From assembly GCA_017429265.1 (NCBI GenBank), contig JAFRPG010000031.1:1-64000 (forward strand): 64,000 nt of DNA, in the 5' to 3' direction. The translations under genes were made by a program, and so were the position numbers. Below, one piece after another: positions 1 through 64,000 of this stretch. Under the pieces are notes generated by a model. It searched no databases, was not told where the DNA came from, and was given only the letters and a program-made list of their open reading frames with translations. This stretch comes from Clostridia bacterium. Its GTDB lineage: Bacteria > Bacillota > Clostridia > Christensenellales > Aristaeellaceae. Positions within the stretch are counted from its first letter, which is position 1; the number at the start of each line of letters is the position of its first letter.

Positions 1-62
1 ATCGGAAAGCCCTCTGGTGCGCCCGCAGGCGCATATCCTCATCAACGGAGTTATCGGGAAAC
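1..62 (+). repeat. Intergenic element copy 0 (right end only, cut by window edge)
   Basis: Only the end of the right arm is visible: GATCGGAAAGCCCTCTGG, then the TGCGCC-CGCA-GGCGCA-type hairpin and the conserved outer segment with CTCATCAACGGAG. It is joined almost directly to the left arm of the next copy without an obvious terminal inverted repeat, so copies 0 and 1 look like a tandem or recombined pair. Confidence 0.8.
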
Positions 63-69
63 AAAAAAC

Positions 70-381
70 GGAAAGGGTTCCGCGCTCTGCGGAGCGCGCC
101 AGGGGCTTTCCGATCGCCCCTGGACCCTTCGGGGCCGCATCTTCCTTGTTAGCTGTCGGGTAAGGTTGAGAACAGAACTTAACAACTCCATAAAAACTGA
201 CTAACCTCAAGAACTATCATGAATGGACGGCGCCGAAGGAGTCCAGAGGATTCGGAGCGCCCGGAAAACTGTCCGGGGAACAGTTTTCAGCGGAGAATGG
301 GCGGCAGCCCCGGATCGATCGGAAAGCCCTCTGGTGCGCCCGCAGGCGCAGTCCCTTTCCCTGACAAAAACGAGAAGAGAC
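70..381 (+). repeat. Intergenic element copy 1, with 68-nt module in right arm
   Basis: Left arm: CGCGCTC-TGCG-GAGCGCG hairpin, then CCAGGGGC-N9-GCCCCTGG hairpin and ACCCTTCGGG. An AT-rich centre follows (about 140-225). The right arm starts with GGACGGCGCCGAAGGAGTCC and carries the 68-nt module at 249-316 in place of three bases of the hairpin strand, then GATCGGAAAGCCCTCTGG and the TGCGCC-type hairpin. It lies downstream of the minus-strand gene ending at 444, beyond that gene's terminator. No protein-coding gene is seen in 1-443. Confidence 0.85.
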
Positions 382-401
382 AATCTGTGTATGTGCACAG
401 C

Positions 402-425
402 AAAAAAGGCAGCCGGCGGGCTGCC
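402..425 (-). terminator. Terminator of the kinase operon
   Basis: Read on the minus strand: a 7-bp stem GGCAGCC/GGCTGCC with a 4-nt loop, followed by six T. It sits 19 bases past the stop codon of the last gene of the minus-strand operon. Confidence 0.85.
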
Positions 426-443
426 CGTGGGGATGGGGTTCAG

Positions 444-1628
444 TCACGTCTCCTCTCCCGCATAGGACATCTCCCAGACCTCCGTGTACATGGCCAGAGG
501 ACAGTCGGAGAGGGTGCAGATGAGGAGGAAAGCCTCGTAGGGGCTTGCGGAATAGAGCGGACTCATGCCGCAGGCGGACAGGATGCCGTTGATCTCGTCA
601 GCGTACCGGCGGAGGCGCTCCTCGCCGGGGATGTCCCGCTGCGACCAGAGGAAAAAGTCGAGCGTGATCAGGTCAAAGCGGTCCGGGGCCAGCTGGCGCT
701 TCTGCACGCCCTCCAGACGCTGACGGCTCGGGCGGAAGGACTGGAAATGCTTCGACAGCAGCGAGAGGTTGGCCTTCGTCAGGTTGCCGCTGTCGGTCAG
801 CGGGATGCCGCTGCACAGCATCTGCTCCAGGTCGGCGGCGGTGATATCCTCCGCGGTCCACACGCGGCGGGCCCGCTTCGGCTTTTCCTCCTCATCGCGG
901 TTGTAGATGTCGGCCGCCGTCTGCATGCAGCGCAGGAGGAGGTCGTCATAGCGGCGGAACATCTCCTCCCGGGCCGCGCAGGAACTCTGCCCCTTCAGCG
1001 CGGAGAGCCGGCGGAGCAGCTGCTTCTCGTCCCGGAGGCAGTCCTCCGCGCCGCCCGCCTTCTCCTTCCCGGTCGGCAGGGCCTGGAAGCGTTCCGTCAG
1101 CTCGACAGCCTTCGCGTAGGGGAGGCGGTGCAGGAAGCAGTAGCGGAAGATGACTTCCGTCGGATCGTCCATGCGGAAATCATCCTCGTGCAGCGCCTTG
1201 GTGAGGAAATCGCCCACGTCGTCCTCGTCCATCCGCAGCCCGAAGCCGAGCAGGAAAACCGTGCTCCGCCGCACGCGCTCGCTGGTCAGCCATCCCTTGA
1301 CGGTGGTACTCCAGCGGGTGGTGGTGGGCTTGAAGGAGTGCGGCGCATTGTTCTCCGCAAAGGCCCCGGTGATCACGTCCTGCCAGGTGCGGTCGTCGAT
1401 CTCGCGGAAAGGCTCCTCCATCCCGCTCCGCTCGTAGAGATAGCGCTTGAGATAGTCCCCGAAGGAGACCAGGCGGATCTCCCGGAAGAGAAAGCGGAAG
1501 ATCTCCTCGGAGGACATGTCGCGGAAACTCTCGGAGGACACCACCTGCCGGATCTGGCGGTTTGCCATGCGGGTGAACTCATAGTCGCGGACGGTGGCGT
1601 TGAAGTTGACGGTTTCGAGGTAGTTCAT
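444..1628 (-). CDS. Uncharacterised 394-aa cytoplasmic protein, kinase operon
   Basis: I do not recognise the family. The protein is soluble with no signal peptide or membrane segment. It is rich in charged residues and begins MNYLETVNFNATVRDYEF. A low-complexity basic stretch (EEEKPKRARRVW) lies near residues 247-258, and a Cys/Tyr-rich C-terminus ends in EVWEMSYAGEET. The start is ATG at 1628 with AAGGAG upstream. It is the third and last gene of a minus-strand operon behind a membrane Ser/Thr kinase and a secreted protein, with a 34-base gap and a terminator just after. Context suggests a partner or substrate of the kinase, but nothing in the sequence proves this. Confidence 0.8.
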   Translation of the reverse strand: MNYLETVNFNATVRDYEFTRMANRQIRQVVSSESFRDMSSEEIFRFLFREIRLVSFGDYLKRYLYERSGMEEPFREIDDRTWQDVITGAFAENNAPHSFKPTTTRWSTTVKGWLTSERVRRSTVFLLGFGLRMDEDDVGDFLTKALHEDDFRMDDPTEVIFRYCFLHRLPYAKAVELTERFQALPTGKEKAGGAEDCLRDEKQLLRRLSALKGQSSCAAREEMFRRYDDLLLRCMQTAADIYNRDEEEKPKRARRVWTAEDITAADLEQMLCSGIPLTDSGNLTKANLSLLSKHFQSFRPSRQRLEGVQKRQLAPDRFDLITLDFFLWSQRDIPGEERLRRYADEINGILSACGMSPLYSASPYEAFLLICTLSDCPLAMYTEVWEMSYAGEET

Positions 1629-1662
1629 GGCGGCTCCTTGGTGCGGAAAGGGTCCGGTCGGG

Positions 1663-2985
1663 TCAGTTGAGAGGGGAGGGCAGGATGATCCCGTGCGCGC
1701 CGAGGACGGCTTCGTACAGTCCGATCAGGTCGCTGAGGGTCATGTCGGGCCCGGCCTTCGGGATCTCCAGGTGATAGAAGCCCATGATGTCCCGCAGCAT
1801 CCCGATGTAGGCCACCAGATCGGCGGATCCGGCGGGTTCTTCCGCGGCTTCCTCCGTGGCTTCGATAGTGAAAACGGGCTCCGCGGCCTCCTCCGTGGTC
1901 TCGACAGTGAAAACGGGCTCCGCGGGTTCCTCCGTGGCCTCGATAGTGAAAACAGGCTCCGCGGCCTCCTCCGTGGCCTCGATGGTAACGACAGGCTCCG
2001 CGGATTCCTCCGTGGCCTCGACAGTGAAAGCGGGTTCCGCGGCCTCTGCTTCGGGGATCAGCCCCATGCACAGCGACACATAGCCTGTTTTGTCCAGATT
2101 GAGCACATAGAGATAGTAGGTGCCGGGCCGCACCTGCAGCTGACCGACGTTCTCGCCCGGGTTCTTCGTGCAGGCGCAGCGGAGGACCTCCCAGGTGTAG
2201 CCGGGATCCTGAAACACGCACAGGTTCGACCCGAGGCCGCCGTCTCCGCCGGAGATCAGCAGGGTCCCGGCGGCTTCCACGCGGAAGCGGTACCATCGGC
2301 TCTTCTGCTCGAAGAGGACCCGCTCCGACTCCGCCTGACCGCCGGCGACCGCCTCCCGGAACGCAGCCTCATCCGCCGCCGCGGCCGGCGTCAGCTTCAG
2401 CTCCGGCAGCCTGTCCGCCAGGGCGAGGACCTTGCCGCGCGCGTCCTCGGTGACCGTATCGGTCCGCAACACTCCGCTGTCCGGGATGAAGCCGATGTAG
2501 ACGGCCAGGAAGGCGGTCTCGTGCGCGTCGTTCTCGGTGATGCGGTAGGTGTACATCCCCGGCTCGACGCGCAGGCGCGGGAACTCCTGCGTCTCCTGGA
2601 CGCGGGAGAGGCACCGCCAGCTGTGCTCCTCGCCGGTGGTCACCGACTTCAGCTTCAGATAGAAGGCTGCCTTCACGCCGTGGTCCGAGTCGCGGCGCGA
2701 GAAGGCCACGGGGCAGAAGATCAGTTCACCGGGCTCGTCGACGACAATGGGCCGCAGGCCGGTGGATTCCCGTGACGGCTTCCTGTCCTTGGACGCATAG
2801 ACGCCTGCCCGCACGATCCACTCGCGGAAGGCCTCCTCGCTCTCCACATAGGCGTACTGAACGGAATTGACGCCGGGCTGCCGGTGATCGCCGATTATCT
2901 CCACCACGGCCGAGGCGGTGAAGGGCACGGCCAGCACCGCGCACAGCAGGATCAGGCCGCACAGCCTGCGCAAGATGTTCTTCAT
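1663..2985 (-). CDS. Secreted protein with two beta-sandwich-like domains and Glu/Thr repeats
   Basis: 440 aa. The N-terminal signal peptide is MKNILRRLCGLILLCAVLAV followed by PFTASA. Two similar regions follow (about 30-175 and 195-310), each ending in a motif such as PGMYTYRI or PGTYYLYV followed by a VYIG/CMG-LIP segment. This resembles bacterial pre-peptidase C-terminal (PPC) beta-sandwich domains; that is inference from pattern. About five near-identical 13-residue repeats (EPVFTIEATEEAA type) follow, encoded by a 39-bp tandem repeat at 1846-2040. The C-terminal helix-like region ends IILPSPLN. The start is ATG 2985 with GGGGG seven bases upstream. It lies between the kinase gene and the 394-aa gene in one operon, so it may be an extracytoplasmic sensor partner. 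Confidence 0.8.
   Translation of the reverse strand: MKNILRRLCGLILLCAVLAVPFTASAVVEIIGDHRQPGVNSVQYAYVESEEAFREWIVRAGVYASKDRKPSRESTGLRPIVVDEPGELIFCPVAFSRRDSDHGVKAAFYLKLKSVTTGEEHSWRCLSRVQETQEFPRLRVEPGMYTYRITENDAHETAFLAVYIGFIPDSGVLRTDTVTEDARGKVLALADRLPELKLTPAAAADEAAFREAVAGGQAESERVLFEQKSRWYRFRVEAAGTLLISGGDGGLGSNLCVFQDPGYTWEVLRCACTKNPGENVGQLQVRPGTYYLYVLNLDKTGYVSLCMGLIPEAEAAEPAFTVEATEESAEPVVTIEATEEAAEPVFTIEATEEPAEPVFTVETTEEAAEPVFTIEATEEAAEEPAGSADLVAYIGMLRDIMGFYHLEIPKAGPDMTLSDLIGLYEAVLGAHGIILPSPLN
1846..2040 (-). repeat. Five tandem 39-bp repeats inside the secreted protein gene
   Basis: Five consecutive 39-base units, each 13 codons, encode EPVFT[IV]E[AT]TEE[APS]A-type repeats. Period is exact; units differ at a few positions. 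Such repeats can expand or contract in frame and here form a flexible acidic stalk. Confidence 0.9.
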
Positions 2986-3032
2986 CGATCATCCCCCCTT
3001 GATGCTACGCTCTCCTTCTCAGAGGCAACAGG

Positions 3033-3038
3033 ATCATA
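3033..3038 (-). promoter_or_regulatory. Possible internal -10 element (TATGAT)
   Basis: On the minus strand a TATGAT hexamer lies 48 bases before the start of the secreted protein gene, in the 85-base gap after the kinase stop codon. A TTTACA-like hexamer lies upstream but at 19-base spacing, so this is a weak call. Confidence 0.35.
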
Positions 3039-3070
3039 ACACAGCCTTGCAGCGGCCTGTAAAACCGACT

Positions 3071-4927
3071 TTACGGTCCTGCTGCCGCGGGGGAGAAGAC
3101 CAGCACGCCCGGATCCTTTGCCTCCTCGGCGACGTAGGTCTGCGGCTCGAAGACGAGGGTGCAGCCGTTTGCCCCGAGGAAGGCTTCGAAGGCTTCCGTG
3201 GGCCGGAAGACGACGGTCACCGTGTCCCCGGGCGCGAACGGCGCCTCGGTCGAATGACCGGGTTCGCAGACGACGGCGAACTGGGCGGCGATCAGCGCCG
3301 GCATATCGTCGGTGTCCGCGGCCCACACGCAGCCCTGATCCGCGAGCAGCCGCAGGATGTCCGCCGCCGGGACGGCGGGCTGCAGGCTGTAGAGCCTGTT
3401 GAAGAGGAGCAGGGGCTTCATCGCGATGCCATCGAGGCGGATGACCCGCGGGCTGTACGGTTCCTCCGAAGCGGCCGCCTCCCCGGTTGTCGGCGCTTCA
3501 TCGGATGCCGCCGTTTCTTCGGATGCCGGGGCCTCCCCGGCCGCTTCCGCTTCTTCGGTTTCCGCCCCGGAGATCATCGCGTCCTCCGATGGGGTTTCCT
3601 CGTCGCCGAAAAGCTCCGCAGCCTCATCCGACACGGCCGGCGGCGGGCCGGCGGCGTCCCCGGATCCCTCTGCGGCCGGCTCCTCCGGGAACGGCTCCGC
3701 GGCCCCGCTGTCCGGGTGCGGTTCGACGGGCGGGGGTGCTTCCTCCGTGGTGACGGGGGACGCCGGCAAGGGCAGGGCGGCCGCCATTTCCGGCTCGGGC
3801 ACGGCGGTCACGGCCGGCGCGGGTGCGGGGGATGCCGTGGGCTCCGGAGCCGGTGCGCGCGTGGGGGACTCGGCCGGTGCCGGCACGGGGAGGGGTGCGG
3901 GGCTGTCCTTCCGGCCGGACAGGACGATCCACGAGACCGCGGCGGCCAGCACAAGCAGAACGGCAAGCGCCGGCACGATGACCGCGGCGCGCTTCCTCCC
4001 GGTTCTTTTCTCCGCTCCGCCGCGCACGTTCATGAGCGCCTCGCGGAATTCCGCGGCGGACGCGTAGCGCTTTTTCGGGTCGAACTCGCACGCCTTCAGG
4101 ATCACCTTCGCCAGCGCGGGGCTCGCGTCGACCGGGGCGGGCAGCGCCTCGCCCTGCATGCGCCGCGCGGTCGCCTTCTCCCGGTCCTTCATGTAGACCA
4201 TCTGCTTGTCCAGGTCGATAAAGGGCTCGCGGTTCCGGTTCATCAGACGGTGCAGCACCAGGCCCAGGGAACAGATGTCCGCCCGATGGTCGTAGGGCCG
4301 GCTATGGAAGACCTCGGGGGCCATGAAGGGGAAGGTGCCCTTCGAGGAATAGATGCCCGCGGTGCGGTCCAGCTGCCGCGCGACGCCGAAGTCGCCAAGC
4401 TTGAAATCCCGCATGCCGGACACGAAAATGTTGCTTGGCTTGATATCCCGGTGGATGATGCCGGCCTTCTCGCAGTAGTCCAGCGCGGTGCACACGTCGA
4501 TGCCCAGGCGGATCACGTCGGCCTCCGTCATCGGATGGGTCTGCGCCCAGTCCGGGAAGCTCGTCAGCAGCTCCATGCGGATGAAGATCGTCCAGCTGGC
4601 CGCGTCCGGGTGCTCCACGAGCGCGCAGTCCTCGACGCTGACGATGTTGGTGATGCCCTTGAGAGCGTTCATGGCGCGGATCTCGGCCATGAAGGTGTCG
4701 ACCATGTCCCGGTAGTAGGAGCGCGCTGTCTCCTCCGAACCGAGCTCGCGGACCGAGGCCGCCGCCTCGCTCTCGGACGCGGGGATCTGAATGACCTTGA
4801 CGGCGCTTTCGATCGTGGCTCCGCCGATGGACCGGGTGGCCCGGTAGACCGTGCCGTAGGACCCCTCACCGAGGACCTCCCCGAGTGTCCAGTCTTCCCA
4901 GCCGGGCGGCAGTCTCGTTTCCACAGG
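3071..4927 (-). CDS. Membrane-anchored eukaryotic-type Ser/Thr protein kinase
   Basis: About 618 aa. The kinase domain (residues about 12-300) has the glycine loop GEGSYGTVY, ATP lysine in SAVKVI (K43), catalytic HRDIKPSN (D160), DFG in LGDFGVAR (D178) and APE in FMAPEVF. A basic juxtamembrane segment and one transmembrane helix (about 312-336) follow. Next comes a long Pro/Ala/Glu-rich extracellular linker and a small C-terminal domain (about 500-618) that I do not recognise; PASTA repeats are absent. GTG 4927 is preferred because AGAGGAG lies eight bases upstream; TTG 4942 is an alternative. It is first gene of a three-gene operon with a secreted protein and a soluble protein. It probably phosphorylates cytoplasmic targets in response to an extracellular cue. 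Confidence 0.92.
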   Translation of the reverse strand, partial: PVETRLPPGWEDWTLGEVLGEGSYGTVYRATRSIGGATIESAVKVIQIPASESEAAASVRELGSEETARSYYRDMVDTFMAEIRAMNALKGITNIVSVEDCALVEHPDAASWTIFIRMELLTSFPDWAQTHPMTEADVIRLGIDVCTALDYCEKAGIIHRDIKPSNIFVSGMRDFKLGDFGVARQLDRTAGIYSSKGTFPFMAPEVFHSRPYDHRADICSLGLVLHRLMNRNREPFIDLDKQMVYMKDREKATARRMQGEALPAPVDASPALAKVILKACEFDPKKRYASAAEFREALMNVRGGAEKRTGRKRAAVIVPALAVLLVLAAAVSWIVLSGRKDSPAPLPVPAPAESPTRAPAPEPTASPAPAPAVTAVPEPEMAAALPLPASPVTTEEAPPPVEPHPDSGAAEPFPEEPAAEGSGDAAGPPPAVSDEAAELFGDEETPSEDAMISGAETEEAEAAGEAPASEETAASDEAPTTGEAAASEEPYSPRVIRLDGIAMKPLLLFNRLYSLQPAVPAADILRLLADQGCVWAADTDDMPALIAAQFAVVCEPGHSTEAPFAPGDTVTVVFRPTEAFEAFLGANGCTLVFEPQTYVAEEAKDPGVLVFSPAAAGP

Positions 4928-4977
4928 GCGCACTCCTCTCAAAACACTTCCGAAATCATATCTGATTTAGTTATCAT

Positions 4978-5006
4978 ATCATAGCAAACAAACCCTTTCC
5001 CGTCAA
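4978..5006 (-). promoter_or_regulatory. Promoter of the kinase operon
   Basis: On the minus strand TTGACG and TATGAT are separated by 17 bases, about 50 bases before the kinase start codon. Confidence 0.75.
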
Positions 5007-5016
5007 CCTTTTCACA

Positions 5017-5044
5017 GGAAAAGTGCCGCCCCGGAGGACGGCAC
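5017..5044 (-). terminator. Terminator for the cation exporter unit
   Basis: On the minus strand GTGCCG...CGGCAC forms a stem followed by TTTTCC. It lies beyond the repeat element that separates it from the exporter stop codon, so read-through of the element is expected. Confidence 0.7.
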
Positions 5045-5060
5045 CGAATGGATCAAAAAC

Positions 5061-5354
5061 GGACTCTGCACGAAAAGTTCGGGAAAACCATATGGTGGGG
5101 GTTCGCGCTCTGCGGAGCGCGCCAGGGGCTTTCCGATCGCCCCTGGACCCTTCGGGATCGCATCTTCTTGTTGGTTGTTGGGCAAGGCTGAGAAATAGTA
5201 CCTAACAATCTTTCAAAAACCTGACAATCCTCAAGAACTATCATTATTATGGGACGGCCCCGAAGGAGTCCAGAGGGCGATCGGAAAGCCCTCTGGTGCG
5301 CCCGCAGGCGCATTCCTTCATCAGCGATGTTTTCCTAACTAAACGCGAAGAACC
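5061..5354 (+). repeat. Intergenic element copy 2 (about 294 nt)
   Basis: Left end GGACTCTGCACGAAAAG resembles the usual GGTTCTTCACGGAAAG. The conserved segment TTCGGGAAAACCATATGG follows, then the GC hairpin, CCAGGGGC/GCCCCTGG and an AT-rich centre. The right arm has CCAGAGGGC/GCCCTCTGG, the TGCGCC-type hairpin and the end CGCGAAGAACC. It ends 12 bases from the exporter stop codon and separates that gene from its terminator. No gene is seen in 4928-5365. Confidence 0.9.
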
Positions 5355-5365
5355 CCAAAGCGGGA

Positions 5366-6235
5366 TCACTTTCCCTGTACCGGGTTGACGTGGATCATGA
5401 TGTGCTTCACCTGCGGGAAGGCCGCCTCGATGTCGTCGTGCACGCCCTCGGCGATCGCGTGGGCGCGGGTCAGGGTGAGCCCTCCGTCCACGGCGATCTC
5501 CATCTCCACATAGACCCGGTTGCCGAACTGCCGCGTCAGCAGGGCATCCACGCCCTCCACGCCCTCGTGCGCCAGCGCCTTGCCGCGGATGGCGTTCTCG
5601 GTCTCCTCGTCGCAGCGCTCGTCCACCATCTTGCGGACGGCGTCCAGGAAGATGTCGAAGGCGGCCTTGCTGATCATCACGCAGATGACGAGGCTTGCGA
5701 TGGGGTCCAGCACGGGCCAGCCCATGCGGGCCCCGGCGATGCCGATCAGCGCGCCGACGGAGGAGAGGGCGTCCGAGCGGTGGTGCCAGGCGTCCGCCCG
5801 CAGAGCCTCGGAACGGATCCTGTCGGCCGCGGCGCGGGTGTAGCGGTACATGCCCTCCTTGACGAGGATCGAGATGACGGCGGCAATCAGCGCGAGCAGG
5901 CCCGGGACGGGCAGAGCCTCGGGCGTGCGGATCTTCCGTATCCCTTCATAGCCGATGCAAAGCCCCGTGAAGAGCAGCACCACGGCCAGCACGATGGCGG
6001 CGACGCACTCCATGCGCTCGTGACCGTAGGGGTGTTCGTCGTCGGCGGCCTTCCCGGCCGTGCGCACGCCGATCATCACGATCACCGTGCTGAAGACGTC
6101 CGAGGCGGAGTGGACCGCGTCGGACACCATGGCGCTCGACCGCGCCAGGAGGCCCGCCAGCAGCTTCAGCGCGGACAGCAGGAAGTTGATCAGGATCGTG
6201 ACACGGGATACGTGCATGGCGATCTTGTTTTCCAT
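5366..6235 (-). CDS. Cation diffusion facilitator (CDF) metal exporter
   Basis: 289 aa, usual length for the family. About six membrane segments run through residues 10-200. CDF metal-binding signatures are visible: SDAVHSASD (SxxxHxxxD, TM2) and the paired HHRSDALSS (HxxxD, TM5), plus HPYGHERME at the end of a cytoplasmic loop. A C-terminal ferredoxin-like dimerisation domain (about 205-289) ends with VKHIMIHVNP. It would pump divalent cations out of the cell by proton antiport. The start is ATG 6235 because AAAGGTGG lies just upstream and the riboswitch-like leader ends there; longer in-frame extensions would read through that leader. The leader suggests control by Ni or Co. Confidence 0.92.
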   Translation of the reverse strand: MENKIAMHVSRVTILINFLLSALKLLAGLLARSSAMVSDAVHSASDVFSTVIVMIGVRTAGKAADDEHPYGHERMECVAAIVLAVVLLFTGLCIGYEGIRKIRTPEALPVPGLLALIAAVISILVKEGMYRYTRAAADRIRSEALRADAWHHRSDALSSVGALIGIAGARMGWPVLDPIASLVICVMISKAAFDIFLDAVRKMVDERCDEETENAIRGKALAHEGVEGVDALLTRQFGNRVYVEMEIAVDGGLTLTRAHAIAEGVHDDIEAAFPQVKHIMIHVNPVQGK

Positions 6236-6362
6236 GGTTCTTCCACCTTTCCGCTCCGCCCGGTCAGAGAAAACGGGGCAGGAGCGTCGTTCCTGTCCCG
6301 CGAATGCGCCGCATTCCCTGCCGCCCAAGGGCGGCCCGGCTCCCGGAGGCCTGTTCATTGAT
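6236..6362 (-). promoter_or_regulatory. Probable NiCo (czcD) riboswitch leader of the CDF exporter
   Basis: The 125-nt leader, read on the minus strand, carries the conserved core of the NiCo riboswitch class in order. The pieces are GAACAGG, a short hairpin, GAGCCGGGC, the hairpin GCCGCCC-TT-GGGCGGC, AGG, the hairpin GAATGC-GGC-GCATTC, and GCGGGACAGG. An alternative hairpin GGGACAGGA-N7-TCCTGCCCC followed by GTTTTC would bury the last conserved segment and act as terminator, the expected switch. Basal stem P1 is weak (few pairs between the 5' end and the bases after GGGACAG). The downstream gene is the classic target, a CDF exporter. Confidence 0.65.
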
Positions 6363-6368
6363 GCCCTG

Positions 6369-6397
6369 ATTATAGCACATCCGCGGGGATGTGGCAA
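6369..6397 (-). promoter_or_regulatory. Promoter of the CDF exporter
   Basis: On the minus strand TTGCCA and TATAAT are separated by 17 bases, placing transcription start near 6361, just at the 5' edge of the riboswitch-like leader. Confidence 0.8.
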
Positions 6398-6410
6398 GTG
6401 CGGGCGGTTC

Positions 6411-6600
6411 TGATGAAAAGGGCATGCGCCTGCGGGCGCACCGGGGGCTTTCCGGTCGCCCCCGGACCCTTCGGGGCCGTCCGGGTGAAGGCGGTCTTTG
6501 GGTTTGCAAGGTTCCTCTGTCAACCTTGCTGTCTTGCAGAGCGGCACAGAGGGGAGAGCCGACGACGAAGATCCGGGGCGATCGGGAAGCCGTGGGTGAA
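6411..6600 (-). repeat. Decayed copy 3 of the intergenic element
   Basis: A half arm at about 6423-6482 has TGCGCC-TGCG-GGCGCA, then CCGGGGGC-N9-GCCCCCGG, then CCCTTCGGGGCCGTCC. The hairpin differs from other copies by paired, compensating changes. A weak arm trace (CCGGGGCGATCGGGAAGCC) lies at 6571-6595. The rest of 6412-6886 shows no gene, only the two promoters noted below. Confidence 0.65.
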
Positions 6601-6698
6601 CAAAGACGAAAATGCGTGCACTGAAATCCTCACAGGTCTGATCGAAAATCCTCAAAGTTTTGACAGGAAAAACATTACAGATTTGTCTGAAATTGCGC

Positions 6699-6727
6699 TT
6701 GTCAAGCGCTTGTGAATTGTATACAAT
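6699..6727 (+). promoter_or_regulatory. Promoter candidate upstream of the secreted protein gene
   Basis: TTGTCA and TACAAT separated by 17 bases. It lies 160 bases before the start codon at 6887, so it is the more distal of two candidates. Confidence 0.55.
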
Positions 6728-6813
6728 GAACGGGTACCGCACCGCGATGAGGCAGCCGGGTCGTCAATCTTCGGTCTGCTTTTCCGCACCTGTTGCGAAA
6801 CGGGTCGCGGCGG

Positions 6814-6843
6814 TTGCATCGCGGGGTCCGCGGATGCTATAAT
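6814..6843 (+). promoter_or_regulatory. Proximal promoter of the secreted protein gene
   Basis: TTGCAT and a perfect TATAAT separated by 18 bases, 43 bases before the GTG start at 6887. Confidence 0.75.
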
Positions 6844-6886
6844 TAGAACGGAAGTGACCGTGAAACAAGGAAGGGAGCCGGACACC

Positions 6887-7585
6887 GTGGCGAGACGACT
6901 GATCCTGCTGGCTCTGGCTGTGCTCTGCCTGTGCCTGCCCGCAGCCGCGGAGAGCGGAGCGGACTGGCGCGCGGCCTATACGTGGGCCCTCGACGGCGGG
7001 GCATATAACCTGCTCATCCGCTGCAACACGCCGCGGGAGTGGGAGGAGTACACCTTCTTTGAGGCGGATTTCAACGGCCGTGATCAGGCCTGGGACGCGG
7101 CGGCCCTCTACGACACGGACGGCGACGGCACGCCGGAGCTGATCGTGCTGACGGTGTATACCGTGGAGCAGATCGACATCATCACAAGCGACGACGCGAA
7201 TACCATCCGTCATCTGGGCACCCTGGGCGGCGACAACTTCTTCCAGGACTTCCTCACCTTCGACGCGGTCGGATACCACGGACTGATCGTTCTCTCCGGC
7301 GGCCCGGCCATGGACATCGACCTGATCACGGCGGAGGACGGCGGCATCGTCTGCCGGCGCCTCGGCATGACCCTGGTCAACGACGAGGGCGACGGGACCG
7401 TCGGCCTCTCGGTGACGGACTGCGACCCGGCGCTCTATGATCTCCTGTACGGAGAACTGGTGCTCGGGCAGCCGACCGCGGAGCATCTCACCTGGTGCAG
7501 CTTCGCGCAGCCCGGCGGCGAGTCCGAACTGAACGAATTTCTCAACGCCTGGGGCGGGGCTCCCTCCGGGACAGCCGCCCCGTGA
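6887..7585 (+). CDS. Secreted protein of unknown function with a DxDGDG motif
   Basis: About 232 aa. The signal peptide is MARRLILLALAVLCLCLPAAA. The mature part carries YDTDGDGTPELIVL (about residue 75), the calcium-binding DxDxDG loop seen in FG-GAP/VCBS-like or EF-hand-like repeats. It is otherwise a beta-rich domain. GTG 6887 is chosen because AAGGAAGGGAG lies nine bases upstream; an earlier GTG at 6854 would put codons before the ribosome binding site. The stop is 45 bases before the GH3 gene, so the two are probably co-transcribed. I cannot assign a function. Confidence 0.8.
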   Translation: MARRLILLALAVLCLCLPAAAESGADWRAAYTWALDGGAYNLLIRCNTPREWEEYTFFEADFNGRDQAWDAAALYDTDGDGTPELIVLTVYTVEQIDIITSDDANTIRHLGTLGGDNFFQDFLTFDAVGYHGLIVLSGGPAMDIDLITAEDGGIVCRRLGMTLVNDEGDGTVGLSVTDCDPALYDLLYGELVLGQPTAEHLTWCSFAQPGGESELNEFLNAWGGAPSGTAAP

Positions 7586-7630
7586 CGACAATCATCGCAC
7601 CCCATCGACAACCGCAAGGAGGACAGACGC

Positions 7631-9706
7631 ATGAACCGAGCAGACGCGCGCAAACTGGCCGAGCAGCTGGTTTCCCGGATGACCCTGGAGGAGAAGGCTT
7701 CCCAGCTCCGCTACGACGCTCCGGCGATCCCACGCCTGGGGATCCCGGCCTACAACTGGTGGAACGAGGCGCTGCACGGCGTGGCGCGCGCGGGCACGGC
7801 GACCGTCTTCCCGCAGGCCATCGCCCTGGCGGCTGTCTTCGACGAGGACTTCCACCAGCAGGTGGCGGAGACGATCAGCGTCGAGGCCCGGGCCAAGTAC
7901 AACGCGCAGTCCGCCCACGGCGACCGCGACATCTACAAGGGCCTCACGATGTGGAGCCCCAACATCAACCTCTTCCGCGATCCGCGCTGGGGCCGCGGTC
8001 ATGAGACCTACGGCGAGGATCCCTGCCTGACCTCGCACCTCGGCGTGCGCTTCATCAAAGGCCTGCAGGGCGACGGCGAATACATGCGCGTCGCCGCCTG
8101 CGCCAAGCACTTCGCCGTGCACTCCGGCCCCGAGGCGATCCGCCACGAGTTCGACGCCGTCGCGACGCCGAAGGACATGACGGAGACCTACCTGCCCGCG
8201 TTCAAGGCCGCGGTGGAGGCGGGGGTCGAGGCCTTCATGGGCGCGTACAACCGCGTCAACGGCGAGCCGGCCTGCGGCTCGAAGGCCCTGCTCGTGGATC
8301 TGCTGCGCGGCGCCTGGGGCTTTGAGGGCCATGTGACCAGCGACTGCTGGGCTATCCGCGACTTCCACGAGAACCACCACGTCACCGACACGGCCCCCGA
8401 GTCCGCCGCCCTGGCGCTCAAAAACGGCTGCGACCTCAACTGCGGCAACACCTACCTCCACATGCTCCAGGCCTATCAGGAAGGCCTGGTCACGGAGGAG
8501 GACATCACCCGCTCTGCCGTGCGCCTCTTCACCGCGCGCTATCTCCTCGGCTGCTTCGCCGACGACTGCGAGTACGACAGCCTGCCCTACACCCTGGTCG
8601 ACTCCGACGAGCACAACGCCCTGGCGCAGAAAGCCGCCGAGAAGGCCATGGTCCTGCTGAAGAACAACGGCATCCTGCCCCTGGACCCGAAGAAGCTCAC
8701 CACCGTGGCCGTCGTCGGCCCCATGGCCGCCAGCGACCTGGTGCTCAAGGGCAACTATTACGGCACGGCCTCCCGCTCCGTGACCCTCCTCGAGGGCATC
8801 CGGGCGTACCTCGAGCCCTTCGGCGTGCGCGTGCTCTACTCCGCGGGCTCGGACCGCGTGGTCAACCGCGTGGAGCATCTGGCCCAGCCCGACGACCGCA
8901 TCGCCGAGGCCGTCATCTGCGCGGAGAACGCCGACGTCGTGATCGCCTGCGTGGGCCTGGACGAGACCCTTGAGGGCGAGGAGGGCGACACCGGCAACTT
9001 CTCCGCCAGCGGCGACAAGGTGACCCTGTCCCTGCCGGAGAGCCAGCAGCGCCTGATGGCCGCCCTGGCCGGGACCGGCAGACCGCTCGTCACCGTCCTC
9101 ACCGTCGGCAGCGCGCTGAACGTGCCCGAGGGCGATGCCCAGCTGCTGGCCTGGTATCCGGGTCAGGCGGGCGGCACGGCCCTCGCGCGGATCCTCTTCG
9201 GCGAGGTCAGCCCCTCCGGCTGCCTGCCGGTGACCTTCTACAAGGGCTTGGACGACCTGCCGGAGTTCACCGACTACAGCATGGTCAACCGCACCTACCG
9301 CTACTTCACCGGCGAGCCGCTCTATCCCTTCGGCTACGGCCTGAGCTATACCTCCTTCGCGGCGGACAGCCTGAAGGTGGCGGGCGACGAGGTGACCCTG
9401 CGCGTGACGAACACCGGCGCGATGGACGCCGAGACCGTCGTGCAGGTCTATGTCCGGGCCGCGGACAATCCCGACGCGCCCCTGCATCCGGCGCTGGCGG
9501 CCTTCCGCCGCGTCGCTATCGGCGCGGGCGAGGCGAAGGACGTGACCCTGACCGTCGATCCCAATGCCTGGACCGTTGTCAACGCCGCGGGCGAGCGCAT
9601 CCCCGCCGGCCCGGCCTTCGACCTCTACGCCGGCCTGCACCAGCCCGATGCCCGCAGCGAGGCGCTCACGGGAACAAAGTGCCTGTACGCGAGGGTGAAC
9701 CGCTGA
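7631..9706 (+). CDS. Glycoside hydrolase family 3 (beta-glucosidase/xylosidase type)
   Basis: 691 aa, hydrolysing beta-linked glucosides or xylosides. GH3 N-terminal barrel (about 1-310): NWWNEALHGVAR, FPQAIALAAVFD, NLFRDPRWGRGHETYGEDP, CAKHFAVHS and the nucleophile Asp in GHVTSDCWAI (D238). GH3 C-terminal domain (about 340-560) begins KAMVLLKNNGILPL. A fibronectin type III-like domain (about 590-680) ends the protein. The NEALHG and RWGRGHETYGEDP pattern is more like beta-xylosidase/exo-glucosidase members than bglX. There is no signal peptide, so it likely acts in the cytoplasm on imported oligosaccharides. ATG 7631 has AAGGAGG upstream. The TGA stop lies inside the left copy of a direct repeat bordering the element that follows. 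Confidence 0.93.
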   Translation: MNRADARKLAEQLVSRMTLEEKASQLRYDAPAIPRLGIPAYNWWNEALHGVARAGTATVFPQAIALAAVFDEDFHQQVAETISVEARAKYNAQSAHGDRDIYKGLTMWSPNINLFRDPRWGRGHETYGEDPCLTSHLGVRFIKGLQGDGEYMRVAACAKHFAVHSGPEAIRHEFDAVATPKDMTETYLPAFKAAVEAGVEAFMGAYNRVNGEPACGSKALLVDLLRGAWGFEGHVTSDCWAIRDFHENHHVTDTAPESAALALKNGCDLNCGNTYLHMLQAYQEGLVTEEDITRSAVRLFTARYLLGCFADDCEYDSLPYTLVDSDEHNALAQKAAEKAMVLLKNNGILPLDPKKLTTVAVVGPMAASDLVLKGNYYGTASRSVTLLEGIRAYLEPFGVRVLYSAGSDRVVNRVEHLAQPDDRIAEAVICAENADVVIACVGLDETLEGEEGDTGNFSASGDKVTLSLPESQQRLMAALAGTGRPLVTVLTVGSALNVPEGDAQLLAWYPGQAGGTALARILFGEVSPSGCLPVTFYKGLDDLPEFTDYSMVNRTYRYFTGEPLYPFGYGLSYTSFAADSLKVAGDEVTLRVTNTGAMDAETVVQVYVRAADNPDAPLHPALAAFRRVAIGAGEAKDVTLTVDPNAWTVVNAAGERIPAGPAFDLYAGLHQPDARSEALTGTKCLYARVNR

Positions 9707-9712
9707 TTTTCG

Positions 9713-9989
9713 GGTTCTTCACGGAAAGTTCGGGAAAACCATATGGAAGAGGTTCCGCGCTCTGCGGAGCGCGCCAGGGGCTTTCCGATCGCCCCTGGAC
9801 CCTTCGGGATCGCATCTTCCTTGTATGATGTTGGGAAAAGCAATAGTGAAAAAGAACCTTAGAAATATCAGAACCTGTCTTTAGCGGGACGGCCCCGAAG
9901 GAGTCCAGAGGGCGATCGGAAAGCCCTCTGGTGCGCCCGCAGGCGCACTCCCTCATCAACGGAGTTTCCCTAACTGAACGGAAAGAGCC
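9713..9989 (+). repeat. Intergenic element copy 4, with candidate target duplication
   Basis: 277 nt from GGTTCTTCACGG to AAAGAGCC with both arms and an AT-rich centre. It is flanked by TGATTTTCG at 9704-9712 and again at 9990-9998; the match extends to 11 bases (CTGATTTTCGG, 9703-9713 and 9989-9999) when shared edge bases are counted. The left flank contains the GH3 stop codon. This looks like insertion with target duplication at the very end of the gene. Confidence 0.9.
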
Positions 9990-10038
9990 TGATTTTCGGA
10001 AGCGCTGACCCTTCCAGCAAAAAACGTCATCACAAAGA

Positions 10039-10076
10039 AACCCTGCCGCCGCATAAACGGTGACAGGGTTTTTGCC
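10039..10076. terminator. Bidirectional terminator between GH3 gene and floA operon
   Basis: AAACCCTG (10039-10046) pairs with CAGGGTTT (10065-10072), with TTTTT on the plus side and an A-rich run on the other. It serves the convergent GH3 and NfeD-FloA units and lies beyond the repeat element. Confidence 0.85.
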
Positions 10077-10097
10077 TGGGATCCTGTTCGGGGCCGG

Positions 10098-10550
10098 TTA
10101 CCTCTGCCCGGGGCGCTTGAGCACCTCCTGCATCACGAAGGCACGGACGATGCTGTTCGGGGCCCAGTCGAGCAGGGGCTTTCCGGGCGCCGGGGCTTTC
10201 TTTCCGGGCTGCTCCCGGAGGGAGGCGTTGATCTCCTCCTCGGAATGCATGCTCGGCATATCCACTTCATGGTCGAAACCGTGGTCATGCGGGTCGGACC
10301 CCTCGGTGCCGTCGTCGGCATGCAGGCTGCCCTCAAACATCTCGCTGTGATCGTGCAGGGAGGGCGCGATCGGGCGGGGCGGCAGGATGGACTCCTGCTG
10401 CCGGGCAGCCGGCTTCCCGGGCTGGGCGGCCTTCCGCCTCCGCTCGGCATTCGCGCGCTCGGCCTGCTGCTTGGCAGCGCTCTTCCTGGCGCTGCCGACG
10501 GTGATGGCGATGATGAAGAAGAGCCAGATGACTGCGAAGAACAGCGTCAT
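10098..10550 (-). CDS. Small membrane-anchored protein of the floA operon
   Basis: 150 aa. One N-terminal transmembrane helix (MTLFFAVIWLFFIIAITVGS) is followed by a basic Ala/Lys/Arg segment. After that comes a His/Asp-rich, low-complexity cytoplasmic region (SLHDHSEMF, HDHGFDHEVD). The C-terminal LLDWAPNSIVRAFVMQEVL resembles a short conserved tail seen on small proteins next to flotillin operons, though I cannot name a family. It starts at ATG 10550 with GGAGGTG ten bases upstream, 39 bases after the floA stop. Probably a membrane-microdomain accessory protein; the His-rich stretch could bind metal. Confidence 0.75.
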   Translation of the reverse strand: MTLFFAVIWLFFIIAITVGSARKSAAKQQAERANAERRRKAAQPGKPAARQQESILPPRPIAPSLHDHSEMFEGSLHADDGTEGSDPHDHGFDHEVDMPSMHSEEEINASLREQPGKKAPAPGKPLLDWAPNSIVRAFVMQEVLKRPGQR

Positions 10551-10589
10551 GATTCACGGCCACCTCCTTTCTCGGAGATTCCGGGCGGC

Positions 10590-11576
10590 TCAGCGGTCGC
10601 CTGCCGTCGGGGCGGTGCTCGCCTTGGCGATGGACTCCCGCATCTCGGTGTCCGCGATGGTGTTGCGCATCTGATAGTAGTCCAGCACGCCGAGCTTGCC
10701 GTCGCGCAGGGCGGCCGCCATGGCCTTCGGCACCTCGGCCTCGGCCTCGACCACCTTGGCGCGCATCTCCTGCACGCTGGCCTTCATCTCCTGCTCGTGG
10801 GCGACGGCCATCGCGCGGCGTTCCTCCGCCTTCGCCTGGGCGATGCGGCGGTCGGCCTCGGCCTGGTCCATCTGGAGCTGGGCGCCGATGTTGCGGCCCA
10901 CGTCCACGTCCGCGATGTCGATGGAGAGGATCTCGAAGGCGGTGCCGGCGTCCAGGCCCTTGCTCAGGACGGTGCGGCTGATCAGGTCGGGGTTCTCCAG
11001 GACCTGCTTGTGGGTCTCCGCGGAGCCGACGGTGGTGACGATGCCCTCGCCGACACGGGCGATGACGGTCTCCTCGCCGGCGCCGCCGACCAGGCGCTCG
11101 ATGTTGGTGCGCACGGTCACGCGGGCCTTGGCGCGCAGCTCGATGCCGTCCTTGGCGATGGCGGCGACGACCGGGGTCTCGATGACCTTGGGCGTGACGG
11201 ACATCTGCACGGCCTCGAAGACGTCGCGGCCGGCCAGGTCGATGGCGCAGGCCTTCTCATAGGCCATGGGGATGTTCGCGCGCTGGGCGGCGATCAGGGC
11301 GTTGATCACGCGGTCCACGTTGCCGCCGGCCAGATAGTGGGTCTCCAGCTGGGTGATGTTCAGCTTGAGGCCGGCCTTGGTGGCCTTGATCAGCGGGTAG
11401 ACGAGCTTCTCGGGGCGGATGCGGCGGACCTTCATGCCGATCAGGGACCGGAAGGGCAGGTGCACGCCGCTGGCGACCGAGCGGATCCACATGCCGATCG
11501 GGATGAACTGACCGAGCACGATCAGGATGATCAGAACGATGCCGATGATGATGTAGGGAAGATACTGCTGCAGCAC
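10590..11576 (-). CDS. floA: Flotillin-like protein FloA (SPFH domain)
   Basis: 328 aa, matching the FloA (YqfA) family length. An N-terminal hydrophobic hairpin (residues 5-28) is followed by the conserved start of the SPFH-type region ([38 protein letters not shown]). An Ala/Glu/Arg-rich helical region ([20 protein letters not shown]) and a conserved tail ([19 protein letters not shown]) complete it. It scaffolds functional membrane microdomains. The start is GTG 11576 with GGAGG seven bases upstream. It sits between NfeD and the small membrane protein, the standard Bacillota arrangement. Confidence 0.95.
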
Positions 11577-11605
11577 GGTAAATGCCTCCTTCTGTCAATG
11601 GTTCG

Positions 11606-12112
11606 TCAGCCGTTCACGGGCCGGACGAAGAGCTTGCTGCCCTCGACGCGCACGACCTTCACCGCGCTCTCGGGCGGGATGAACTCGCCGTCGGAGAGGA
11701 CGTTGAGCCGTACGCCGTCAAACTCGGCGACGCCGGTGGGCCGCAGGGTGGTGAGCACGGTGCCTTCCTTGCCCAGGAAGACCTGCATGTCGTCCGCGGC
11801 GATGTAGCCGTCTTCGCTGCTCTCGGTGTCGGTGAGGATCATGCCGCTGCGGCTGAGTTTGCCCTTCGTCGCCGATCGCAGGGAGATGGACAGGGCCACG
11901 GCGGCGATGCTCAGCGCCACCAGGAACAGGACGGCCGCCGCCATCAGGTTCTGCGTCTGTTCATACATCAGCCAGATCGCGATGATCTCGAGCACGATGC
12001 CCGAGAGACCGGCGACGCCGAAACCGGGCATGAACACTTCCGCGATCAGCAGGCCGATGCCGGCCAGGGCGCAGAGGATAGCGGGCAGGTTCTGCTGGAT
12101 AAACTCCCACAT
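11606..12112 (-). CDS. NfeD family membrane protein
   Basis: 168 aa. Membrane segments occupy roughly residues 8-90 (AILCALAGIGLLIAEVFMPG, then two more). A C-terminal OB-fold-like soluble domain (about 110-168) has GKEGTVLTTLRPTGVAEFDG and the ending VVRVEGSKLFVRPV, typical of short NfeD (NfeD1b) proteins that pair with FloA. ATG 12112 is preferred because AGGAGGG lies just before it; a longer in-frame reading would start upstream of the promoter. First gene of the operon NfeD-FloA-small protein. Confidence 0.93.
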   Translation of the reverse strand: MWEFIQQNLPAILCALAGIGLLIAEVFMPGFGVAGLSGIVLEIIAIWLMYEQTQNLMAAAVLFLVALSIAAVALSISLRSATKGKLSRSGMILTDTESSEDGYIAADDMQVFLGKEGTVLTTLRPTGVAEFDGVRLNVLSDGEFIPPESAVKVVRVEGSKLFVRPVNG

Positions 12113-12136
12113 GATGAGCTCCCTCCTTTCACCGCG

Positions 12137-12166
12137 ATCATAGCATGGTCCGCGGCGGCCCGCCAA
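12137..12166 (-). promoter_or_regulatory. Promoter of the NfeD-FloA operon
   Basis: On the minus strand TTGGCG and TATGAT are separated by 18 bases, 25 bases before the NfeD start. Confidence 0.7.
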
Positions 12167-12286
12167 GGGGTTTTGCTCCAAAACATCATTCGGCTGTCTC
12201 AAATGTCAGATTTGGCCCGGAGACGGCGGAAAAGCGCCAAAAGACAGGGAAAAGACATGAAAACCCGAACGTTTCGGGCTCCGGGC

Positions 12287-12315
12287 TTGCCTTTTTTTGG
12301 ATTTGGTGCTATGAT
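12287..12315 (+). promoter_or_regulatory. Promoter of the 77-aa protein gene
   Basis: TTGCCT and TATGAT separated by 17 bases. A CCCGAA-CGT-TTCGGG palindrome (12264-12278) lies just upstream and could be an operator. Confidence 0.65.
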
Positions 12316-12395
12316 ACCGCCGTCGCAGCGCCCGGAAGGGCACGCGAAATCACGAGAAAGCGCCATGCTGGGCGCGGAAAGCAGAGGAAACACAC

Positions 12396-12629
12396 ATGAA
12401 GAAGGTCATTTGCAAGGTCGAGTACGACACCGAGAACGCCGAGCTGATCGCGAAGAAGACCGAAGGCGCCTTCGGTGATCCCGCGGGCTATGAAGAGTGC
12501 CTGTTCAAGACCAACGACGGGAAGTTCTTCCTGTACGGCAACGGCGGCGCCGAGTCCGTCTATGCCGAGGAGACCATCAAGCGCATGTCCGCCGCCAAGG
12601 CTGACGAGTGGGTCGCCGCCAACAAGTAA
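12396..12629 (+). CDS. Small conserved-looking protein of unknown function
   Basis: 77 aa, soluble, acidic: MKKVICKVEYDTENAELIA, then aromatic-rich ECLFKTNDGKFFLYGNGG and a C-terminal helix (AEETIKRMSAAKADEWVAAN). The pattern of a first strand KVxYDTExA followed by LYxTxxGxFFLYGxGG is familiar from short uncharacterised proteins of gut Clostridia, but no function is known to me. It has its own promoter and terminator, so it is a monocistronic, probably well expressed gene. Confidence 0.85.
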   Translation: MKKVICKVEYDTENAELIAKKTEGAFGDPAGYEECLFKTNDGKFFLYGNGGAESVYAEETIKRMSAAKADEWVAANK

Positions 12630-12646
12630 GATTCCCAGCGGAACAG

Positions 12647-12690
12647 AAACGCGCGCCTTTTCCGGCCTTCATCGCCGGGGGCGCGCGTTT
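12647..12690 (+). terminator. Terminator of the 77-aa protein gene
   Basis: AAACGCGCGCC (12647-12657) pairs with GGCGCGCGTTT (12680-12690), with an inner CCGG/CCGG stem. Confidence 0.8.
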
Positions 12691-12713
12691 GTGTTGGACA
12701 AAACGGACATCCC

Positions 12714-12742
12714 TTGACTTTTCCCTCGTTCGGGCATAAACT
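12714..12742 (+). promoter_or_regulatory. Promoter of the toxin-antitoxin pair
   Basis: TTGACT and TAAACT separated by 17 bases, 50 bases before the antitoxin start. Confidence 0.6.
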
Positions 12743-12791
12743 GATGATGAACAATGTCACCGTGCGGAATATACAGAAAGGGGGATGTCCG

Positions 12792-13070
12792 ATGACTGTG
12801 AGACAGGAAGCACACGGCATGATCGACAGAATGCCGGAGGAAAGTGTGCGGGCGCTGATCCCGGTCATGGCCAGGCTGATCTCCTTCAGCCAAAGACAAC
12901 CGGCAAAGAAGCCGGATGCGATTTCTCCCAGGATGCAGGCTTTTCTTGAAATGCAGGAGCTGCGGAAAGGATCTGTGAAGTATGACTTCTCCGAAGCCCG
13001 GCGGGAAGAGGCAATGACCGAGAAGTTCGGAAACATCGATTGGAGACCGGACAATGAAAATCCTGATTGA
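12792..13070 (+). CDS. Putative antitoxin paired with PIN toxin
   Basis: 92 aa. An N-terminal amphipathic region (MTVRQEAHGMIDRMPEESVR) resembles the start of short antitoxins placed before PIN genes. A Lys/Pro linker and a charged C-terminus (DFSEARREEAMTEKFG) follow, the part expected to wrap the toxin. ATG 12792 has GAAAGGGGG seven bases upstream. The last 17 bases overlap the PIN gene start, the usual translational coupling. Base composition is clearly more AT-rich than neighbours, suggesting recent acquisition. No ribbon-helix-helix or AbrB motif is evident, so family assignment is open. Confidence 0.75.
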   Translation: MTVRQEAHGMIDRMPEESVRALIPVMARLISFSQRQPAKKPDAISPRMQAFLEMQELRKGSVKYDFSEARREEAMTEKFGNIDWRPDNENPD

Positions 13071-13482
13071 TGCAAATGTAGCCGTCACATATATTTCCGG
13101 ACGTGATGATCCGTATTCGTCAGAGATCGAGAAAATCATGCGGCTCTGCGCGGAGGACAGGATTGAAGGCGTGATAGCTTTCCACTCTCTGTCCATCATC
13201 TGGTATATCAGCCGAAAAGTTCCCGATCCGGTGCGCAGACAATGGATGAGGCTCCTTTGCGGATTACTGACTGTCTCCGGTGCGGACAATGCGCTGATTC
13301 GGGAAGCGATCGACCGAACGGATTTCAAGGATTTCGAAGATGCTCTGCAGGATTGCTGTGCGGTCAAAGCCGGAGCAGACTATATTGTCACCGTCAACAG
13401 GAAGGATTACCTGAATCACAGCGTCATCCCTGCCGTCACGCCGGAGGAGTTCCTGCGTATCATCCGCTTTGACGAGACCTGA
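13054..13482 (+). CDS. PIN domain ribonuclease, putative toxin (VapC-like)
   Basis: 142 aa, standard PIN length. It starts MKILIDANVAVTYISGRDDP with the first catalytic Asp at residue 6. Later acidic positions are in FKDFEDALQ (about 93-96) and the strand ADYIVTVNRKDY (D109, D118), followed by AVTPEEFL, the conserved PIN C-terminal pattern. It would cut RNA in a metal-dependent way when freed from the antitoxin. It overlaps the upstream gene by 17 bases. AT-rich composition matches its partner and differs from gdhA next door. Confidence 0.9.
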   Translation: MKILIDANVAVTYISGRDDPYSSEIEKIMRLCAEDRIEGVIAFHSLSIIWYISRKVPDPVRRQWMRLLCGLLTVSGADNALIREAIDRTDFKDFEDALQDCCAVKAGADYIVTVNRKDYLNHSVIPAVTPEEFLRIIRFDET

Positions 13483-13537
13483 TCGACAGAGAACTCCCCG
13501 CACGTTTGGGAGAGACGATCCGCAAACTGCACTTTCG

Positions 13538-13577
13538 CTGCGTTTTGTCAGAAAAATACAGACAAAATGCAGTTTTT
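13538..13577 (+). terminator. Hairpin with T-run after the PIN gene
   Basis: CTGCGTTTTGTC (13538-13549) pairs with GACAAAATGCAG (13561-13572), one mismatch in 12, followed by TTTTT. It lies between the toxin gene and the gdhA promoter and most likely ends the toxin-antitoxin transcript. Confidence 0.7.
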
Positions 13578-13580
13578 CTA

Positions 13581-13609
13581 TTGCGTTCCTGCAAACGCTG
13601 CGATAGAAT
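13581..13609 (+). promoter_or_regulatory. Promoter of gdhA
   Basis: TTGCGT and TAGAAT separated by 17 bases, 45 bases before the gdhA start. Confidence 0.6.
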
Positions 13610-13650
13610 CACACCGTATTTTTCCCCTGCGGATAAAAAAGGAGCGATGA

Positions 13651-14991
<1,341 letters not shown>

Positions 14992-15013
14992 GTCTTTATC
15001 CGGGATCCCCTTT

Positions 15014-15048
15014 CAGGCAGTCCGCTTCTTATGCGGGCTGCCTGTTTC
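15014..15048 (+). terminator. Terminator of gdhA
   Basis: A 12-bp stem, CAGGCAGTCCGC (15014-15025) with GCGGGCTGCCTG (15033-15044), 7-nt loop, then TTTCT. Confidence 0.85.
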
Positions 15049-15209
15049 TGAATGAGGGAGGCGGCTCCGCACATATCATGAGCGGTGTAAGCACGGGCGT
15101 GTTCAGAAGGGAACGGCTTTCATGCGGCAAACAGCGGAGTGCAGCGAATTGCGGGGCGCAGCAAGCGGCGCCCCGTTTCGCGTCCCGAACATACAGGCAT
15201 ATCCGCTCA

Positions 15210-15294
15210 TCCGGGAAACACCATTGATGAGAATATGGGCCCGCAGGTACGAAACCTCTCGCCAAACGGTTTTCCGAGCTTTCCGTGAAGAACC
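15210..15294 (-). repeat. Decayed remnant of the intergenic element
   Basis: Read on the minus strand: GGTTCTTCACGGAAAGCTCGG, then a short stretch, then CTGCGGGCCCATATTCTCATCAATGG. These match the outer ends of full copies (GGTTCTTCACGGAAAG... and ...CGCATATCCTCATCAACGG), but both hairpin arms and the centre are gone. The remaining gap 14992-15401 holds the gdhA terminator, this remnant and a promoter; no gene is seen. Confidence 0.65.
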
Positions 15295-15336
15295 TTTTCT
15301 CTGCCTCCGGAACCCTTCCAAATCCCTCTTCGCGGC

Positions 15337-15365
15337 TTGACCCCGCCGCCCGAAAATGATAAACT
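15337..15365 (+). promoter_or_regulatory. Promoter of the radical SAM-miaB-mutS run
   Basis: TTGACC and TAAACT separated by 17 bases, 36 bases before the start codon at 15402. Confidence 0.6.
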
Positions 15366-15401
15366 GTATCTTGGGTTTGTATCGCCCGCAAGGAGGTCAG
15401 A

Positions 15402-17267
15402 ATGGATCAGTTTTCGGATCGGATCGAAGCGCTGCTGGAGCGGGTGCAGAAGGCTCCGCGCTACACCGGCGGCGAGATGAATACAGCCGTGAAGCCCTGG
15501 GACAGCGTGAAGCTGCGCTACGGCTTCTGCTTCCCGGACACCTATGAGGTCGGCATGTCCCACCTCGGGATGAAGATCCTCTACGGCCTGGTCAACCGGG
15601 AGCCGGACCAGGTCTGCGAGCGTTTCTTCATGCCCTGGACCGACATGAAGGAACTGATGGAGCAGGAGGACGTCCCGCTCTTCTCGATGGAGAGCCGCCA
15701 CGCCCTGTATGACTTCGACATGATCGGCTTCACCCTCCAGTACGAGATGAGCTACACGAACATCCTCGCCATGCTGAAGCTGGGCCGGGTGTCCGTGCGC
15801 AGCGCCGACCGCGGGCGGGACGAGCCGGTCGTGGTCGCGGGCGGACCCTGCGCCTTCAACCCCGAACCCCTGGCCGACTTCATCGACGCGTTCATGATCG
15901 GCGACGGCGAGGAGGTCACCCTGCAGGTGACGGCCGCCGTGCGCGACTGGAAGCCCACCGGCGCGCCCCGCCGTGCCCTGCTGGAGACCCTGGCGCGGAT
16001 CCCCGGCGTCTACGTTCCGGCCTTCTACGATGTAAAATACAACGCGGACGGGACCGTCGCTTCCGTCACGCCCAACTGCGAGGCTGCCCCGGAGCGGGTG
16101 CGCAAGTGCGTCGTCACCGACCTCGACAGCGCCTACTATCCCCGGGCCTTCCCGGTGCCCTACACCGAGGTCGTGTTCGACCGCATCATGCTGGAGATTA
16201 TGCGCGGCTGCACGCGCGGCTGCCGCTTCTGCCAGGCCGGCATGCTCTACCGCCCGGTACGCGAGCGCTCCCTGGAGACCCTGCGCAGCCTCGCCATGGA
16301 CCTGGAACGGGCCACGGGCTATGAGGAGATCAGCCTCTCGAGCCTCTCCAGCGGCGATTACTCCTGCCTGCCGGAGCTGATCCGCGCCCTGATGAAGGAC
16401 ATGGAGCGCGAGCGGGTGAGCATCTCCCTGCCCTCCCTGCGCATCGACAGCGTGCTGAAGGAGAGCCTTGAGGAGACCCAGAAGGTCCGCAAGACCAGCC
16501 TGACCTTCGCCCCGGAGGCCGGCACCCAGCGCCTCCGCGACGTGATCAACAAGGGCGTGACCGAAGCCGACCTGATCGAGAAGGTGACCGACGCCTTCTC
16601 CTCCGGCTGGTCGAGCGTCAAGCTGTACTTCATGATCGGCCTGCCCACCGAGACCGACGAGGACCTCGACGGCATCGCCGACCTCGCGCAGAAGGTGGTC
16701 CGCTGCTACTTCTCCGTCCCGAAGGACAAACGGGCGAAGGGCCTGCGGGTCACGGTCAGCGCATCCTCCTTCGTGCCCAAGCCGGTGACGCCCTTCCAGT
16801 GGTGCGGCCAGGACACGCAGGAGTCCCTCAAGCGCAAGCAGGCCTATCTCAAGGAAAAGCTGCGCGCGGTGAAGGGCGTCAACTTCAACTATCATACGCC
16901 GGAGCTGAGCTACCTCGAGGCCTGCTTCTCGCGGGGCGACCGGCGGCTCGGCCGGGTGCTGGAGGCCGCGGCCGCGCGCGGCTGCATGCTCGACGGCTGG
17001 AGCGACCTGTTCAGCTTTGAAAACTGGATGGCGGCCTTTGCCGACGCGGGCCTCGACCCGGATTGGTATGCCTACCGCACCTGCGGGAAGGACGAGGTCC
17101 TGCCGTGGGAACACATCGACAGCGGCATCGACCGGCGCTTCCTGCGCCGCGAGTACGACAGGGCGCAGCGCGCGGAGGTCACGAGGGATTGCCGCCAGGG
17201 CTGCAACGGCTGCGGACTGCAGCGGTGGAAGGGGGTGTGCGCCTGTGCGGATGCTGGCCACGTTTGA
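15402..17267 (+). CDS. Radical SAM protein, TIGR03960 family
   Basis: 621 aa. The N-terminal half contains a B12-binding-like Rossmann region (KLRYGFCFPDTYEVGMSHLG, VVVAGGPCAFNPEPLADFID). The radical SAM core has the 4Fe-4S cysteine motif CTRGCRFCQAG (about residue 270) and FAPEAGTQRLRDVINKG. The C-terminus is Cys-rich (GCNGCGLQRWKGVCAC). In this family the gene almost always precedes a DUF2344 gene, as here, and is sometimes fused to it. The substrate is not established. ATG 15402 has AAGGAGG upstream. It overlaps the next gene by 23 bases, so translation is coupled. Confidence 0.92.
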   Translation: MDQFSDRIEALLERVQKAPRYTGGEMNTAVKPWDSVKLRYGFCFPDTYEVGMSHLGMKILYGLVNREPDQVCERFFMPWTDMKELMEQEDVPLFSMESRHALYDFDMIGFTLQYEMSYTNILAMLKLGRVSVRSADRGRDEPVVVAGGPCAFNPEPLADFIDAFMIGDGEEVTLQVTAAVRDWKPTGAPRRALLETLARIPGVYVPAFYDVKYNADGTVASVTPNCEAAPERVRKCVVTDLDSAYYPRAFPVPYTEVVFDRIMLEIMRGCTRGCRFCQAGMLYRPVRERSLETLRSLAMDLERATGYEEISLSSLSSGDYSCLPELIRALMKDMERERVSISLPSLRIDSVLKESLEETQKVRKTSLTFAPEAGTQRLRDVINKGVTEADLIEKVTDAFSSGWSSVKLYFMIGLPTETDEDLDGIADLAQKVVRCYFSVPKDKRAKGLRVTVSASSFVPKPVTPFQWCGQDTQESLKRKQAYLKEKLRAVKGVNFNYHTPELSYLEACFSRGDRRLGRVLEAAAARGCMLDGWSDLFSFENWMAAFADAGLDPDWYAYRTCGKDEVLPWEHIDSGIDRRFLRREYDRAQRAEVTRDCRQGCNGCGLQRWKGVCACADAGHV

Positions 17268-17916
17268 GAAGAGTGAGCGCCTGCGCCACATCGGACACCT
17301 CGACATCATGCGCGCCATGCAGCGGGCCCTGCGCCGCAGCGGCCTGCCCGTGGCGTACTCCAACGGCTTCAACCCGCACATCCTACTGTCCTTCGCCTCG
17401 GCGCTCCCGGTGGGCGCGGCGGGGACCTGCGAGGTGATGGAGACGGCCATGGCGGAGGACGTGGCGCCGGAGGATTTCCTCCGCCGGATGAACGCCGCCC
17501 TGCCGCCGGAGATGCAGCTCAGCGGAGCGCGGGCCGTCGACGACCGCCACCCGGCCCTGATGTCCCTGGTGCGCGCCGCGCGCTACGAGATCCGCATCCG
17601 GGACGCGGAGGCCGCGGAGGCGATCCGCACCGCCCTGCCCGCGTACCTCGAACAGGCGGAGATCGTCACCGACCGCAAGACCAAGAGCGGGATCAAGCCC
17701 ATCGACATCCGCCCGCTGATCCATGAGCTGACGATGGACGGCGGCGTTCTGCGCACGGAGCTGGCCCTGACCGAGACCCTCTCCTGCAAGCCCTCGATGC
17801 TCCTGAAGACCCTGGGCGAGTGCGCCGGGATCGGGGAGCCGCGCGCCCTCGTGGTGCGGACGAGGCTGCTGGGGGAGGATGCGGACGGCCGGCTCGTGCC
17901 GGTGGAGGAGCTATGA
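17245..17916 (+). CDS. DUF2344 / TIGR03936 family protein
   Basis: 223 aa from GTG 17245 (ATG 17251 possible). GTG is preferred since GGAAGGGGG lies about nine bases upstream. Family signatures are visible: FEKSERLRHIGHLDIMRAMQ, RRSGLPVAYSNGFNPHILLSFA, and the C-terminal TKSGIKPIDIRPLIHELTM. It partners the radical SAM protein encoded immediately before it; a role in RNA or ribosome modification is suspected from context only. The stop overlaps the next start (ATGA). Confidence 0.92.
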   Translation: MRMLATFEKSERLRHIGHLDIMRAMQRALRRSGLPVAYSNGFNPHILLSFASALPVGAAGTCEVMETAMAEDVAPEDFLRRMNAALPPEMQLSGARAVDDRHPALMSLVRAARYEIRIRDAEAAEAIRTALPAYLEQAEIVTDRKTKSGIKPIDIRPLIHELTMDGGVLRTELALTETLSCKPSMLLKTLGECAGIGEPRALVVRTRLLGEDADGRLVPVEEL

Positions 17917-19049
17917 AGCGCGAGATACTCGTCCACGGCGGGGCCGTCGCCGTGATGGAGGACGGCCGCCTGTGCGAATACCTGACCGGGACGGAGGGCG
18001 GCCTGGCCCCGCAGACGGTCGTGCGCGGCAGGGTCGCGCGCGTGGTGCGCGGGATGGACGCCGCCTTTGTGGATGTGGGGGAGGAGCGCAACGGCTTCCT
18101 CCCGCTGAAGGAAAAGAACGGGGATCCGGACGCCGCGCCCCTGCGCGAGGGCGACGCGGTCACCGTGCAGGTGGTGCGCGAGGCCCACGGGGAGAAGGGC
18201 GCCTTCCTGACCCGGGACATCGCCCTGGCCGGGCAGACGGTGATCCTGATGCCCTGCGGCAGGTCCGTCGGCGCGTCCGGCAAGCTGGACGCGGCGGAGG
18301 CCGCACGCCTGCGGGAGACGGGCCGCCGCCTCGCGGACGGGCGCTTCGGCCTGGTGATGCGCACGGCCGCCGCGGAGGCGGAGGAGGCAGAGATCGCCGC
18401 GGAGATCGGGAGCCTCGCCGCCGTCTGGGCGGACATCGCGGCCCGCGCCCCGGTGAGCCCGGCGCCGTCCGTGCTGCGGGAGGCCCGCACCCCGCTTGAG
18501 ACCCTGCTCGACGACCTGATCCCCCGGGGCGTGGACGCGGTGATCTCCGATGAGCCGGAGACGGAGCGCCTCTGCGCGGGCCGGTGCCTCTTCCGCGCCG
18601 TGCAGGCCGACCCGATGCACACCGCGGGCGTCCCCGCCCGACTGGAGGAGGCCCTGCGCCGCCGCGTCTGGCTGAAGAGCGGGGCCAACCTCGTCATCGA
18701 CGAGTGCGAGGCCCTGACGGTCATCGACGTGAACACCGCCAAGAATACCGGCAAGCGCCAGGCCGAGGCGAGCCTCACCCGCGTGAACGTCGAGGCCTGC
18801 GCCGAGATCGCCCGCCAGGTGCGCCTGCGCTCCCTGGGCGGGATCATCATCATCGACATGATCGACATGATCGACGAGAGCCACCGCGGCGAGGTGCTCT
18901 CCGCCCTGCGCCAGGCCTTCGCCTGCGACCGCGCCAAGACCGTGATCCACGGCTTCACCTCCCTGGGCCTGATCGAGATGACGCGCCGCCGCACGCGCAA
19001 GGCCCTGCGAGAGACATTCAAAACCCGAAAGGAAGACCGATGCCCATGA
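17913..19049 (+). CDS. Ribonuclease E/G family protein, ends at the zinc-link
   Basis: 378 aa. N-terminal S1-like domain (VVRGRVARVVRGMDAAFVDVG), then the RNase E/G catalytic part. That part has LTVIDVNTAKNTGK (first metal Asp) and SLGGIIIIDMIDMIDE (second Asp region), and ends with GLIEMTRRRTRKALRE. In the family the next element is the CPxC zinc-link; here the frame stops directly after Cys-Pro (…EDRCP), so the second cysteine is missing. This is short for RNase E/G. Starts at an ATGA overlap and overlaps miaB by 10 bases. Likely role: rRNA processing and mRNA decay. Confidence 0.9.
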   Translation: MKREILVHGGAVAVMEDGRLCEYLTGTEGGLAPQTVVRGRVARVVRGMDAAFVDVGEERNGFLPLKEKNGDPDAAPLREGDAVTVQVVREAHGEKGAFLTRDIALAGQTVILMPCGRSVGASGKLDAAEAARLRETGRRLADGRFGLVMRTAAAEAEEAEIAAEIGSLAAVWADIAARAPVSPAPSVLREARTPLETLLDDLIPRGVDAVISDEPETERLCAGRCLFRAVQADPMHTAGVPARLEEALRRRVWLKSGANLVIDECEALTVIDVNTAKNTGKRQAEASLTRVNVEACAEIARQVRLRSLGGIIIIDMIDMIDESHRGEVLSALRQAFACDRAKTVIHGFTSLGLIEMTRRRTRKALRETFKTRKEDRCP

Positions 19050-20446
19050 CCGCAAGACCTGCCGTGCATGTCACGGAGTCCGAGACGGCGGCGCAGCGCG
19101 CCTGCGAGCAGCGGATCGCGCGGATGCCCGACCGGCCGAAGACCTATCACGTCGTCACCTACGGCTGCCAGATGAACGCCCACGACTCGGAAAAGCTCGC
19201 GGGCATGCTGGAGGCCATGGGCCTCACCGCGGCGCCTGTCCGGGATGAGGCCGATTTCGTGATCTTCAATACCTGCTGCGTCCGGGACAACGCCGAGCGG
19301 CGGGCGCTGGGGAACGTCACCTGGCTCAAGGAGGTGCGCAGGACGCGGCCGGAGATGATGATCGCGGTCTGCGGCTGCATGATCCAGGAGCCCGGCATGG
19401 CCGAGCGGATCCTGAAGCAGTACCCCTTCGTCGACCTGGCCTTCGGCACCTCGAACCTGCACCGCTTTCCCGAACTGATGGAAAAGGTGCTCGTCACCGG
19501 CGGGCGTGTCGTGGCGGTGGAGGAGGAGGACATGATCGCCGAGCACGTGCCGGTGCGGCGGCTGCGGCAGGACGCGGCGTACCTGACGATCATGTACGGC
19601 TGCGACAACTTCTGCTCCTACTGCATCGTGCCCTACGTCCGCGGGCGGGAGCGCTCCCGGCGCATGGCGGACATCCTGCGCGAGGCGGAGGAACTGCGGG
19701 ACGGCGGCGTGAAGGAGATCATGCTCCTGGGCCAGAACGTCAACAGCTACCGCGGCGAGGGCGGAGAGGATTTCCCGGCCCTGCTCCGGGCGGTGGACGC
19801 CCTCGGCGTGGAGCGGATCCGCTTTATGACCTCCCACCCGAAGGACCTCTCCGACGGCCTGATCGCGGCGATGGCGGAGTGCGGGCACGTCCTGCCGCAG
19901 TTCCACCTGCCCGTGCAGGCCGGGAACGACGAGATCCTCCGCCGGATGAACCGGCACTACGACCGCGCGGGCTATCTGGACCGGGTGCGCCGCCTGCGGG
20001 CAGCCGTGCCGGGGATCGGCCTGACCACCGACATCATCGTGGGCTTTCCCGGGGAGACCGAGGAGCAGTTCCTCGACACCCTCTCCCTGGTGGATGAGGT
20101 GGGCTACGATTCGGCCTTCACCTTCATCTATTCCCCCCGCACCGGGACCGCGGCGGCGAAGATGCCCGGGCAGGTGCCCGAGGACGTGGCGACCGACCGC
20201 ATCCAGCGCCTGATCGCCCTGCAGGAGAAGCGCCAGAGGGAGATGACGGCCCGTTTCGTCGGGCAGACGGAGCGCGTGCTGGTGGAGAGCCTGTCGCGCC
20301 GCAGCGACCGCGCTGTCTCCGGCAAGGGGGAGCATGGCATTTCGATCTCCTTCCCCGGGGACAGTGCCGACATCGGACGGATCATTCCCGTGCGTGTGAC
20401 CGGACAGAAGAACAACACCCTGACCGCTGAGCGGACGGAGGCATGA
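19040..20446 (+). CDS. miaB: tRNA-2-methylthio-N6-dimethylallyladenosine synthase MiaB
   Basis: 468 aa. It methylthiolates i6A37 of tRNAs. UPF0004 domain cysteines: VVTYGCQMNAHDSE, FNTCCVRDNAE and VCGCM, binding the auxiliary cluster. Radical SAM motif GCDNFCSYCIVPYVRGRERS (CxxxCxxC). Later GQNVNSY, TSHPKDLSD and the C-terminal TRAM domain. ATG 19040 is preferred (AAAGGAAG six bases upstream) over ATG 19046. miaA, the enzyme making its substrate, lies 7 kb downstream in the same run. Confidence 0.96.
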   Translation: MPMTARPAVHVTESETAAQRACEQRIARMPDRPKTYHVVTYGCQMNAHDSEKLAGMLEAMGLTAAPVRDEADFVIFNTCCVRDNAERRALGNVTWLKEVRRTRPEMMIAVCGCMIQEPGMAERILKQYPFVDLAFGTSNLHRFPELMEKVLVTGGRVVAVEEEDMIAEHVPVRRLRQDAAYLTIMYGCDNFCSYCIVPYVRGRERSRRMADILREAEELRDGGVKEIMLLGQNVNSYRGEGGEDFPALLRAVDALGVERIRFMTSHPKDLSDGLIAAMAECGHVLPQFHLPVQAGNDEILRRMNRHYDRAGYLDRVRRLRAAVPGIGLTTDIIVGFPGETEEQFLDTLSLVDEVGYDSAFTFIYSPRTGTAAAKMPGQVPEDVATDRIQRLIALQEKRQREMTARFVGQTERVLVESLSRRSDRAVSGKGEHGISISFPGDSADIGRIIPVRVTGQKNNTLTAERTEA

Positions 20447-20447
20447 G

Positions 20448-20816
20448 ATGAGCGATATTCTGGAGCAGGCCCACGCCCTGGGCCGCGCCGTCCTGGAGAC
20501 GGACGCGTACAAGGCCTATCGGGAGGCCAAAGCCGCCTGGGAGGCGGACGCGGAGGCGCAGCGCCTGGAGAAGGAGCAGAAGGCCTTTGTGGAGGAGGTC
20601 CGGGAGCGCATGATGCGCGGCGAGGCCACCCCGGAGGAGATGCAGCGGATGCTGACCTTCGGCGAGCTGCTGGCAGAGCGGGAGAGCGTCCGGAACTACA
20701 ACGAGGCCAGCGACGCCTACGGCGACCTGACCGCCGGGATCTATCAGATCCTGGCCCTCTATCTGGGCCCGCCGCCCTCGAACTGCGCGGGCTGCAGCGG
20801 CTGTCAGGGCAGGTGA
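20448..20816 (+). CDS. YlbF/YmcA family protein
   Basis: 122 aa, mostly helical: MSDILEQAHALGRAVLETDAY, then KEQKAFVEEVRERMMRGE and NYNEASDAYGDLTAGIYQIL. These are standard features of the com_ylbF family, which in Bacillus forms a complex with YmcA and YaaT that acts with RNase Y and carries Fe-S clusters. The tail NCAGCSGCQGR has three cysteines (113, 116, 119) that could ligate a cluster. Position between miaB and mutS is common in Clostridia. It starts one base after the miaB stop. Confidence 0.9.
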   Translation: MSDILEQAHALGRAVLETDAYKAYREAKAAWEADAEAQRLEKEQKAFVEEVRERMMRGEATPEEMQRMLTFGELLAERESVRNYNEASDAYGDLTAGIYQILALYLGPPPSNCAGCSGCQGR

Positions 20817-20821
20817 GCGGC

Positions 20822-23471
<2,650 letters not shown>

Positions 23472-23473
<2 letters not shown>

Positions 23474-23603
23474 TGCAAAGGAGCGGCACGAATGGACCGG
23501 TGAAACGGAAAGCCTCCAGCTGTTTGAGGATCAGCCGGATGCGCGGCATGCGGCAAAGTACTGGAGTGTCCTAAAGACCCGCCTGAAAGCGGAAGGAAGC
23601 GAA
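23472..23603 (+). pseudogene. Possible remnant of a BRO/phage antirepressor-like gene
   Basis: One frame reads …RHEWTGETESLQLFEDQ then ARHAAKYWSVLKTRLKAEGSE with no start codon. The KYWSVLKTRLKxEGSE pattern is typical of the N-terminal part of BRO-family/phage antirepressor proteins common in gut bacteria. It begins inside the end of mutS and breaks off where a second, unrelated remnant begins. Short, so only moderately sure. Confidence 0.4.
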
Positions 23604-23607
23604 GGAG

Positions 23608-23748
23608 GTGCTTCGCCTGATCAGCCAGCCCGCCGCCCCATCGGTCAAAAGCCGCACCCTGTGGTCCGCGGTCTATGATCTGACGGACGGCAGCCTGGAC
23701 CTGGCCGTCGGCGGGCAGTATCACGCGGTCCGGCATTATTCGCTGTAA
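23608..23748 (+). pseudogene. C-terminal remnant of an acyltransferase/C45-type hydrolase
   Basis: 46 codons ending in TAA: SRTLWSAVYDLTDGSLDLAV then HAVRHYSL. The TLWSAVYDLT...L motif is what I expect at the C-terminus of linear-amide (penicillin-acylase-like, C45) Ntn hydrolases. Nothing of the catalytic N-terminus is present. It abuts the antirepressor-like fragment, so this is a deletion junction of former genes. Confidence 0.45.
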
Positions 23749-23785
23749 ACCCGGCATCAGCCGTCTTCTGAGAGGAGAAAGCCTC

Positions 23786-24526
23786 ATGAAAATCCATACT
23801 TTCGGGGACCCCGGAGACCCGGCCGTCGTCCTGATCCACCCGATGCTGCTCACCGGACGGCAGATGATCGACCGTCTTGGCAAGAAGTTCCCCGGCCATT
23901 ATTATCTCATTGCCCCGGATCAGGGCGGGCACGGGGAGGACAGCAGTCCCTATGCTCCCGGAAAAGACGCCGAAGCGCTGCACCGTTTTCTAAAGGAAAA
24001 GGGCATTGCCGATGTCCGTATCCTGTACGCGGCCTCTATGGGCGGCGTTATGTCCATGCGGCTGCTCAGTCTCGGCGGGATACGCTATCACACGGTTCGC
24101 ATGGAAGGCATTCCTCTTCGGAACGCCGGTGCGTCCAAAGCGTTGCTGGGCATCCTGGGCCTTCTCAGAACCAGAAATCAGGCCAGGCAGGACCCTGCGG
24201 CCATCGCCGCGAAGCTCGCGCCCGCTTTCGGCGCCGATTTGGCCCGGAGCATGGCGGAGCAACTGGGCAGGCTGAGCCGGAAAAACATCTGCCGCATTCA
24301 GTGGGCCTGCGTTTTCGGCAGCGCCGTACCGCTGGACCGGTCAGGAATTGACCACATGACCTTTGAATGGGGAGAAAAGGAAGTTAACAGCCGGGGCAAA
24401 CCTCTCGCAGAGCAAATGTATCCCTGGGCTGAAACAGTGATTCTCCCTGGCCGGGGCCACTGCGAGCGCCTGTCGAAGGACACGGACCGGCTGGCAGCGG
24501 AGCTGGAAGACAGTGTTCTCCCGTGA
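23786..24526 (+). CDS. Alpha/beta hydrolase
   Basis: 246 aa. Alpha/beta fold pattern: VVLIHPMLLTGRQM (oxyanion region), LIAPDQGGHGEDSS, nucleophile elbow YAASMGGVM with the catalytic Ser, and a C-terminal GRGHCERLS supplying the His. The first Gly of the GxSxG elbow is Ala, which still occurs in active members. The substrate is unknown. Lower GC and different codon choice from mutS and mutL, plus the remnants before it, suggest an acquired gene. ATG 23786 has GAGAGGAG upstream. Confidence 0.82.
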   Translation: MKIHTFGDPGDPAVVLIHPMLLTGRQMIDRLGKKFPGHYYLIAPDQGGHGEDSSPYAPGKDAEALHRFLKEKGIADVRILYAASMGGVMSMRLLSLGGIRYHTVRMEGIPLRNAGASKALLGILGLLRTRNQARQDPAAIAAKLAPAFGADLARSMAEQLGRLSRKNICRIQWACVFGSAVPLDRSGIDHMTFEWGEKEVNSRGKPLAEQMYPWAETVILPGRGHCERLSKDTDRLAAELEDSVLP

Positions 24527-24612
24527 TCCGGAAAGCAGAAGGCATGGCTCTGGTTTGCGTTCGTCAATTTCGGTTGCTTTATTGTCCTGTCGGTATAGGC
24601 GGACTTAGGAAA

Positions 24613-24650
24613 GGGGGCGCTGCAAATTCTTGTGCTTCTGCAACAGCCCC
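24613..24650 (-). repeat. Imperfect palindrome resembling an insertion-sequence end
   Basis: GGGGGCGCTGCA...TGCAACAGCCCC forms an imperfect inverted repeat. On the minus strand it reads GGGGCTGTTGCAGAAG, similar to the GG-CTGTTGCA ends of several IS families. No transposase is present. The rest of 24527-24771 shows no gene. Confidence 0.3.
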
Positions 24651-24771
24651 TTGAAGCTCAAAGCAGCGGACGGAAAACGCCGAATGACGGATGTGGCAAG
24701 TGCCGGCCGATAAGCAAGACTTTGTCCGTCCGGCCGTGAGAAGCCGATTCTGAAAAACGGGAGGATAACCT

Positions 24772-25734
24772 ATGGATATCGAATACCTGCTGACGCTGCA
24801 GAATTTCCGCGGAAGCATCAGCGACTCGCTGACCCCCGTGATGGAGTGGATCTCCATGGCGGCCACGACCTACCTGATCCTGATCCCGGTCTTCTGGTAC
24901 TGGAACCGGGACAAGAGGCAGGGCCTCTACGCCCTGGTGTCCTACTACTTCTGCATGTTCCTCACCCCGGTGATCAAGCTGATCGCCTGCGTATACCGCC
25001 CCTGGATCCGTGACCCGCGGATCGTGCCGGCCGGCGATTCCATCCGCACCGCCACCGGCTATTCCTTCCCCAGCGGACACACCACCACCTGCGCGCCGCT
25101 GGCCGGCGGCATGGCCCTGAACACCTGGAAGAAGAAGTACACCCGCTTCCTTTCGGTCCTGTTTGTCCTCTTCATCCTGCTGACGGCCTTCTCCCGCAAC
25201 TATCTGGGCGTCCACACGCCCCAGGACGTGGCGGTGGCGCTGATCATCTCCGCGCTCAGCCTGTACGCGACCGCCAAACTCTTCGACTATCTGTCGGAGA
25301 ATCCCGGGCGCGAGGACCTGTTCCTGCTGGGCGGCTTCCTCCTGTGCTGGGCCGCCATCGCCTTCATCTCCCTCAAGTCCTATCCCACGGACATCGTCGA
25401 CGGGAAGCTGATCGTGGGCCCCGAAAAGATGAAGGTCGACGGCTACGGCGACATCGGCAAGGTGATCGGCTTCATCGTCGCCCGCTATATCGAGAAGGCC
25501 TGGATCCGCTTCAGGCCCCGGCGCGACAGCTGGCTCCACATCATCCTCTGCCTCATCGGCCTGGTCCCCATGCTGCTGCTGAAGACCTACTTCCGGCCGG
25601 TCATGCGGGGCTGGCTGGGCGACCAGTGGGGCTCCCTGGCCTACAACGTCCTCTTCACCTTCTACTACATCGCCCTGTTCCCGCTGCTGCTGAAGGCCAC
25701 CGACCGCTTCGCCCCCGGGAGCGCGAAGGCTTGA
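24772..25734 (+). CDS. PAP2-superfamily membrane phosphatase
   Basis: 320 aa with several transmembrane helices. Phosphatase signature in three parts: KLIACVYRPW (KxxxxxxRP), FPSGHTTT (PSGH) and SRNYLGVHTPQDV (SRxxxxxHxxxD), between residues about 63 and 150. The C-terminal half adds about four helices around residues 180-310, longer than minimal PAP2 enzymes. It likely dephosphorylates a lipid phosphate such as undecaprenyl pyrophosphate or phosphatidylglycerol phosphate. ATG 24772 has GGGAGG seven bases upstream. It sits directly before mutL (22-base gap). Confidence 0.92.
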   Translation: MDIEYLLTLQNFRGSISDSLTPVMEWISMAATTYLILIPVFWYWNRDKRQGLYALVSYYFCMFLTPVIKLIACVYRPWIRDPRIVPAGDSIRTATGYSFPSGHTTTCAPLAGGMALNTWKKKYTRFLSVLFVLFILLTAFSRNYLGVHTPQDVAVALIISALSLYATAKLFDYLSENPGREDLFLLGGFLLCWAAIAFISLKSYPTDIVDGKLIVGPEKMKVDGYGDIGKVIGFIVARYIEKAWIRFRPRRDSWLHIILCLIGLVPMLLLKTYFRPVMRGWLGDQWGSLAYNVLFTFYYIALFPLLLKATDRFAPGSAKA

Positions 25735-25756
25735 TCCCGCGCAAAAGGAGATCACC

Positions 25757-27658
25757 ATGCCAGGAATGATTCACAGACTCACCGATGACATCATCGGCAA
25801 GATCGCCGCGGGCGAGGTGGTGGAGCGGCCCGCCGCCGCCATCAAGGAGATGGTGGAGAACAGCCTCGACGCCGGGGCCAGTGCGGTCTCGGTGGAGATC
25901 CGGGACGGAGGCATCACCTCGATCCGCGTCACCGACAACGGCAGCGGCATCCGGGCGGACGACATCCGCCTGGCCTTTGAGCGCCACGCCACGAGCAAGA
26001 TCAATCGCGCGGAGGACCTTGCGTCCATCGACACCCTCGGCTTCCGCGGGGAGGCCCTGGCGTCGATCGCCGCCGTGTCCCGCGTGACCTGCACCACCCG
26101 GACGGCGAACGACGCCGCCGGCGTCCGCGTCCACATCGAGGGCGGGCGCTTCCTCGGCGTGGAGGAGGCCGCCTGCCCGCAGGGCACGACGATGATCGTC
26201 CGCGACCTGTTCTACAACGTCCCCGTGCGCCTGGGCTTCCTGAAGAAGCCCGCGGCCGAGGCGGGCCTGGTCTCGGACGTGATGATGCGGATGATCCTCT
26301 CCCGGCCCGACGTCTCCTTCCGCCTGATCAGCCAGGGGAAGACCCTCTATCACTCCGCCGGGGACGGCAAGCTGGCCTCGGCGGTCTACGCGATCTACGG
26401 CTCGGAGCTGCTGCGCTCGATGCGCGAGGTCAAGGGCAGCCAGGGCGGCCTCCTGCTCTCCGGCTATGTCGGCATCGGCGAGAGCGCGAGGGGGAACCGC
26501 GCCCACCAGTCCTTCTTCATCAACGGGCGCTGCATGCGCTCGGACCTCCTGTCCGCGGCCCTCGAGGAGGGCTGCCGCGAGCGGGTGATGATCGGCAGGT
26601 ACCCCACCTGCGTCCTTCATCTGACAATGCCCTACGAGACCGTGGACGTCAACGTCCACCCGAACAAGCTCGAGGTGCGCTTCCGCGACGCGGACCGCGT
26701 GGCGGAGGCCGTGGAGACCCTCGTTCGGGAGGCCCTGCGGGACCGGGACGCCTTCGAGCGGCCCGTGCCAATGCCCCTGGCGGAGGAGCCCGCCCCGCTG
26801 CCCGCACAGGTCACCCGGACCGCGGAACAGGCGCCGCCGGCCTCCTCCATCCGGGAGAAGCTGGCGGCCGCGATGAACCCCGCCCCGGCTGTTCCGTCCG
26901 CTCCGACCGCGCCCGCCGCGCCGAAGCCGGTCCCCTTTGACGAGCCCGTGCCCCGCGCCCCGATCCCGCGGGTCTCCGCGGCGGAGGCGCCCTTCGCGGT
27001 CCGCACCGACAGGCCGGCACAGCCCGGGCCCGCCGCGCCGCTGCCCCCGCCGGAGCAGACCGCGATGGCGGCCGCCGATCAGAAACCCCTGCGGATCATC
27101 GGCACGGTCTTCCGCACCTACATCCTCGTGGAGTACGCCGACCATCTGCTGATGATCGACCAGCACGCCGTGCACGAGCGCCTCCTCTTCGACGAGATGA
27201 TGAAGCGCTACGACACCCACAGCGCGGGCCAGGAGCTGCTGGTGCCGGAGCTGGTGGCGGTGACCCGGCGCGAGCAGGCCGTCCTCGCGGAGAACCGCGA
27301 GCTGCTCGAGGGCATCGGCCTGACCGTGGACCCCTTCGGCGAGACCGAGGTCTCCGTCCGCTCGGTGCCGATGGTGCTGGGCCAGCCCCAGACGGCCTCC
27401 TTCGTGCGCGAGGTCCTCGACCGCCTGATGAGCGACAGCCCGACCTTCACGCTCGAGAAGCGGCGCAGCGCGATCCTCCAGACCGCCTGCAAGCACGCGG
27501 TGAAGGGCGGCGAACCGCTGAGCGAGGCGGACATCCGGAGCCTTGTGACCCGGATGATCGACGAGAAGGTGACGCCGACCTGCCCCCACGGACGGCCGCT
27601 CGTGGTCTCCCTCAGCCACACGGACCTGGACCGGAAGTTCGGGAGGATCCAGCCGTGA
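25757..27658 (+). CDS. mutL: DNA mismatch repair protein MutL
   Basis: 633 aa. N-terminal GHKL ATPase: IAAGEVVERPAAAIKEMVEN, DNGSGI, RHATSKI, TLGFRGEALASIAAVS. A Pro/Ala-rich linker (about 335-440) leads to the C-terminal dimerisation/endonuclease domain. That domain has DQHAVHERLLFDEM, ACKHAVKGGE and PTCPHGRPL, the metal-binding motifs of the nicking type of MutL. It couples MutS mismatch recognition to strand removal. ATG 25757; AAAGGAG upstream. The stop overlaps the miaA GTG start. Confidence 0.96.
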   Translation: MPGMIHRLTDDIIGKIAAGEVVERPAAAIKEMVENSLDAGASAVSVEIRDGGITSIRVTDNGSGIRADDIRLAFERHATSKINRAEDLASIDTLGFRGEALASIAAVSRVTCTTRTANDAAGVRVHIEGGRFLGVEEAACPQGTTMIVRDLFYNVPVRLGFLKKPAAEAGLVSDVMMRMILSRPDVSFRLISQGKTLYHSAGDGKLASAVYAIYGSELLRSMREVKGSQGGLLLSGYVGIGESARGNRAHQSFFINGRCMRSDLLSAALEEGCRERVMIGRYPTCVLHLTMPYETVDVNVHPNKLEVRFRDADRVAEAVETLVREALRDRDAFERPVPMPLAEEPAPLPAQVTRTAEQAPPASSIREKLAAAMNPAPAVPSAPTAPAAPKPVPFDEPVPRAPIPRVSAAEAPFAVRTDRPAQPGPAAPLPPPEQTAMAAADQKPLRIIGTVFRTYILVEYADHLLMIDQHAVHERLLFDEMMKRYDTHSAGQELLVPELVAVTRREQAVLAENRELLEGIGLTVDPFGETEVSVRSVPMVLGQPQTASFVREVLDRLMSDSPTFTLEKRRSAILQTACKHAVKGGEPLSEADIRSLVTRMIDEKVTPTCPHGRPLVVSLSHTDLDRKFGRIQP

Positions 27659-28566
27659 GCGAGACCGTCTGGATCCTGACCGGGCCGACGGCCTCCGGCA
27701 AGACCGATCTCTCCCTGGACCTCGCGGAGCGGTACGGCTGCGAGATCGTGTGCATGGACTCCATGCAGATCTACCGCGGGATGGACATCGGCACCGCCAA
27801 GCCCACCGCGGCGGAGCAAGCCCGCGCCCCGCACCACATGCTCGACATCTGCGACCCGCGGGACGCCTACAGTGTCGCCCAGTGGGTGGAGGACGCCTGC
27901 GCCTGCATCCGGGATATTCAGGCGAGGGGGAAGCGCGCCCTGCTCGTGGGCGGGACGGGCTTTTATCTGCGCGCCCTGCGGCACCCGATGGCGATGGGGA
28001 GCGTCCCCGCCGTCCCGGAGATCCGCGCGGAACTCGAGGCCGTCGCCGCGCAGCCGGACGGGAAGGAAGTCCTGCACCGGCAGCTGGAGGCCGCCGACCC
28101 CATCACCGCACGACGCCTCCACGTCAACGACGTGCGCCGGGTGATCCGCGCGCTGGAGGTCTTCCGGGCCACGGGCGTCCCGTTCTCCCGGCAGCCGCAG
28201 TCGGAGGAAGCCCCGCCGTTTGAAAGCCGCTGCGCCGCTCTGACCATGCCGCGGGACAGGCTCTACGCGCGCATCGACCTGCGGGTGGAAAGGATGCTGG
28301 AGGCCGGCCTGGCCGACGAGGTGCGGAGCCTCCTCGAAAGCGGCGTCCCGGAGGACTGCCAGAGCATGAAGGGTCTGGGGTATAAGGAACTCGTGCCGTA
28401 CCTGCGGGGCGAGAGCACCCTGGAGGAGGCGAAGGCCGCGATCCAGCAGGGCTCCCGCCATTACGCCAAGCGCCAGCTGACCTGGTTCCGGGCGGAGAAG
28501 GACCTGTTCTGGGCGGAGAGCGGCGCGGAGATCGAGGCGTTCTTCGCTGGGCGGATCGGAGGATGA
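27655..28566 (+). CDS. miaA: tRNA dimethylallyltransferase MiaA
   Basis: 303 aa. P-loop GPTASGKTDLS, then DSMQIYRGMDIGTAKPT, HHMLDI, GGTGFYLRAL and the zinc-free C-terminal QGSRHYAKRQLTWFR. All are diagnostic of MiaA, which prenylates A37 of tRNAs reading UNN codons before MiaB acts. The start is GTG 27655, overlapping the mutL stop (GTGA). Confidence 0.96.
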   Translation: MSETVWILTGPTASGKTDLSLDLAERYGCEIVCMDSMQIYRGMDIGTAKPTAAEQARAPHHMLDICDPRDAYSVAQWVEDACACIRDIQARGKRALLVGGTGFYLRALRHPMAMGSVPAVPEIRAELEAVAAQPDGKEVLHRQLEAADPITARRLHVNDVRRVIRALEVFRATGVPFSRQPQSEEAPPFESRCAALTMPRDRLYARIDLRVERMLEAGLADEVRSLLESGVPEDCQSMKGLGYKELVPYLRGESTLEEAKAAIQQGSRHYAKRQLTWFRAEKDLFWAESGAEIEAFFAGRIGG

Positions 28567-28571
28567 CCCGG

Positions 28572-29012
28572 ATGACGAACCCGTTCGTTTACTACCGCAT
28601 AACGCCGAACATGGAGCCAAAGCGCGATCCGCGCATTCCGGTCAGGGAGCTCGACTGGCACGGGGACCTGGCGCTCATTCGGAGGTTCTACGCCCGATTC
28701 ACCGACACGCCCTTCGACCCGGACGTCCTGCCTCCGAACACCGGGAAACCGCTGGCCATCCTTGCCGAGGAGGAGATCGCGAGCTTCGCGATCCCGTTCT
28801 CTTTCCGGGAGGGCGAGACGGAGATCGGCGGCACGGCCACCGTGCCGGAATACCGGAATAAAGGATACTGCCGGGCACTGATCGCAGAGATGGCCTCCCG
28901 GATCCTGGCACAGGGGCTGACCGCCGTGCTGACGACCCACCGGGACAATCTCCCCATGCGGGCGGCCGCCGAGGGCATCGGCATGGAAGCCTTCACCCGC
29001 GGGGCGGAATGA
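28572..29012 (+). CDS. GNAT-family acetyltransferase
   Basis: 146 aa. Core GNAT pattern: IGGTATVPEYRNKGYCRALI (acetyl-CoA loop, R/Q-x-x-G-x-C/G-x-A) followed by LTTHRDNLPMRAAAEGIGM. The acceptor is unknown. GGAGG overlaps the first ATG (28563) but is nine bases before ATG 28572, so the latter is chosen. Confidence 0.85.
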   Translation: MTNPFVYYRITPNMEPKRDPRIPVRELDWHGDLALIRRFYARFTDTPFDPDVLPPNTGKPLAILAEEEIASFAIPFSFREGETEIGGTATVPEYRNKGYCRALIAEMASRILAQGLTAVLTTHRDNLPMRAAAEGIGMEAFTRGAE

Positions 29013-29063
29013 CGCGCCCCTGCCTTATCTCATTTTCATCACGGAAGGACGGACATCACAGCC

Positions 29064-30314
29064 ATGAACGCATCCGAACGCATCGCGCAGGCGGAGGAAG
29101 AGCTTGCGCTGATCTTTGACGAAATCGACGCCCGGGAGATCCGCCTGACCCGGAAGGTGCTGGACGCCTTCCGGAATCACGGGGTCGCCCTGCGGCACTT
29201 CGCGCCCTCCACCGGCTACGGCTACGACGACACCGGCCGCGACACCCTCGCGGAGATCTGGGCGGACCTCTTCGGCGCGGAGGCGGCCATCGTGCGCCCG
29301 CAGATCGCAAGCGGCACCGCGGCCCTCTCGGCGGCTCTCTTCGGCCTGACCCTGCCCGGGGACCACATCGTCTCCGCGACCGGCGCGCCCTATGACACCC
29401 TGCAGTCGGTCATCGGCACCAACCCGGACGTCACCCCGCCCGGCTCGCTGAAGGCCCATCGGGTCGGCTACACCGAGGTCCCGCTCGCGGAGGACGGGAC
29501 GATCGACCTGGCCGCGGTCGAGGCCGCGATCCGCCCGGAGACGACCCTCGTCATCGCCCAGCGCAGCCGGGGCTATGCCTGGCGGCCCTCGCTGATGCCC
29601 GAGGCCTTCGCTCCCCTGGCGGAGATGATCCACGCGCGGCACCCGGGCGTCCTGCTGATGGTGGACAACTGCTACGGCGAGTTTGTCCGGGACACCGAGC
29701 CGACCCACCACGGGGCGGACGTGTGCGTCGGCAGCCTGATCAAGAACCCCGGCGGCGGCATCGCTCCGACCGGCGGCTACATGGCGGGGAGGAAGGAGGC
29801 CATCGAGCGCATCTCCTGGCACCTGACCGCCCCGGGCATCGGCCTGGAGGTCGGCAGTTACGCCGCGTCGTGGCAGCCCTTCTACCAGGGGCTGTTCATG
29901 GCTCCGCACACCGTGGCGCAGGCGATGAAGACCGCGATCCTTGCGGCCCGGCTCTTCGAGAACCTCGGCCTGCGGACCACCCCCGCGGCCTTCGAGCCCC
30001 GCGCCGACATCATTCAGGCGATCATGCTTGAGACCGGCGACCGCCTCGTGCGCTTCTGCCAGGGCATCCAGATGGCCTCCCCGGTCGACGCGATGGCCCT
30101 GCCGGAGCCCTGGGACATGCCCGGATACGCCGACCCGGTGGTCATGGCGGCGGGCACCTTCGTAGCGGGCGCCTCGATCGAGCTGAGCGCCGACGGCCCG
30201 ATGCGTGCCCCCTTCACCGCCTACATGCAGGGCGGCCTGACCTACGCCCACGGCCGCACCGCGATGGAGATCACGCTGGAGCACATGGCGGCGGGCGGAG
30301 CGATCGAACTGTAA
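29064..30314 (+). CDS. PLP enzyme of the methionine gamma-lyase-like (YnbB, 'aluminum resistance') family
   Basis: 416 aa. PLP fold type I signs: RPQIASGTAALSAALFGL, VDNCYGEF with the PLP-contacting Asp, and the Schiff-base lysine in VGSLIKNPGGGIAPTGGYM (about residue 228). This matches the family often called methionine gamma-lyase family or aluminum resistance protein, common next to miaA/hfq in Bacillota. The biochemical role is not settled. ATG 29064. Confidence 0.93.
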   Translation: MNASERIAQAEEELALIFDEIDAREIRLTRKVLDAFRNHGVALRHFAPSTGYGYDDTGRDTLAEIWADLFGAEAAIVRPQIASGTAALSAALFGLTLPGDHIVSATGAPYDTLQSVIGTNPDVTPPGSLKAHRVGYTEVPLAEDGTIDLAAVEAAIRPETTLVIAQRSRGYAWRPSLMPEAFAPLAEMIHARHPGVLLMVDNCYGEFVRDTEPTHHGADVCVGSLIKNPGGGIAPTGGYMAGRKEAIERISWHLTAPGIGLEVGSYAASWQPFYQGLFMAPHTVAQAMKTAILAARLFENLGLRTTPAAFEPRADIIQAIMLETGDRLVRFCQGIQMASPVDAMALPEPWDMPGYADPVVMAAGTFVAGASIELSADGPMRAPFTAYMQGGLTYAHGRTAMEITLEHMAAGGAIEL

Positions 30315-30328
30315 GGGAGGGGATGGCG

Positions 30329-30793
30329 ATGGGCGCTTCATACCCGCGGGCCGGAGCATCGAAAAGGGCGCTCGCGGCACTGATCTGCCTGCTCGTCCTC
30401 GCGGTGTGCACCGGATGCGGCGCGCCGGAGCCCGAGAGGAAGACCTTTGCGGCCGAGGGCGTGCTGTACGTCGCGGAGTCATCGGGTGCGGCTGCATCCC
30501 TGCGCGATCTGCGGCAGGACCCGGTCCCGCTGACGGACGTCGCGGAAAAGCTGCGGGGCGAGCACCTGACAGCCGCCGCGACGGAACAGCTGGCGGGCCG
30601 ATACCCGGACATCTCGGCCGAGGAGATCGCCTTCGCGCTGAGCATGACGCTCAATGACGGGGCCCGGACTATCACGGTCACCGTGCGGACGCCCGAAGCG
30701 CGCCGCTCGGCGGACATCCTGACCGCGCTGTTCGGGGCGGCGGCCGCGGAGATCCCGGAGATCACGGTCATCGAGTCGCCGCAGCAGCAGTGA
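30329..30793 (+). CDS. Small lipoprotein of unknown function
   Basis: 154 aa. Signal peptide with lipobox: LLVLAVCTGCGAPEPE, lipidation expected on the Cys after CTG. The mature part has a Wzz/chain-length-like look (TITVTVRTPEARRSADILTA), but this is weak. ATG 30329 is preferred, with GGAGG eight bases upstream; ATG 30323 is too close. It follows the PLP enzyme by 14 bases. Confidence 0.75.
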   Translation: MGASYPRAGASKRALAALICLLVLAVCTGCGAPEPERKTFAAEGVLYVAESSGAAASLRDLRQDPVPLTDVAEKLRGEHLTAAATEQLAGRYPDISAEEIAFALSMTLNDGARTITVTVRTPEARRSADILTALFGAAAAEIPEITVIESPQQQ

Positions 30794-30823
30794 GGTGGGG
30801 AATTCCCCGGGGCGAAAACGGTT

Positions 30824-30938
30824 GACTTTGGGTTTTTCATATGTTAGACTTTGGATTGTACACCTGTTAGACTTTGGATTTTTCATACCGCAGACTTTGG
30901 ATTATTCACATTCCGGACTTTGGATGATCCGCTGCCAC
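30824..30938 (+). repeat. Five direct repeats with exact 23-bp period before the AAA ATPase gene
   Basis: GACTTTGG begins at 30824, 30847, 30870, 30893 and 30916, always 23 bases apart (about two helical turns). Units follow the pattern GACTTTGGATTNTTCANA plus five variable bases. The array ends at the ribosome binding site of the next gene, so it is likely a set of operator sites on one face of the DNA. Confidence 0.9.
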
Positions 30939-30949
30939 GGAGGATGAAG

Positions 30950-32143
30950 ATGATCAGTCGAAGCGCCAGAGAAACGCTGATGCGGCTTTGCGCACAGTTT
31001 CCCGTGGTTGGCATTACGGGCCCACGGCAAAGCGGGAAAACGACCCTGGCCACCGGCGTGTTTCCGGATAAACGGTATGTCTCTTTCGATGACAGGACCA
31101 TCAGGGAACTCGCGGCCTCTAATCCCGCCGACTTTCTGACGGCATTTCCGGACGGCGCGATCATCGATGAGGCACAGAAAGTTCCCGAGATTTTTGACGC
31201 GCTGAAACTGCTGGTTGACCGGAACAGATGGGAACCGGGAAAGTTCATCATGACCGGTTCCAGTCAGTTCAGGCTGAAGCAGAATATGTCCGACAGCATG
31301 GCCGGGCGTGCTGCGTTCCTGAATCTGCTGCCCTTCTCCGTCCCCGAAATGAAAGACGCCGGAATCCTCGGAGACGATGTTTATCGGCTGATTCATCTGG
31401 GGATGTACCCGCCGCTGCACGATCCGGAGAAGCACTTTATTCCATACGACTGGTTTGAGAGCTACATCGACACTTATCTGGAAAGAGACGTGCAAGAACT
31501 GATCAATCCGGGCAATCTGTCGACGTTCCGGAAGTTCATCCAGGTCTGTGCCGTTCAGAGCGGGCAGCTGCTGTCCATGGAAAGCATAGCCGGTGCCGTC
31601 GGCGTTTCCGCTCCCACAGTCAAATCGTGGCTGTCTATCCTGGAAAAATCCTACATCATCCATCTGCTGGAACCCGACTCAAACAACCTCGGCAAAACGG
31701 TTGTAAAGACACCCAAGCTGTATTTCGTGGATTCCGGGCTGCTGTGCCATCTGCTGCGCCTCGAAACCAAAGAGGAGCTGATCCTGAGCCGGCACAAGGG
31801 CGCCGTCGTGGAGACATTCGCGGTTTCGGAGATGATGAAGCAAAGAATGAATCAGGGCAGAAAGCCGAATCTTACGTTTTACCGGGACCATCGCGGCCTG
31901 GAGGTGGATACCGTCGCGGACTGGAAGCATACGTTCGCCATTGAGGTGAAGAGTGCGGCTGCCCCGGAAAGGAAGCTGTCCGAGAATACAAGAAAATACC
32001 TTGAGCTGAGAAAAGACGATCAGATCAGAAGTGCGGTGTTCTATCTGGGCGACGTGACGATGAAGATCAACGGCACACTCTATGTCGCGTGGAAGGACTG
32101 GGGATCCTTTGCGTCGGACGATTCCGCTTCCGTCGCTGATTGA
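30950..32143 (+). CDS. AAA ATPase with DUF4143 domain
   Basis: 397 aa. N-terminal ATPase: GITGPRQSGKTTLA (Walker A), GAIIDEAQKVPEIF (Walker B), TGSSQFRLKQN (sensor). DUF4143 C-terminal domain: SYIDTYLERDVQELINPGNL, winged-helix-like VGVSAPTVKSWLSILEKSYI, and the nuclease-fold-like end FYRDHRGLEVD / FAIEVKSAA. The last resembles the restriction-endonuclease-like core (D...ExK). Such proteins are widespread, mobile and of unknown role. ATG 30950 lies six bases after GGAGG; reading from earlier codons would translate the repeat array. Lower GC than neighbours indicates acquisition. Confidence 0.92.
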   Translation: MISRSARETLMRLCAQFPVVGITGPRQSGKTTLATGVFPDKRYVSFDDRTIRELAASNPADFLTAFPDGAIIDEAQKVPEIFDALKLLVDRNRWEPGKFIMTGSSQFRLKQNMSDSMAGRAAFLNLLPFSVPEMKDAGILGDDVYRLIHLGMYPPLHDPEKHFIPYDWFESYIDTYLERDVQELINPGNLSTFRKFIQVCAVQSGQLLSMESIAGAVGVSAPTVKSWLSILEKSYIIHLLEPDSNNLGKTVVKTPKLYFVDSGLLCHLLRLETKEELILSRHKGAVVETFAVSEMMKQRMNQGRKPNLTFYRDHRGLEVDTVADWKHTFAIEVKSAAAPERKLSENTRKYLELRKDDQIRSAVFYLGDVTMKINGTLYVAWKDWGSFASDDSASVAD

Positions 32144-32179
32144 TCGTTGCTTTTGTCCGCGAACCGCGCCATCAAACGC

Positions 32180-32208
32180 TTGACAACCATCTGACCCCCT
32201 TCTATAAT
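32180..32208 (+). promoter_or_regulatory. Consensus promoter of the transketolase genes
   Basis: TTGACA and TATAAT separated by 17 bases, a perfect sigma-A-type promoter, 44 bases before the start codon. Confidence 0.9.
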
Positions 32209-32252
32209 GACACAGAGACAACCCCAACTCACTGCGCGAGGAGGATGTTCGT

Positions 32253-33068
32253 ATGACTGTTCAGGAACTGCAAAACGTCGCACGGCAGGTGCGGCGCGAC
32301 ATCATCGTGATGACCAACAAGGCGGGGGCCGGCCATCCCGGCGGATCCCTGTCCGCCACCGAGGCGCTGGTGGCGCTGTATTTCGACGTCATGAAGGGCG
32401 TCGACCCCAAGGATGACAAGAACCCGAACCGCGACCGCTTCGTCCTGTCCAAGGGCCACGCGGCGCCCGGTCTCTACGGCACCCTGTGCGAGCGCGGCTT
32501 CTTCGGCCGGGAGGAGTTCGATCACTTCCGCCAGCTGCACGGCATCCTGCAGGGCCATCCGGACGTGAAGAAGTGCCCGGGCGTGGACGCCTCCACCGGC
32601 TCCCTCGGCCAGGGCATCTCCATCGCCGTGGGCATGGCGCTGGGCGCGAAGCACACCGGCAATCCCTGCCACGTCTACACCATGATCGGCGACGGCGAGA
32701 GCGACGAGGGCATGGTGTGGGAGGCCTCCATGGCCGCGGCCCACTACAAGCTCGACAACCTGACCGTCATCCTCGACCACAACGGCATGCAGATCGACGG
32801 CACCAACGACCAGGTCATGTCCCTGGGCGACGTGTACGCCAAGTTCGCGGCCTTCGGCTATGACATCATCGAGGTCAAGGACGGCAACGACATGCAGCAG
32901 GTGCTCGACGCCCTGCACGCCCCCGCCTGCCCCGGCAAGCCCCGGCTGATCCTGCTCCAGACCCTGAAGGGCAAGGGCGTCTCCTTCATGGAGGGCCAGG
33001 TGGGCTGGCACGGCAAGGCACCCAACGCAGAACAGACCGCGCAGGCGCTGAAAGAACTGGAGGGCTGA
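32253..33068 (+). CDS. Transketolase, N-terminal (TPP-binding) subunit
   Basis: 271 aa, the N-terminal third of transketolase as a separate protein. Motifs: AGAGHPGGSLSATEALVAL, SKGHAAPGLYGTL, DASTGSLGQGISIAVGMALG and the thiamine-pyrophosphate motif GDGESDEGMVWEA...N. Together with the next gene it moves two-carbon units between pentose- and hexose-phosphates. The split arrangement is usual in many anaerobes and archaea. The downstream partner starts four bases after the stop. Confidence 0.95.
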   Translation: MTVQELQNVARQVRRDIIVMTNKAGAGHPGGSLSATEALVALYFDVMKGVDPKDDKNPNRDRFVLSKGHAAPGLYGTLCERGFFGREEFDHFRQLHGILQGHPDVKKCPGVDASTGSLGQGISIAVGMALGAKHTGNPCHVYTMIGDGESDEGMVWEASMAAAHYKLDNLTVILDHNGMQIDGTNDQVMSLGDVYAKFAAFGYDIIEVKDGNDMQQVLDALHAPACPGKPRLILLQTLKGKGVSFMEGQVGWHGKAPNAEQTAQALKELEG

Positions 33069-33071
33069 AAG

Positions 33072-34016
33072 ATGAGCAAGATCAATCTCGTGCCCACGGG
33101 CGAGAAGGAAGCCGTCCGCGTGGCCTACGGCAAGGCGCTGGTGGAGCTGGGCCGGGAGAACGACAAGGTCGTCGTCCTCGACGCTGACCTGGCCGCCGCC
33201 ACGATGACCAACGGCTTCAAGAAGGAATTCCCCGAGCGCTTCTACGACTGCGGCATCGCCGAGGCCAACATGGTCGACATGGCGGCCGGCATGTCCACGA
33301 TGGGGCTGATCCCGTTCTGCTCCACCTTCGCCGTCTTCGCGGGCCGCAGCTATGACCAGATCCGCAACGGCGTCTGCTATCCGAAGTTCAACGTGAAGTT
33401 CGGCTTCTCCCACGCGGGCATCACCCTCGGCGAGGACGGCGGTTCCCACCAGGCCATCGAGGACCTGGCGCTGATGCGCGTCCTGCCCGGGATGACGGTG
33501 TTCGCCCCCTCCGACGCCAACGAGTGCCGCCAGTGCGTGAAGGCCGCCGCCGAGATCAACGGCCCGGTGTTCATCCGCACGGCCCGCCTGCCCTCCCCGG
33601 TGTATGAGGCCCGGCCCTTCACCGTCGGCAAGGGCGACGTGCTCAAGGAAGGCAAGGACTGCGTGATCTTCACCTGCGGCATCATGCTCGAGCACTGCGC
33701 CGAGGCCGTGCAGATCCTTGAGGAGAAGGGTGTCGACGCGGCGCTGGTCTCCTTCCACACGATCAAGCCCTTCGACAGCGAACTGGCCCTCGAGTGGACG
33801 CAGAAGACCGGCCATGTCTTCACCGTCGAGGAGCACAGCGTCATCGGCGGCCTGGGCGACGCGGTGGCCGACGCCATCTGCGGCAAGGGCTGCTTCACCT
33901 TTAAGAAGATCGGCATCAACGACGAGTTCGGCCAGAGCGGCAAGCCTGCGGACCTGCTGAAGGAATACGGCCTGACCGGCGCGCAGATCGCCGAGAAGAT
34001 CCTGAAGAGCCTGTAA
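33072..34016 (+). CDS. Transketolase, C-terminal subunit
   Basis: 314 aa. Pyrimidine-binding domain: VVVLDADLAAATMTNGFKKE, RFYDCGIAEANMVDMAAGMS, GITLGEDGGSHQAIEDLALM. C-terminal transketolase domain: EEHSVIGGLGDAVADAI and GQSGKPADLLKEYGL. It completes the enzyme encoded by the preceding gene. Confidence 0.95.
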   Translation: MSKINLVPTGEKEAVRVAYGKALVELGRENDKVVVLDADLAAATMTNGFKKEFPERFYDCGIAEANMVDMAAGMSTMGLIPFCSTFAVFAGRSYDQIRNGVCYPKFNVKFGFSHAGITLGEDGGSHQAIEDLALMRVLPGMTVFAPSDANECRQCVKAAAEINGPVFIRTARLPSPVYEARPFTVGKGDVLKEGKDCVIFTCGIMLEHCAEAVQILEEKGVDAALVSFHTIKPFDSELALEWTQKTGHVFTVEEHSVIGGLGDAVADAICGKGCFTFKKIGINDEFGQSGKPADLLKEYGLTGAQIAEKILKSL

Positions 34017-34033
34017 GCATCCTTCGAGACCAT

Positions 34034-34066
34034 AGCCGGTGTCCCGTCACAGGGATGCCGGCTTTT
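34034..34066 (+). terminator. Terminator after the transketolase genes
   Basis: AGCCGG-T-GTCCC pairs with GGGAT-G-CCGGCT around a 6-nt loop, then TTTT. Confidence 0.75.
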
Positions 34067-34082
34067 GAAAGAAGATCGGCCA

Positions 34083-34955
34083 ATGACAGCACAGTATACG
34101 ATGATCGTGAACCCGGTGGCAGGCTCGGGCTTTGCCCTCAGGGTGGAGGAACAGCTGCGGGAGGCCTGCGCGGCGAAGGGGGTGGAGGCGGACTTTGTCC
34201 GCACCGAAAAGCCCGGGCACGCGAAATTCCTCGCCTGGACCGTGGCCCAGCAGGGCGGGACGGCCGTCTCCGTGGGCGGCGACGGCACCGGCCTGGAGGT
34301 CGCCCGCGGCGTGATGGGTAGCCCCGGCGAGATGGGCATCATCCCCGCCGGCACCGGCAACGATCTGATCAAGACCCTCGGCATCCCGAAGGACCCGATG
34401 GAGGCCCTCGACTGGCTGCTGACCCATCCCGCCAGGCCCATGGACGTGGGCACGATCAACGGGCAGCCCTTCCTCAACGTGTGCGGGACCGGCTTCGACG
34501 TCTCGGTCCTCGACCACGCGGAGAAGCACAAAAAGCACATGCGCGGCCTGATGCCCTATCTCCTGGGCCTCCTCGGCGCGATCGCCGGGAATAGGCCGAT
34601 CCGGCTGAAGCTGACGGCGGACAGCGGGGCGGAGGAGGAGCACGGCGTCCTGATCTGCTCCGTGGCCAACGGCCGCTTCATCGGCGGCGGGATCCCGATC
34701 TGCCCCGCGGCGGATCCCGGGGACGGCCGCTTTGACCTGGTGGTGGTGAAGGCCATCCCGCGGTGGAAGATCCCCTTCTACCTCCCCGGTCTGATGGGGA
34801 AGAAGATCCTTGACTTCGGGATCACCGAGCACCGACTGGCGGAGAAGATCACCCTCCGCTGCGAGGGGATGCGCGTCCAGATCGACGGCGAGATCTTCTC
34901 CATGGACGAGGCCGTGATCGAGATGCACGCCGGCGCGCTGCGGATGCGGTACTGA
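34083..34955 (+). CDS. Diacylglycerol/lipid kinase family protein
   Basis: 290 aa. DAGK catalytic fold: MIVNPVAGSG, SVGGDGTGLEVA (GGDGT nucleotide motif), GIIPAGTGNDLIKTLGIP, and the C-terminal metal-site-like ANGRFIGGGIPICPAADPGDG. It probably phosphorylates diacylglycerol or a related lipid. ATG 34083 is used; a TTG at 34065 overlaps the terminator above. The ribosome binding site is weak (AAAGAAG), so expression may be low. Confidence 0.9.
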   Translation: MTAQYTMIVNPVAGSGFALRVEEQLREACAAKGVEADFVRTEKPGHAKFLAWTVAQQGGTAVSVGGDGTGLEVARGVMGSPGEMGIIPAGTGNDLIKTLGIPKDPMEALDWLLTHPARPMDVGTINGQPFLNVCGTGFDVSVLDHAEKHKKHMRGLMPYLLGLLGAIAGNRPIRLKLTADSGAEEEHGVLICSVANGRFIGGGIPICPAADPGDGRFDLVVVKAIPRWKIPFYLPGLMGKKILDFGITEHRLAEKITLRCEGMRVQIDGEIFSMDEAVIEMHAGALRMRY

Positions 34956-34967
34956 GGCGAACGCCGG

Positions 34968-34992
34968 AAAGGGCAGCTGTGGCTGCCTTTTC
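34968..34992 (+). terminator. Terminator after the lipid kinase gene
   Basis: GGCAGC (34972-34977) pairs with GCTGCC (34982-34987), flanked by AAA and TTTT. Confidence 0.7.
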
Positions 34993-35018
34993 TGCTTGGG
35001 AGAAAGGACCGCTCCAGA

Positions 35019-35047
35019 TTGACATTCCCCCGGGAACCTCGTATACT
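35019..35047 (+). promoter_or_regulatory. Promoter of rqcH
   Basis: TTGACA and TATACT separated by 17 bases, 36 bases before the start. Confidence 0.85.
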
Positions 35048-35082
35048 GTAGGTGACAAATTCCGGAAGGTGAACAGAGAAAA

Positions 35083-36825
35083 ATGCCCATTGACGGACTG
35101 ACCCTGGGCTTTGCGGCCCGGGAACTGGACGGCCTGCTCGCGGGCGGGCGCGTCGACAAGGTGACGCAGCCGGAGAAGGACACCGTGATCCTGCTGATCC
35201 GGGCGGGGAACGAGAACCGCCGCCTGCTCCTGTGCGCTTCGGCGAACAACGCCCGCTGCCACCTGACCCAGCAGAACTTCCCGAACCCGCTGGAACCCCC
35301 GGTCTTCTGCATGCTGCTGCGCAAGCAGCTCCAGGGCGGACGGATCCTGTCCGTCCGGCAGATCGGCGGGGACCGGGTGATCCACATCGACGTGGACACG
35401 ATCGACGAGCTCGGCGACCACGTCCTGCGGCGGCTGATCCTCGAGGTGATGAGCCGCCACTCCAACCTGATCCTGACGGACGGGAACGGGCGGATCCTCG
35501 AGGCCGCGCGCCATGTCAGCGAGGACATGAGCCGGGTGCGGCAGATCCTGCCCGGCCTCGACTACGAGGCGCCTCCGCCCCAGGACAAGGCCGACCCGGC
35601 GGACGTGACGCCGGAGGACCTCCTGGAGCGTCTGCGGGCCTGCGGGGACATGCCGCTGAAAAAGGCCCTGACGCAGTGCGTCCGCGGCCTGAGCGGCGCC
35701 GCGGCGCAGGAGCTGGCCTTCCGCGTCCTCGACCCGGGGACGGACCGCCCGGACGACCTTCCCGGCACGGCGGAGCGGCTCTGCGGACTTTTCGCACGGC
35801 TGCCCGGGATGGCGGACCCCCGCGTCCTGGCGGACCCCTCCGGCGAGCCGCTCGACGTCTTCCCCTTCGCCTACCTGAGCGCGGACCTCTCCCTCCAGCA
35901 GCCGATGCCGACCCTCAGCGCGGCCATGGAGCGCGCCTGCGGGAGCCGCGACGCCCGGGACCGCCTGCAGCAGAAGAGCGCCTCGATGGTGCGCCTGCTC
36001 AAGGGCCACATCGAGCGCTGCGAGCGGAAACTGGCCCTGCAGGAGGAGGAGCTGGCCTCCGCGGAGCACATGGAGGACTACCGGATCATGGGCGAGCTGA
36101 TCCACGCGAACCTCTGGCAGATCCAGAAGGGCCAGCGCGAGGCCGTCCTGCCCAACTATTACGACGAGCAAGGCGGCACCCTGACCGTCCCCCTCGACGT
36201 GAAGCTGAGCCCGGCGCAGAACGCCCAGCGCTACTTCAAGCGCTACCAGAAGGCCCGGGCAGCCCGCACCACCGCGGCGGCCCAGCGCGAGCTGACCCTG
36301 AAGGAGCTCGACTACCTCGAGGGCTGCCTGCTCGACATCGGCAAGTGCGTCGGGGAGAGCGAACTGGAGGAGGTGCGCGAGGAGCTGGCCCGCACGGGTT
36401 ACATGAAGCGGGTGACGAACCGCCGCGAGAAGCGCGCCCTCCCGCAGAGCCGGCCCTACCGCTACCGCTCGGCGGACGGCATCGAGATCCTCGTGGGCAA
36501 GAACGCCGCCCAGAACGAGCGCCTGACCCTCTCTGCCGGGCCGAACGAGCTGTGGCTCCACGCCAAGGACATGCCCGGCAGCCACGTCATCGTCAAGGCG
36601 ACGGGGGAGATCCCGCTGACGACGCTCAAGCAGGCGGCCCTGCTGGCGGCCTGGTACTCCAAGGGCCAGCGCTCCGCCAACGTCCCGGTGGACTACACCC
36701 TCCGCCGCTGTGTGAAAAAGCCCGGCGGGACCCCCACCGGCTACGTGACCTACGTCAACCAGCACACAGCCTACATGACCCCCACCGAATCAGAGATCCG
36801 GAACATCGAGAAGCTGGAGGAATGA
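35083..36825 (+). CDS. rqcH: RqcH (Rqc2 homologue, NFACT family)
   Basis: 580 aa. NFACT-N domain: MPIDGLTLGFAARELDGLL, RCHLTQQNFPNPLEPPVFCM, RRLILEVMSRHSNLIL. Helix-hairpin-helix and coiled-coil middle (CERKLALQEEELASAE). NFACT-R domain: IEILVGKNAAQNERLTL, ELWLHAKDMPGSHVIVK and SANVPVDYTLRRCVKKPGG. It rescues stalled 50S subunits by adding alanine tails. Older annotation calls it a fibronectin-binding protein. ATG 35083. Confidence 0.95.
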   Translation: MPIDGLTLGFAARELDGLLAGGRVDKVTQPEKDTVILLIRAGNENRRLLLCASANNARCHLTQQNFPNPLEPPVFCMLLRKQLQGGRILSVRQIGGDRVIHIDVDTIDELGDHVLRRLILEVMSRHSNLILTDGNGRILEAARHVSEDMSRVRQILPGLDYEAPPPQDKADPADVTPEDLLERLRACGDMPLKKALTQCVRGLSGAAAQELAFRVLDPGTDRPDDLPGTAERLCGLFARLPGMADPRVLADPSGEPLDVFPFAYLSADLSLQQPMPTLSAAMERACGSRDARDRLQQKSASMVRLLKGHIERCERKLALQEEELASAEHMEDYRIMGELIHANLWQIQKGQREAVLPNYYDEQGGTLTVPLDVKLSPAQNAQRYFKRYQKARAARTTAAAQRELTLKELDYLEGCLLDIGKCVGESELEEVREELARTGYMKRVTNRREKRALPQSRPYRYRSADGIEILVGKNAAQNERLTLSAGPNELWLHAKDMPGSHVIVKATGEIPLTTLKQAALLAAWYSKGQRSANVPVDYTLRRCVKKPGGTPTGYVTYVNQHTAYMTPTESEIRNIEKLEE

Positions 36826-36828
36826 TCC

Positions 36829-38157
36829 ATGAACATGGTCGAAATCATCACCAGGAAAAAACTCGGGGAAGCCCTGACCGCGGAGGAGATCGACTTCTTC
36901 GTGAAGGGCGCGGCGGATCACTCGATCCCGGACTACCAGCTGGCGGCCCTGCTGATGGCGATCCGCCTCAACGGCATGTCGGCGCAGGAGACCACGCACC
37001 TGACCCTCGCCATGCGCGATTCCGGCGACGTGGCGGACCTGAGCGCCATCCCGGGCGTCAAGGTGGACAAGCACTCCACGGGCGGCGTGGGCGACACGGC
37101 GACGCTCGTCCTGGCGCCCCTGGTGGCGGCCTGCGGCGTGCCGGTGGCCAAGATGAGCGGCCGCGGCCTCGGCCACACGGGCGGCACCCTCGACAAGCTG
37201 GAGTCCATCCCGGGCTTCCGCATCGGCCTGAGCGAGGAGGAGTTCGTGCGCCAGGTCAATGAGATCGGTGTGGCGGTCATCGGCCAGACGGGCAGCCTGG
37301 CCCCGGCGGACAAGACGCTCTACGCCCTGCGCGACGTGACCTCCACCGTGGACAGCCTGCCGCTGATCGCCTCCTCCATCATGTCCAAGAAGTTGGCCAG
37401 CGGGGCCGACGCGATCGTCCTCGACGTGAAGACCGGCTCCGGCGCCATCATGCATACGCTGGAGGGCTCTGTCGAGCTGGCGAAGGCGATGGTGGACATC
37501 GGGACGCTGGCGAAGAAGCCCGTCACGGCCGTCGTCACCGGCATGGCCCAGCCCCTCGGCACCCATGTGGGCAACGCGCTCGAGGTCAAGGACGCCATCG
37601 ACGTCCTCTCCGGGCGGACGAAGGGCGATCTGCTGGAGGTCTCCCTCCTGCTCGGCAGCTACATGCTGATGCACGCCGGCGCGGCGGAGACCCCGGAGGA
37701 GGGCCGCCGGAAGCTGACCAAGGCGCTGGAGAGCGGGGCGGGTCTGGAGAAGCTCCGCCTGATGATCCGTGCGCAGGGCGGCGACGAGCGGGTCTGCGAC
37801 GACTGGAAGCGGATGCCTCAGGCGGCGGTCGTGCGCGAGGTCGCCTGCGGGAAGACGGGCTGGGTGGCGTCGATGGATACCACGGCGCTCGGCCTGGCCG
37901 CCCAGGCGATGGGTGCGGGCCGCATCCGCAAGACCGATCCGCTCGACTACTCGGTCGGGTTCATCCTGCCGGTGCGCATCGGGGACCATGTGTGGGCTCA
38001 CACCCCGCTGTGCACCCTCTTCGCCCGCAGCGAGGAGGAAGCCGACGCCGCCGAACAGGCGATCCGCGAGGCGATCACCTTCTCCGAAACTCCCGTGGAG
38101 CGCCCGCCGCTGTGGTATGCGATCGTCACGAAGGACGGAGTGCAGAAGGCGGAGTGA
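36829..38157 (+). CDS. Pyrimidine-nucleoside phosphorylase
   Basis: 442 aa. Signature SGRGLGHTGGTLDKLE (phosphate/pyrimidine site), VDKHSTGGVGDT, SSIMSKKLASGADAIVLDVK, and the C-terminal lobe with ALGLAAQAMGAGR. It splits uridine/thymidine with phosphate to base and (deoxy)ribose-1-phosphate. Whether thymidine-specific or broad cannot be told. ATG 36829, GGAGG seven bases upstream, four bases after rqcH. Its transcript has no visible terminator before the repeat elements. Confidence 0.95.
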   Translation: MNMVEIITRKKLGEALTAEEIDFFVKGAADHSIPDYQLAALLMAIRLNGMSAQETTHLTLAMRDSGDVADLSAIPGVKVDKHSTGGVGDTATLVLAPLVAACGVPVAKMSGRGLGHTGGTLDKLESIPGFRIGLSEEEFVRQVNEIGVAVIGQTGSLAPADKTLYALRDVTSTVDSLPLIASSIMSKKLASGADAIVLDVKTGSGAIMHTLEGSVELAKAMVDIGTLAKKPVTAVVTGMAQPLGTHVGNALEVKDAIDVLSGRTKGDLLEVSLLLGSYMLMHAGAAETPEEGRRKLTKALESGAGLEKLRLMIRAQGGDERVCDDWKRMPQAAVVREVACGKTGWVASMDTTALGLAAQAMGAGRIRKTDPLDYSVGFILPVRIGDHVWAHTPLCTLFARSEEEADAAEQAIREAITFSETPVERPPLWYAIVTKDGVQKAE

Positions 38158-38164
38158 CCCCGGG

Positions 38165-38280
38165 CAACGGATATGCGCCTGCGGGCACACCAGAGGAAGA
38201 TGCGATCCCGAAGGGTCCAGGGGCGATCGGAAAGCCCCAGGCGCGCTCCGCAGAGCGCGGAAACCCTTTCTCTGCACAGG
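38165..38280 (-). repeat. Collapsed copy 5a of the intergenic element (centre deleted)
   Basis: The right-arm hairpin (TGCGCC-TGCG-GGCACA, CCAGAG) runs straight into GATGCGATCCCGAAGGGTCC and the left-arm hairpin CCAGGGGC/GCCCC-AGG, then GCGCTCCGCAGAGCGC. The AT-rich centre and half of one hairpin are missing. It lies just after the nucleoside phosphorylase stop. Confidence 0.75.
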
Positions 38281-38592
38281 AAGATACTGCTTTTCCTGAT
38301 CAGAGAGGATATGCGCCTGCGGGTGCACCAGAGGGCTTTCCGATCGCCCTCTGGACTCCTTCGGGGCCGACTCGAAAAGATAGTTGATGGAGATTGTCAG
38401 TTTCTTTATTTCAGCTTTACTTTGCCCGGAAACTAGCATGGAAGAGACGATCCCGAAGGGTCCAGGGATTCGGAGCGCCCGGAAAACTGTCCGGGGGACA
38501 GTTTTCAGCGGAGAATGGGCGGCAGCCCCGGATCGATCGGAAAGCCCCTGGCGCGCTCCGCAGAGCGCGGAATCCCCTCTCCCCGAGAATCA
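38281..38592 (-). repeat. Intergenic element copy 5b, with 68-nt module
   Basis: Full arms and centre in minus orientation. The 68-nt module (38467-38534) interrupts the CCAGG...GATCGG hairpin exactly as in copies 1 and 8. Ends are less well kept than in copies 6 and 7. No gene is seen in 38158-38657. Confidence 0.85.
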
Positions 38593-38600
38593 TCCCGACA

Positions 38601-38642
38601 GGAAAACGCCTTGCCCGTTTTGAAACGGACAGGGCGTTTTCC
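38601..38642. terminator. Bidirectional terminator at the end of the rpiB operon
   Basis: GGAAAACGCC pairs with GGCGTTTTCC, with an inner CCCGTTT/AAACGG stem. It serves the minus-strand operon ending at 38658 and possibly the plus-strand transcript from the other side. Confidence 0.85.
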
Positions 38643-38657
38643 TGTTCTTGCAAATCC

Positions 38658-39050
38658 TCAGGGCTCATCGTCGTAGGCGTAGAGATCCACCTCGACGATC
38701 TCATCCGCGTAGACAATGCCGTTGATGCGGTCGACGGACACGCGCAGGGTGCTGAGCCGGAGCCCGTTCTCCGTGTCTTTCGCAACCGGCGCCATGAAGG
38801 TGCCGTAGACCTCCGCTTTCTCATTGGGCAGGAGCCCCGGATCCCCGATCCCCTTCGGGAACTCAATGATCACCGTGTCCTCGTTGTTCCCGCGGGTGGC
38901 GACGGTGTACTGAACCGGATCCGAGCCTTCCACCGGGCCGAGCACCTTGCCGCTCAGGGAGACCGGCCGGCCGACGCAGGCGTCCGCCGCCGCGGGGATC
39001 ATCGGGAGCAGCAGGGCGCACAGGACGAGCAAAGCAAGCAGGCGTTTCAT
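38658..39050 (-). CDS. Small secreted protein of unknown function
   Basis: 130 aa. Signal peptide MKRLLALLVLCALLLPMIPA then AADA. The mature domain is beta-rich (GRPVSLSGKVLGPVEGSDPV, NNEDTVIIEFPKG, EKAEVYGTFMAPV) and could be an OB-fold-like or carbohydrate-binding domain; I cannot assign it. Third gene of the rpiB operon, 47 bases after a larger secreted protein. Confidence 0.75.
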   Translation of the reverse strand: MKRLLALLVLCALLLPMIPAAADACVGRPVSLSGKVLGPVEGSDPVQYTVATRGNNEDTVIIEFPKGIGDPGLLPNEKAEVYGTFMAPVAKDTENGLRLSTLRVSVDRINGIVYADEIVEVDLYAYDDEP

Positions 39051-39097
39051 CGATGCATACCGCCCGGTTCACGGTGGTCCGATGCAAAGGGGATTCC

Positions 39098-40531
39098 TCA
39101 GATGCTGTCCCCGCCGTCCTCCACGGTGTCGCCGGGGAGGGTGAAGGTGAAGCTGCCCGCCAGCACATCGCCCACATAGTAGGCGAAGGTGTAAGTGCCG
39201 CCGGGGACGCCGTTCAGGGAGTCCATGTAGCGGACCATGTCGGTGACGTCCACGTGCCAGTCGTCCTGACTCATGAAGTCGACGCCGTAGAGGAAGCCGC
39301 TCAGGTTGGTCGTGACGCTGCCGTCCGGGGCGAAGAGGCAGGTCAGCAGGCTGTCCTCCAGGTCCTCGGTGACGGTGTAGGAGCAGTTGACCTGGAACCA
39401 GAGCACGGTGCCTTCGTCCGTGAGCAGCTGCCGCGTGATCTCTTCCGCGGCGGGCAGGCGCTCGGTATCCCCGACGGCCTGATCCTTCGGCGTGGCGGCG
39501 AGGTAGCATTCCTGCTGATAGCCGTAGGGCATCTCTTTTTTGGCCTCGGGCACTGCGATGCGGGTGCCTGCGGTCAGGCCGGTCTGGACGGCGGCGGTCA
39601 GATCGCGGTCGCCGGCCTCGGCCGACGCGTTCGCCGCGGCGTAGAGCGTGAGAGAGCGGCCCGGCACGGCGGGGAAGTAGGCGAGGGGATCCTCGTCGCC
39701 GGGCTCGATGACGACCCAGCGGTAATAGTCGTTGCCGTCGTCGAAGTACCAGATCTTGATGTACTGACCCAGGAGGTCGCTCCCGGTGAAATCGACGATC
39801 AGATAGGTGCCCTCGATGCGGTAGGGCAGGGATTCGATCCAGGTCGTGCCGCCGGCGGCGGGGGCCGGCGCCGGCTTCGTGCCCGGATTCTCGCCGGGCG
39901 TCTCCGCGGGCTTTTCGGCGGGGGCCTGGCCCAGCATCTCGCGCAGGGCCGGGGCGTCGACGGCGGTGTAGCGGCCCTCGCCCTCGCCGAGCGCGGCGGT
40001 GATCAGGCCGCAGAGCGCGCCGCCCTCGTCAAAGATCGCGGCGCCGGGGAGGAGACCCTCCATGGAGGTGCAGGTCAGCCCCTGCGTCCCGTCCGGGAAG
40101 GCCATGGTGCCGATGCGGCTGGCACCGGTGCTCAGCAGGGCGGCGTTGGACAGGTAGCCGATGCAGGGCTCGCTGTCGGCGTGGGCGCTGAGAGTGCTCA
40201 GGGGGACGGACCGGTTGCCCATCGTGCCCCCGAGGGTCAGCTCCGCCGCGAGGCCGGTGCCGAGGGGATTGACGGACTCGATGAAGGCGTAGCTGCTGTC
40301 TTCCATCATCAGGTAGCGCGGCTGGCCGAGGGCGAGGGCGCTCTGGGCCGTGATCCAGCGCGTGCCGCTGTCCGTCTCCACGCACACGGCGCTGCCGGTG
40401 ACCTGTGCCTCGCCGTTGACGAGCGAGACCAGCAGGGCCACGGAGTCGATCTTCCGGTCGGCCAGGGCGACGGAGCCGCACAGGCCGCACAGCAGGGACA
40501 GGGTCAGGACAAAGGCGAGCAGCTTCTTCAT
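39098..40531 (-). CDS. Secreted protein with a degenerate trypsin-like domain
   Basis: 477 aa. Signal peptide MKKLLAFVLTLSLLCGLCGS. Residues about 30-195 have the order of an S1C/trypsin-like domain: TGSAVCVETDSGTRWITAQS where a catalytic His would be expected, and LLPGAAIFDEGGALCGLIT where GNSGGP(L/I)F would be. Both catalytic residues are absent, so it is probably a pseudo-protease. A Pro-rich linker (about 202-228) leads to a C-terminal part of about 250 residues with beta-rich, Tyr-rich segments (YIKIWYFDDGNDYYRW, GGTYTFAYYVGD). The start overlaps the rpiB stop (ATGA), so the two are co-translated despite unrelated roles. Confidence 0.75.
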   Translation of the reverse strand: MKKLLAFVLTLSLLCGLCGSVALADRKIDSVALLVSLVNGEAQVTGSAVCVETDSGTRWITAQSALALGQPRYLMMEDSSYAFIESVNPLGTGLAAELTLGGTMGNRSVPLSTLSAHADSEPCIGYLSNAALLSTGASRIGTMAFPDGTQGLTCTSMEGLLPGAAIFDEGGALCGLITAALGEGEGRYTAVDAPALREMLGQAPAEKPAETPGENPGTKPAPAPAAGGTTWIESLPYRIEGTYLIVDFTGSDLLGQYIKIWYFDDGNDYYRWVVIEPGDEDPLAYFPAVPGRSLTLYAAANASAEAGDRDLTAAVQTGLTAGTRIAVPEAKKEMPYGYQQECYLAATPKDQAVGDTERLPAAEEITRQLLTDEGTVLWFQVNCSYTVTEDLEDSLLTCLFAPDGSVTTNLSGFLYGVDFMSQDDWHVDVTDMVRYMDSLNGVPGGTYTFAYYVGDVLAGSFTFTLPGDTVEDGGDSI

Positions 40532-41007
40532 GCCTCGTTACCTCCTAGGGCAGGATCTTCCGTATAGGTGCCGTTCTCGATGGCGGTGATCATGTCGATG
40601 CGCCGCTGGTGCCGTCCGCCCTCGAAGGTCGCGGTGAGCCAGTGCTCCGCGATCATCTTCGCCAGGTCGGTGCCCACCACGCGGGCGCCCATGGTCAGGA
40701 TGTTGCTGTTGTTGTGGCGCTTGGAGAGCTCGGCGGAATAGACGTCGGAGCAGGTGCACACGCGGGTGCCCTTCACCTTCGACGCGGCGATGCCGATGCC
40801 GATGCCGGTGCCGCAGATCAGGATGGCCCGGTCGCACTCGCCGTCGGCCACCGCTTTGGCGGCCCGGTAGCCGTAGACCGGATAATCGTCCCCGGAGGCC
40901 TCGACGTTGTTGCCGAAGTCCTTCCATTCCAGACCCATACTGTCCAGAAGCTTCATCATTTCACGCTTGAGCGCGATGCCGGTGTGGTCACAGGCCAGCG
41001 CAATCAT
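40528..41007 (-). CDS. rpiB: Ribose-5-phosphate isomerase B
   Basis: 159 aa, full RpiB length. MIALACDHTGIALKREMM, CDRAILICGTGIGIGIAASK (with the active-site Cys), and HNNSNILTMGARVVG. It interconverts ribose-5-phosphate and ribulose-5-phosphate, linking to the split transketolase nearby. A LacA/B allose-type isomerase is less likely. ATG 41007 with GAGGAGG upstream; first gene of a three-gene operon. Confidence 0.94.
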   Translation of the reverse strand: MIALACDHTGIALKREMMKLLDSMGLEWKDFGNNVEASGDDYPVYGYRAAKAVADGECDRAILICGTGIGIGIAASKVKGTRVCTCSDVYSAELSKRHNNSNILTMGARVVGTDLAKMIAEHWLTATFEGGRHQRRIDMITAIENGTYTEDPALGGNEA

Positions 41008-41038
41008 ACGGATCCCTCCTCGATCTTTCGATGGCTGG

Positions 41039-41067
41039 ATTGTACCACATTTGCCCCCGGAAAGCAA
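41039..41067 (-). promoter_or_regulatory. Promoter of the rpiB operon
   Basis: On the minus strand TTGCTT and TACAAT are separated by 17 bases. Confidence 0.65.
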
Positions 41068-41100
41068 CGGCAGCGGCGGGATTCCGGCGCACACAAAAGA

Positions 41101-41372
41101 GGTTCTTCACGTTTGGTCAGGGCAGCTCCGTTGATAAGGAAATGCGCCTGCGGGCGCGCCAGAGGGCTTTCCGATCGCCCTCTGGACTCCTTCGGGGCCG
41201 TCCCGTAAAAGATAGTCGCTGAGATTGAAAGGTTCTTGTCTCAATGATACTTTACTCAACACCAAACAAGAAAGACATACTCCCGAAGGGTCCAGGGGCG
41301 ATCGGAAAGCCCCTGGCGCGCTCCGCAGAGCGCGAACCCCCTCCCATTGGTTTCCCGAACTCTCCGAGAACC
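41101..41372 (-). repeat. Intergenic element copy 6, the cleanest 272-nt copy
   Basis: Starts GGTTCTTCACG and ends CTCCGAGAACC (inverted termini), in minus orientation. Contains TGCGCC-type hairpin, CCAGAGGGC/GCCCTCTGG, GGACTCCTTCGGGGCCGTCC, AT-rich centre, CCAGGGGC/GCCCCTGG and the CGCGCTC/GAGCGCG hairpin. Flanks ACAAAAGA and ACAAAAAC match in six of eight bases. Between the rpiB promoter region and the terminator of the next operon. Confidence 0.92.
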
Positions 41373-41410
41373 ACAAAAACACGGACGCGGGCGGCGTCCG
41401 TGTTTTTGTG
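41372..41410. terminator. Strong bidirectional terminator
   Basis: Perfect 17-bp stem: CACAAAAACACGGACGC (41372-41388) and its complement (41394-41410), giving T-runs on both strands. It ends the minus-strand cyclic-nucleotide-binding protein gene. Confidence 0.9.
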
Positions 41411-41423
41411 CTGATTCCGCCGA

Positions 41424-42314
41424 TCAGATCCCCGTCAGGGCGGCGATCTCGCGGCAGACCCCGATGTAGTCCTGCGTGAGGTGGCGCAGGCGCAGGGCGA
41501 TGTGCTCCAGGATCATCCAGACGACGTTCGGGTTCTCCCGGAACAGAGCCTGGATATCCTCCGGGCCGATGCGCTCGAGGGTGGTGTTCGCGTCGAGGGC
41601 CACGGCTGTCGCGCTCCTCGCCTTGCCGTCCAGCATGCCCATCGTGCCGAAGAACTGGTCGACGCCCAGCTCCGTCAGCTTCCGCTCGCCGTCCGTGCCG
41701 TACCCGGCAAAGATGCCGACCCGGCCCCAGTGGATCCGGTACATGCAGGTGCCCGGCTCACCCTCGCGGTAGAGCAGGGTGCCCGCGGGATAGGCCTTCA
41801 CACGGCTGCCCGCGTTCTTCGCGGCGGTCCGGGCCTCCTTGGCCTCCGCGCTGAGGCCTTTCTTCGCGCTTCCGCCGAACCTGAGCGCGAGACGTACCTT
41901 GTCCATCAGGCCCTGGGGGCAGGACAGGCCGGCGGAGGCCTTCAGCTGCTCCAGCGTCCGGGAGGCCTCGTCGTAGTCCGCAGAGAGCCGGCGGACCCGG
42001 CTGCCCAGATGCCGCATGAGTCCGAGGATCATCTCCGGCTTCCCGGTGAAGAAATCGTTCATGTCGCTGTCCGTGAGCTCCACGAGCTTCGTGCCGTCCG
42101 AGGCGGCGACCACCGTGGCGCTCCTCGCGTAGCCGCCGATGGCGGAGATCTCGCCGAAGAACTGCCCGACCGGGATGTCTGTCAGGGATTTCTCGCTGTT
42201 CTTCCCGTAGTCGGTCACGATCTCGACCGAGCCGCTGACGATCTGGTAAAACCGGTCGCTGTGTTCGCCTTCGCGGTAGACGATGTCGCCCTTCCGATAG
42301 GTTCGTTCCTTCAT
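41424..42314 (-). CDS. Protein with two cyclic-nucleotide-binding-like domains and no DNA-binding domain
   Basis: 296 aa. Two cNMP-binding beta-roll domains: residues about 1-115 (GDIVYREGEHSDRFYQIVSG, VGQFFGEISAIGGYARSATV) and about 183-290 (AGTLLYREGEPGTCMYRIHW, VDQFFGTMGMLDGKARSATAV). A Lys/Ala-rich linker (about 150-180) joins them. The phosphate-binding-cassette Glu is kept in the first (FFGE) and lost in the second (FFGT). There is no helix-turn-helix, so this is not a CRP/FNR regulator but perhaps a regulatory subunit or scaffold. ATG 42314 with AAAGGCGG upstream. Confidence 0.85.
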   Translation of the reverse strand: MKERTYRKGDIVYREGEHSDRFYQIVSGSVEIVTDYGKNSEKSLTDIPVGQFFGEISAIGGYARSATVVAASDGTKLVELTDSDMNDFFTGKPEMILGLMRHLGSRVRRLSADYDEASRTLEQLKASAGLSCPQGLMDKVRLALRFGGSAKKGLSAEAKEARTAAKNAGSRVKAYPAGTLLYREGEPGTCMYRIHWGRVGIFAGYGTDGERKLTELGVDQFFGTMGMLDGKARSATAVALDANTTLERIGPEDIQALFRENPNVVWMILEHIALRLRHLTQDYIGVCREIAALTGI

Positions 42315-42374
42315 GCCGGATCCGCCTTTCTGCTTCGTCTGCATGTATTTGTCTTGCTCCGTGTGTTTGTTCCG

Positions 42375-42404
42375 ATTATATATCACAGCACGGGAGGATG
42401 TCAA
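42375..42404 (-). promoter_or_regulatory. Promoter of the double cNMP-binding protein gene
   Basis: On the minus strand TTGACA and TATAAT are separated by 18 bases. Confidence 0.8.
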
Positions 42405-42430
42405 TAGGCCGGCGCGAGGCCGGCCCATGC

Positions 42431-43180
42431 TCAGGAGAAGCGCACCAGCAGCTCCTCGTATTTCTCGTGGGTGATCAGGGCGTCCATGCGGGTGCCGTTG
42501 AGCTTGACGATGTAGGTCCAGCGCCCGTAGGGCTCGATCGTGCGGATCTTGTTGAGGTTGATGATGTAGCTCTTGTGGCAGCGGAAGAAGGTCTCCGGGT
42601 CGAGGCGGGCCTCGGTCTCCGCGAGGGTCTCGCTCGTGACGAAGCTGCGGTCACCCTCCGCGACCACGACCGTGGCGCGGTTCTCCCGCTGGATGAGCAG
42701 GATCTCGTCGGCGTCGAGGAAGGCCAGGCCGTCGCGGTGGCGGAGCATGATGCGGTCGCCGCGGGCCTGCGTCTCCCGGTGGGGGGAGGGCAGGGGCGCC
42801 TCGCTCTGCCCCGTGAGGCGGCTGCGCACGCGGGCCAGGGTCTGGAGCACGCGCTCGTTGCGGAAGGGCTTGACAAGGTAGTCGAACGCGTAGACCGAAA
42901 AGGCCTCGCTCATGTAGTCGTCATGCGCCGTGGCGAAGATCAGCACGATGGAGGGATCCATGTCCTGGATCAGCCGCCCGCACTCGACGCCGGTCTTGCC
43001 GGGCATCTCCACGTCGAGGAAGACGACCTGCGGGTGCTCACGCTCCACCAGCTCCATCAGCTCGTCGCCGTTGCAGGCCTCCCCGACCAGGTCGAAGCCC
43101 TCGGCCAGGGCGATCAGCTTGGCCTCGATGAGCCGCATGCCCTCGTCGTCGTCCGCGATGGCGACGCGAATCGAATCCAT
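42431..43180 (-). CDS. LytTR-family response regulator
   Basis: 249 aa. Receiver domain (1-120): acidic pocket IADDDEG, phospho-acceptor Asp56 in VVFLDVEMPG, switch Thr in FATAHDD, Lys in YLVKPF. LytTR DNA-binding domain (about 145-249): LLIQRENRATVVVAEG, FFRCHKSYIINLNKI, GRWTYIVKLNG. No histidine kinase gene lies next to it, so the partner is elsewhere. ATG 43180 is preferred (GAAAGG nine bases upstream) over GTG 43189. It follows asnA by 22 bases. Confidence 0.92.
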   Translation of the reverse strand: MDSIRVAIADDDEGMRLIEAKLIALAEGFDLVGEACNGDELMELVEREHPQVVFLDVEMPGKTGVECGRLIQDMDPSIVLIFATAHDDYMSEAFSVYAFDYLVKPFRNERVLQTLARVRSRLTGQSEAPLPSPHRETQARGDRIMLRHRDGLAFLDADEILLIQRENRATVVVAEGDRSFVTSETLAETEARLDPETFFRCHKSYIINLNKIRTIEPYGRWTYIVKLNGTRMDALITHEKYEELLVRFS

Positions 43181-43202
43181 GTTGTTCACCCTTTCGTCTG
43201 TC

Positions 43203-44207
43203 TCACAGGAGGCGGATGTTGGCCTTGCGGCAGGCTTCGACGGTCTCCTCGGGCCACAGGGAGGCCTGCACCTCGCCGACGTGGGCCTTGCGGAGGAAGT
43301 ACACGCACATGCGGCTCTGGCCGATGCCGCCGCCGATGGTCAGGGGCAGCTCGCCGTCGAGCAGGGCCTTCTGGAAAGGTAGCTTCGCCCGCTCCTCGCA
43401 TCCGCGCTCCTTCAGCTGGCGCATCAGGGACTCGGCGTTGACGCGGATGCCCATGCTCGAGACCTCGAGGGAGATGTCGAGCAGGCGGGAGTAGAGCAGG
43501 ATGTCGCCGTTGAGGTCCCAGTCGTCGTAGTCCGGCGCGCGCCCGTCGTGGATCTGGCCGGACTTCAGCTTGCCGCCGACGTTCATCAGGAACACGGCGC
43601 CCCACTCCCGCGCGGCCCGGTACTCGCGCTCGCGGGGGGTGACCTCCGGCCAGCGGTCCTCCAGCTCCTGCGTGGTCACGAAGGTGATGTCGTCGGGGAG
43701 CTCGGGCTTGATGTAGGGATAGTAGGCGCAGACATAACCCTCGGTCTTGCGGAAGGTGAGGTAGATCCTGCGCACGATGTTCTTGAGGAAGTCCGTGTTC
43801 CGCTCCTCGGGGGTGATGATCCGCTCCCAGTCCCACTGGTCGACGAAGATCGAGTGGATGTTGTCGGTCTCCTCGTCGCGGCGGATGGCGTTCATATCGG
43901 TGTAGAGGCCCTCACCGGGGTGGAAGCCGTAAGTCTTGAGGGCCTGGCGCTTCCACTTGGCCAGGGAGTGGACGATCTCCACCTGCGCGCCGGTCTCCAG
44001 CACGTCGAAGGAGACGGGGCGCTCCACGCCGTTCAGGTTGTCATTGAGGCCGCTCTCGGGGGTGACCATGATGGGCGCGGACACGCGGGTCAGGTTCAGC
44101 GCGCGCGCCAGCTCGGTCTCGAAGAAGTCCTTGACCAGCTTGATGGCGATCTCGGTGTCGCGCAGGTCCAGCACGGGGTTATAATGGTCGGGGATGATCA
44201 GCTTCAT
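43203..44207 (-). CDS. asnA: Aspartate-ammonia ligase (asparagine synthetase A)
   Basis: 334 aa. Class II aminoacyl-tRNA-synthetase-like fold: RVSAPIMVTPESGLNDNLNG, VEIVHSLAKWKRQAL, GEGLYTDMNAIRRDE, VDQWDWE, and GGGIGQSRMCVYFLRKAHVGEVQ. It makes asparagine from aspartate, ammonia and ATP. No T-box lies in front; it is 25 bases after a CHAP-like protein gene and apparently shares that promoter. Confidence 0.96.
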   Translation of the reverse strand: MKLIIPDHYNPVLDLRDTEIAIKLVKDFFETELARALNLTRVSAPIMVTPESGLNDNLNGVERPVSFDVLETGAQVEIVHSLAKWKRQALKTYGFHPGEGLYTDMNAIRRDEETDNIHSIFVDQWDWERIITPEERNTDFLKNIVRRIYLTFRKTEGYVCAYYPYIKPELPDDITFVTTQELEDRWPEVTPREREYRAAREWGAVFLMNVGGKLKSGQIHDGRAPDYDDWDLNGDILLYSRLLDISLEVSSMGIRVNAESLMRQLKERGCEERAKLPFQKALLDGELPLTIGGGIGQSRMCVYFLRKAHVGEVQASLWPEETVEACRKANIRLL

Positions 44208-44232
44208 CGGGGGGAGCCCCTTTCTGTTCGGT

Positions 44233-45039
44233 TTATTCCGCCGGGGACGGGGTGAGGGCCGGCTCGGAGCCTTCCTCGGAGGCCTGGGTCCAGTCGGTGT
44301 CGTAGCCGTATTCCTTCGGCAGCCAGGGCATCAGGAAGCAGTTGATGTACCAGCCCTTGCCCTGGATCTTGTAGCTGAAGGTCTTGCTCTCGGTCTCCGT
44401 CTGCTCGTCCTTCGGCACGGCGGTGAGGTTCTTGGCCTTCTTCTCCGCGTGGAGGTCGTAGTCGTGGACATACATCTTGACCGTGTTGGCCATGTTGCCC
44501 TCGATGGTCGTCAGGCGGTACTTGCCGTTCGGCAGGAGCTCCACGTCCCAGACCAGGCCGATGTGCATCAGGCCGTTCTTGCCGGTCTGGCCGTAGACCA
44601 CGAGGAAGCCCTTCTGGGGCATGTTGGTCACGCGGTTCATGCGCAGGTAGCCGGTCACGAGCTTGCCCACGCCGGCCTCCTTCACATGGACGATGCCGGG
44701 CACCTCGGCCTCCTCGATCTCGGTCCAGGCCTTCTGGGGGATGTCGTGCTCGAGCATCAGCCAGGTGACGAAGCCGCCGCACCAGCCGAACTCATAGTTG
44801 CTGCGCCACTTCGTGTATTTGTTGCTCCGCTTGAGCGCCTTGCCCGCGAGGGTCTCCCACTCGCCGTAGGCCAGGTCCAGCACGCTCTGGATGGTCTCCG
44901 GGACCTCGTCGATGACGTCCTGGGTGACCGGCACCGGGGCCGGGGTCGGGGTCTTCTTTTTCTTGCCCGCGGCCGCCGCGTTTCCGCACAGGCAGCACAG
45001 GATCAGACAGAGGGCCATCAGCTTGCGGCATGTCTTCAT
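44233..45039 (-). CDS. Secreted CHAP-like (Cys/His peptidase) protein
   Basis: 268 aa. Signal peptide MKTCRKLMALCLILCCLCGN then AAAA, Lys/Pro/Thr linker, then a CHAP/NlpC-like domain. The probable catalytic Cys is in EFGWCGGFVTWLML (about residue 87), the His in GLMHIGLVWDV, and the polar third residue near LTTIEGNMANTV. This suggests cell-wall amidase or endopeptidase activity. Length and domain order fit secreted CHAP proteins of Clostridia. ATG 45039 with AAGGAGGTG upstream. First gene of the operon CHAP-asnA-LytTR regulator. Confidence 0.8.
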   Translation of the reverse strand: MKTCRKLMALCLILCCLCGNAAAAGKKKKTPTPAPVPVTQDVIDEVPETIQSVLDLAYGEWETLAGKALKRSNKYTKWRSNYEFGWCGGFVTWLMLEHDIPQKAWTEIEEAEVPGIVHVKEAGVGKLVTGYLRMNRVTNMPQKGFLVVYGQTGKNGLMHIGLVWDVELLPNGKYRLTTIEGNMANTVKMYVHDYDLHAEKKAKNLTAVPKDEQTETESKTFSYKIQGKGWYINCFLMPWLPKEYGYDTDWTQASEEGSEPALTPSPAE

Positions 45040-45072
45040 GCGCGTCGCACCTCCTTGAGGGAAATCAATGGC

Positions 45073-45101
45073 ATCATACCACCTTTTCCGGCGATTGGGA
45101 A
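45073..45101 (-). promoter_or_regulatory. Promoter of the CHAP-asnA-LytTR operon
   Basis: On the minus strand TTCCCA and TATGAT are separated by 17 bases, 33 bases before the CHAP gene. Confidence 0.6.
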
Positions 45102-45137
45102 GGGCGGGAACAGAAGAAAAGCAGGGCGGCGGCCGCC

Positions 45138-45166
45138 TTGACAAGCGCACGGAAACTTACTATAAT
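45138..45166 (+). promoter_or_regulatory. Consensus promoter of metG
   Basis: TTGACA and TATAAT separated by 17 bases, just before the T-box leader. Confidence 0.9.
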
Positions 45167-45172
45167 ACGGCC

Positions 45173-45386
45173 ATCGGCTACGAAGGGGAGAGTACCGTGC
45201 CGGCGGGCCTTCAGCGAGCTGCGGGGGTGAGAGGCAGCGGCTGCGCGCGCGGGAACATGGCCCCGGAGCCTCCGGGGTGAAGCCTGCGCCAAGCTCCGGA
45301 CGGGTCGCACCGTTATCTGTAGGATGAGCGAACAATCAGGGTGGCACCGCGGACTTCCACCGCCCCTGTCCTTTGGGGCGTTTTTT
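45173..45386 (+). promoter_or_regulatory. T-box leader (methionine specific) of metG
   Basis: The T-box sequence AGGGTGGCACCGCGG is at 45338-45352, followed by the intrinsic terminator CGCCCC-N8-GGGGCG-TTTTTT (45361-45386). In Stem I the 5' side has GAGAGTA (AGUA of the S-turn). The 3' side has GGGAACATGG, where the codon after GAAC is AUG (45257-45259), the expected specifier for tRNA-Met. Uncharged tRNA-Met binding would stabilise the antiterminator and turn on metG. Confidence 0.93.
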
Positions 45387-45427
45387 CGTGCCCGAGGGGG
45401 AAGCATACCAGCAAGGAGGGATTGCCC

Positions 45428-47437
45428 ATGAGCAAAGGCACCTACTACATCACGACCCCGATCTACTACCCCTCTGGCAATATGACGATCGGCCACACCT
45501 ACACCACCGTCGCCGCCGACACCATGACCCGGTTCAAGAAGATGCAGGGCTATGACACCTACTTCCTCACCGGCACCGACGAGCACGGCCAGAAGATCGA
45601 GAAGAAGGCCGCCGAGACCGGCGTGACGCCCATCGCGTACGTGGACAGGATCGTCGCCGAGACCAAGGAACTGTGGAAGCTGATGAACATCGAGTACGAC
45701 GACTTCATCCGCACCACGGAAGAGCGGCACATGGAGATCGTGCAGAAGATCTTCCGGCAGTTCCATGAGCAGGGCGACGTGTACAAGGCGGAGTACGAGG
45801 GCATGTACTGCACGCCGTGCGAGAGCTTCTGGACCGCCACCCAGCTGGTGGAGAAGGACGGCCAGAAGGTCTGCCCCGACTGCGGGCGTCCCTGCCAGCC
45901 CATGAAGGAGGAGAGCTACTTCTTCCGCATGAGCAAGTACCAGGACTGGATGATCCGCTACATCGAGGAGCACCCCGATTTCATCCAGCCGGCTTCCCGC
46001 GCCAACGAGATGATCAACAACTTCCTCAAGCCCGGCCTGCAGGACCTGTGCGTCAGCCGCACCAGCGTCAAGTGGGGCATCCCGGTGGACTTCGATCCCA
46101 AGCACACGATCTATGTGTGGATCGACGCCCTCTCCAACTACATCACCGCCCTGGGCTACGGCACGGACCACGATGACCTCTTCCGCAAGTACTGGCCCGC
46201 GGATGTCCACCTGGTGGGCAAGGAGATCGTGCGCTTCCACACCATCTACTGGCCGATCATGCTCCACGCCCTGGGGCTGCCCCTGCCCAAGCAGGTCTTC
46301 GGCCACGGCTGGCTGCTCTTCGGCGCGGACCGCATGAGCAAGTCGAAGGGCAACGTGGTCTATCCCCAGCCCATCGTCGCCCGCTACGGCGTGGACGCCC
46401 TGCGCTACTACCTCATGCGCGAGATGCCCTTCGGCGCGGACGGCAACTACACCAATGAGTCCTTCCTCACCCGCACGAACGCCGACCTGGCCAACGACCT
46501 GGGCAACCTGGTCAGCCGCACGGTGGCGATGATCGAGAAGTACTTCGGCGGCGTGACCCCGGCCTGGGATCCGGCCGCCTCGGACGCGGAGCTGGACAAC
46601 CCTCTGCGGGAGCACTGCGCCGCCCTCCCCGCCCTGGTGGAGGAGCAGATGAACAAGCTGCAGTTCTCCCAGGCGCTGATCGAGATCTGGAAGGTCATCG
46701 GCGAGTGCAACAAGTACATCGACGCCACCCAGCCCTGGGTGCTCGGCAAGGACCCGGAGAAGCGGGGCCGCCTCGGCAACGTGCTGCTGATCCTGGCCGA
46801 GTGCATCCGCTTCACCGCCGTGCTGATCGGCCCGGTGATGCCCAACACGCCGGCGCGCATCTTTGAGCAGCTCGGCCTCACCGACGAAACCCTCAAGACC
46901 TGGGATTCCCTCGACTGCTTCGGCCGCCTGCCCGACGGCATCCGCGTGAAGAAGGGCGAGGCCCTCTTCCCCCGCATCGACGTGAAGAAGGAGCTTGAGA
47001 TCCTCAGCGCCGATCCCAAGGCCGGCGGCGCCGCGAAGCCGGAGGAGAAGAAGGAAGAGAAGCAGAAAAAGCCGGAGAAGAAGGCCCATGAGGAGCCGGA
47101 GTTCCCCGAGTCCATCACGATCGACGACTTTGCGAAGTGCAAGATGCAGGTGGCCCGCGTCCTGAACTGCGAGAAGGTGGAGAAGAGCGCGAAGCTCCTG
47201 CGGTTCCGCCTGTCCTTCGGCGCGGACGGCGAGCGCACGATCCTCAGCGGCATCGCGAAATTCTACGACCCCGCGACCCTGATCGGGAAGCAGGTCGTGG
47301 CCGTGACGAACCTCGCGCCCCGGAAGATCGCGGGTGAGGAGAGCCAGGGCATGATCCTCTCCGCCCTCGACGCCGGCGGCAATCTGCGGCTGATGAGCGT
47401 CATGGACGGCGTGGAAGACGGGGCGATCATCGGATGA
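45428..47437 (+). CDS. metG: Methionyl-tRNA synthetase
   Basis: 669 aa. HIGH-type motif in GNMTIGHTYT, KMSKS in DRMSKSKGN, zinc-knuckle cysteines CTPCESFW and CPDCGRPC, TGTDEHGQKIEKKA. A Lys/Glu-rich linker (about 540-565) leads to the C-terminal EMAP/Trbp tRNA-binding domain (KCKMQVARVLNCEKVEKSAK). It charges tRNA-Met. ATG 45428 with AAGGAGG upstream, 41 bases after the T-box terminator. The stop overlaps the tatD start. Confidence 0.97.
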   Translation: MSKGTYYITTPIYYPSGNMTIGHTYTTVAADTMTRFKKMQGYDTYFLTGTDEHGQKIEKKAAETGVTPIAYVDRIVAETKELWKLMNIEYDDFIRTTEERHMEIVQKIFRQFHEQGDVYKAEYEGMYCTPCESFWTATQLVEKDGQKVCPDCGRPCQPMKEESYFFRMSKYQDWMIRYIEEHPDFIQPASRANEMINNFLKPGLQDLCVSRTSVKWGIPVDFDPKHTIYVWIDALSNYITALGYGTDHDDLFRKYWPADVHLVGKEIVRFHTIYWPIMLHALGLPLPKQVFGHGWLLFGADRMSKSKGNVVYPQPIVARYGVDALRYYLMREMPFGADGNYTNESFLTRTNADLANDLGNLVSRTVAMIEKYFGGVTPAWDPAASDAELDNPLREHCAALPALVEEQMNKLQFSQALIEIWKVIGECNKYIDATQPWVLGKDPEKRGRLGNVLLILAECIRFTAVLIGPVMPNTPARIFEQLGLTDETLKTWDSLDCFGRLPDGIRVKKGEALFPRIDVKKELEILSADPKAGGAAKPEEKKEEKQKKPEKKAHEEPEFPESITIDDFAKCKMQVARVLNCEKVEKSAKLLRFRLSFGADGERTILSGIAKFYDPATLIGKQVVAVTNLAPRKIAGEESQGMILSALDAGGNLRLMSVMDGVEDGAIIG

Positions 47438-48228
47438 GCGTCCCGGAACTGTTCGACACCCACTGCCACATCGACGACAGCCGCTTCGACGCGGACCGGG
47501 AGGACCTGCACGCGCGGATGGCCGAGGCGGGCGTGACCCGCTTCGCCGTGATCGGCACGGAGCTGGCCTCCTCCCGCAGCGCGATCGACTATGCCCGCGC
47601 CCACGGAGGCGCCGTCGCCGCCGTCGGCTTCTACCCCGGCGACGCGGACGCCTTCCGCGGGGCGGAGGATCTCGCAGCCCTCGCCGAATGGGCAAAGGAG
47701 CCCGAGGTCCGCGCCCTGGGCGAGATCGGCCTGGACTACCACTGGCCCGACAATCCCTCCCGCGAGACCCAGCGGCGGGTCCTCTCCGAACAGCTGGAGC
47801 TGGCCTGGGAGCTCGGCCTGCCCTGCTGCTTCCACGTGCGGGACGCGCACCCGGACATGATCGAAGTCCTGCGGAAGCACCGGACACACCTGACCGGCGG
47901 CATCATGCACTGCTTCTCCGGCAGCTGGGAGACCGCGCAGGAGTATCTGCGCCTCGGGTACCACATCTCCTTCGCCGGCCCGGTGACCTTCCGCAACGCG
48001 CGCAAGCTCCACGAGACGGCGGCGAAGTGCCCGGCCGAACGGATCCTGATCGAGACCGACAGTCCCTACATGGCCCCCGAGCCCGTGCGCGGCAGGCGCA
48101 ACGAGCCGACCTTCGTGCGGCACATCGCTGAAAGAATCGCGGAGCTGCGCGGCATCCCGTACGGGGAGGCCGCCGCCCTCACGACCCGCAACGCCTGCCG
48201 CGTCTACGGCCTGCCCTTCCCCGAATAA
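47434..48228 (+). CDS. tatD: TatD family hydrolase (DNase)
   Basis: 264 aa. Metal-binding motifs of the TatD family: FDTHCHIDDSRF, LGEIGLDYHWP, CCFHVRDAH, GIMHCFSGS, ETDSPYMAPEPVRG. Probable 3'-5' exonuclease/deoxyribonuclease. metG-tatD is a standard Bacillota pair; translation is coupled by an ATGA overlap. Confidence 0.95.
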   Translation: MSVPELFDTHCHIDDSRFDADREDLHARMAEAGVTRFAVIGTELASSRSAIDYARAHGGAVAAVGFYPGDADAFRGAEDLAALAEWAKEPEVRALGEIGLDYHWPDNPSRETQRRVLSEQLELAWELGLPCCFHVRDAHPDMIEVLRKHRTHLTGGIMHCFSGSWETAQEYLRLGYHISFAGPVTFRNARKLHETAAKCPAERILIETDSPYMAPEPVRGRRNEPTFVRHIAERIAELRGIPYGEAAALTTRNACRVYGLPFPE

Positions 48229-48244
48229 ACTGGAGGTAAACGGC

Positions 48245-49165
48245 ATGATCACGACGATCTGTCTCAATCCCTGCTTTGACAAGACGGTGACGGTGGACGC
48301 GATGACCGTGGGCGGCCTGCACCGGGTGCGCACCATGCGCACGGACCCCGGCGGCAAGGGCGCCAACGTCGCGAACGTCCTCTCCCGCCTCGGCGCGCCG
48401 GTGCGCTGCCTCGGCCTGGCCGGGGAGCAGGGCGCGAAGGCCTATGAGGACCTGCTGGAGAAGGCCGGCGTGCCCCAGGGCTTCCTGCACGTGTGCGGCG
48501 AGGTCCGCACGAACCTCAAGATCGTCAGCCTTGACGGCAGCGAGGTCACCGAGATCAACGAGCCCGGCCCGATGATCCCGGAGAAGCGCCTCAACGACCT
48601 GCTGAAGGTCGTGCGGGAGAACTGCGGCGGGGACGATTTCCTCGTCCTGACCGGCTCCCTGCCGCCCGGATGCGCCGACGACACCTATGCCCGCCTCGTG
48701 CGCGCCCTGAACGTGCCCGCCGTGGTGGACGCCTCGGGCAAGAGCCTGCGGGCCTCCCTCGCCGCGCGGCCCTTCCTCGTCAAGCCGAACAAGGCCGAGC
48801 TGTGCGAGGCGGTGGGCCGGAAGCTGGAGGATCTCGGCGCGGTCGAACGGGCCGCACGGGAGCTGATGGACGCCGGCGCGCAGCATGTGCTGGTCTCCCT
48901 CGGCGCGGAGGGCGCCCTGCTCGTGACGCCGGATAAGGTCTGGCACGCGGACGGGCTGAAGGTGAAGGTCTCCTCCACCGTGGGCGCGGGCGATGCCATG
49001 ACGGCGGGCTTCGTGGCCGGCTTTGTGGAGACGGGGGACTTTGTGGAGGCTTTCCGCCGCGGCGTGGCCGCCGGGACCGCCTCCGTCATGACCGACGGGA
49101 CCCAGCTGATCCGGCTGGAAGACTACGAAGCCCTGCTCGGCAGGGTGACGATCCGGGAAGTGTAA
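48245..49165 (+). CDS. 1-phosphofructokinase-like PfkB kinase
   Basis: 306 aa. PfkB family: CLNPCFDKTVTVDAMTVGGL, RTDPGGKGANVANVLSRLG, TGSLPPGCADDTYARL, KPNKAELCEA and the catalytic TVGAGDAMTAGFVAG. These fit the FruK/LacC (hexose-phosphate kinase) branch. No PTS or regulator gene is nearby, so the exact substrate (fructose-1-phosphate or tagatose-6-phosphate) is open. ATG 48245 with TGGAGG upstream. Confidence 0.9.
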   Translation: MITTICLNPCFDKTVTVDAMTVGGLHRVRTMRTDPGGKGANVANVLSRLGAPVRCLGLAGEQGAKAYEDLLEKAGVPQGFLHVCGEVRTNLKIVSLDGSEVTEINEPGPMIPEKRLNDLLKVVRENCGGDDFLVLTGSLPPGCADDTYARLVRALNVPAVVDASGKSLRASLAARPFLVKPNKAELCEAVGRKLEDLGAVERAARELMDAGAQHVLVSLGAEGALLVTPDKVWHADGLKVKVSSTVGAGDAMTAGFVAGFVETGDFVEAFRRGVAAGTASVMTDGTQLIRLEDYEALLGRVTIREV

Positions 49166-49168
49166 GCG

Positions 49169-49624
49169 GTGTGGCTGTTTCGCAGGCACGAGATCCTCAG
49201 TGACGGGACAATCGACCTGATCCCCGTCCGGGACTGGAAGGCCGAGCCCGAGATGGGCTTCGGCGAGGAATTCAACTGGATCATCGCGCCCTGCGGCATG
49301 CGGGACGAGATGGGCCGGATCAACCTGCGCCTCGGGGAGAGCCCGTGCGTGTACGTCTTCGGCCACATCGGCTACCACGTGGACCCGCCCTACCGCGGAC
49401 ACCGGTACGCCGAGCGCGCCTGCCGCCTCCTGCAGCCGCTGATCCGGCGCAGGGGCAAGAGCAGCGTGGTCATCACCTGCGACCCGGACAACATCCCGAG
49501 TCGGAAGACCTGCGAGGCCCTCGGCTGCGAGCTGGAGCGCACGGTGAAGGTGCCGGACTGGATCCGGGAGAGCTGGTCGATCAGCGCGGTGAAGTGCCGC
49601 TATATCTGGCGGATGGACCCTTGA
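49169..49624 (+). CDS. GNAT-like acetyltransferase
   Basis: 151 aa from GTG 49169, three bases after the kinase stop. GNAT core: GHIGYHVDPPYRGHRYAERA (acetyl-CoA loop), then VVITCDPDNIPSRKTCEALG and the strand LERTVKVP. Acceptor unknown. Part of the metG-esterase run. Confidence 0.85.
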   Translation: MWLFRRHEILSDGTIDLIPVRDWKAEPEMGFGEEFNWIIAPCGMRDEMGRINLRLGESPCVYVFGHIGYHVDPPYRGHRYAERACRLLQPLIRRRGKSSVVITCDPDNIPSRKTCEALGCELERTVKVPDWIRESWSISAVKCRYIWRMDP

Positions 49625-49643
49625 CAGACGGGAGGACGGGAAC

Positions 49644-50423
49644 ATGCGGGCGGAGATAGCCGGGACCACGGTCCATTACGAGCTGACGGGCAGCGGGGAG
49701 AAGCGAGTCGTGCTCCTGCACGGCTGGGGCTGCTCCGCCGCGCTGATGCGCTCCGCTGCGTCCGCGCTCGAGGACGGCATGCGCGTGCTGGCCGTCGATT
49801 TCCCCGCCTTCGGGGAGAGCGGCCGTCCGCCGGAGCCCTGGGGCGTGCCGGAGTACGCGGCCTGCCTGCGGGAACTGCTGGAGCGGCTGGACTTCCTGCC
49901 CTGCAGCGCGGTGGCCCATTCCTTCGGCGGGCGCGTGGCGATCTGGCTGGCCTCGGAGGACCCCTCCCTGTTTGAAAAGCTGGTCATCACCGGCGGGGCG
50001 GGCATCCGCAAGCCGCAGACCGAGGAGGGAAAGCGCCGCTCGGAGGCGTTTCAGCGGAAGAAGAAGCTGGCGGAGGCGCTGGGCCGGATCCCGCTGCTCA
50101 AAGGCACGGCCGACAGGTGCGCGGAGAAGCTCCGGCGAAAGTACGGCTCCGCGGACTACAACGCCCTTGACGAGGAGATGCGCAAAACCTTCGTGAAGGT
50201 CATCAGCCTCGACCTGGCGGACCGGCTGCCGTGCATCAAGCAGCCCACCCTTCTCCTCTGGGGAGACCGGGACACCGAGACGCCCCTGTGGATGGGCCAG
50301 CGGATGGAGCGGGAGATCCCCGACGCGGGCCTGGTCGTGCTCGAGGGCGGGACGCACTTCGCCTACCTCGAGCAGGCGGCGCGGTTCAATACGATTGTCA
50401 GACGATTCCTGATGGGGGAGTGA
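49644..50423 (+). CDS. Alpha/beta hydrolase next to MurF-like gene
   Basis: 259 aa. VVLLHGWGCSAALM, VDFPAFGESGRPP, nucleophile in AHSFGGRVA (SFGG, with His at the usual Gly position), LLWGDRDTETPL (acidic residue) and EGGTHFAYLE (His). Adjacent to a MurF-like and a Ddl-like gene, an arrangement I recall from other Clostridia, so it may act on a cell-wall-related ester or amide. Substrate unknown. ATG 49644; GGGAGGACGGGAAC upstream. Confidence 0.85.
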   Translation: MRAEIAGTTVHYELTGSGEKRVVLLHGWGCSAALMRSAASALEDGMRVLAVDFPAFGESGRPPEPWGVPEYAACLRELLERLDFLPCSAVAHSFGGRVAIWLASEDPSLFEKLVITGGAGIRKPQTEEGKRRSEAFQRKKKLAEALGRIPLLKGTADRCAEKLRRKYGSADYNALDEEMRKTFVKVISLDLADRLPCIKQPTLLLWGDRDTETPLWMGQRMEREIPDAGLVVLEGGTHFAYLEQAARFNTIVRRFLMGE

Positions 50424-50427
50424 ACGG

Positions 50428-51993
50428 ATGAACTGGAGCAGCATTGCGGCGGCGGTCGGCCTGGCGGTCGGCTGCGCGCTGGCCTCGCGCGTTCTCCTGC
50501 ACTATGACCAGCTGGAGAGCTATCAGTTCCGGGGCTATTTCCGCTCGCTGCGGCGCAACCGGCGGCGCGCGGTGCTGCCGGGTGCCATCCTGTGCGCGGG
50601 CGCCCTCCTCCTGTGGCTCTGCCTGCGGGGCACTTCCTGGGGCGGCTTCGCGGCCGGGCCGGTATTGATCGCCCTCGGCTGGGCCGTGCAGAAGCTGACG
50701 CGCCCGAAACAGGAAAAGAAAAAGTTCGCGGTCACGGCGCGCGTGAAGCGCCTCTTTGCGGCTCTGATCCTTGTGCTGCTCGCGGCGTGCCTGCTGACGC
50801 CGGAGGACTGGCGCTGGCCGATCCCCCTGCTCCTGCCCCTGTGGGTGGCTCTGGCCAAGGCCGTCGCCTGGCCGGTGGAGCGCGGCATCTATGAGCTGTA
50901 TTTCCAGAGCGCGCGGCGGATCCTGAAGGCCCGGTCCGACCTGATCAAAATCGGCATCACGGGCTCCTTCGGCAAGACCAGCGTGAAGTTCATCCTGAAC
51001 ACCCTGCTCTCGGAGGAGTACCAGGTGCTGGCGACCCCGGCGAGCTTCAACACGCCGATGGGCCTGACCCGGGTGATCCGGGAGAGGCTCCGGCCGGCGC
51101 ACCGGATCTTCCTGGCGGAGATGGGCGCGCGGCACCGCGGGGACATCCGCGAACTGTGCCGCCTCGTGCACCCGGACCACGGCGTGCTGACGAGCGTCGG
51201 CGCGCAGCACCTGGACACCTTCGGCACGCTGGAGCGGATCATCGAGACAAAGTATGACCTGATCCGGGCAATCCCGGCGGAGGGCATCCGCTTCTTCCCC
51301 GACGACGGGGACATCTGCCGCCGCCTCTACGACCGGACGGACGGCGAAAAGCGCCTGGCGAGCCTGACCCGGACGCAGGGTGCGGACGTCTGGGCGGAGA
51401 ACATCGCGGTCTCGGCCCGGGGCAGCAGCTTTGACCTGTGCACGGCGGACGGCGGGCGCGCGGCCTGCGAGACAAAGCTCCTCGGCGCGCACAATATCCA
51501 GAACATCCTGCTTGCGGCAAGCGTCTGCCTGGCTTTGGGCATGACGCTGCGGCAGGTCAGCCGCGGCATCGCGCGCCTGGAACCGGTGGAGCACCGCCTG
51601 CAGCTGATCGAGCGGCCCGGCGGCATCACCCTGATCGACGACGCTTTCAACTCGAACCCGGCCGGGGCTTCCCGGGCCCTCGACGTGCTGAAGGCCTTCC
51701 CGCCGCGGCGCATCATCGTCACGCCCGGCATGGTGGAGCTCGGCGCGCGGGAGGCGGAGTACAACCGCCGCTTCGGCGAGCAGATGGCCTCCTCGGCCGA
51801 CATTGCGATCCTGGTCGGGCCGCGGCACACCGCCCCGATCCGCGAAGGCCTGCTGGCGGCCGGCTTCCCGGAAAAGGAGATCCGCACCGTGCAGAGCCTG
51901 ACCGAGGCGGCGGAGGTCATGCGTGCCCTCGCCGTGCCCGGCGACACCGTCCTTTTCGAGAACGACCTGCCGGACAACTATTCCGAGACTTGA
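50428..51993 (+). CDS. Membrane-anchored MurF-like Mur ligase
   Basis: 521 aa. The N-terminal ~155 residues hold several membrane segments (AVLPGAILCAGALLLWLCL, FAALILVLLAACLL, IPLLLPLWVALAKAVAW), unusual for MurF. The Mur ligase core then follows: P-loop GITGSFGKTSVKFILNTLL, LAEMGARHRGDIRELC, LTSVGAQHLDTFGTLE, LGAHNIQNILLAASVCLALG and LIDDAFNSNPAGASRALDVL. It should attach an amino acid or dipeptide to a muramyl-like substrate at the membrane, coupled with the Ddl-like gene 17 bases downstream. It may be a second, specialised MurF rather than the housekeeping one. Confidence 0.88.
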   Translation: MNWSSIAAAVGLAVGCALASRVLLHYDQLESYQFRGYFRSLRRNRRRAVLPGAILCAGALLLWLCLRGTSWGGFAAGPVLIALGWAVQKLTRPKQEKKKFAVTARVKRLFAALILVLLAACLLTPEDWRWPIPLLLPLWVALAKAVAWPVERGIYELYFQSARRILKARSDLIKIGITGSFGKTSVKFILNTLLSEEYQVLATPASFNTPMGLTRVIRERLRPAHRIFLAEMGARHRGDIRELCRLVHPDHGVLTSVGAQHLDTFGTLERIIETKYDLIRAIPAEGIRFFPDDGDICRRLYDRTDGEKRLASLTRTQGADVWAENIAVSARGSSFDLCTADGGRAACETKLLGAHNIQNILLAASVCLALGMTLRQVSRGIARLEPVEHRLQLIERPGGITLIDDAFNSNPAGASRALDVLKAFPPRRIIVTPGMVELGAREAEYNRRFGEQMASSADIAILVGPRHTAPIREGLLAAGFPEKEIRTVQSLTEAAEVMRALAVPGDTVLFENDLPDNYSET

Positions 51994-52010
51994 GAAACGA
52001 GGGATTCCCG

Positions 52011-53225
52011 ATGGCGAAGATTCAGCTGGGCGTTTTCTTCGGTTCCCGCAGCTGCGAGCGCGAGGTGTCGATCATCTCCGCCGTGCAGCTGATGAACCAT
52101 GTGAACCCCGAAAAGTATGACGTGATCCCGGTCTACATCGCCCCGGACGGCCGCTGGTACACCGGCGACGCCCTGCGCAGCACCGCGTTCTTCACCGACT
52201 TCAAGGAGGAAAAGGTGCAGGAGGTCCATCTGGACCTGACCGCCGGCAGCGGGGCGCTGACCGCCTTCCGCCCGGGCAAGGGCCTCTTCGGCAAGCCGGA
52301 GCTGGTCATCGTGGCCCGCCTGGAGGTCTGCGTGCTGGTCATGCACGGTCTCCACGGCGAGGACGGCACCCTGCAGGGCCTGCTGGAGCTGGCCAACCTG
52401 CCCTACACCTCCACCGGCGTGGCGGGCAGCGCGGTGGGCATGGACAAGATCATGATGAAGCAGCTGTTCCGCGGCTGCGGCTTCCCGACGCTGCCCGGGC
52501 GCTGGTTCACCCGGGACAGCTTCCGGAAGAACGAGGAGGCCGCCGTCAGGGAGATCGAGGAGCTGGGCTATCCGGTGTATGTGAAGCCCGCGAACCTCGG
52601 CTCCTCCATCGGCGTGAGCCGCGCGGACGACCGGGAGGGCCTGCTGGACTCCCTGGAGCTGGCCTTTGAGTACGACCGCCGCGTCCTGATCGAGAAGGGC
52701 CTCGACCGCCCGATCGAGCTCAACTGCTCGGTCCTCGGCTTCGACAGCGAGACCGAGGCCTCCCCGGTGGAGATGCCCATCTCCCACGAGGAGACGCTGA
52801 CCTTCGCTGAGAAGTACCTCAGCGGCGGCGGCACCAAGGCCGGCGGCATGGCCAGCCTGAGCCGTGTCCTGCCCGCGCCGATCCCCGAGGACCTGCGCGA
52901 CCGCATCCAGTCCCTCTCGAAGGACATCTTCCGCGCTCTCGACTGCAAGGGCGTCGTGCGCATCGACTACATGTGGGACCGCGCCACGGAGGAACTGTGG
53001 ATCACGGAGATCAACACGATCCCGGGCTCCCTGGCCTTCTACCTCTGGGAGGCGGCGGGCGTCAAGTACAGCGCGCTGATCGACCGGATGGTGGAGTATG
53101 CGAAAAAGGCCCACAAGGAGAAGAACGATCGCAATTATGCCTATACCTCCGACATCCTCAAGGGCGTGAAGGTCGGGGCGAAGGGGGCCAAGGGCGCGAA
53201 GGGCGCCAAGGGAAGCAAGTTCTGA
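52011..53225 (+). CDS. D-alanine-D-alanine ligase family (ATP-grasp) with Ala-Lys-Gly tail
   Basis: 404 aa, longer than typical Ddl (about 310-370). LGVFFGSRSCEREVSIISAV, VMHGLHGEDGTLQGLLEL, STGVAGSAVGMDKIMMK, YPVYVKPANLGSSIGV, GVVRIDYMWD and TEINTIPGSLAFYLWEA are Ddl/ATP-grasp signatures. The last ~20 residues (AKGAKGAKGAKGSK type) form a basic low-complexity tail, likely to touch RNA, polyanions or the membrane. Pairs with the MurF-like gene before it. Whether the product is D-Ala-D-Ala or a variant depsipeptide cannot be read off. Confidence 0.88.
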   Translation: MAKIQLGVFFGSRSCEREVSIISAVQLMNHVNPEKYDVIPVYIAPDGRWYTGDALRSTAFFTDFKEEKVQEVHLDLTAGSGALTAFRPGKGLFGKPELVIVARLEVCVLVMHGLHGEDGTLQGLLELANLPYTSTGVAGSAVGMDKIMMKQLFRGCGFPTLPGRWFTRDSFRKNEEAAVREIEELGYPVYVKPANLGSSIGVSRADDREGLLDSLELAFEYDRRVLIEKGLDRPIELNCSVLGFDSETEASPVEMPISHEETLTFAEKYLSGGGTKAGGMASLSRVLPAPIPEDLRDRIQSLSKDIFRALDCKGVVRIDYMWDRATEELWITEINTIPGSLAFYLWEAAGVKYSALIDRMVEYAKKAHKEKNDRNYAYTSDILKGVKVGAKGAKGAKGAKGSKF

Positions 53226-53248
53226 CGGACGGAAGGGAGACGGTCATC

Positions 53249-54175
53249 ATGCGGAAGATCCTGATCATCCTGGCGGCGGTCCTGATCGCGGCCTGCCCGG
53301 CCTGCGCGGCGGCGGAGACGGTCGAAAGCGAGGAGAGCGGCATGTTTGTGTTCGCGGACGCGATCCCCGAGGCGGACCGCATGGTCATCAAGGAGAAGGG
53401 CACGGTCGAGCGCATCGCCTATCCCTCCCGCGACTACGCGGGTGACGGGGCGGAGATCACCAAGCACGCCGTCGTCTACCTGCCCTTCGGCTACAGCGCG
53501 GACGGGGAGTATGACGTGCTCGTGCTCTGCCACGGCGTCGGCGGCACGGAGGACGAATGGTCCTTCGGCCGGACCCTGAGCATCGGCCGGACCCTGACGG
53601 ACAACCTGATCGCCCGCGGCGAGGTCCGCCCGCTGATCATCGTCATGCCCAACGGCCGCTCCTGCGCGAACTGCTACGACACCAGCATGGAAAACGCCGC
53701 CGCGTTCTATGTCTTCGGCCAGGAGATCCGCAACGACCTGCTGCCGTGGATGGACAGCCACTACGCCACCTGGGCCGCGAAGCACCCGGACGATCCCGCG
53801 GTCCGCGAGCACCGGGCGATGGCCGGCCTGTCCATGGGCGGCATGCAGACGATCAACATCGGCCTGTGCGAGTGCCTGGATCTCTTCGCGTGGTTCGGTG
53901 CCTTCTCGGCGGCCCCGACCAGCTATGAGGCCTCCCGCATCAGGGCGGAGATCGCGAAGTTCCCGGACCTGGAGATCCGCTACTTCTACAGCATCTGCGG
54001 GCTGGAAGACGGCCTGTACTTCGCGGGCTCCGGCGCGGCGAAGAACCTCCCGGCCGTCTGCGACCGCTTCACGGAGGAGAACTGGCACTGGCAGGAGCGC
54101 CACGGCGGCCACGACTTCAACATCTGGAATCTCGGCCTGTACAACTTCCTGCGGATCTACGGCGGGGAGCGCTGA
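53249..54175 (+). CDS. Secreted esterase (CE1/feruloyl-esterase-like)
   Basis: 308 aa. Signal peptide MRKILIILAAVLIAACPACA. Esterase D/CE1-type fold: KHAVVYLPFGYSADGEYDVL, VLCHGVGGTEDEWSF, LIIVMPNGRS, nucleophile in MAGLSMGGMQTINIGL, and the final HGGHDFNIWNLGLYNFL with the catalytic His. This matches enzymes removing feruloyl or acetyl groups from plant xylan, found also with GH3 xylosidases. ATG 53249 with GGAAGGGAG upstream. Last gene of the metG run. Confidence 0.9.
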   Translation: MRKILIILAAVLIAACPACAAAETVESEESGMFVFADAIPEADRMVIKEKGTVERIAYPSRDYAGDGAEITKHAVVYLPFGYSADGEYDVLVLCHGVGGTEDEWSFGRTLSIGRTLTDNLIARGEVRPLIIVMPNGRSCANCYDTSMENAAAFYVFGQEIRNDLLPWMDSHYATWAAKHPDDPAVREHRAMAGLSMGGMQTINIGLCECLDLFAWFGAFSAAPTSYEASRIRAEIAKFPDLEIRYFYSICGLEDGLYFAGSGAAKNLPAVCDRFTEENWHWQERHGGHDFNIWNLGLYNFLRIYGGER

Positions 54176-54194
54176 CAGGAGACAAATCCCATCG

Positions 54195-54226
54195 GACAGA
54201 GGTCATCACCGGCCTCTGTCTTTTTT
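54195..54226 (+). terminator. Terminator after the esterase gene
   Basis: GACAGAGG pairs with CCTCTGTC across a 10-nt loop, followed by six T. Confidence 0.9.
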
Positions 54227-54498
54227 GCGGCTTCGCGGAAAATGCGGGAAAAGCAGAAGGGCGGGGATTCGCGCTCTGCGGAGCGCGCCAGGGGCTTTCC
54301 GATCGCCCCTGGACCCTTCGGGATCGCCTTTTCCTTGTTTGGTATTGGGCAAAGTAACGTTGATAAAACCTTGCAATACCAGAGCCTATCATGAACGGGA
54401 CGGCGCCGAAGGAGTCCAGAGGGCGATCGGAAAGCTCTGGTGCGCCCGCAGGCGCATTCCCTCACCAACGGAATTTCCCTAACTAAACGTGAAGAACC
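54227..54498 (+). repeat. Intergenic element copy 7 (272 nt)
   Basis: Ends GCGGCTTCGCGG and CGTGAAGAACC; arms and AT-rich centre present (a three-base loss in the right arm hairpin, AAAGCTCTGG). It starts exactly at the end of the esterase terminator. Flanking TCTTTTTT (54219-54226) and TCTTTTTG (54499-54506) match in seven of eight bases. Confidence 0.92.
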
Positions 54499-54507
54499 TC
54501 TTTTTGT

Positions 54508-54847
54508 GACTGTCCACGGAAAGCTCAGGGAAACCATATGGGAGGGGGTTCGCGCTCTGCGGAGCGCGCCAGGGGCTTTCCGATCGATCCGGGGCTGCCG
54601 CCCATTCTCCGCTGAAAACTGTCCCCCGGACAGTTTTCCGGGCGCTCCGAATCCCTGGACCCTTCGGGATCGCCTCTTTCTTGTTTGGTATTGGGCAAAG
54701 TAACGTTGATAAAACCTTGCAATTCCAGAGCCTATCATGAACGGGACGGCGCCGAAGGAGTCCAGAGGGCGATCGGAAAGCCCTCTGGTGCGCCCGCAGG
54801 CGCATCCCCTCATCAACAGAGTTTCCTGAGTGAACGTGAAAAGCTGT
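54508..54847 (+). repeat. Intergenic element copy 8 (340 nt = 272 + 68), module in left arm
   Basis: Follows copy 7 within ten bases, same orientation. The 68-nt module at 54586-54653 interrupts the left-arm hairpin CCAGGGG...CCTGG, on the opposite strand relative to copies 1 and 5b, at the equivalent point of the arm. The length is exactly that of copies 6 and 7 plus 68. No gene is seen in 54227-54860. Confidence 0.92.
54586..54653 (-). repeat. 68-nt nested hairpin module (other copies 249-316 and 38467-38534)
   Basis: All three copies are 68 nt, begin GATTCGGAGCGCCCGG and end GGCAGCCCCGGATC (here on the minus strand). Two contain the palindrome AAAACTGTCC-GGG-GGACAGTTTT; the copy at 249-316 has a slightly shorter version. 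Each replaces the same bases next to GATCGG in an arm of the larger element. Confidence 0.92.
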
Positions 54848-54860
54848 CCTTTTGCATGCG

Positions 54861-54886
54861 AAAACCCGCCGCTTCGGTGCGGCGGG
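54861..54886 (-). terminator. Terminator of the polysaccharide/cytoskeleton-like operon
   Basis: On the minus strand CCCGCCGC pairs with GCGGCGGG around ACCGAA, followed by TTTTC. It lies 16 bases after the last gene. Confidence 0.85.
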
Positions 54887-54902
54887 CGCGGGATGCGGGG
54901 GC

Positions 54903-55235
54903 TCAGCGCACCCGGTATTTCGCCTCGATCCGGCGGTAGCCGAAAATCAGCAGCGGGACGCCGACAAAGGTGCCCGCGGCGATGACGATGCCTGCGGCAC
55001 CCGGATGGAAAACGCCGACGACCGTGCCGGCCCAGTAGATGAGAGAGAAGACGATCCACAGGATGCCGTTGGCCCGGTTGTAGGCACGGACATCGGTGAT
55101 CTCCTCCTTCTTCACCGTGATGCCGGACCAGAACCACATGGGCTCCTTCCGTCGCCAGGCGTAGACCCCGATGCCGGTGATCAGCAGACTGCAGGGGACC
55201 ATCACGACCAGCCAGAACACGGTTTCCACGGGCAT
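54903..55235 (-). CDS. Small membrane protein of unknown function
   Basis: 110 aa with three probable transmembrane helices (VFWLVVMVPCSLLITGIGVYA; GILWIVFSLIYWAGTVVGVF; GIVIAAGTFVGVPLLIFGY). Between helices one and two is WFWSGITVKKEEITDVRAYNRAN, a pattern I associate with uncharacterised Clostridial membrane proteins. ATG 55235 has GGAGG only one base upstream, so GTG 55229 may be the true start. Last gene of the operon, 14 bases after the large actin/Hsp70-fold gene. Confidence 0.75.
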   Translation of the reverse strand: MPVETVFWLVVMVPCSLLITGIGVYAWRRKEPMWFWSGITVKKEEITDVRAYNRANGILWIVFSLIYWAGTVVGVFHPGAAGIVIAAGTFVGVPLLIFGYRRIEAKYRVR

Positions 55236-55249
55236 GCCTCCTTCCGCCC

Positions 55250-58200
55250 TCAGGCCTGCAGCATCGACAGGGCCATGTCCTCGACGATCAGGGAGAAGGC
55301 GCCGGACTCGCTCGCGTGGATACGGGACGCGGCGGCGTTCAGCAGGCTTTCGGCGGTCTGCGAAAATCCGCCCGCGGCCGTGAAGAAGCCTGGGAACAGG
55401 GCCTCGGCGGGGCCCGGCATGGCCTGCCGGAAGGCGAGGAGGAAGTTCGCGGCCAGCTGGGCGGGCGCCAGGACGCCGTTGAGATTGGCCAGGGCGGGGC
55501 TCTGCTCGGCCTGCATCGGCAGGCAGGCGCCGGTGACGGCCTCCATGCCCTGCGCGCCGGACATGACCAGCGGCAGGCTGACGGTCGGATGCCCCTGCGT
55601 CATGGCGACCCGGGGAAACTGCGAGAGGTTCCACTGCGTCGCGCTGTCGAAGGTCTTCAGCATCCGCGGGGCGCGGCCGCAGATGACCAGCGGAAGTTCC
55701 TGCGGCAGGTGGATGGACATGGTGCTGTCCCAGCGGAGCTTTTCGAGCATCAGGCCGGCGCCGGTCAGCCGCAGGGCAAAGGTCAGCAGCAGCAGGGCCT
55801 GGATCCGGGATGGGCGCATGGCGGCGGAGCAGGCGGCGCCGATCACCGCGGCGGTCTCGCGGAACTCCGGCCCGAGCAGGGTGTCGAGGGTCCGCTGGAG
55901 GAGGGAGAAGGCGGCGGGGTCGGTGCCGGCGCGGTCGACCGCCCCGACGGCCTGCTGAATGCGGCGGGTGTGCGGCCCCAGCGGGGTGCCGGGCGCCAGC
56001 CAGAATTCGCCCTTGAGCCACTCGGGCCGCAGGCTGAAGGCCGTGGCCAGGAAGCCGGTCATGCCGCCGCCGAGCTCAAGGCTCAGGGCCGGACGCTCCA
56101 TGCCGCGCAGCCAGACGGCGGCGCAGGTGGAGGAGGCTCCGATATCGACCAGGGCAAAGGCCGCCGACAGGGTCTGGCTCCGCTGCCAGACGCAGAGGCT
56201 CCACAGGCGGCGGACGGCCTCGGGCTGGGCGGGGGAGGAGAGGCCGCAGGCGCGGACGGTCTGCTCCGCCACGGCGGCGAATTCCGCGCCGATCGCCTGG
56301 CGCTGGGCGTCGCTGAGCCCGTCCGGCAGGACGAGGCGCAGGCGCAGGCCGCTCACCCCGCGCAGGACGGCGGCCAGGGACAGGAGCACGGCGCTCTCCC
56401 GGAGGAGGAGCCTGCGCGCGCGGCGGGTCCGGCCGTCGGTCTGCCAGAGCAGGTCGCTCACGGCGTCCGCGTCCCCGGCCTCGTCGGCGATGCGCCCGTG
56501 CTCGAAGGGCAGGGGATCGTCGGCGGTCTCGTCGAGGAGGACGCAGGGCGGGAGCAGCCCCTGAACGGGGCCGACCGGCAGGGGTTCGCGGGCGGGCTCC
56601 GGATCGCTGCGCAGGAGGATGCGCCACAGGCCGGGCAGCTGGAGCGGGGATCCGTTGACGGCCAGCTTGAGGGCGCTCGCGCCGAGCTCGACCGCGGCCG
56701 TGACCTCCCCGCCGCCGGGCACGGAGCGCTGGCGGTCCGCGGCGATCAGCGCGCCGATCGAGACCGGGCCCCGGCTCAGGGCGATCACGTGCGGATAGGA
56801 GTCGACACAGTGGACACTGTCCCCGTCCGCGCCCTGTTCGATCTCCGTCCAGACGCCGCGGTGCAGGCAGGCGCAGCGGATCTCCCCGCGCAGGCTGAGC
56901 CACCAGGCGTGCCAGGAGCGGGCGGGCAGGGCCACGTTGGGCCAGAGGGAGACCGACGGGGCCTCCTCCAGCAGGATCTGTTCGTCAGAGGCATAGACGC
57001 GGGTGAGGGTGACGTCGCCGCGCCCGCGGAGCGTGAAACCGGCCTCGATGCGGCTGCCGGGCAGGAGGCTGAAGCGCAGGGTATCGACCGCGAGGAGCGG
57101 CTGATCCCAGCTGTGCCGGGCCATGTGCTCCGCCAGCGCCGGGGAGACGGGCGGCAGGACGGTCCGGTTTTCCTGCGGGTGGAGCTGGATCCGGCAGAGG
57201 TCCTCGAGCACCGCGTCGCCGAGCAGGCCGCCGCGGACCAGGGTCAGCCGGTCGGAGAAGGCGCATTCGGCCAGGGCCGCGTCGTCGCCGAGGGCCTCGC
57301 GGAGCAGGTACTTCTGGGAGGGGGAACCGTCGAGGGGGAAGGCAAAGCTCAGCGGATCGTGGGCGGAGGTGACGCCCTCGCGCAGGGTCCCGATCCAGGT
57401 CTCCGCCTCGCGGGCGGCCCGGGTGTCGAGCAGGTTTTGCCGCTCGTCAAGCCACTGCTGAAGGCGCTCGGCGGCCTTTTTGCAGAAGGTCCCGGAGCAG
57501 CTCTCCAGTCGGCTCAGCTCTCCGAGGAGGACGGTCAGGGTGTCCCGCTGCTCCTGGGCGTGATCGGGCAAGGGCTCCACGCCGAGGCGGCTGTTCAGGC
57601 GCGCGAAGGGGACCCCGCGCCAGTACCAGATCCCGTCCTCCGGCAGGCGGGGCAGGGAGGCCTGCTTCCCGAGGGCGGCGAGGAGGGCGTTTTTGCCCGG
57701 AGCGTGCGTCTCTCCGATAAAGCTGAGACCGTCGAAAACCTCCTCGTCCCGCAGGCAGACGGTGGTGAGGACGCGGGCGCGCCAGCTGTTGGACTCGGGG
57801 CCGGTCAGCATGCAGTCGGCGGTGCGGTTCTCCAGGGCGGAGATGTCCTCGGCGAAGCGCTGGGCCTGCGGGCCGGCGAGGGCGTGGAGGCGGGTGATCA
57901 GGACGCGCCGCTCCGGCTCGGTGAGCCAGGGCAGCGGGTCGCCGAAGCGGGAGGCCGTGTCGAGCCAGCGGATCCGGGCGGGCAGCTGACCGCGCAGGGC
58001 GGGCGGCTGAACGGCGGGGAGGATCCCCCAGGCCGGGTCCGTGCGGCCGAGGACCTCGCGCCGCCCCTCCGTGTTCCAGAACACGAGTGAGACCCGCTCC
58101 GTCCCGAGAGCTTTCAGGAGGGCACCGGTCAGCGGGGAGGAATCCGCGCGCAGGGTCTCCACGGTCAGGCGGCCCTCGGGGTACAGGTCGGAGAGCAGGG

Positions 58201-58387
58201 CAAACGCCAAAAGGCCGCGCCAGGCGGCTTCCTCGGGCTGTTCATCAGCTGTCTCGGGCGGGGCGGGCGGCAGGGCGGCGGCGGTCAGCCGCGCCAGGGA
58301 GTCGCCCGCGCGGATCATGCCGACGCCCTCGTCCAGCGGCACCGTCTCCTGCTCGTCCGGCAGGAGGATCAGGGTTTCGTCGCTCAT
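55250..58387 (-). CDS. Large protein with C-terminal actin/Hsp70-fold (ASKHA) ATPase, SrfB-like
   Basis: About 1045 aa, no signal peptide. The N-terminal ~550 residues are unrecognised. The C-terminal half shows the spaced ASKHA motifs: phosphate-1 VTAAVELGASALKLAVNG (about 564), a helix pair with LVLPDGLSDAQRQAIGAEF, phosphate-2 AFALVDIGASSTCAAVWLRG (about 746) followed by LELGGGMTGFL, and an adenosine-loop-like PLVICGRAPRML (about 900). The arrangement resembles SrfB-type proteins encoded beside tubulin-like (PF13809) proteins. ATG 58387 is preferred (GGAGG seven bases upstream). Directly downstream of the tubulin-like gene, so a two-component filament or scaffold is plausible. Function unknown. 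Confidence 0.75.
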   Translation of the reverse strand: MSDETLILLPDEQETVPLDEGVGMIRAGDSLARLTAAALPPAPPETADEQPEEAAWRGLLAFALLSDLYPEGRLTVETLRADSSPLTGALLKALGTERVSLVFWNTEGRREVLGRTDPAWGILPAVQPPALRGQLPARIRWLDTASRFGDPLPWLTEPERRVLITRLHALAGPQAQRFAEDISALENRTADCMLTGPESNSWRARVLTTVCLRDEEVFDGLSFIGETHAPGKNALLAALGKQASLPRLPEDGIWYWRGVPFARLNSRLGVEPLPDHAQEQRDTLTVLLGELSRLESCSGTFCKKAAERLQQWLDERQNLLDTRAAREAETWIGTLREGVTSAHDPLSFAFPLDGSPSQKYLLREALGDDAALAECAFSDRLTLVRGGLLGDAVLEDLCRIQLHPQENRTVLPPVSPALAEHMARHSWDQPLLAVDTLRFSLLPGSRIEAGFTLRGRGDVTLTRVYASDEQILLEEAPSVSLWPNVALPARSWHAWWLSLRGEIRCACLHRGVWTEIEQGADGDSVHCVDSYPHVIALSRGPVSIGALIAADRQRSVPGGGEVTAAVELGASALKLAVNGSPLQLPGLWRILLRSDPEPAREPLPVGPVQGLLPPCVLLDETADDPLPFEHGRIADEAGDADAVSDLLWQTDGRTRRARRLLLRESAVLLSLAAVLRGVSGLRLRLVLPDGLSDAQRQAIGAEFAAVAEQTVRACGLSSPAQPEAVRRLWSLCVWQRSQTLSAAFALVDIGASSTCAAVWLRGMERPALSLELGGGMTGFLATAFSLRPEWLKGEFWLAPGTPLGPHTRRIQQAVGAVDRAGTDPAAFSLLQRTLDTLLGPEFRETAAVIGAACSAAMRPSRIQALLLLTFALRLTGAGLMLEKLRWDSTMSIHLPQELPLVICGRAPRMLKTFDSATQWNLSQFPRVAMTQGHPTVSLPLVMSGAQGMEAVTGACLPMQAEQSPALANLNGVLAPAQLAANFLLAFRQAMPGPAEALFPGFFTAAGGFSQTAESLLNAAASRIHASESGAFSLIVEDMALSMLQA

Positions 58388-58403
58388 GGTCATTCCTCCG
58401 GCG

Positions 58404-60218
58404 TTACCGGCAGGCGCGCTGCACGGCCTCGATCAGGGAGAGGGCGGACGTCGGGCCCTCGGCGTTCTCGCGCAGGACGCGCTCCTGGGCGCTGTGCGCG
58501 GGGAAACGGGTCCAGGGCCAGGCGGTCAGCATCAGCTGGGCCTGGCGTCCGCGGGCCTTCGCGTCGAGACCGTCCAGCCCGCAGAGGGCGTCCAGCCAGG
58601 CGGCGGGCCAGAGGACCTCCGCGGAGCTGTCGCCCGTCACGCCGTCGGCGAGCGGGGGCTGGCGGCGGGCCTCCTCGGTCACGGCCCGGGCGAGGTCCTG
58701 CGCGGCGCGGTCGGCCCGGCCCTCGAGGTCGGCGAGGCGGCGCTCCATGCGGCGGAGACGGGCCCGCGCCTGGTCGATCCGGGACATGTCCTCGGGCTTG
58801 GCCACGGTCACGGCCTTACGGATGCGGCGGTCGGCCTCCTCGGCCTGGGCGCGCACCTCCTGGGCTTCCGCGCGGGTCCGGGATGCGACATCGCGCAGCA
58901 TCTCGCGGCGCAGGCGGCCGCCCTGCTGCTTGTCCAGTTCTTCCTGGACGCGCAGCTCCTCCTCCAGGCGCAGGCGCGACTGTTCCTCCTCGCGCAGGGC
59001 GAGCTCGGCGTCGGTGTCCTGCATGTCGTGGCGGTGGATGACCGTCACCTGGGCCATGCCGCTCTCGCGGATGTCGTGCTCGAGCAAGGCAAGCTGACCG
59101 GCGATCCGCAGGACTTCGTCATAGTGCTCCGCGGCGGCCTTCCGGGCCGCGAGCAGGGGCGGGGTCGGCCGCAGGACATAGGGCAGGCTGCGCTGCAGGT
59201 CCCGCAGGAAGCAGGCGCCGGTGTGCGCGATCAGGGCGGCCCGTTCGACCTGGACCGCGGAGACTTCGCGCTCGGAGGCGCCGGTGCCGCGGCGCGGCAG
59301 GTACTGGGCGATCCAGGGCGTCATCCGGTCGCGCAGGCCGGACTTCTCTCTCAGCACGCGCAGGGCCTCCGGGGCGTAGTACCCGGTCCAGAGCGCGTCG
59401 AAGCGGATCAGGGAGTCGAGCGCGCGGCCCCAGCTTTCGCCGCCGGGATCGAGGACCTGCCAGTTCAGGCGGGTCGGCGCGCGGAAGGCGAAGGTGCCGG
59501 TCTCCCCGGCGAGGAAGGAGTCCAGGGCGCGCAGGCAGATCAGGTGGAGCAGGTGCGGGCCGTCGCCCTCGCTGCGGCAGTCCTCCGGCAGCCCGGCCAG
59601 GGCGAGGAATCGCGGCCGGAGGTCGGTCTCCGCGAGGAAGCGGCGCACGGGACCGGAAGGGTCGGCCTGGCTGAGACCGGTGATCAGCGCGCAGCCGAGC
59701 GGACGGCCGGCGAGACGCGGGGCCAGGGCCCTCACGCCGGCGTTCCCAACGCTCTCGGCGAGGGAGGCGAGGAGCATGACCGGCGTCTCCGGCGCGTCCT
59801 CCAGCACCTCGCACAGGGCGTCGTCGGGGTCGGTCAGGCGCTGCTCCCAGGCGGCGCTGGCGGCCCTTGCGGAGGCGGTCATCGGCGGCGCGCTGACCTC
59901 GGCCGCGGGCAGCAGGGCCTGCAGCAGGGCGCGGTCGTCCTCGCTCCGGCTCAGGGAGAGCAGGGGCTCGGCGGGGGCGCCTGTCCGCAGGCTGAGATCG
60001 GGCTCAAGGCCCGTGTGCGGGGTCCGGCCCCAGGCGGCGCGGAGCTCCCGGTACGCCCGGTACAGGGCTTGCAGGCGTTCCCCGGCGCCCTCGGGCGGGA
60101 AGAGCAGGCTGACGCGCAGTTCGTCCCCCCGCGGCAGCGCACCGCAAAAGGCGCAGCAGACCAGGGCCTCCGCGATGCGCGCACCGGCCGTGCCGATGCA
60201 GACGAGGGAAACGTTCAT
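58404..60218 (-). CDS. Tubulin-like (PF13809-type) coiled-coil protein
   Basis: 604 aa. The N-terminus MNVSLVCIGTAGARIAEALV then CCAFCGAL and DELRVSLL resembles the first Rossmann strand, glycine turn and helix of Tubulin_2 proteins. Residues about 146-170 (VMLLASLAESVGNAGVRALA) fall where the GGTGxSG GTP-loop is expected, but the loop is altered. A long coiled coil covers about 400-515 (EEEQSRLRLEEELRVQEELD onward). The C-terminal ~85 residues are helical and ordinary. Starts at ATG 60218 with AAAGGCGG upstream, 22 bases after galE; 16 bases before the actin/Hsp70-fold gene. Family assignment is inferred by eye. Confidence 0.65.
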   Translation of the reverse strand: MNVSLVCIGTAGARIAEALVCCAFCGALPRGDELRVSLLFPPEGAGERLQALYRAYRELRAAWGRTPHTGLEPDLSLRTGAPAEPLLSLSRSEDDRALLQALLPAAEVSAPPMTASARAASAAWEQRLTDPDDALCEVLEDAPETPVMLLASLAESVGNAGVRALAPRLAGRPLGCALITGLSQADPSGPVRRFLAETDLRPRFLALAGLPEDCRSEGDGPHLLHLICLRALDSFLAGETGTFAFRAPTRLNWQVLDPGGESWGRALDSLIRFDALWTGYYAPEALRVLREKSGLRDRMTPWIAQYLPRRGTGASEREVSAVQVERAALIAHTGACFLRDLQRSLPYVLRPTPPLLAARKAAAEHYDEVLRIAGQLALLEHDIRESGMAQVTVIHRHDMQDTDAELALREEEQSRLRLEEELRVQEELDKQQGGRLRREMLRDVASRTRAEAQEVRAQAEEADRRIRKAVTVAKPEDMSRIDQARARLRRMERRLADLEGRADRAAQDLARAVTEEARRQPPLADGVTGDSSAEVLWPAAWLDALCGLDGLDAKARGRQAQLMLTAWPWTRFPAHSAQERVLRENAEGPTSALSLIEAVQRACR

Positions 60219-60240
60219 GGCGTCAGCCGCCTTTCGTCGT

Positions 60241-61257
60241 TCAGGTGCGGTAGCCCATGGGGTTCATGGACTGCCAGTGCCACGCGTCGCGGCACATGTC
60301 CTCCAGGGTGTGGGTCGCCTCCCAGCCGAGCAGGCGCTTCGCCTTGGACGGGTCGGCGTAGCAGGCCGCGACGTCGCCCGGGCGGCGGGGCGCGATCTCG
60401 CAGGGGATGCGGATCCCGTTCACACGCTCAAAGGTACGGACGATGTCCAGCACGCTGTAGCCCACGCCGGTGCCGAGGTTGATGATCTCGCAGCCGGTGT
60501 GCTTTGCCGCGTAGTCGCAGGCGCAGACGTGGCCGCGGCCCAGGTCCACCACGTGGATGTAGTCGCGCACGCCGGTGCCGTCGGGGGTGTCGTAGTCGTT
60601 GCCGAAGACGTTCAGATGATCGAGGCGTCCCGCCGCCACCTGGGTGATGAAGGGCATGAGGTTGTTCGGGATGCCCGCGGGGTCCTCGCCGATGCGGCCG
60701 CTCTCGTGCGCGCCGATCGGGTTGAAGTAGCGCAGCAGCACGACGCTCCACTCCGGGTCCGCCTCGCACACGCTGCCGAGGATCTTCTCGATCATGTACT
60801 TCGTCCAGCCGTAGGGGTTGGTGCAGCCCTTGCAGAACATGTCCTCCCGCAGCGGGACCTCGTCCGGCACGCCGTAGACGGTGGCGGAGGAGGAGAAGAC
60901 CAGGCGCTTCACCCCGTGGGCGGCCATGGTCTCGCAGAGGGTGAGGGTGGTGTCGAGGTTGTTGCGGTAGTAGCGCAGGGGCTGACGGACGCTCTCGCCC
61001 ACGGCCTTCAGGCCCGCGAAGTGGATCACCGCGTCGATCCGGTTCTCCTCAAAGATCCGGTCCATGGCGGCGCGGTCGCTCACGTCCGCCTCGTAGACGG
61101 GGACGGACCTGCCGCTCAGCTCCTCCACCCGGCGGACCGCCTCGGGACAGCTGTTGACGTAGTTGTCGACGACGATCGCCTCATGGCCCGCGGCCAGGAG
61201 CTCGAGGCAGGTATGGGTGGCGATGTATCCGGCGCCGCCGGTGAGCAGGATGTTCAT
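60241..61257 (-). CDS. galE: UDP-glucose 4-epimerase
   Basis: 338 aa, usual GalE length. NAD-binding MNILLTGGAGYIATHTCLEL, FAGLKAVGESV, active-site Ser in FSSSATVYG, and the YxxxK motif in NPYGWTKYMIE, then RYFNPIGAHESGRIGEDP and GTGVRDYIHVVDL. It interconverts UDP-glucose and UDP-galactose for polysaccharide synthesis. ATG 61257 is chosen, with AAGGAG eight bases upstream; ATG 61263 is too close. Confidence 0.96.
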   Translation of the reverse strand: MNILLTGGAGYIATHTCLELLAAGHEAIVVDNYVNSCPEAVRRVEELSGRSVPVYEADVSDRAAMDRIFEENRIDAVIHFAGLKAVGESVRQPLRYYRNNLDTTLTLCETMAAHGVKRLVFSSSATVYGVPDEVPLREDMFCKGCTNPYGWTKYMIEKILGSVCEADPEWSVVLLRYFNPIGAHESGRIGEDPAGIPNNLMPFITQVAAGRLDHLNVFGNDYDTPDGTGVRDYIHVVDLGRGHVCACDYAAKHTGCEIINLGTGVGYSVLDIVRTFERVNGIRIPCEIAPRRPGDVAACYADPSKAKRLLGWEATHTLEDMCRDAWHWQSMNPMGYRT

Positions 61258-61280
61258 CTGCATGTCTCCTTCTGTCGGTC

Positions 61281-62177
61281 TCAGAGCTTCTCCGGGTACT
61301 CGCCGGCCTCGTGCAGGCGGCGGAGGGCTTCCTGCACCAGGGGCTTGTCCTCGCGGTAGGTGACGCCGAACCACTTGGCATGGGTGTGCAGCACGCGGAC
61401 GGAGAGGCCGTCCTCATGCATCAGCTCGTCGATCAGGGTGGGAAGGACGTACTCGCACTTGAGTTCGTCCGCGTGCGCGCGCAGGAAGGCGCCGAGCTTC
61501 TCCTCCGCGCGGGCGAAGAACCAGGGGGTCAGGCCCCAGAAGTTCATCGACACGGGGGTGTCGTGCGCATAGGGCTCGCTCGGGGTCTCCGGGGCGAAAT
61601 CGCGGATCTTCCCCTCGCTGTCCCAGCCGAGCTTGTAGGTTTCGGTGACCGAGGCCAGGCATCCCTGCGCGTCGGTCGAGCAGACGCCGCGGGTCACCGT
61701 GCCGTGGTCGGAGAGGGTGTTGCCCAGATCGTAGGCCACCATGCAGGCCGCCTTGCCCTCCATGCCGCGCAGGGCCTCGGCGATGCAGACGAAGGCGTCC
61801 TTGCCGTAGTAGTCGTCGGCGTTGACCACCGCGAAGGGGCCGTTGACGACGTCCCTGGCGCAGAGGACGGCGTGCACGGTGCCGTAGGGCTTGGTGCGGT
61901 CCGCGGGTGGGGTGAAGCCGCCGGGCAGGCTGTCGGCCTCCTGGTAGGCGTAGGCGACCTCGCACTTCTGTCCGATGCGGTCGCCGACCAGGCTGCGGAA
62001 GCGCTCGTCCATGCTCCTGCGGATGACGAACACCACGCGGTCAAAGCCGGCGGCGAGCGCGTCGTGGATCGTGTACTCCATCAGGATCTCCCCGTGGGGG
62101 CCGAGGCCGTCGATCTGCTTGTCTCCGCCGTAGCGGGAGCCGAGACCGGCCGCCATGATGAGCAGGGTAATGGCCAT
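61281..62177 (-). CDS. Sugar-1-phosphate nucleotidyltransferase (NTP_transferase)
   Basis: 298 aa. NTP-transferase signature LLIMAAGLGSRYGGDKQ, product-binding FAVVNADDYYGKDAF, then LTPWFFARAEEKL. It differs from GalU in the AAGLGSRYGG loop (GalU has GxGTRxxP). This type, widespread in gut bacteria, lacks an assigned substrate; UDP- or dTDP-sugar formation is likely. ATG 62177 with AAAGGAGG upstream, between the sugar phosphotransferase and galE. Confidence 0.88.
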   Translation of the reverse strand: MAITLLIMAAGLGSRYGGDKQIDGLGPHGEILMEYTIHDALAAGFDRVVFVIRRSMDERFRSLVGDRIGQKCEVAYAYQEADSLPGGFTPPADRTKPYGTVHAVLCARDVVNGPFAVVNADDYYGKDAFVCIAEALRGMEGKAACMVAYDLGNTLSDHGTVTRGVCSTDAQGCLASVTETYKLGWDSEGKIRDFAPETPSEPYAHDTPVSMNFWGLTPWFFARAEEKLGAFLRAHADELKCEYVLPTLIDELMHEDGLSVRVLHTHAKWFGVTYREDKPLVQEALRRLHEAGEYPEKL

Positions 62178-62179
62178 GG

Positions 62180-63553
62180 TCAATCCTCCTTTGATTCGTC
62201 CTGGGTAAAGGGCTCGGTGGAGTCCTTCTTGAAAAACACGGTCAGCGTGCGGAAGATCAGCCGCACGTCGGTCCAGAGCGAGAACCGCTCGATGTACATG
62301 AGGTCGAGCATCAGCTTGTCCTCGGGACTGGTATTGTACCGGCCCTCGATCTGCGCATAGCCGGTCAGGCCCGCCTTCATCTTTTCGCGGTAGACGAAGG
62401 TGGGCAGGGCGGTCTTGTAGCGCTCCACGTTGCTGAGCATCTCCGGGCGCGGGCCCACGAGGGTCATGTCGCCGATGAGGATGTTCCAGAACTGGGGCAG
62501 TTCGTCGAGGCGCAGGCGCCGCAGCACCCGGCCCAGGCGTGTCACACGCCGGTCGCCCGCGCGGACGGAGTGCTCCGCCGAGCCCTTGCGCATGGTGCGG
62601 AACTTGCGGATCACGAAGCGGTGGCCGCCGAGGGTCACGCGCTCCTGGCGGAAGAGGACCGGCCGCCCGTCCGTAAGCAGGATCGCGAGGGCGATCAGGC
62701 CCATCAACGGGGAGAGCAGGATGAGCACCAGGGCGCTGATCGAGATGTCCATCAGCCGCTTCACGATCCGCTGGCCGAGGGTCATCTTGTGGTAGTCCAT
62801 CTCGAGGAAGGGCGCGTCGTCCACGATCAGCGGCTGGGCCGCGGAGAGCATGATGTCCTGCAGGTCGGCCTTGCACACGACGTCGCGGCGCAGGTCGTAG
62901 CAGATCCGGTAGAGGGTCAGCCGGGCCTCGTCGGGCACGCCCGCGATGAAGACGACCTCGGCCTGCTCGATGCGGGCGGGGAGGTCCGGGTCGGTCCACA
63001 GGGCCACGTCGCGCACATGCCACTGCAGGCGGTAGCGGCCGATCTTTTCGCTGAGGCTGGCCTCGTCCGCGGGGTCGCTGAGGATCAGCAGGCAGGCCCG
63101 CGGCAGGTGCAGGCGGAAGTACAGGAAGTTGCCGAAGCGCACCATCCCGTAGATGAACACGGCCTGCAGCACGACGCAGAGCAGCAGCAGCGGAAAGTCC
63201 GGCCCGAAGAAGACCAGGCGGTCGTTGCGGTTCGGGTTCACGTTCATGATCTGCAGCTGGAGGTAGGTCACCAGGCAGGTGAACAGGCTCCCGAGGGCCA
63301 TCGAGGAGGTGATGGGCCGGCTCTTCTTGCGCCCCACGTCATAGCCGCCGTAGATGTGCAGCATGGCGATGCAGGCCGCCAGCCAGGTCAGCAGGGTCGT
63401 GGCGAGGGTGCGGCTCGGGCGGCGGAGCGCCTCGTTGTGGACGCTCATCAGCGCGAAAAAGATCAGGCTGAGCCCGAGATAGGTCAGCAGCCGCAGCATG
63501 CTGACCAGGATTTCGGAGCGGTGACGCCGCAGACTTGCGCGCGCCTTTCCCAT
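62180..63553 (-). CDS. Undecaprenyl-phosphate sugar phosphotransferase (exopolysaccharide initiator)
   Basis: 457 aa. N-terminal part with about four membrane helices (residues 17-140) and a degenerate Rossmann middle domain. The C-terminal bacterial sugar transferase domain begins KRLMDISISALVLILLSPLM. It contains PVLFRQERVTLGGHRFVIRK, FRTMRKGS, LRLDELPQFWNILIGDM, LVGPRPE and KAGLTGYAQIEGR. It moves a sugar-1-phosphate onto the lipid carrier at the start of capsule/exopolysaccharide assembly. ATG 63553. First gene of the operon, three bases before the nucleotidyltransferase. Confidence 0.94.
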   Translation of the reverse strand: MGKARASLRRHRSEILVSMLRLLTYLGLSLIFFALMSVHNEALRRPSRTLATTLLTWLAACIAMLHIYGGYDVGRKKSRPITSSMALGSLFTCLVTYLQLQIMNVNPNRNDRLVFFGPDFPLLLLCVVLQAVFIYGMVRFGNFLYFRLHLPRACLLILSDPADEASLSEKIGRYRLQWHVRDVALWTDPDLPARIEQAEVVFIAGVPDEARLTLYRICYDLRRDVVCKADLQDIMLSAAQPLIVDDAPFLEMDYHKMTLGQRIVKRLMDISISALVLILLSPLMGLIALAILLTDGRPVLFRQERVTLGGHRFVIRKFRTMRKGSAEHSVRAGDRRVTRLGRVLRRLRLDELPQFWNILIGDMTLVGPRPEMLSNVERYKTALPTFVYREKMKAGLTGYAQIEGRYNTSPEDKLMLDLMYIERFSLWTDVRLIFRTLTVFFKKDSTEPFTQDESKED

Positions 63554-63587
63554 GCCTTTGCCCGCCTCCCTTCCGCCGGTCCGATGT

Positions 63588-63616
63588 ATGATACCACGGC
63601 GCCGGGCCCGCGTCAA
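63588..63616 (-). promoter_or_regulatory. Promoter of the polysaccharide/cytoskeleton-like operon
   Basis: On the minus strand TTGACG and TATCAT are separated by 17 bases, 35 bases before the phosphotransferase start. A GC-rich inverted repeat (GGGCC...GGCCC type) surrounds the -35 region. Confidence 0.7.
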
Positions 63617-63632
63617 CGAGGCCCGGGGCGCC

Positions 63633-64000
63633 TCACCAGGGCGCGGCGGCGGAGCGGATGCCCTCGCAGCCCCAGGTCAGGACGGTCTTGTAGCCGAGGC
63701 GGGCGTACCAGGGCGCCACGCCGGTATAGTGGATCCAGCTCAGGTCATAACCCTCGTCGCGCAGCATCCGCGTGGCCAGCTGGATCATGCGCAGGCCGAT
63801 ACCCCTGCGGCGGAAGGCGGGCAGGGTGCCGACGCAGCCGGGGCCCGCGATGCGCATCTCCCCGTGCTCGCCGAAGTCCTCCAGCATGCAGAAGCTGGCC
63901 AGCTGATCGCCGGAGAAGCCGCAGAGCACGCGGGCCTCGCCGGTGAAGAGCTCCGGCCAGTGCTCGTCCACCTGGCGGACATAGCCGCGCAGGGTCTCCA
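63633..64000 (-). CDS. GNAT-family acetyltransferase (N-terminus beyond window)
   Basis: At least 121 aa; the frame stays open to the window edge, and ETLRGYVRQVDEHWPELF precedes the first internal Met, so the start lies outside. GNAT core: IAGPGCVGTLPAFRRRGIGL (acetyl-CoA loop R-R-G-I-G-L), RMIQLATRMLRDEGYDL, HYTGVAPWYARLGYKTV. Substrate unknown. No clear terminator between it and the next promoter. Confidence 0.88.
   Translation of the reverse strand, partial: ETLRGYVRQVDEHWPELFTGEARVLCGFSGDQLASFCMLEDFGEHGEMRIAGPGCVGTLPAFRRRGIGLRMIQLATRMLRDEGYDLSWIHYTGVAPWYARLGYKTVLTWGCEGIRSAAAPW

Follow-up and report, generated by a model that had tools for sequence, protein, structure and literature searches.

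A tubulin-like and actin-fold gene pair linked to surface-glycan initiation genes in gut Clostridia

Why should a tubulin-like gene and a gene for an actin/Hsp70-fold (ASKHA) protein lie side by side among genes that start surface sugar chains? Such a pair, P0001 and P0002, is found in the stretch of clostridial DNA analysed here (64,000 nucleotides, hereafter the window). An earlier note on this DNA had proposed that it is a divergent member of the pairs formed by Tubulin_2 (PF13809) proteins and SrfB-like actin-fold proteins, co-transcribed with polysaccharide genes. Single-sequence searches of Pfam, NCBIfam, PADLOC and the PDB gave nothing usable for P0001 or P0002; neither protein fits a curated family, and homology comes through their relatives, as shown below.

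Organization of the locus

Both open reading frames have clean starts and stops. The features of the locus, in the direction of transcription, are as follows.

63588..63616, reverse strand: promoter-like site TTGACG-17-TATCAT 5' of the operon (site scan and sequence reading)
62180..63553, reverse strand: polyprenyl-phosphate sugar phosphotransferase, EPS_sugtrans-like, 457 aa (PF02397, 1.2e-58; TIGR03025)
61281..62177, reverse strand: sugar nucleotidyltransferase, 298 aa (PF00483, 1.2e-5, over cut-off)
60241..61263, reverse strand: galE, UDP-glucose 4-epimerase, 340 aa (TIGR01179, 438 bits)
58404..60218, reverse strand: P0001, tubulin-like, 604 aa, derived Tubulin_2/FtsZl1 homologue (AF2, fold match, hhalign)
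55250..58393, reverse strand: P0002, predicted actin/Hsp70 (ASKHA) fold, 1047 aa (AF2, MreB fold match)
54903..55235, reverse strand: small membrane protein, 110 aa, sixth and final gene ahead of the terminator (PF19540, weak)
54861..54886, reverse strand: terminator-like stem CCCGCCGC-ACCGAA-GCGGCGGG, then TTTT (read directly in the sequence)

The intergenic gaps along the operon are, in order, 2, 17, 22, 10 and 14 bases, and from this spacing and one promoter-like match the pair and the sugar genes apparently form a single operon, as had been proposed. The promoter and terminator named at that time are both present: the former matches at 10 of 12 positions (2 such sites observed against 0.5 expected), and the stem of the latter was seen by direct reading, unlisted by a scan whose criterion was 5 T in 8. 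The gap between the P0001 stop and the P0002 start is 10 bases; the 16 reported earlier applies only if the second ATG of P0002 (58387) is used. The TIGR03025 score of the sugar phosphotransferase, 287 bits, falls slightly below the cut-off of 296. The small membrane protein matches PF19540 weakly (19.4 bits, cut-off 27) and, with no homologue in the neighbouring loci surveyed, is not conserved. Since an ordinary FtsZ gene and two MreB genes are also present in the genome, a role for the pair as a replacement of either is ruled out.

The tubulin-like protein

The AF2 model of P0001 has a pLDDT of 88 and a pTM of 0.84, and the parts of the protein discussed here map to the window as follows.

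59481..60218, reverse strand: predicted tubulin/FtsZ-fold domain, residues 1-246 (VIA-align)
60162..60197, reverse strand: T1-equivalent loop IGTAGARIAEAL (IGGTGNKILES in canonical kin, by comparison)
59736..59765, reverse strand: T4-equivalent loop SLAESVGNAG (SIFGGTGASG in canonical kin, by comparison), signature lost
58677..59012, reverse strand: predicted coiled-coil helices, residues 403-514, about 112 residues (AF2 model)

In Foldseek the E-values for P0001 were weak (0.03-0.1), and FtsZ entries at a probability of about 1 stood amid Rossmann-fold entries; this ambiguity was settled by VIA-align, which matches the N-terminal domain to FtsZ of M. tuberculosis (6ym1) at Z 14.9 over 181 residues at 3.1 A, and to tubulins at Z of about 12. 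A tubulin fold is thus predicted for the first protein. The glycine turn GTAGARIAEAL, noticed earlier, lies at residues 9-19, and the coiled coil, earlier estimated at about 115 residues, is one of a series of helices after the FtsZ-like domain (262-290, 314-386 and 403-514, followed by C-terminal helices).

Kinship with PF13809 is seen through relatives: P0001 itself has no match in a Pfam search, and in its own genome it is missed by the canonical tubulin profile A5 (HMMER, single-sequence search). Intermediate proteins (L034, L035 and L030) reach 24.4-26.6 bits against the PF13809 cut-off of 27, and hhalign of the P0001 kin (A4) with the canonical Tubulin_2 relatives (A5) gives 100% probability and E 5.6e-39 over 529 columns. 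The relationship is thus visible only through intermediates and profile-profile comparison. When aligned by HHalign with E. coli FtsZ alone, neither the genus profile nor the canonical one reached significance, the sequences having diverged too far.

The ASKHA protein

The model of P0002 (pLDDT 87, pTM 0.72) places a two-domain ASKHA fold in the second half of the protein.

55499..56713, reverse strand: predicted ASKHA-fold domain, residues 561-965 (VIA-align)
56657..56698, reverse strand: phosphate-1 equivalent AAVELGASALKLAV, residues 566-579 (ALAVDFGSNATTV in canonical kin)
56108..56155, reverse strand: phosphate-2 equivalent ALVDIGASSTCAAVWL, residues 747-762 (NMDVGGGTTDLSVWL in canonical kin)
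55658..55687, reverse strand: adenosine-loop equivalent VICGRAPRML, residues 903-912 (ICVAGGGGQFL in canonical kin)

The predicted fold matches MreB (1jcf) at Z 20.2 over 287 residues at 3.7 A, and actin and Hsp70 at Z of about 18, in agreement with the fold that had been suggested. All three ASKHA-like motifs were correctly placed by the earlier note, as they fall within the modelled domain, but their sequences are degenerate: P0002 has ELGAS, DIGASSTC and ICGRAP where the canonical forms are DFGSN, DVGGGTTD and VAGGGG. An SrfB identity for this partner was dropped. P0002, L034 and L035 have no match to PF07520 at E<10, canonical relatives (L093, L095, L097, L092 and L078) have none at E<1, and a literature search for SrfB together with tubulin found no relevant paper.

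Distribution, linkage and fusion

Ten of the 11 other genomes of the genus have homologues of both proteins in the same order, so the pairing is more than chance. In G003 the ASKHA gene is divided over two contig ends. The two genes also adjoin in further genera and in the distant Clostridia families f23, f50 and f73. The order sugar phosphotransferase, nucleotidyltransferase, galE, tubulin-like gene, ASKHA gene is found in four genera (g1, g25, g72 and g51) and is kept in every surveyed locus that extends far enough; the relatives thus occur together and beside sugar phosphotransferases, as the earlier note would have it. In g51 the pair is fused into one frame of about 1740 aa, with tubulin-like residues 10-646 (E 2.8e-36) and ASKHA residues 694-1719 (E 5.5e-184), and, among the matches listed, most g51 genomes show an open frame in the range of about 1720-1830 aa. 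In short, this pair of gut Clostridia travels together, is fused in a related genus, and lies within an operon for the initiation of surface sugar chains.

Across the four genera the pair diverges down to about 28-30% identity. Upstream flanks are common to at most 3 of 21 of the five-gene loci. Downstream, one gene family is common to 10 of the 21, so that a shared chromosomal neighbourhood could account for part of the linkage. The sugar trio occurs without an adjoining pair in G013 and G025, and the pair without an adjoining trio in G019. A close orthologue of the sugar phosphotransferase (at least 57% identity) is found only in genomes with the pair, including G013 and G019, where the two are unlinked. 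The ASKHA gene of G013 carries three in-frame TAG codons. Nearly all genomes surveyed have intact frames of about 600 and 1050 codons, and changes by codon position follow p2<p1<p3; dN/dS was set aside in favour of these counts, since at 53% identity the closest pair already looks too divergent for it.

Origin of the pair and erosion of its nucleotide motifs

FtsZl1 (PF13809, Tubulin_2) was predicted in 2010 from genome context by Makarova and Koonin (PMC2875224), and that paper describes an FtsZ-like domain followed by a coiled coil and a helical C-terminal part, with vWA proteins as associates. P0001 has the same architecture and is homologous to canonical members from its own bacterial family. 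In genomes of that family a canonical Tubulin_2/FtsZl1 gene lies beside a canonical ASKHA gene, preceded by genes for a membrane protein and a lipoprotein that recalls the vWA associates of FtsZl1, the label vWA-like meaning only a MIDAS-like motif (Pfam gives no vWA match). These four genes are probably the ancestral cassette, and the best reading of the window pair is as a derived offshoot of it. The proposal of a divergent Tubulin_2 and actin-fold pair holds to that extent, with an ASKHA partner that is not SrfB. The window pair differs from FtsZl1 in lacking signature GTP-binding loops, in having no vWA partner in its operon (the canonical lipoprotein has no homologue in eight genus genomes searched, that of the window, G000, among them), in its link to glycan-initiation genes, and in its tight pairing, and once fusion, with an ASKHA protein, which goes unmentioned in the available portion of PMC2875224.

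The signature GTP-binding loop (GGGTG(S/T)G; GGTGASG in canonical kin) is absent from P0001. Most derived members, like the window pair, have eroded T1 and T4 loops in the tubulin-like partner and eroded phosphate loops in the ASKHA partner. The outgroups have intact motifs in both partners, GGTG is intact only in them and in a few g25-type members, and some g25 members retain both GGTG and DxGGG though already within the sugar operon. Tree parsimony gives two changes for the link to the sugar phosphotransferase and two for T4; several independent T4 losses are the more plausible course, short of proof, since regain of a GGTG loop is improbable. The eroded motifs suggest, without proving, that nucleotide binding has been lost, and they make an active GTP- or ATP-driven filament unlikely in the window pair. 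The folds behind the "filament-like" system of the earlier note are thus predicted to be present, and its GTP/ATP-driven sense is doubtful.

A possible function

FtsA and FtsZ position the machine for wall synthesis. P0001 and P0002 are likewise predicted tubulin-fold and actin-fold proteins from adjoining genes, but they occur in a genome that also has an ordinary FtsZ, their nucleotide motifs are eroded, and P0002 has a 560-residue N-terminal part. Wzz and BY-kinases resemble the pair in being encoded with glycan-initiation genes and in that they could control the polyprenyl-phosphate sugar transferase, though their folds are unrelated; the window genome has Wzz genes elsewhere.

In the lineage toward this genus the pair dropped its lipoprotein and membrane partners and came to stand at the end of an apparent operon whose products supply UDP-sugars (nucleotidyltransferase, galE) and place the initial sugar on the polyprenyl-phosphate carrier (sugar phosphotransferase); its GTP- and ATP-binding motifs were lost after that move. 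With the anatomy and linkage of the pair established, we infer the following mechanism. Because the genes are fused in g51, P0001 and P0002 may form a tight cytoplasmic complex; the AF2 models are of single chains and silent on assembly. Together the tubulin domain, the coiled coil and the large ASKHA protein could then make up a structural platform, probably nucleotide-independent, to which the membrane-bound sugar phosphotransferase binds and which governs where, or how actively, glycan chains start, in a logic akin to that by which FtsZ and FtsA place septal wall synthesis. On this reading an FtsZl1-type pair has been repurposed to scaffold or regulate the sugar transferase, and we give it about an even chance of being correct.

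Membrane remodelling was proposed for FtsZl1 by Makarova and Koonin (2010; PMC2875224), and the pair might still serve it or another envelope process, its place behind the sugar genes reflecting inherited neighbourhood and shared expression rather than a functional tie to polysaccharide. The separation of trio and pair in G013 and G025 and the partly conserved downstream flank fit this. We nevertheless consider it unlikely, if the most serious alternative, given that the five-gene order persists despite deep divergence and reshuffled upstream flanks, that the close phosphotransferase orthologue tracks the pair, and that the lipoprotein partner is missing from the genus genomes searched. Less probable again is an active GTP/ATP-dependent filament with unusual nucleotide pockets: the predicted folds are fully kept and certain g25 members in the sugar operon have intact motifs, but in the window T4 reads ESVGNAG and phosphate-2 GASSTC, with further changes at T1, at phosphate-1 and at the catalytic Asp/Thr positions, and most of the clade shows the same.

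Two further explanations seem to us very improbable. Rapid divergence, motif loss and the TAG codons of G013 might mark decaying remnants heading for loss, against which stand the intact long frames, the high-confidence predicted folds and the codon-position pattern. P0002 might instead be an Hsp70-like chaperone or defence-system ATPase, for which the tubulin-like protein would serve as client or sensor, and Hsp70 chains are indeed among its fold matches; the ATP motifs are eroded, however, there is no PADLOC match, and the pair spreads vertically with a biosynthetic operon, with no island context seen.

Significance

The literature searched yielded no relevant paper on a tubulin-like protein with exopolysaccharide and no function for FtsZl1/Tubulin_2. 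A pair locked into a glycan-initiation operon gives this family a concrete, testable pathway, and the g51 fusion is a single construct suited to structural work. Since its GTP and ATP sites have decayed in parallel while the folds are kept, the pair offers a natural test of what tubulin and actin folds are capable of without nucleotide cycles. Rather tentatively, we suggest that a tubulin-actin pair was converted into a nucleotide-free complex organising the chain-starting enzyme of surface glycans, a system without counterpart in the literature searched. If true, polysaccharide initiation would have a dedicated scaffold of cytoskeletal origin, present in one genus as a single fused protein.

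Predicted folds

For P0001 and P0002, products of two adjacent genes, searches of Pfam, NCBIfam, PADLOC and PDB sequences gave no significant hit, and AlphaFold2 models of both were built on family alignments. The models are confident (pLDDT 88.2 and pTM 0.84 for P0001; 86.9 and 0.72 for P0002). The best structural match of modeled P0001 residues 1–246 is FtsZ (Z 14.9, 3.1 Å, 181 residues), followed by CetZ, PhuZ and tubulins, while the remainder is predicted to be helical with a coiled coil at 403–514. Modeled residues 561–965 of P0002 resemble MreB (Z 20.2, 287 residues), and also MamK, actin and Hsp70; Foldseek of this model gives Hsp70 at E 1e-5. Since the models match these structures, the earlier note's tubulin-like and actin/Hsp70 (ASKHA) fold guesses are supported.

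The apparent sugar operon

The window corresponds to positions 1–64000 of contig C5 in a 3.02 Mb Clostridia MAG; several close-relative Clostridia/Clostridiales MAGs in public records come from ruminant gut samples. Six minus-strand genes, with intergenic gaps of 2, 17, 22, 10 and 14 bases, lie downstream of a promoter-like site, in the order sugar phosphotransferase (EPS), nucleotidyltransferase (NTP), galE, P0001, P0002 and a 110-aa membrane protein.

63616–63588, minus strand, promoter-like site 5′ of the six-gene run
54861–54886, minus strand, GC stem followed by TTTT at the operon end

Just behind the terminator-like stem, 54221–54850 holds a dispersed repeat in tandemly arranged copies, in which a 132-nt block recurs at 97% with a spacing of 346. 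A 261-base probe from it gives 99 BLAST pieces genome-wide, with over 40 long ones among them, so this is a genome-wide repeat family. Consecutive plus-strand ORFs at 49644–54175 look from sequence to be alpha/beta hydrolase, Mur-ligase-like, D-Ala-D-Ala-ligase-like and esterase-like. Beyond the window (contig C5 about 73.8–82.2 kb; locus L114, 10796–19232), some 10 kb upstream of the operon, there is a Wzz/tyrosine-kinase-like gene together with genes for a secreted repeat protein of 1969 aa and for another exported protein; two ABC peptide-exporter-like genes precede them in L114.

Distribution and gene neighborhood

The ASKHA protein is present in 104 of 300 genomes of the family and, in the order outside it, in members of family f23 only. 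Class-wide, the canonical tubulin profile finds two more among 391 genomes, both with an adjacent ASKHA gene. Loci examined in detail have two layouts, a lipoprotein-type cassette and a sugar-operon type. The former runs lipoprotein-membrane protein-tubulin-ASKHA in genera g14, g15 and g58, and lipoprotein-tubulin-ASKHA in f23 (L108, L109 and L110), genus g70 and family f73. A putative Sel1-like-repeat protein lies downstream in L109, and a ~258-aa membrane protein, possibly an extra component of the canonical cassette, lies 3′ of the ASKHA gene in g53 and g70 (L093, 8465–9238; L095, 12122–12892).

The neighborhood survey agrees with the proposed sugar phosphotransferase association: the pair lies together behind EPS-NTP-galE in four genera, the window's genus g1, g25, g72 and, with the pair fused, g51. 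galE adjoins the pair in every such locus with a long enough contig, allowing for genes split or missed by similarity search (e.g., NTP in L021 and L022, galE in L087). The close EPS orthologue (at least 57% identity) is confined to pair-carrying genomes; in genomes G013 and G019 it sits elsewhere than the pair, and G025 has the EPS-NTP-galE trio, at lower identity, without the pair beside it. Upstream flanks are common to at most 3/21 loci, and a downstream gene family is common to 10/21, which indicates some residual chromosomal synteny.

In g51 a single ORF of ~1740 codons matches the tubulin-like protein (E 2.8e-36) and then ASKHA (E 5.5e-184), with open frames of about 1720–1830 aa in most g51 genomes among the matches listed. 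This fusion is good evidence that the two work as a complex.

Kinship and loss of nucleotide motifs

The P0001 genus profile aligns with canonical relatives at an hhalign probability of 100% (E 5.6e-39, 529 columns). FtsZl1, as described by Makarova and Koonin (2010; PMC2875224), has the same domain order as P0001. Same-family canonical relatives L034 and L035 carry loops IGGTGNK and GSIFGGTGASG and match PF13809 at E about 1e-5; L030, already within a sugar operon, matches at 4.4e-6 (26.6 bits vs. a cut-off of 27). Thus the kinship part of the suggested divergent Tubulin_2-ASKHA pair holds, but P0001 falls short of the PF13809 cut-off and signature loop. The system is genuine, conserved and unusual; it represents a variant of FtsZl1/Tubulin_2 that for these two reasons lies outside the family's curated definition.

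Window P0001 has T1 IGTAGA and T4 SLAESVGNAG, and P0002 has phosphate-1 VELGAS, phosphate-2 DIGASSTC and adenosine loop ICGRAP. GGTG is lost in all g1 and g72 members, the g51 fusions and G019, and retained in L030 and L078 (L043 has SGTG); in the loop survey of sugar-linked members and G019, phosphate-2 loops of the same genomes are degraded to varying extents. The distant members f23, g53 and g70 also have intact loops, and therefore the eroded state is derived. With its GTP/ATP motifs so eroded, a strongly nucleotide-driven filament is unlikely in the window's genus, judging by these loops.

An ASKHA tree (quick method, SH-aLRT support), with long branches and some unsure joins, unites all sugar-linked members and G019 (support 87), with the canonical g14/g15/g58 group (97) next to them; by plain parsimony the EPS link and the T4 state each require two changes. 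Within-genus identity is 30–53% for P0001, 30–45% for P0002 and 77–86% for galE. Despite this far faster divergence, the P0001 and P0002 frames stay open, and in nearly all comparisons changes are fewest at second, intermediate at first and most frequent at third codon positions. The G013 ASKHA gene (C27, 31571–34531; L033) has three in-frame TAG codons, which may reflect a pseudogene or stop reassignment; its tubulin-like partner is open.

Proposed mechanism

The pair comes in addition to FtsZ, MreB (two genes) and Wzz, all encoded elsewhere in the window's genome. The analysis establishes the two folds, an origin shared with FtsZl1/ASKHA cassettes, the loss of motifs, the fusion, and operon linkage in four genera. 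The FtsZ-FtsA analogy may serve as a guide only. In the window species P0001 and P0002 would form a complex that docks onto the sugar phosphotransferase, operates independently of nucleotide and may control glycan initiation.
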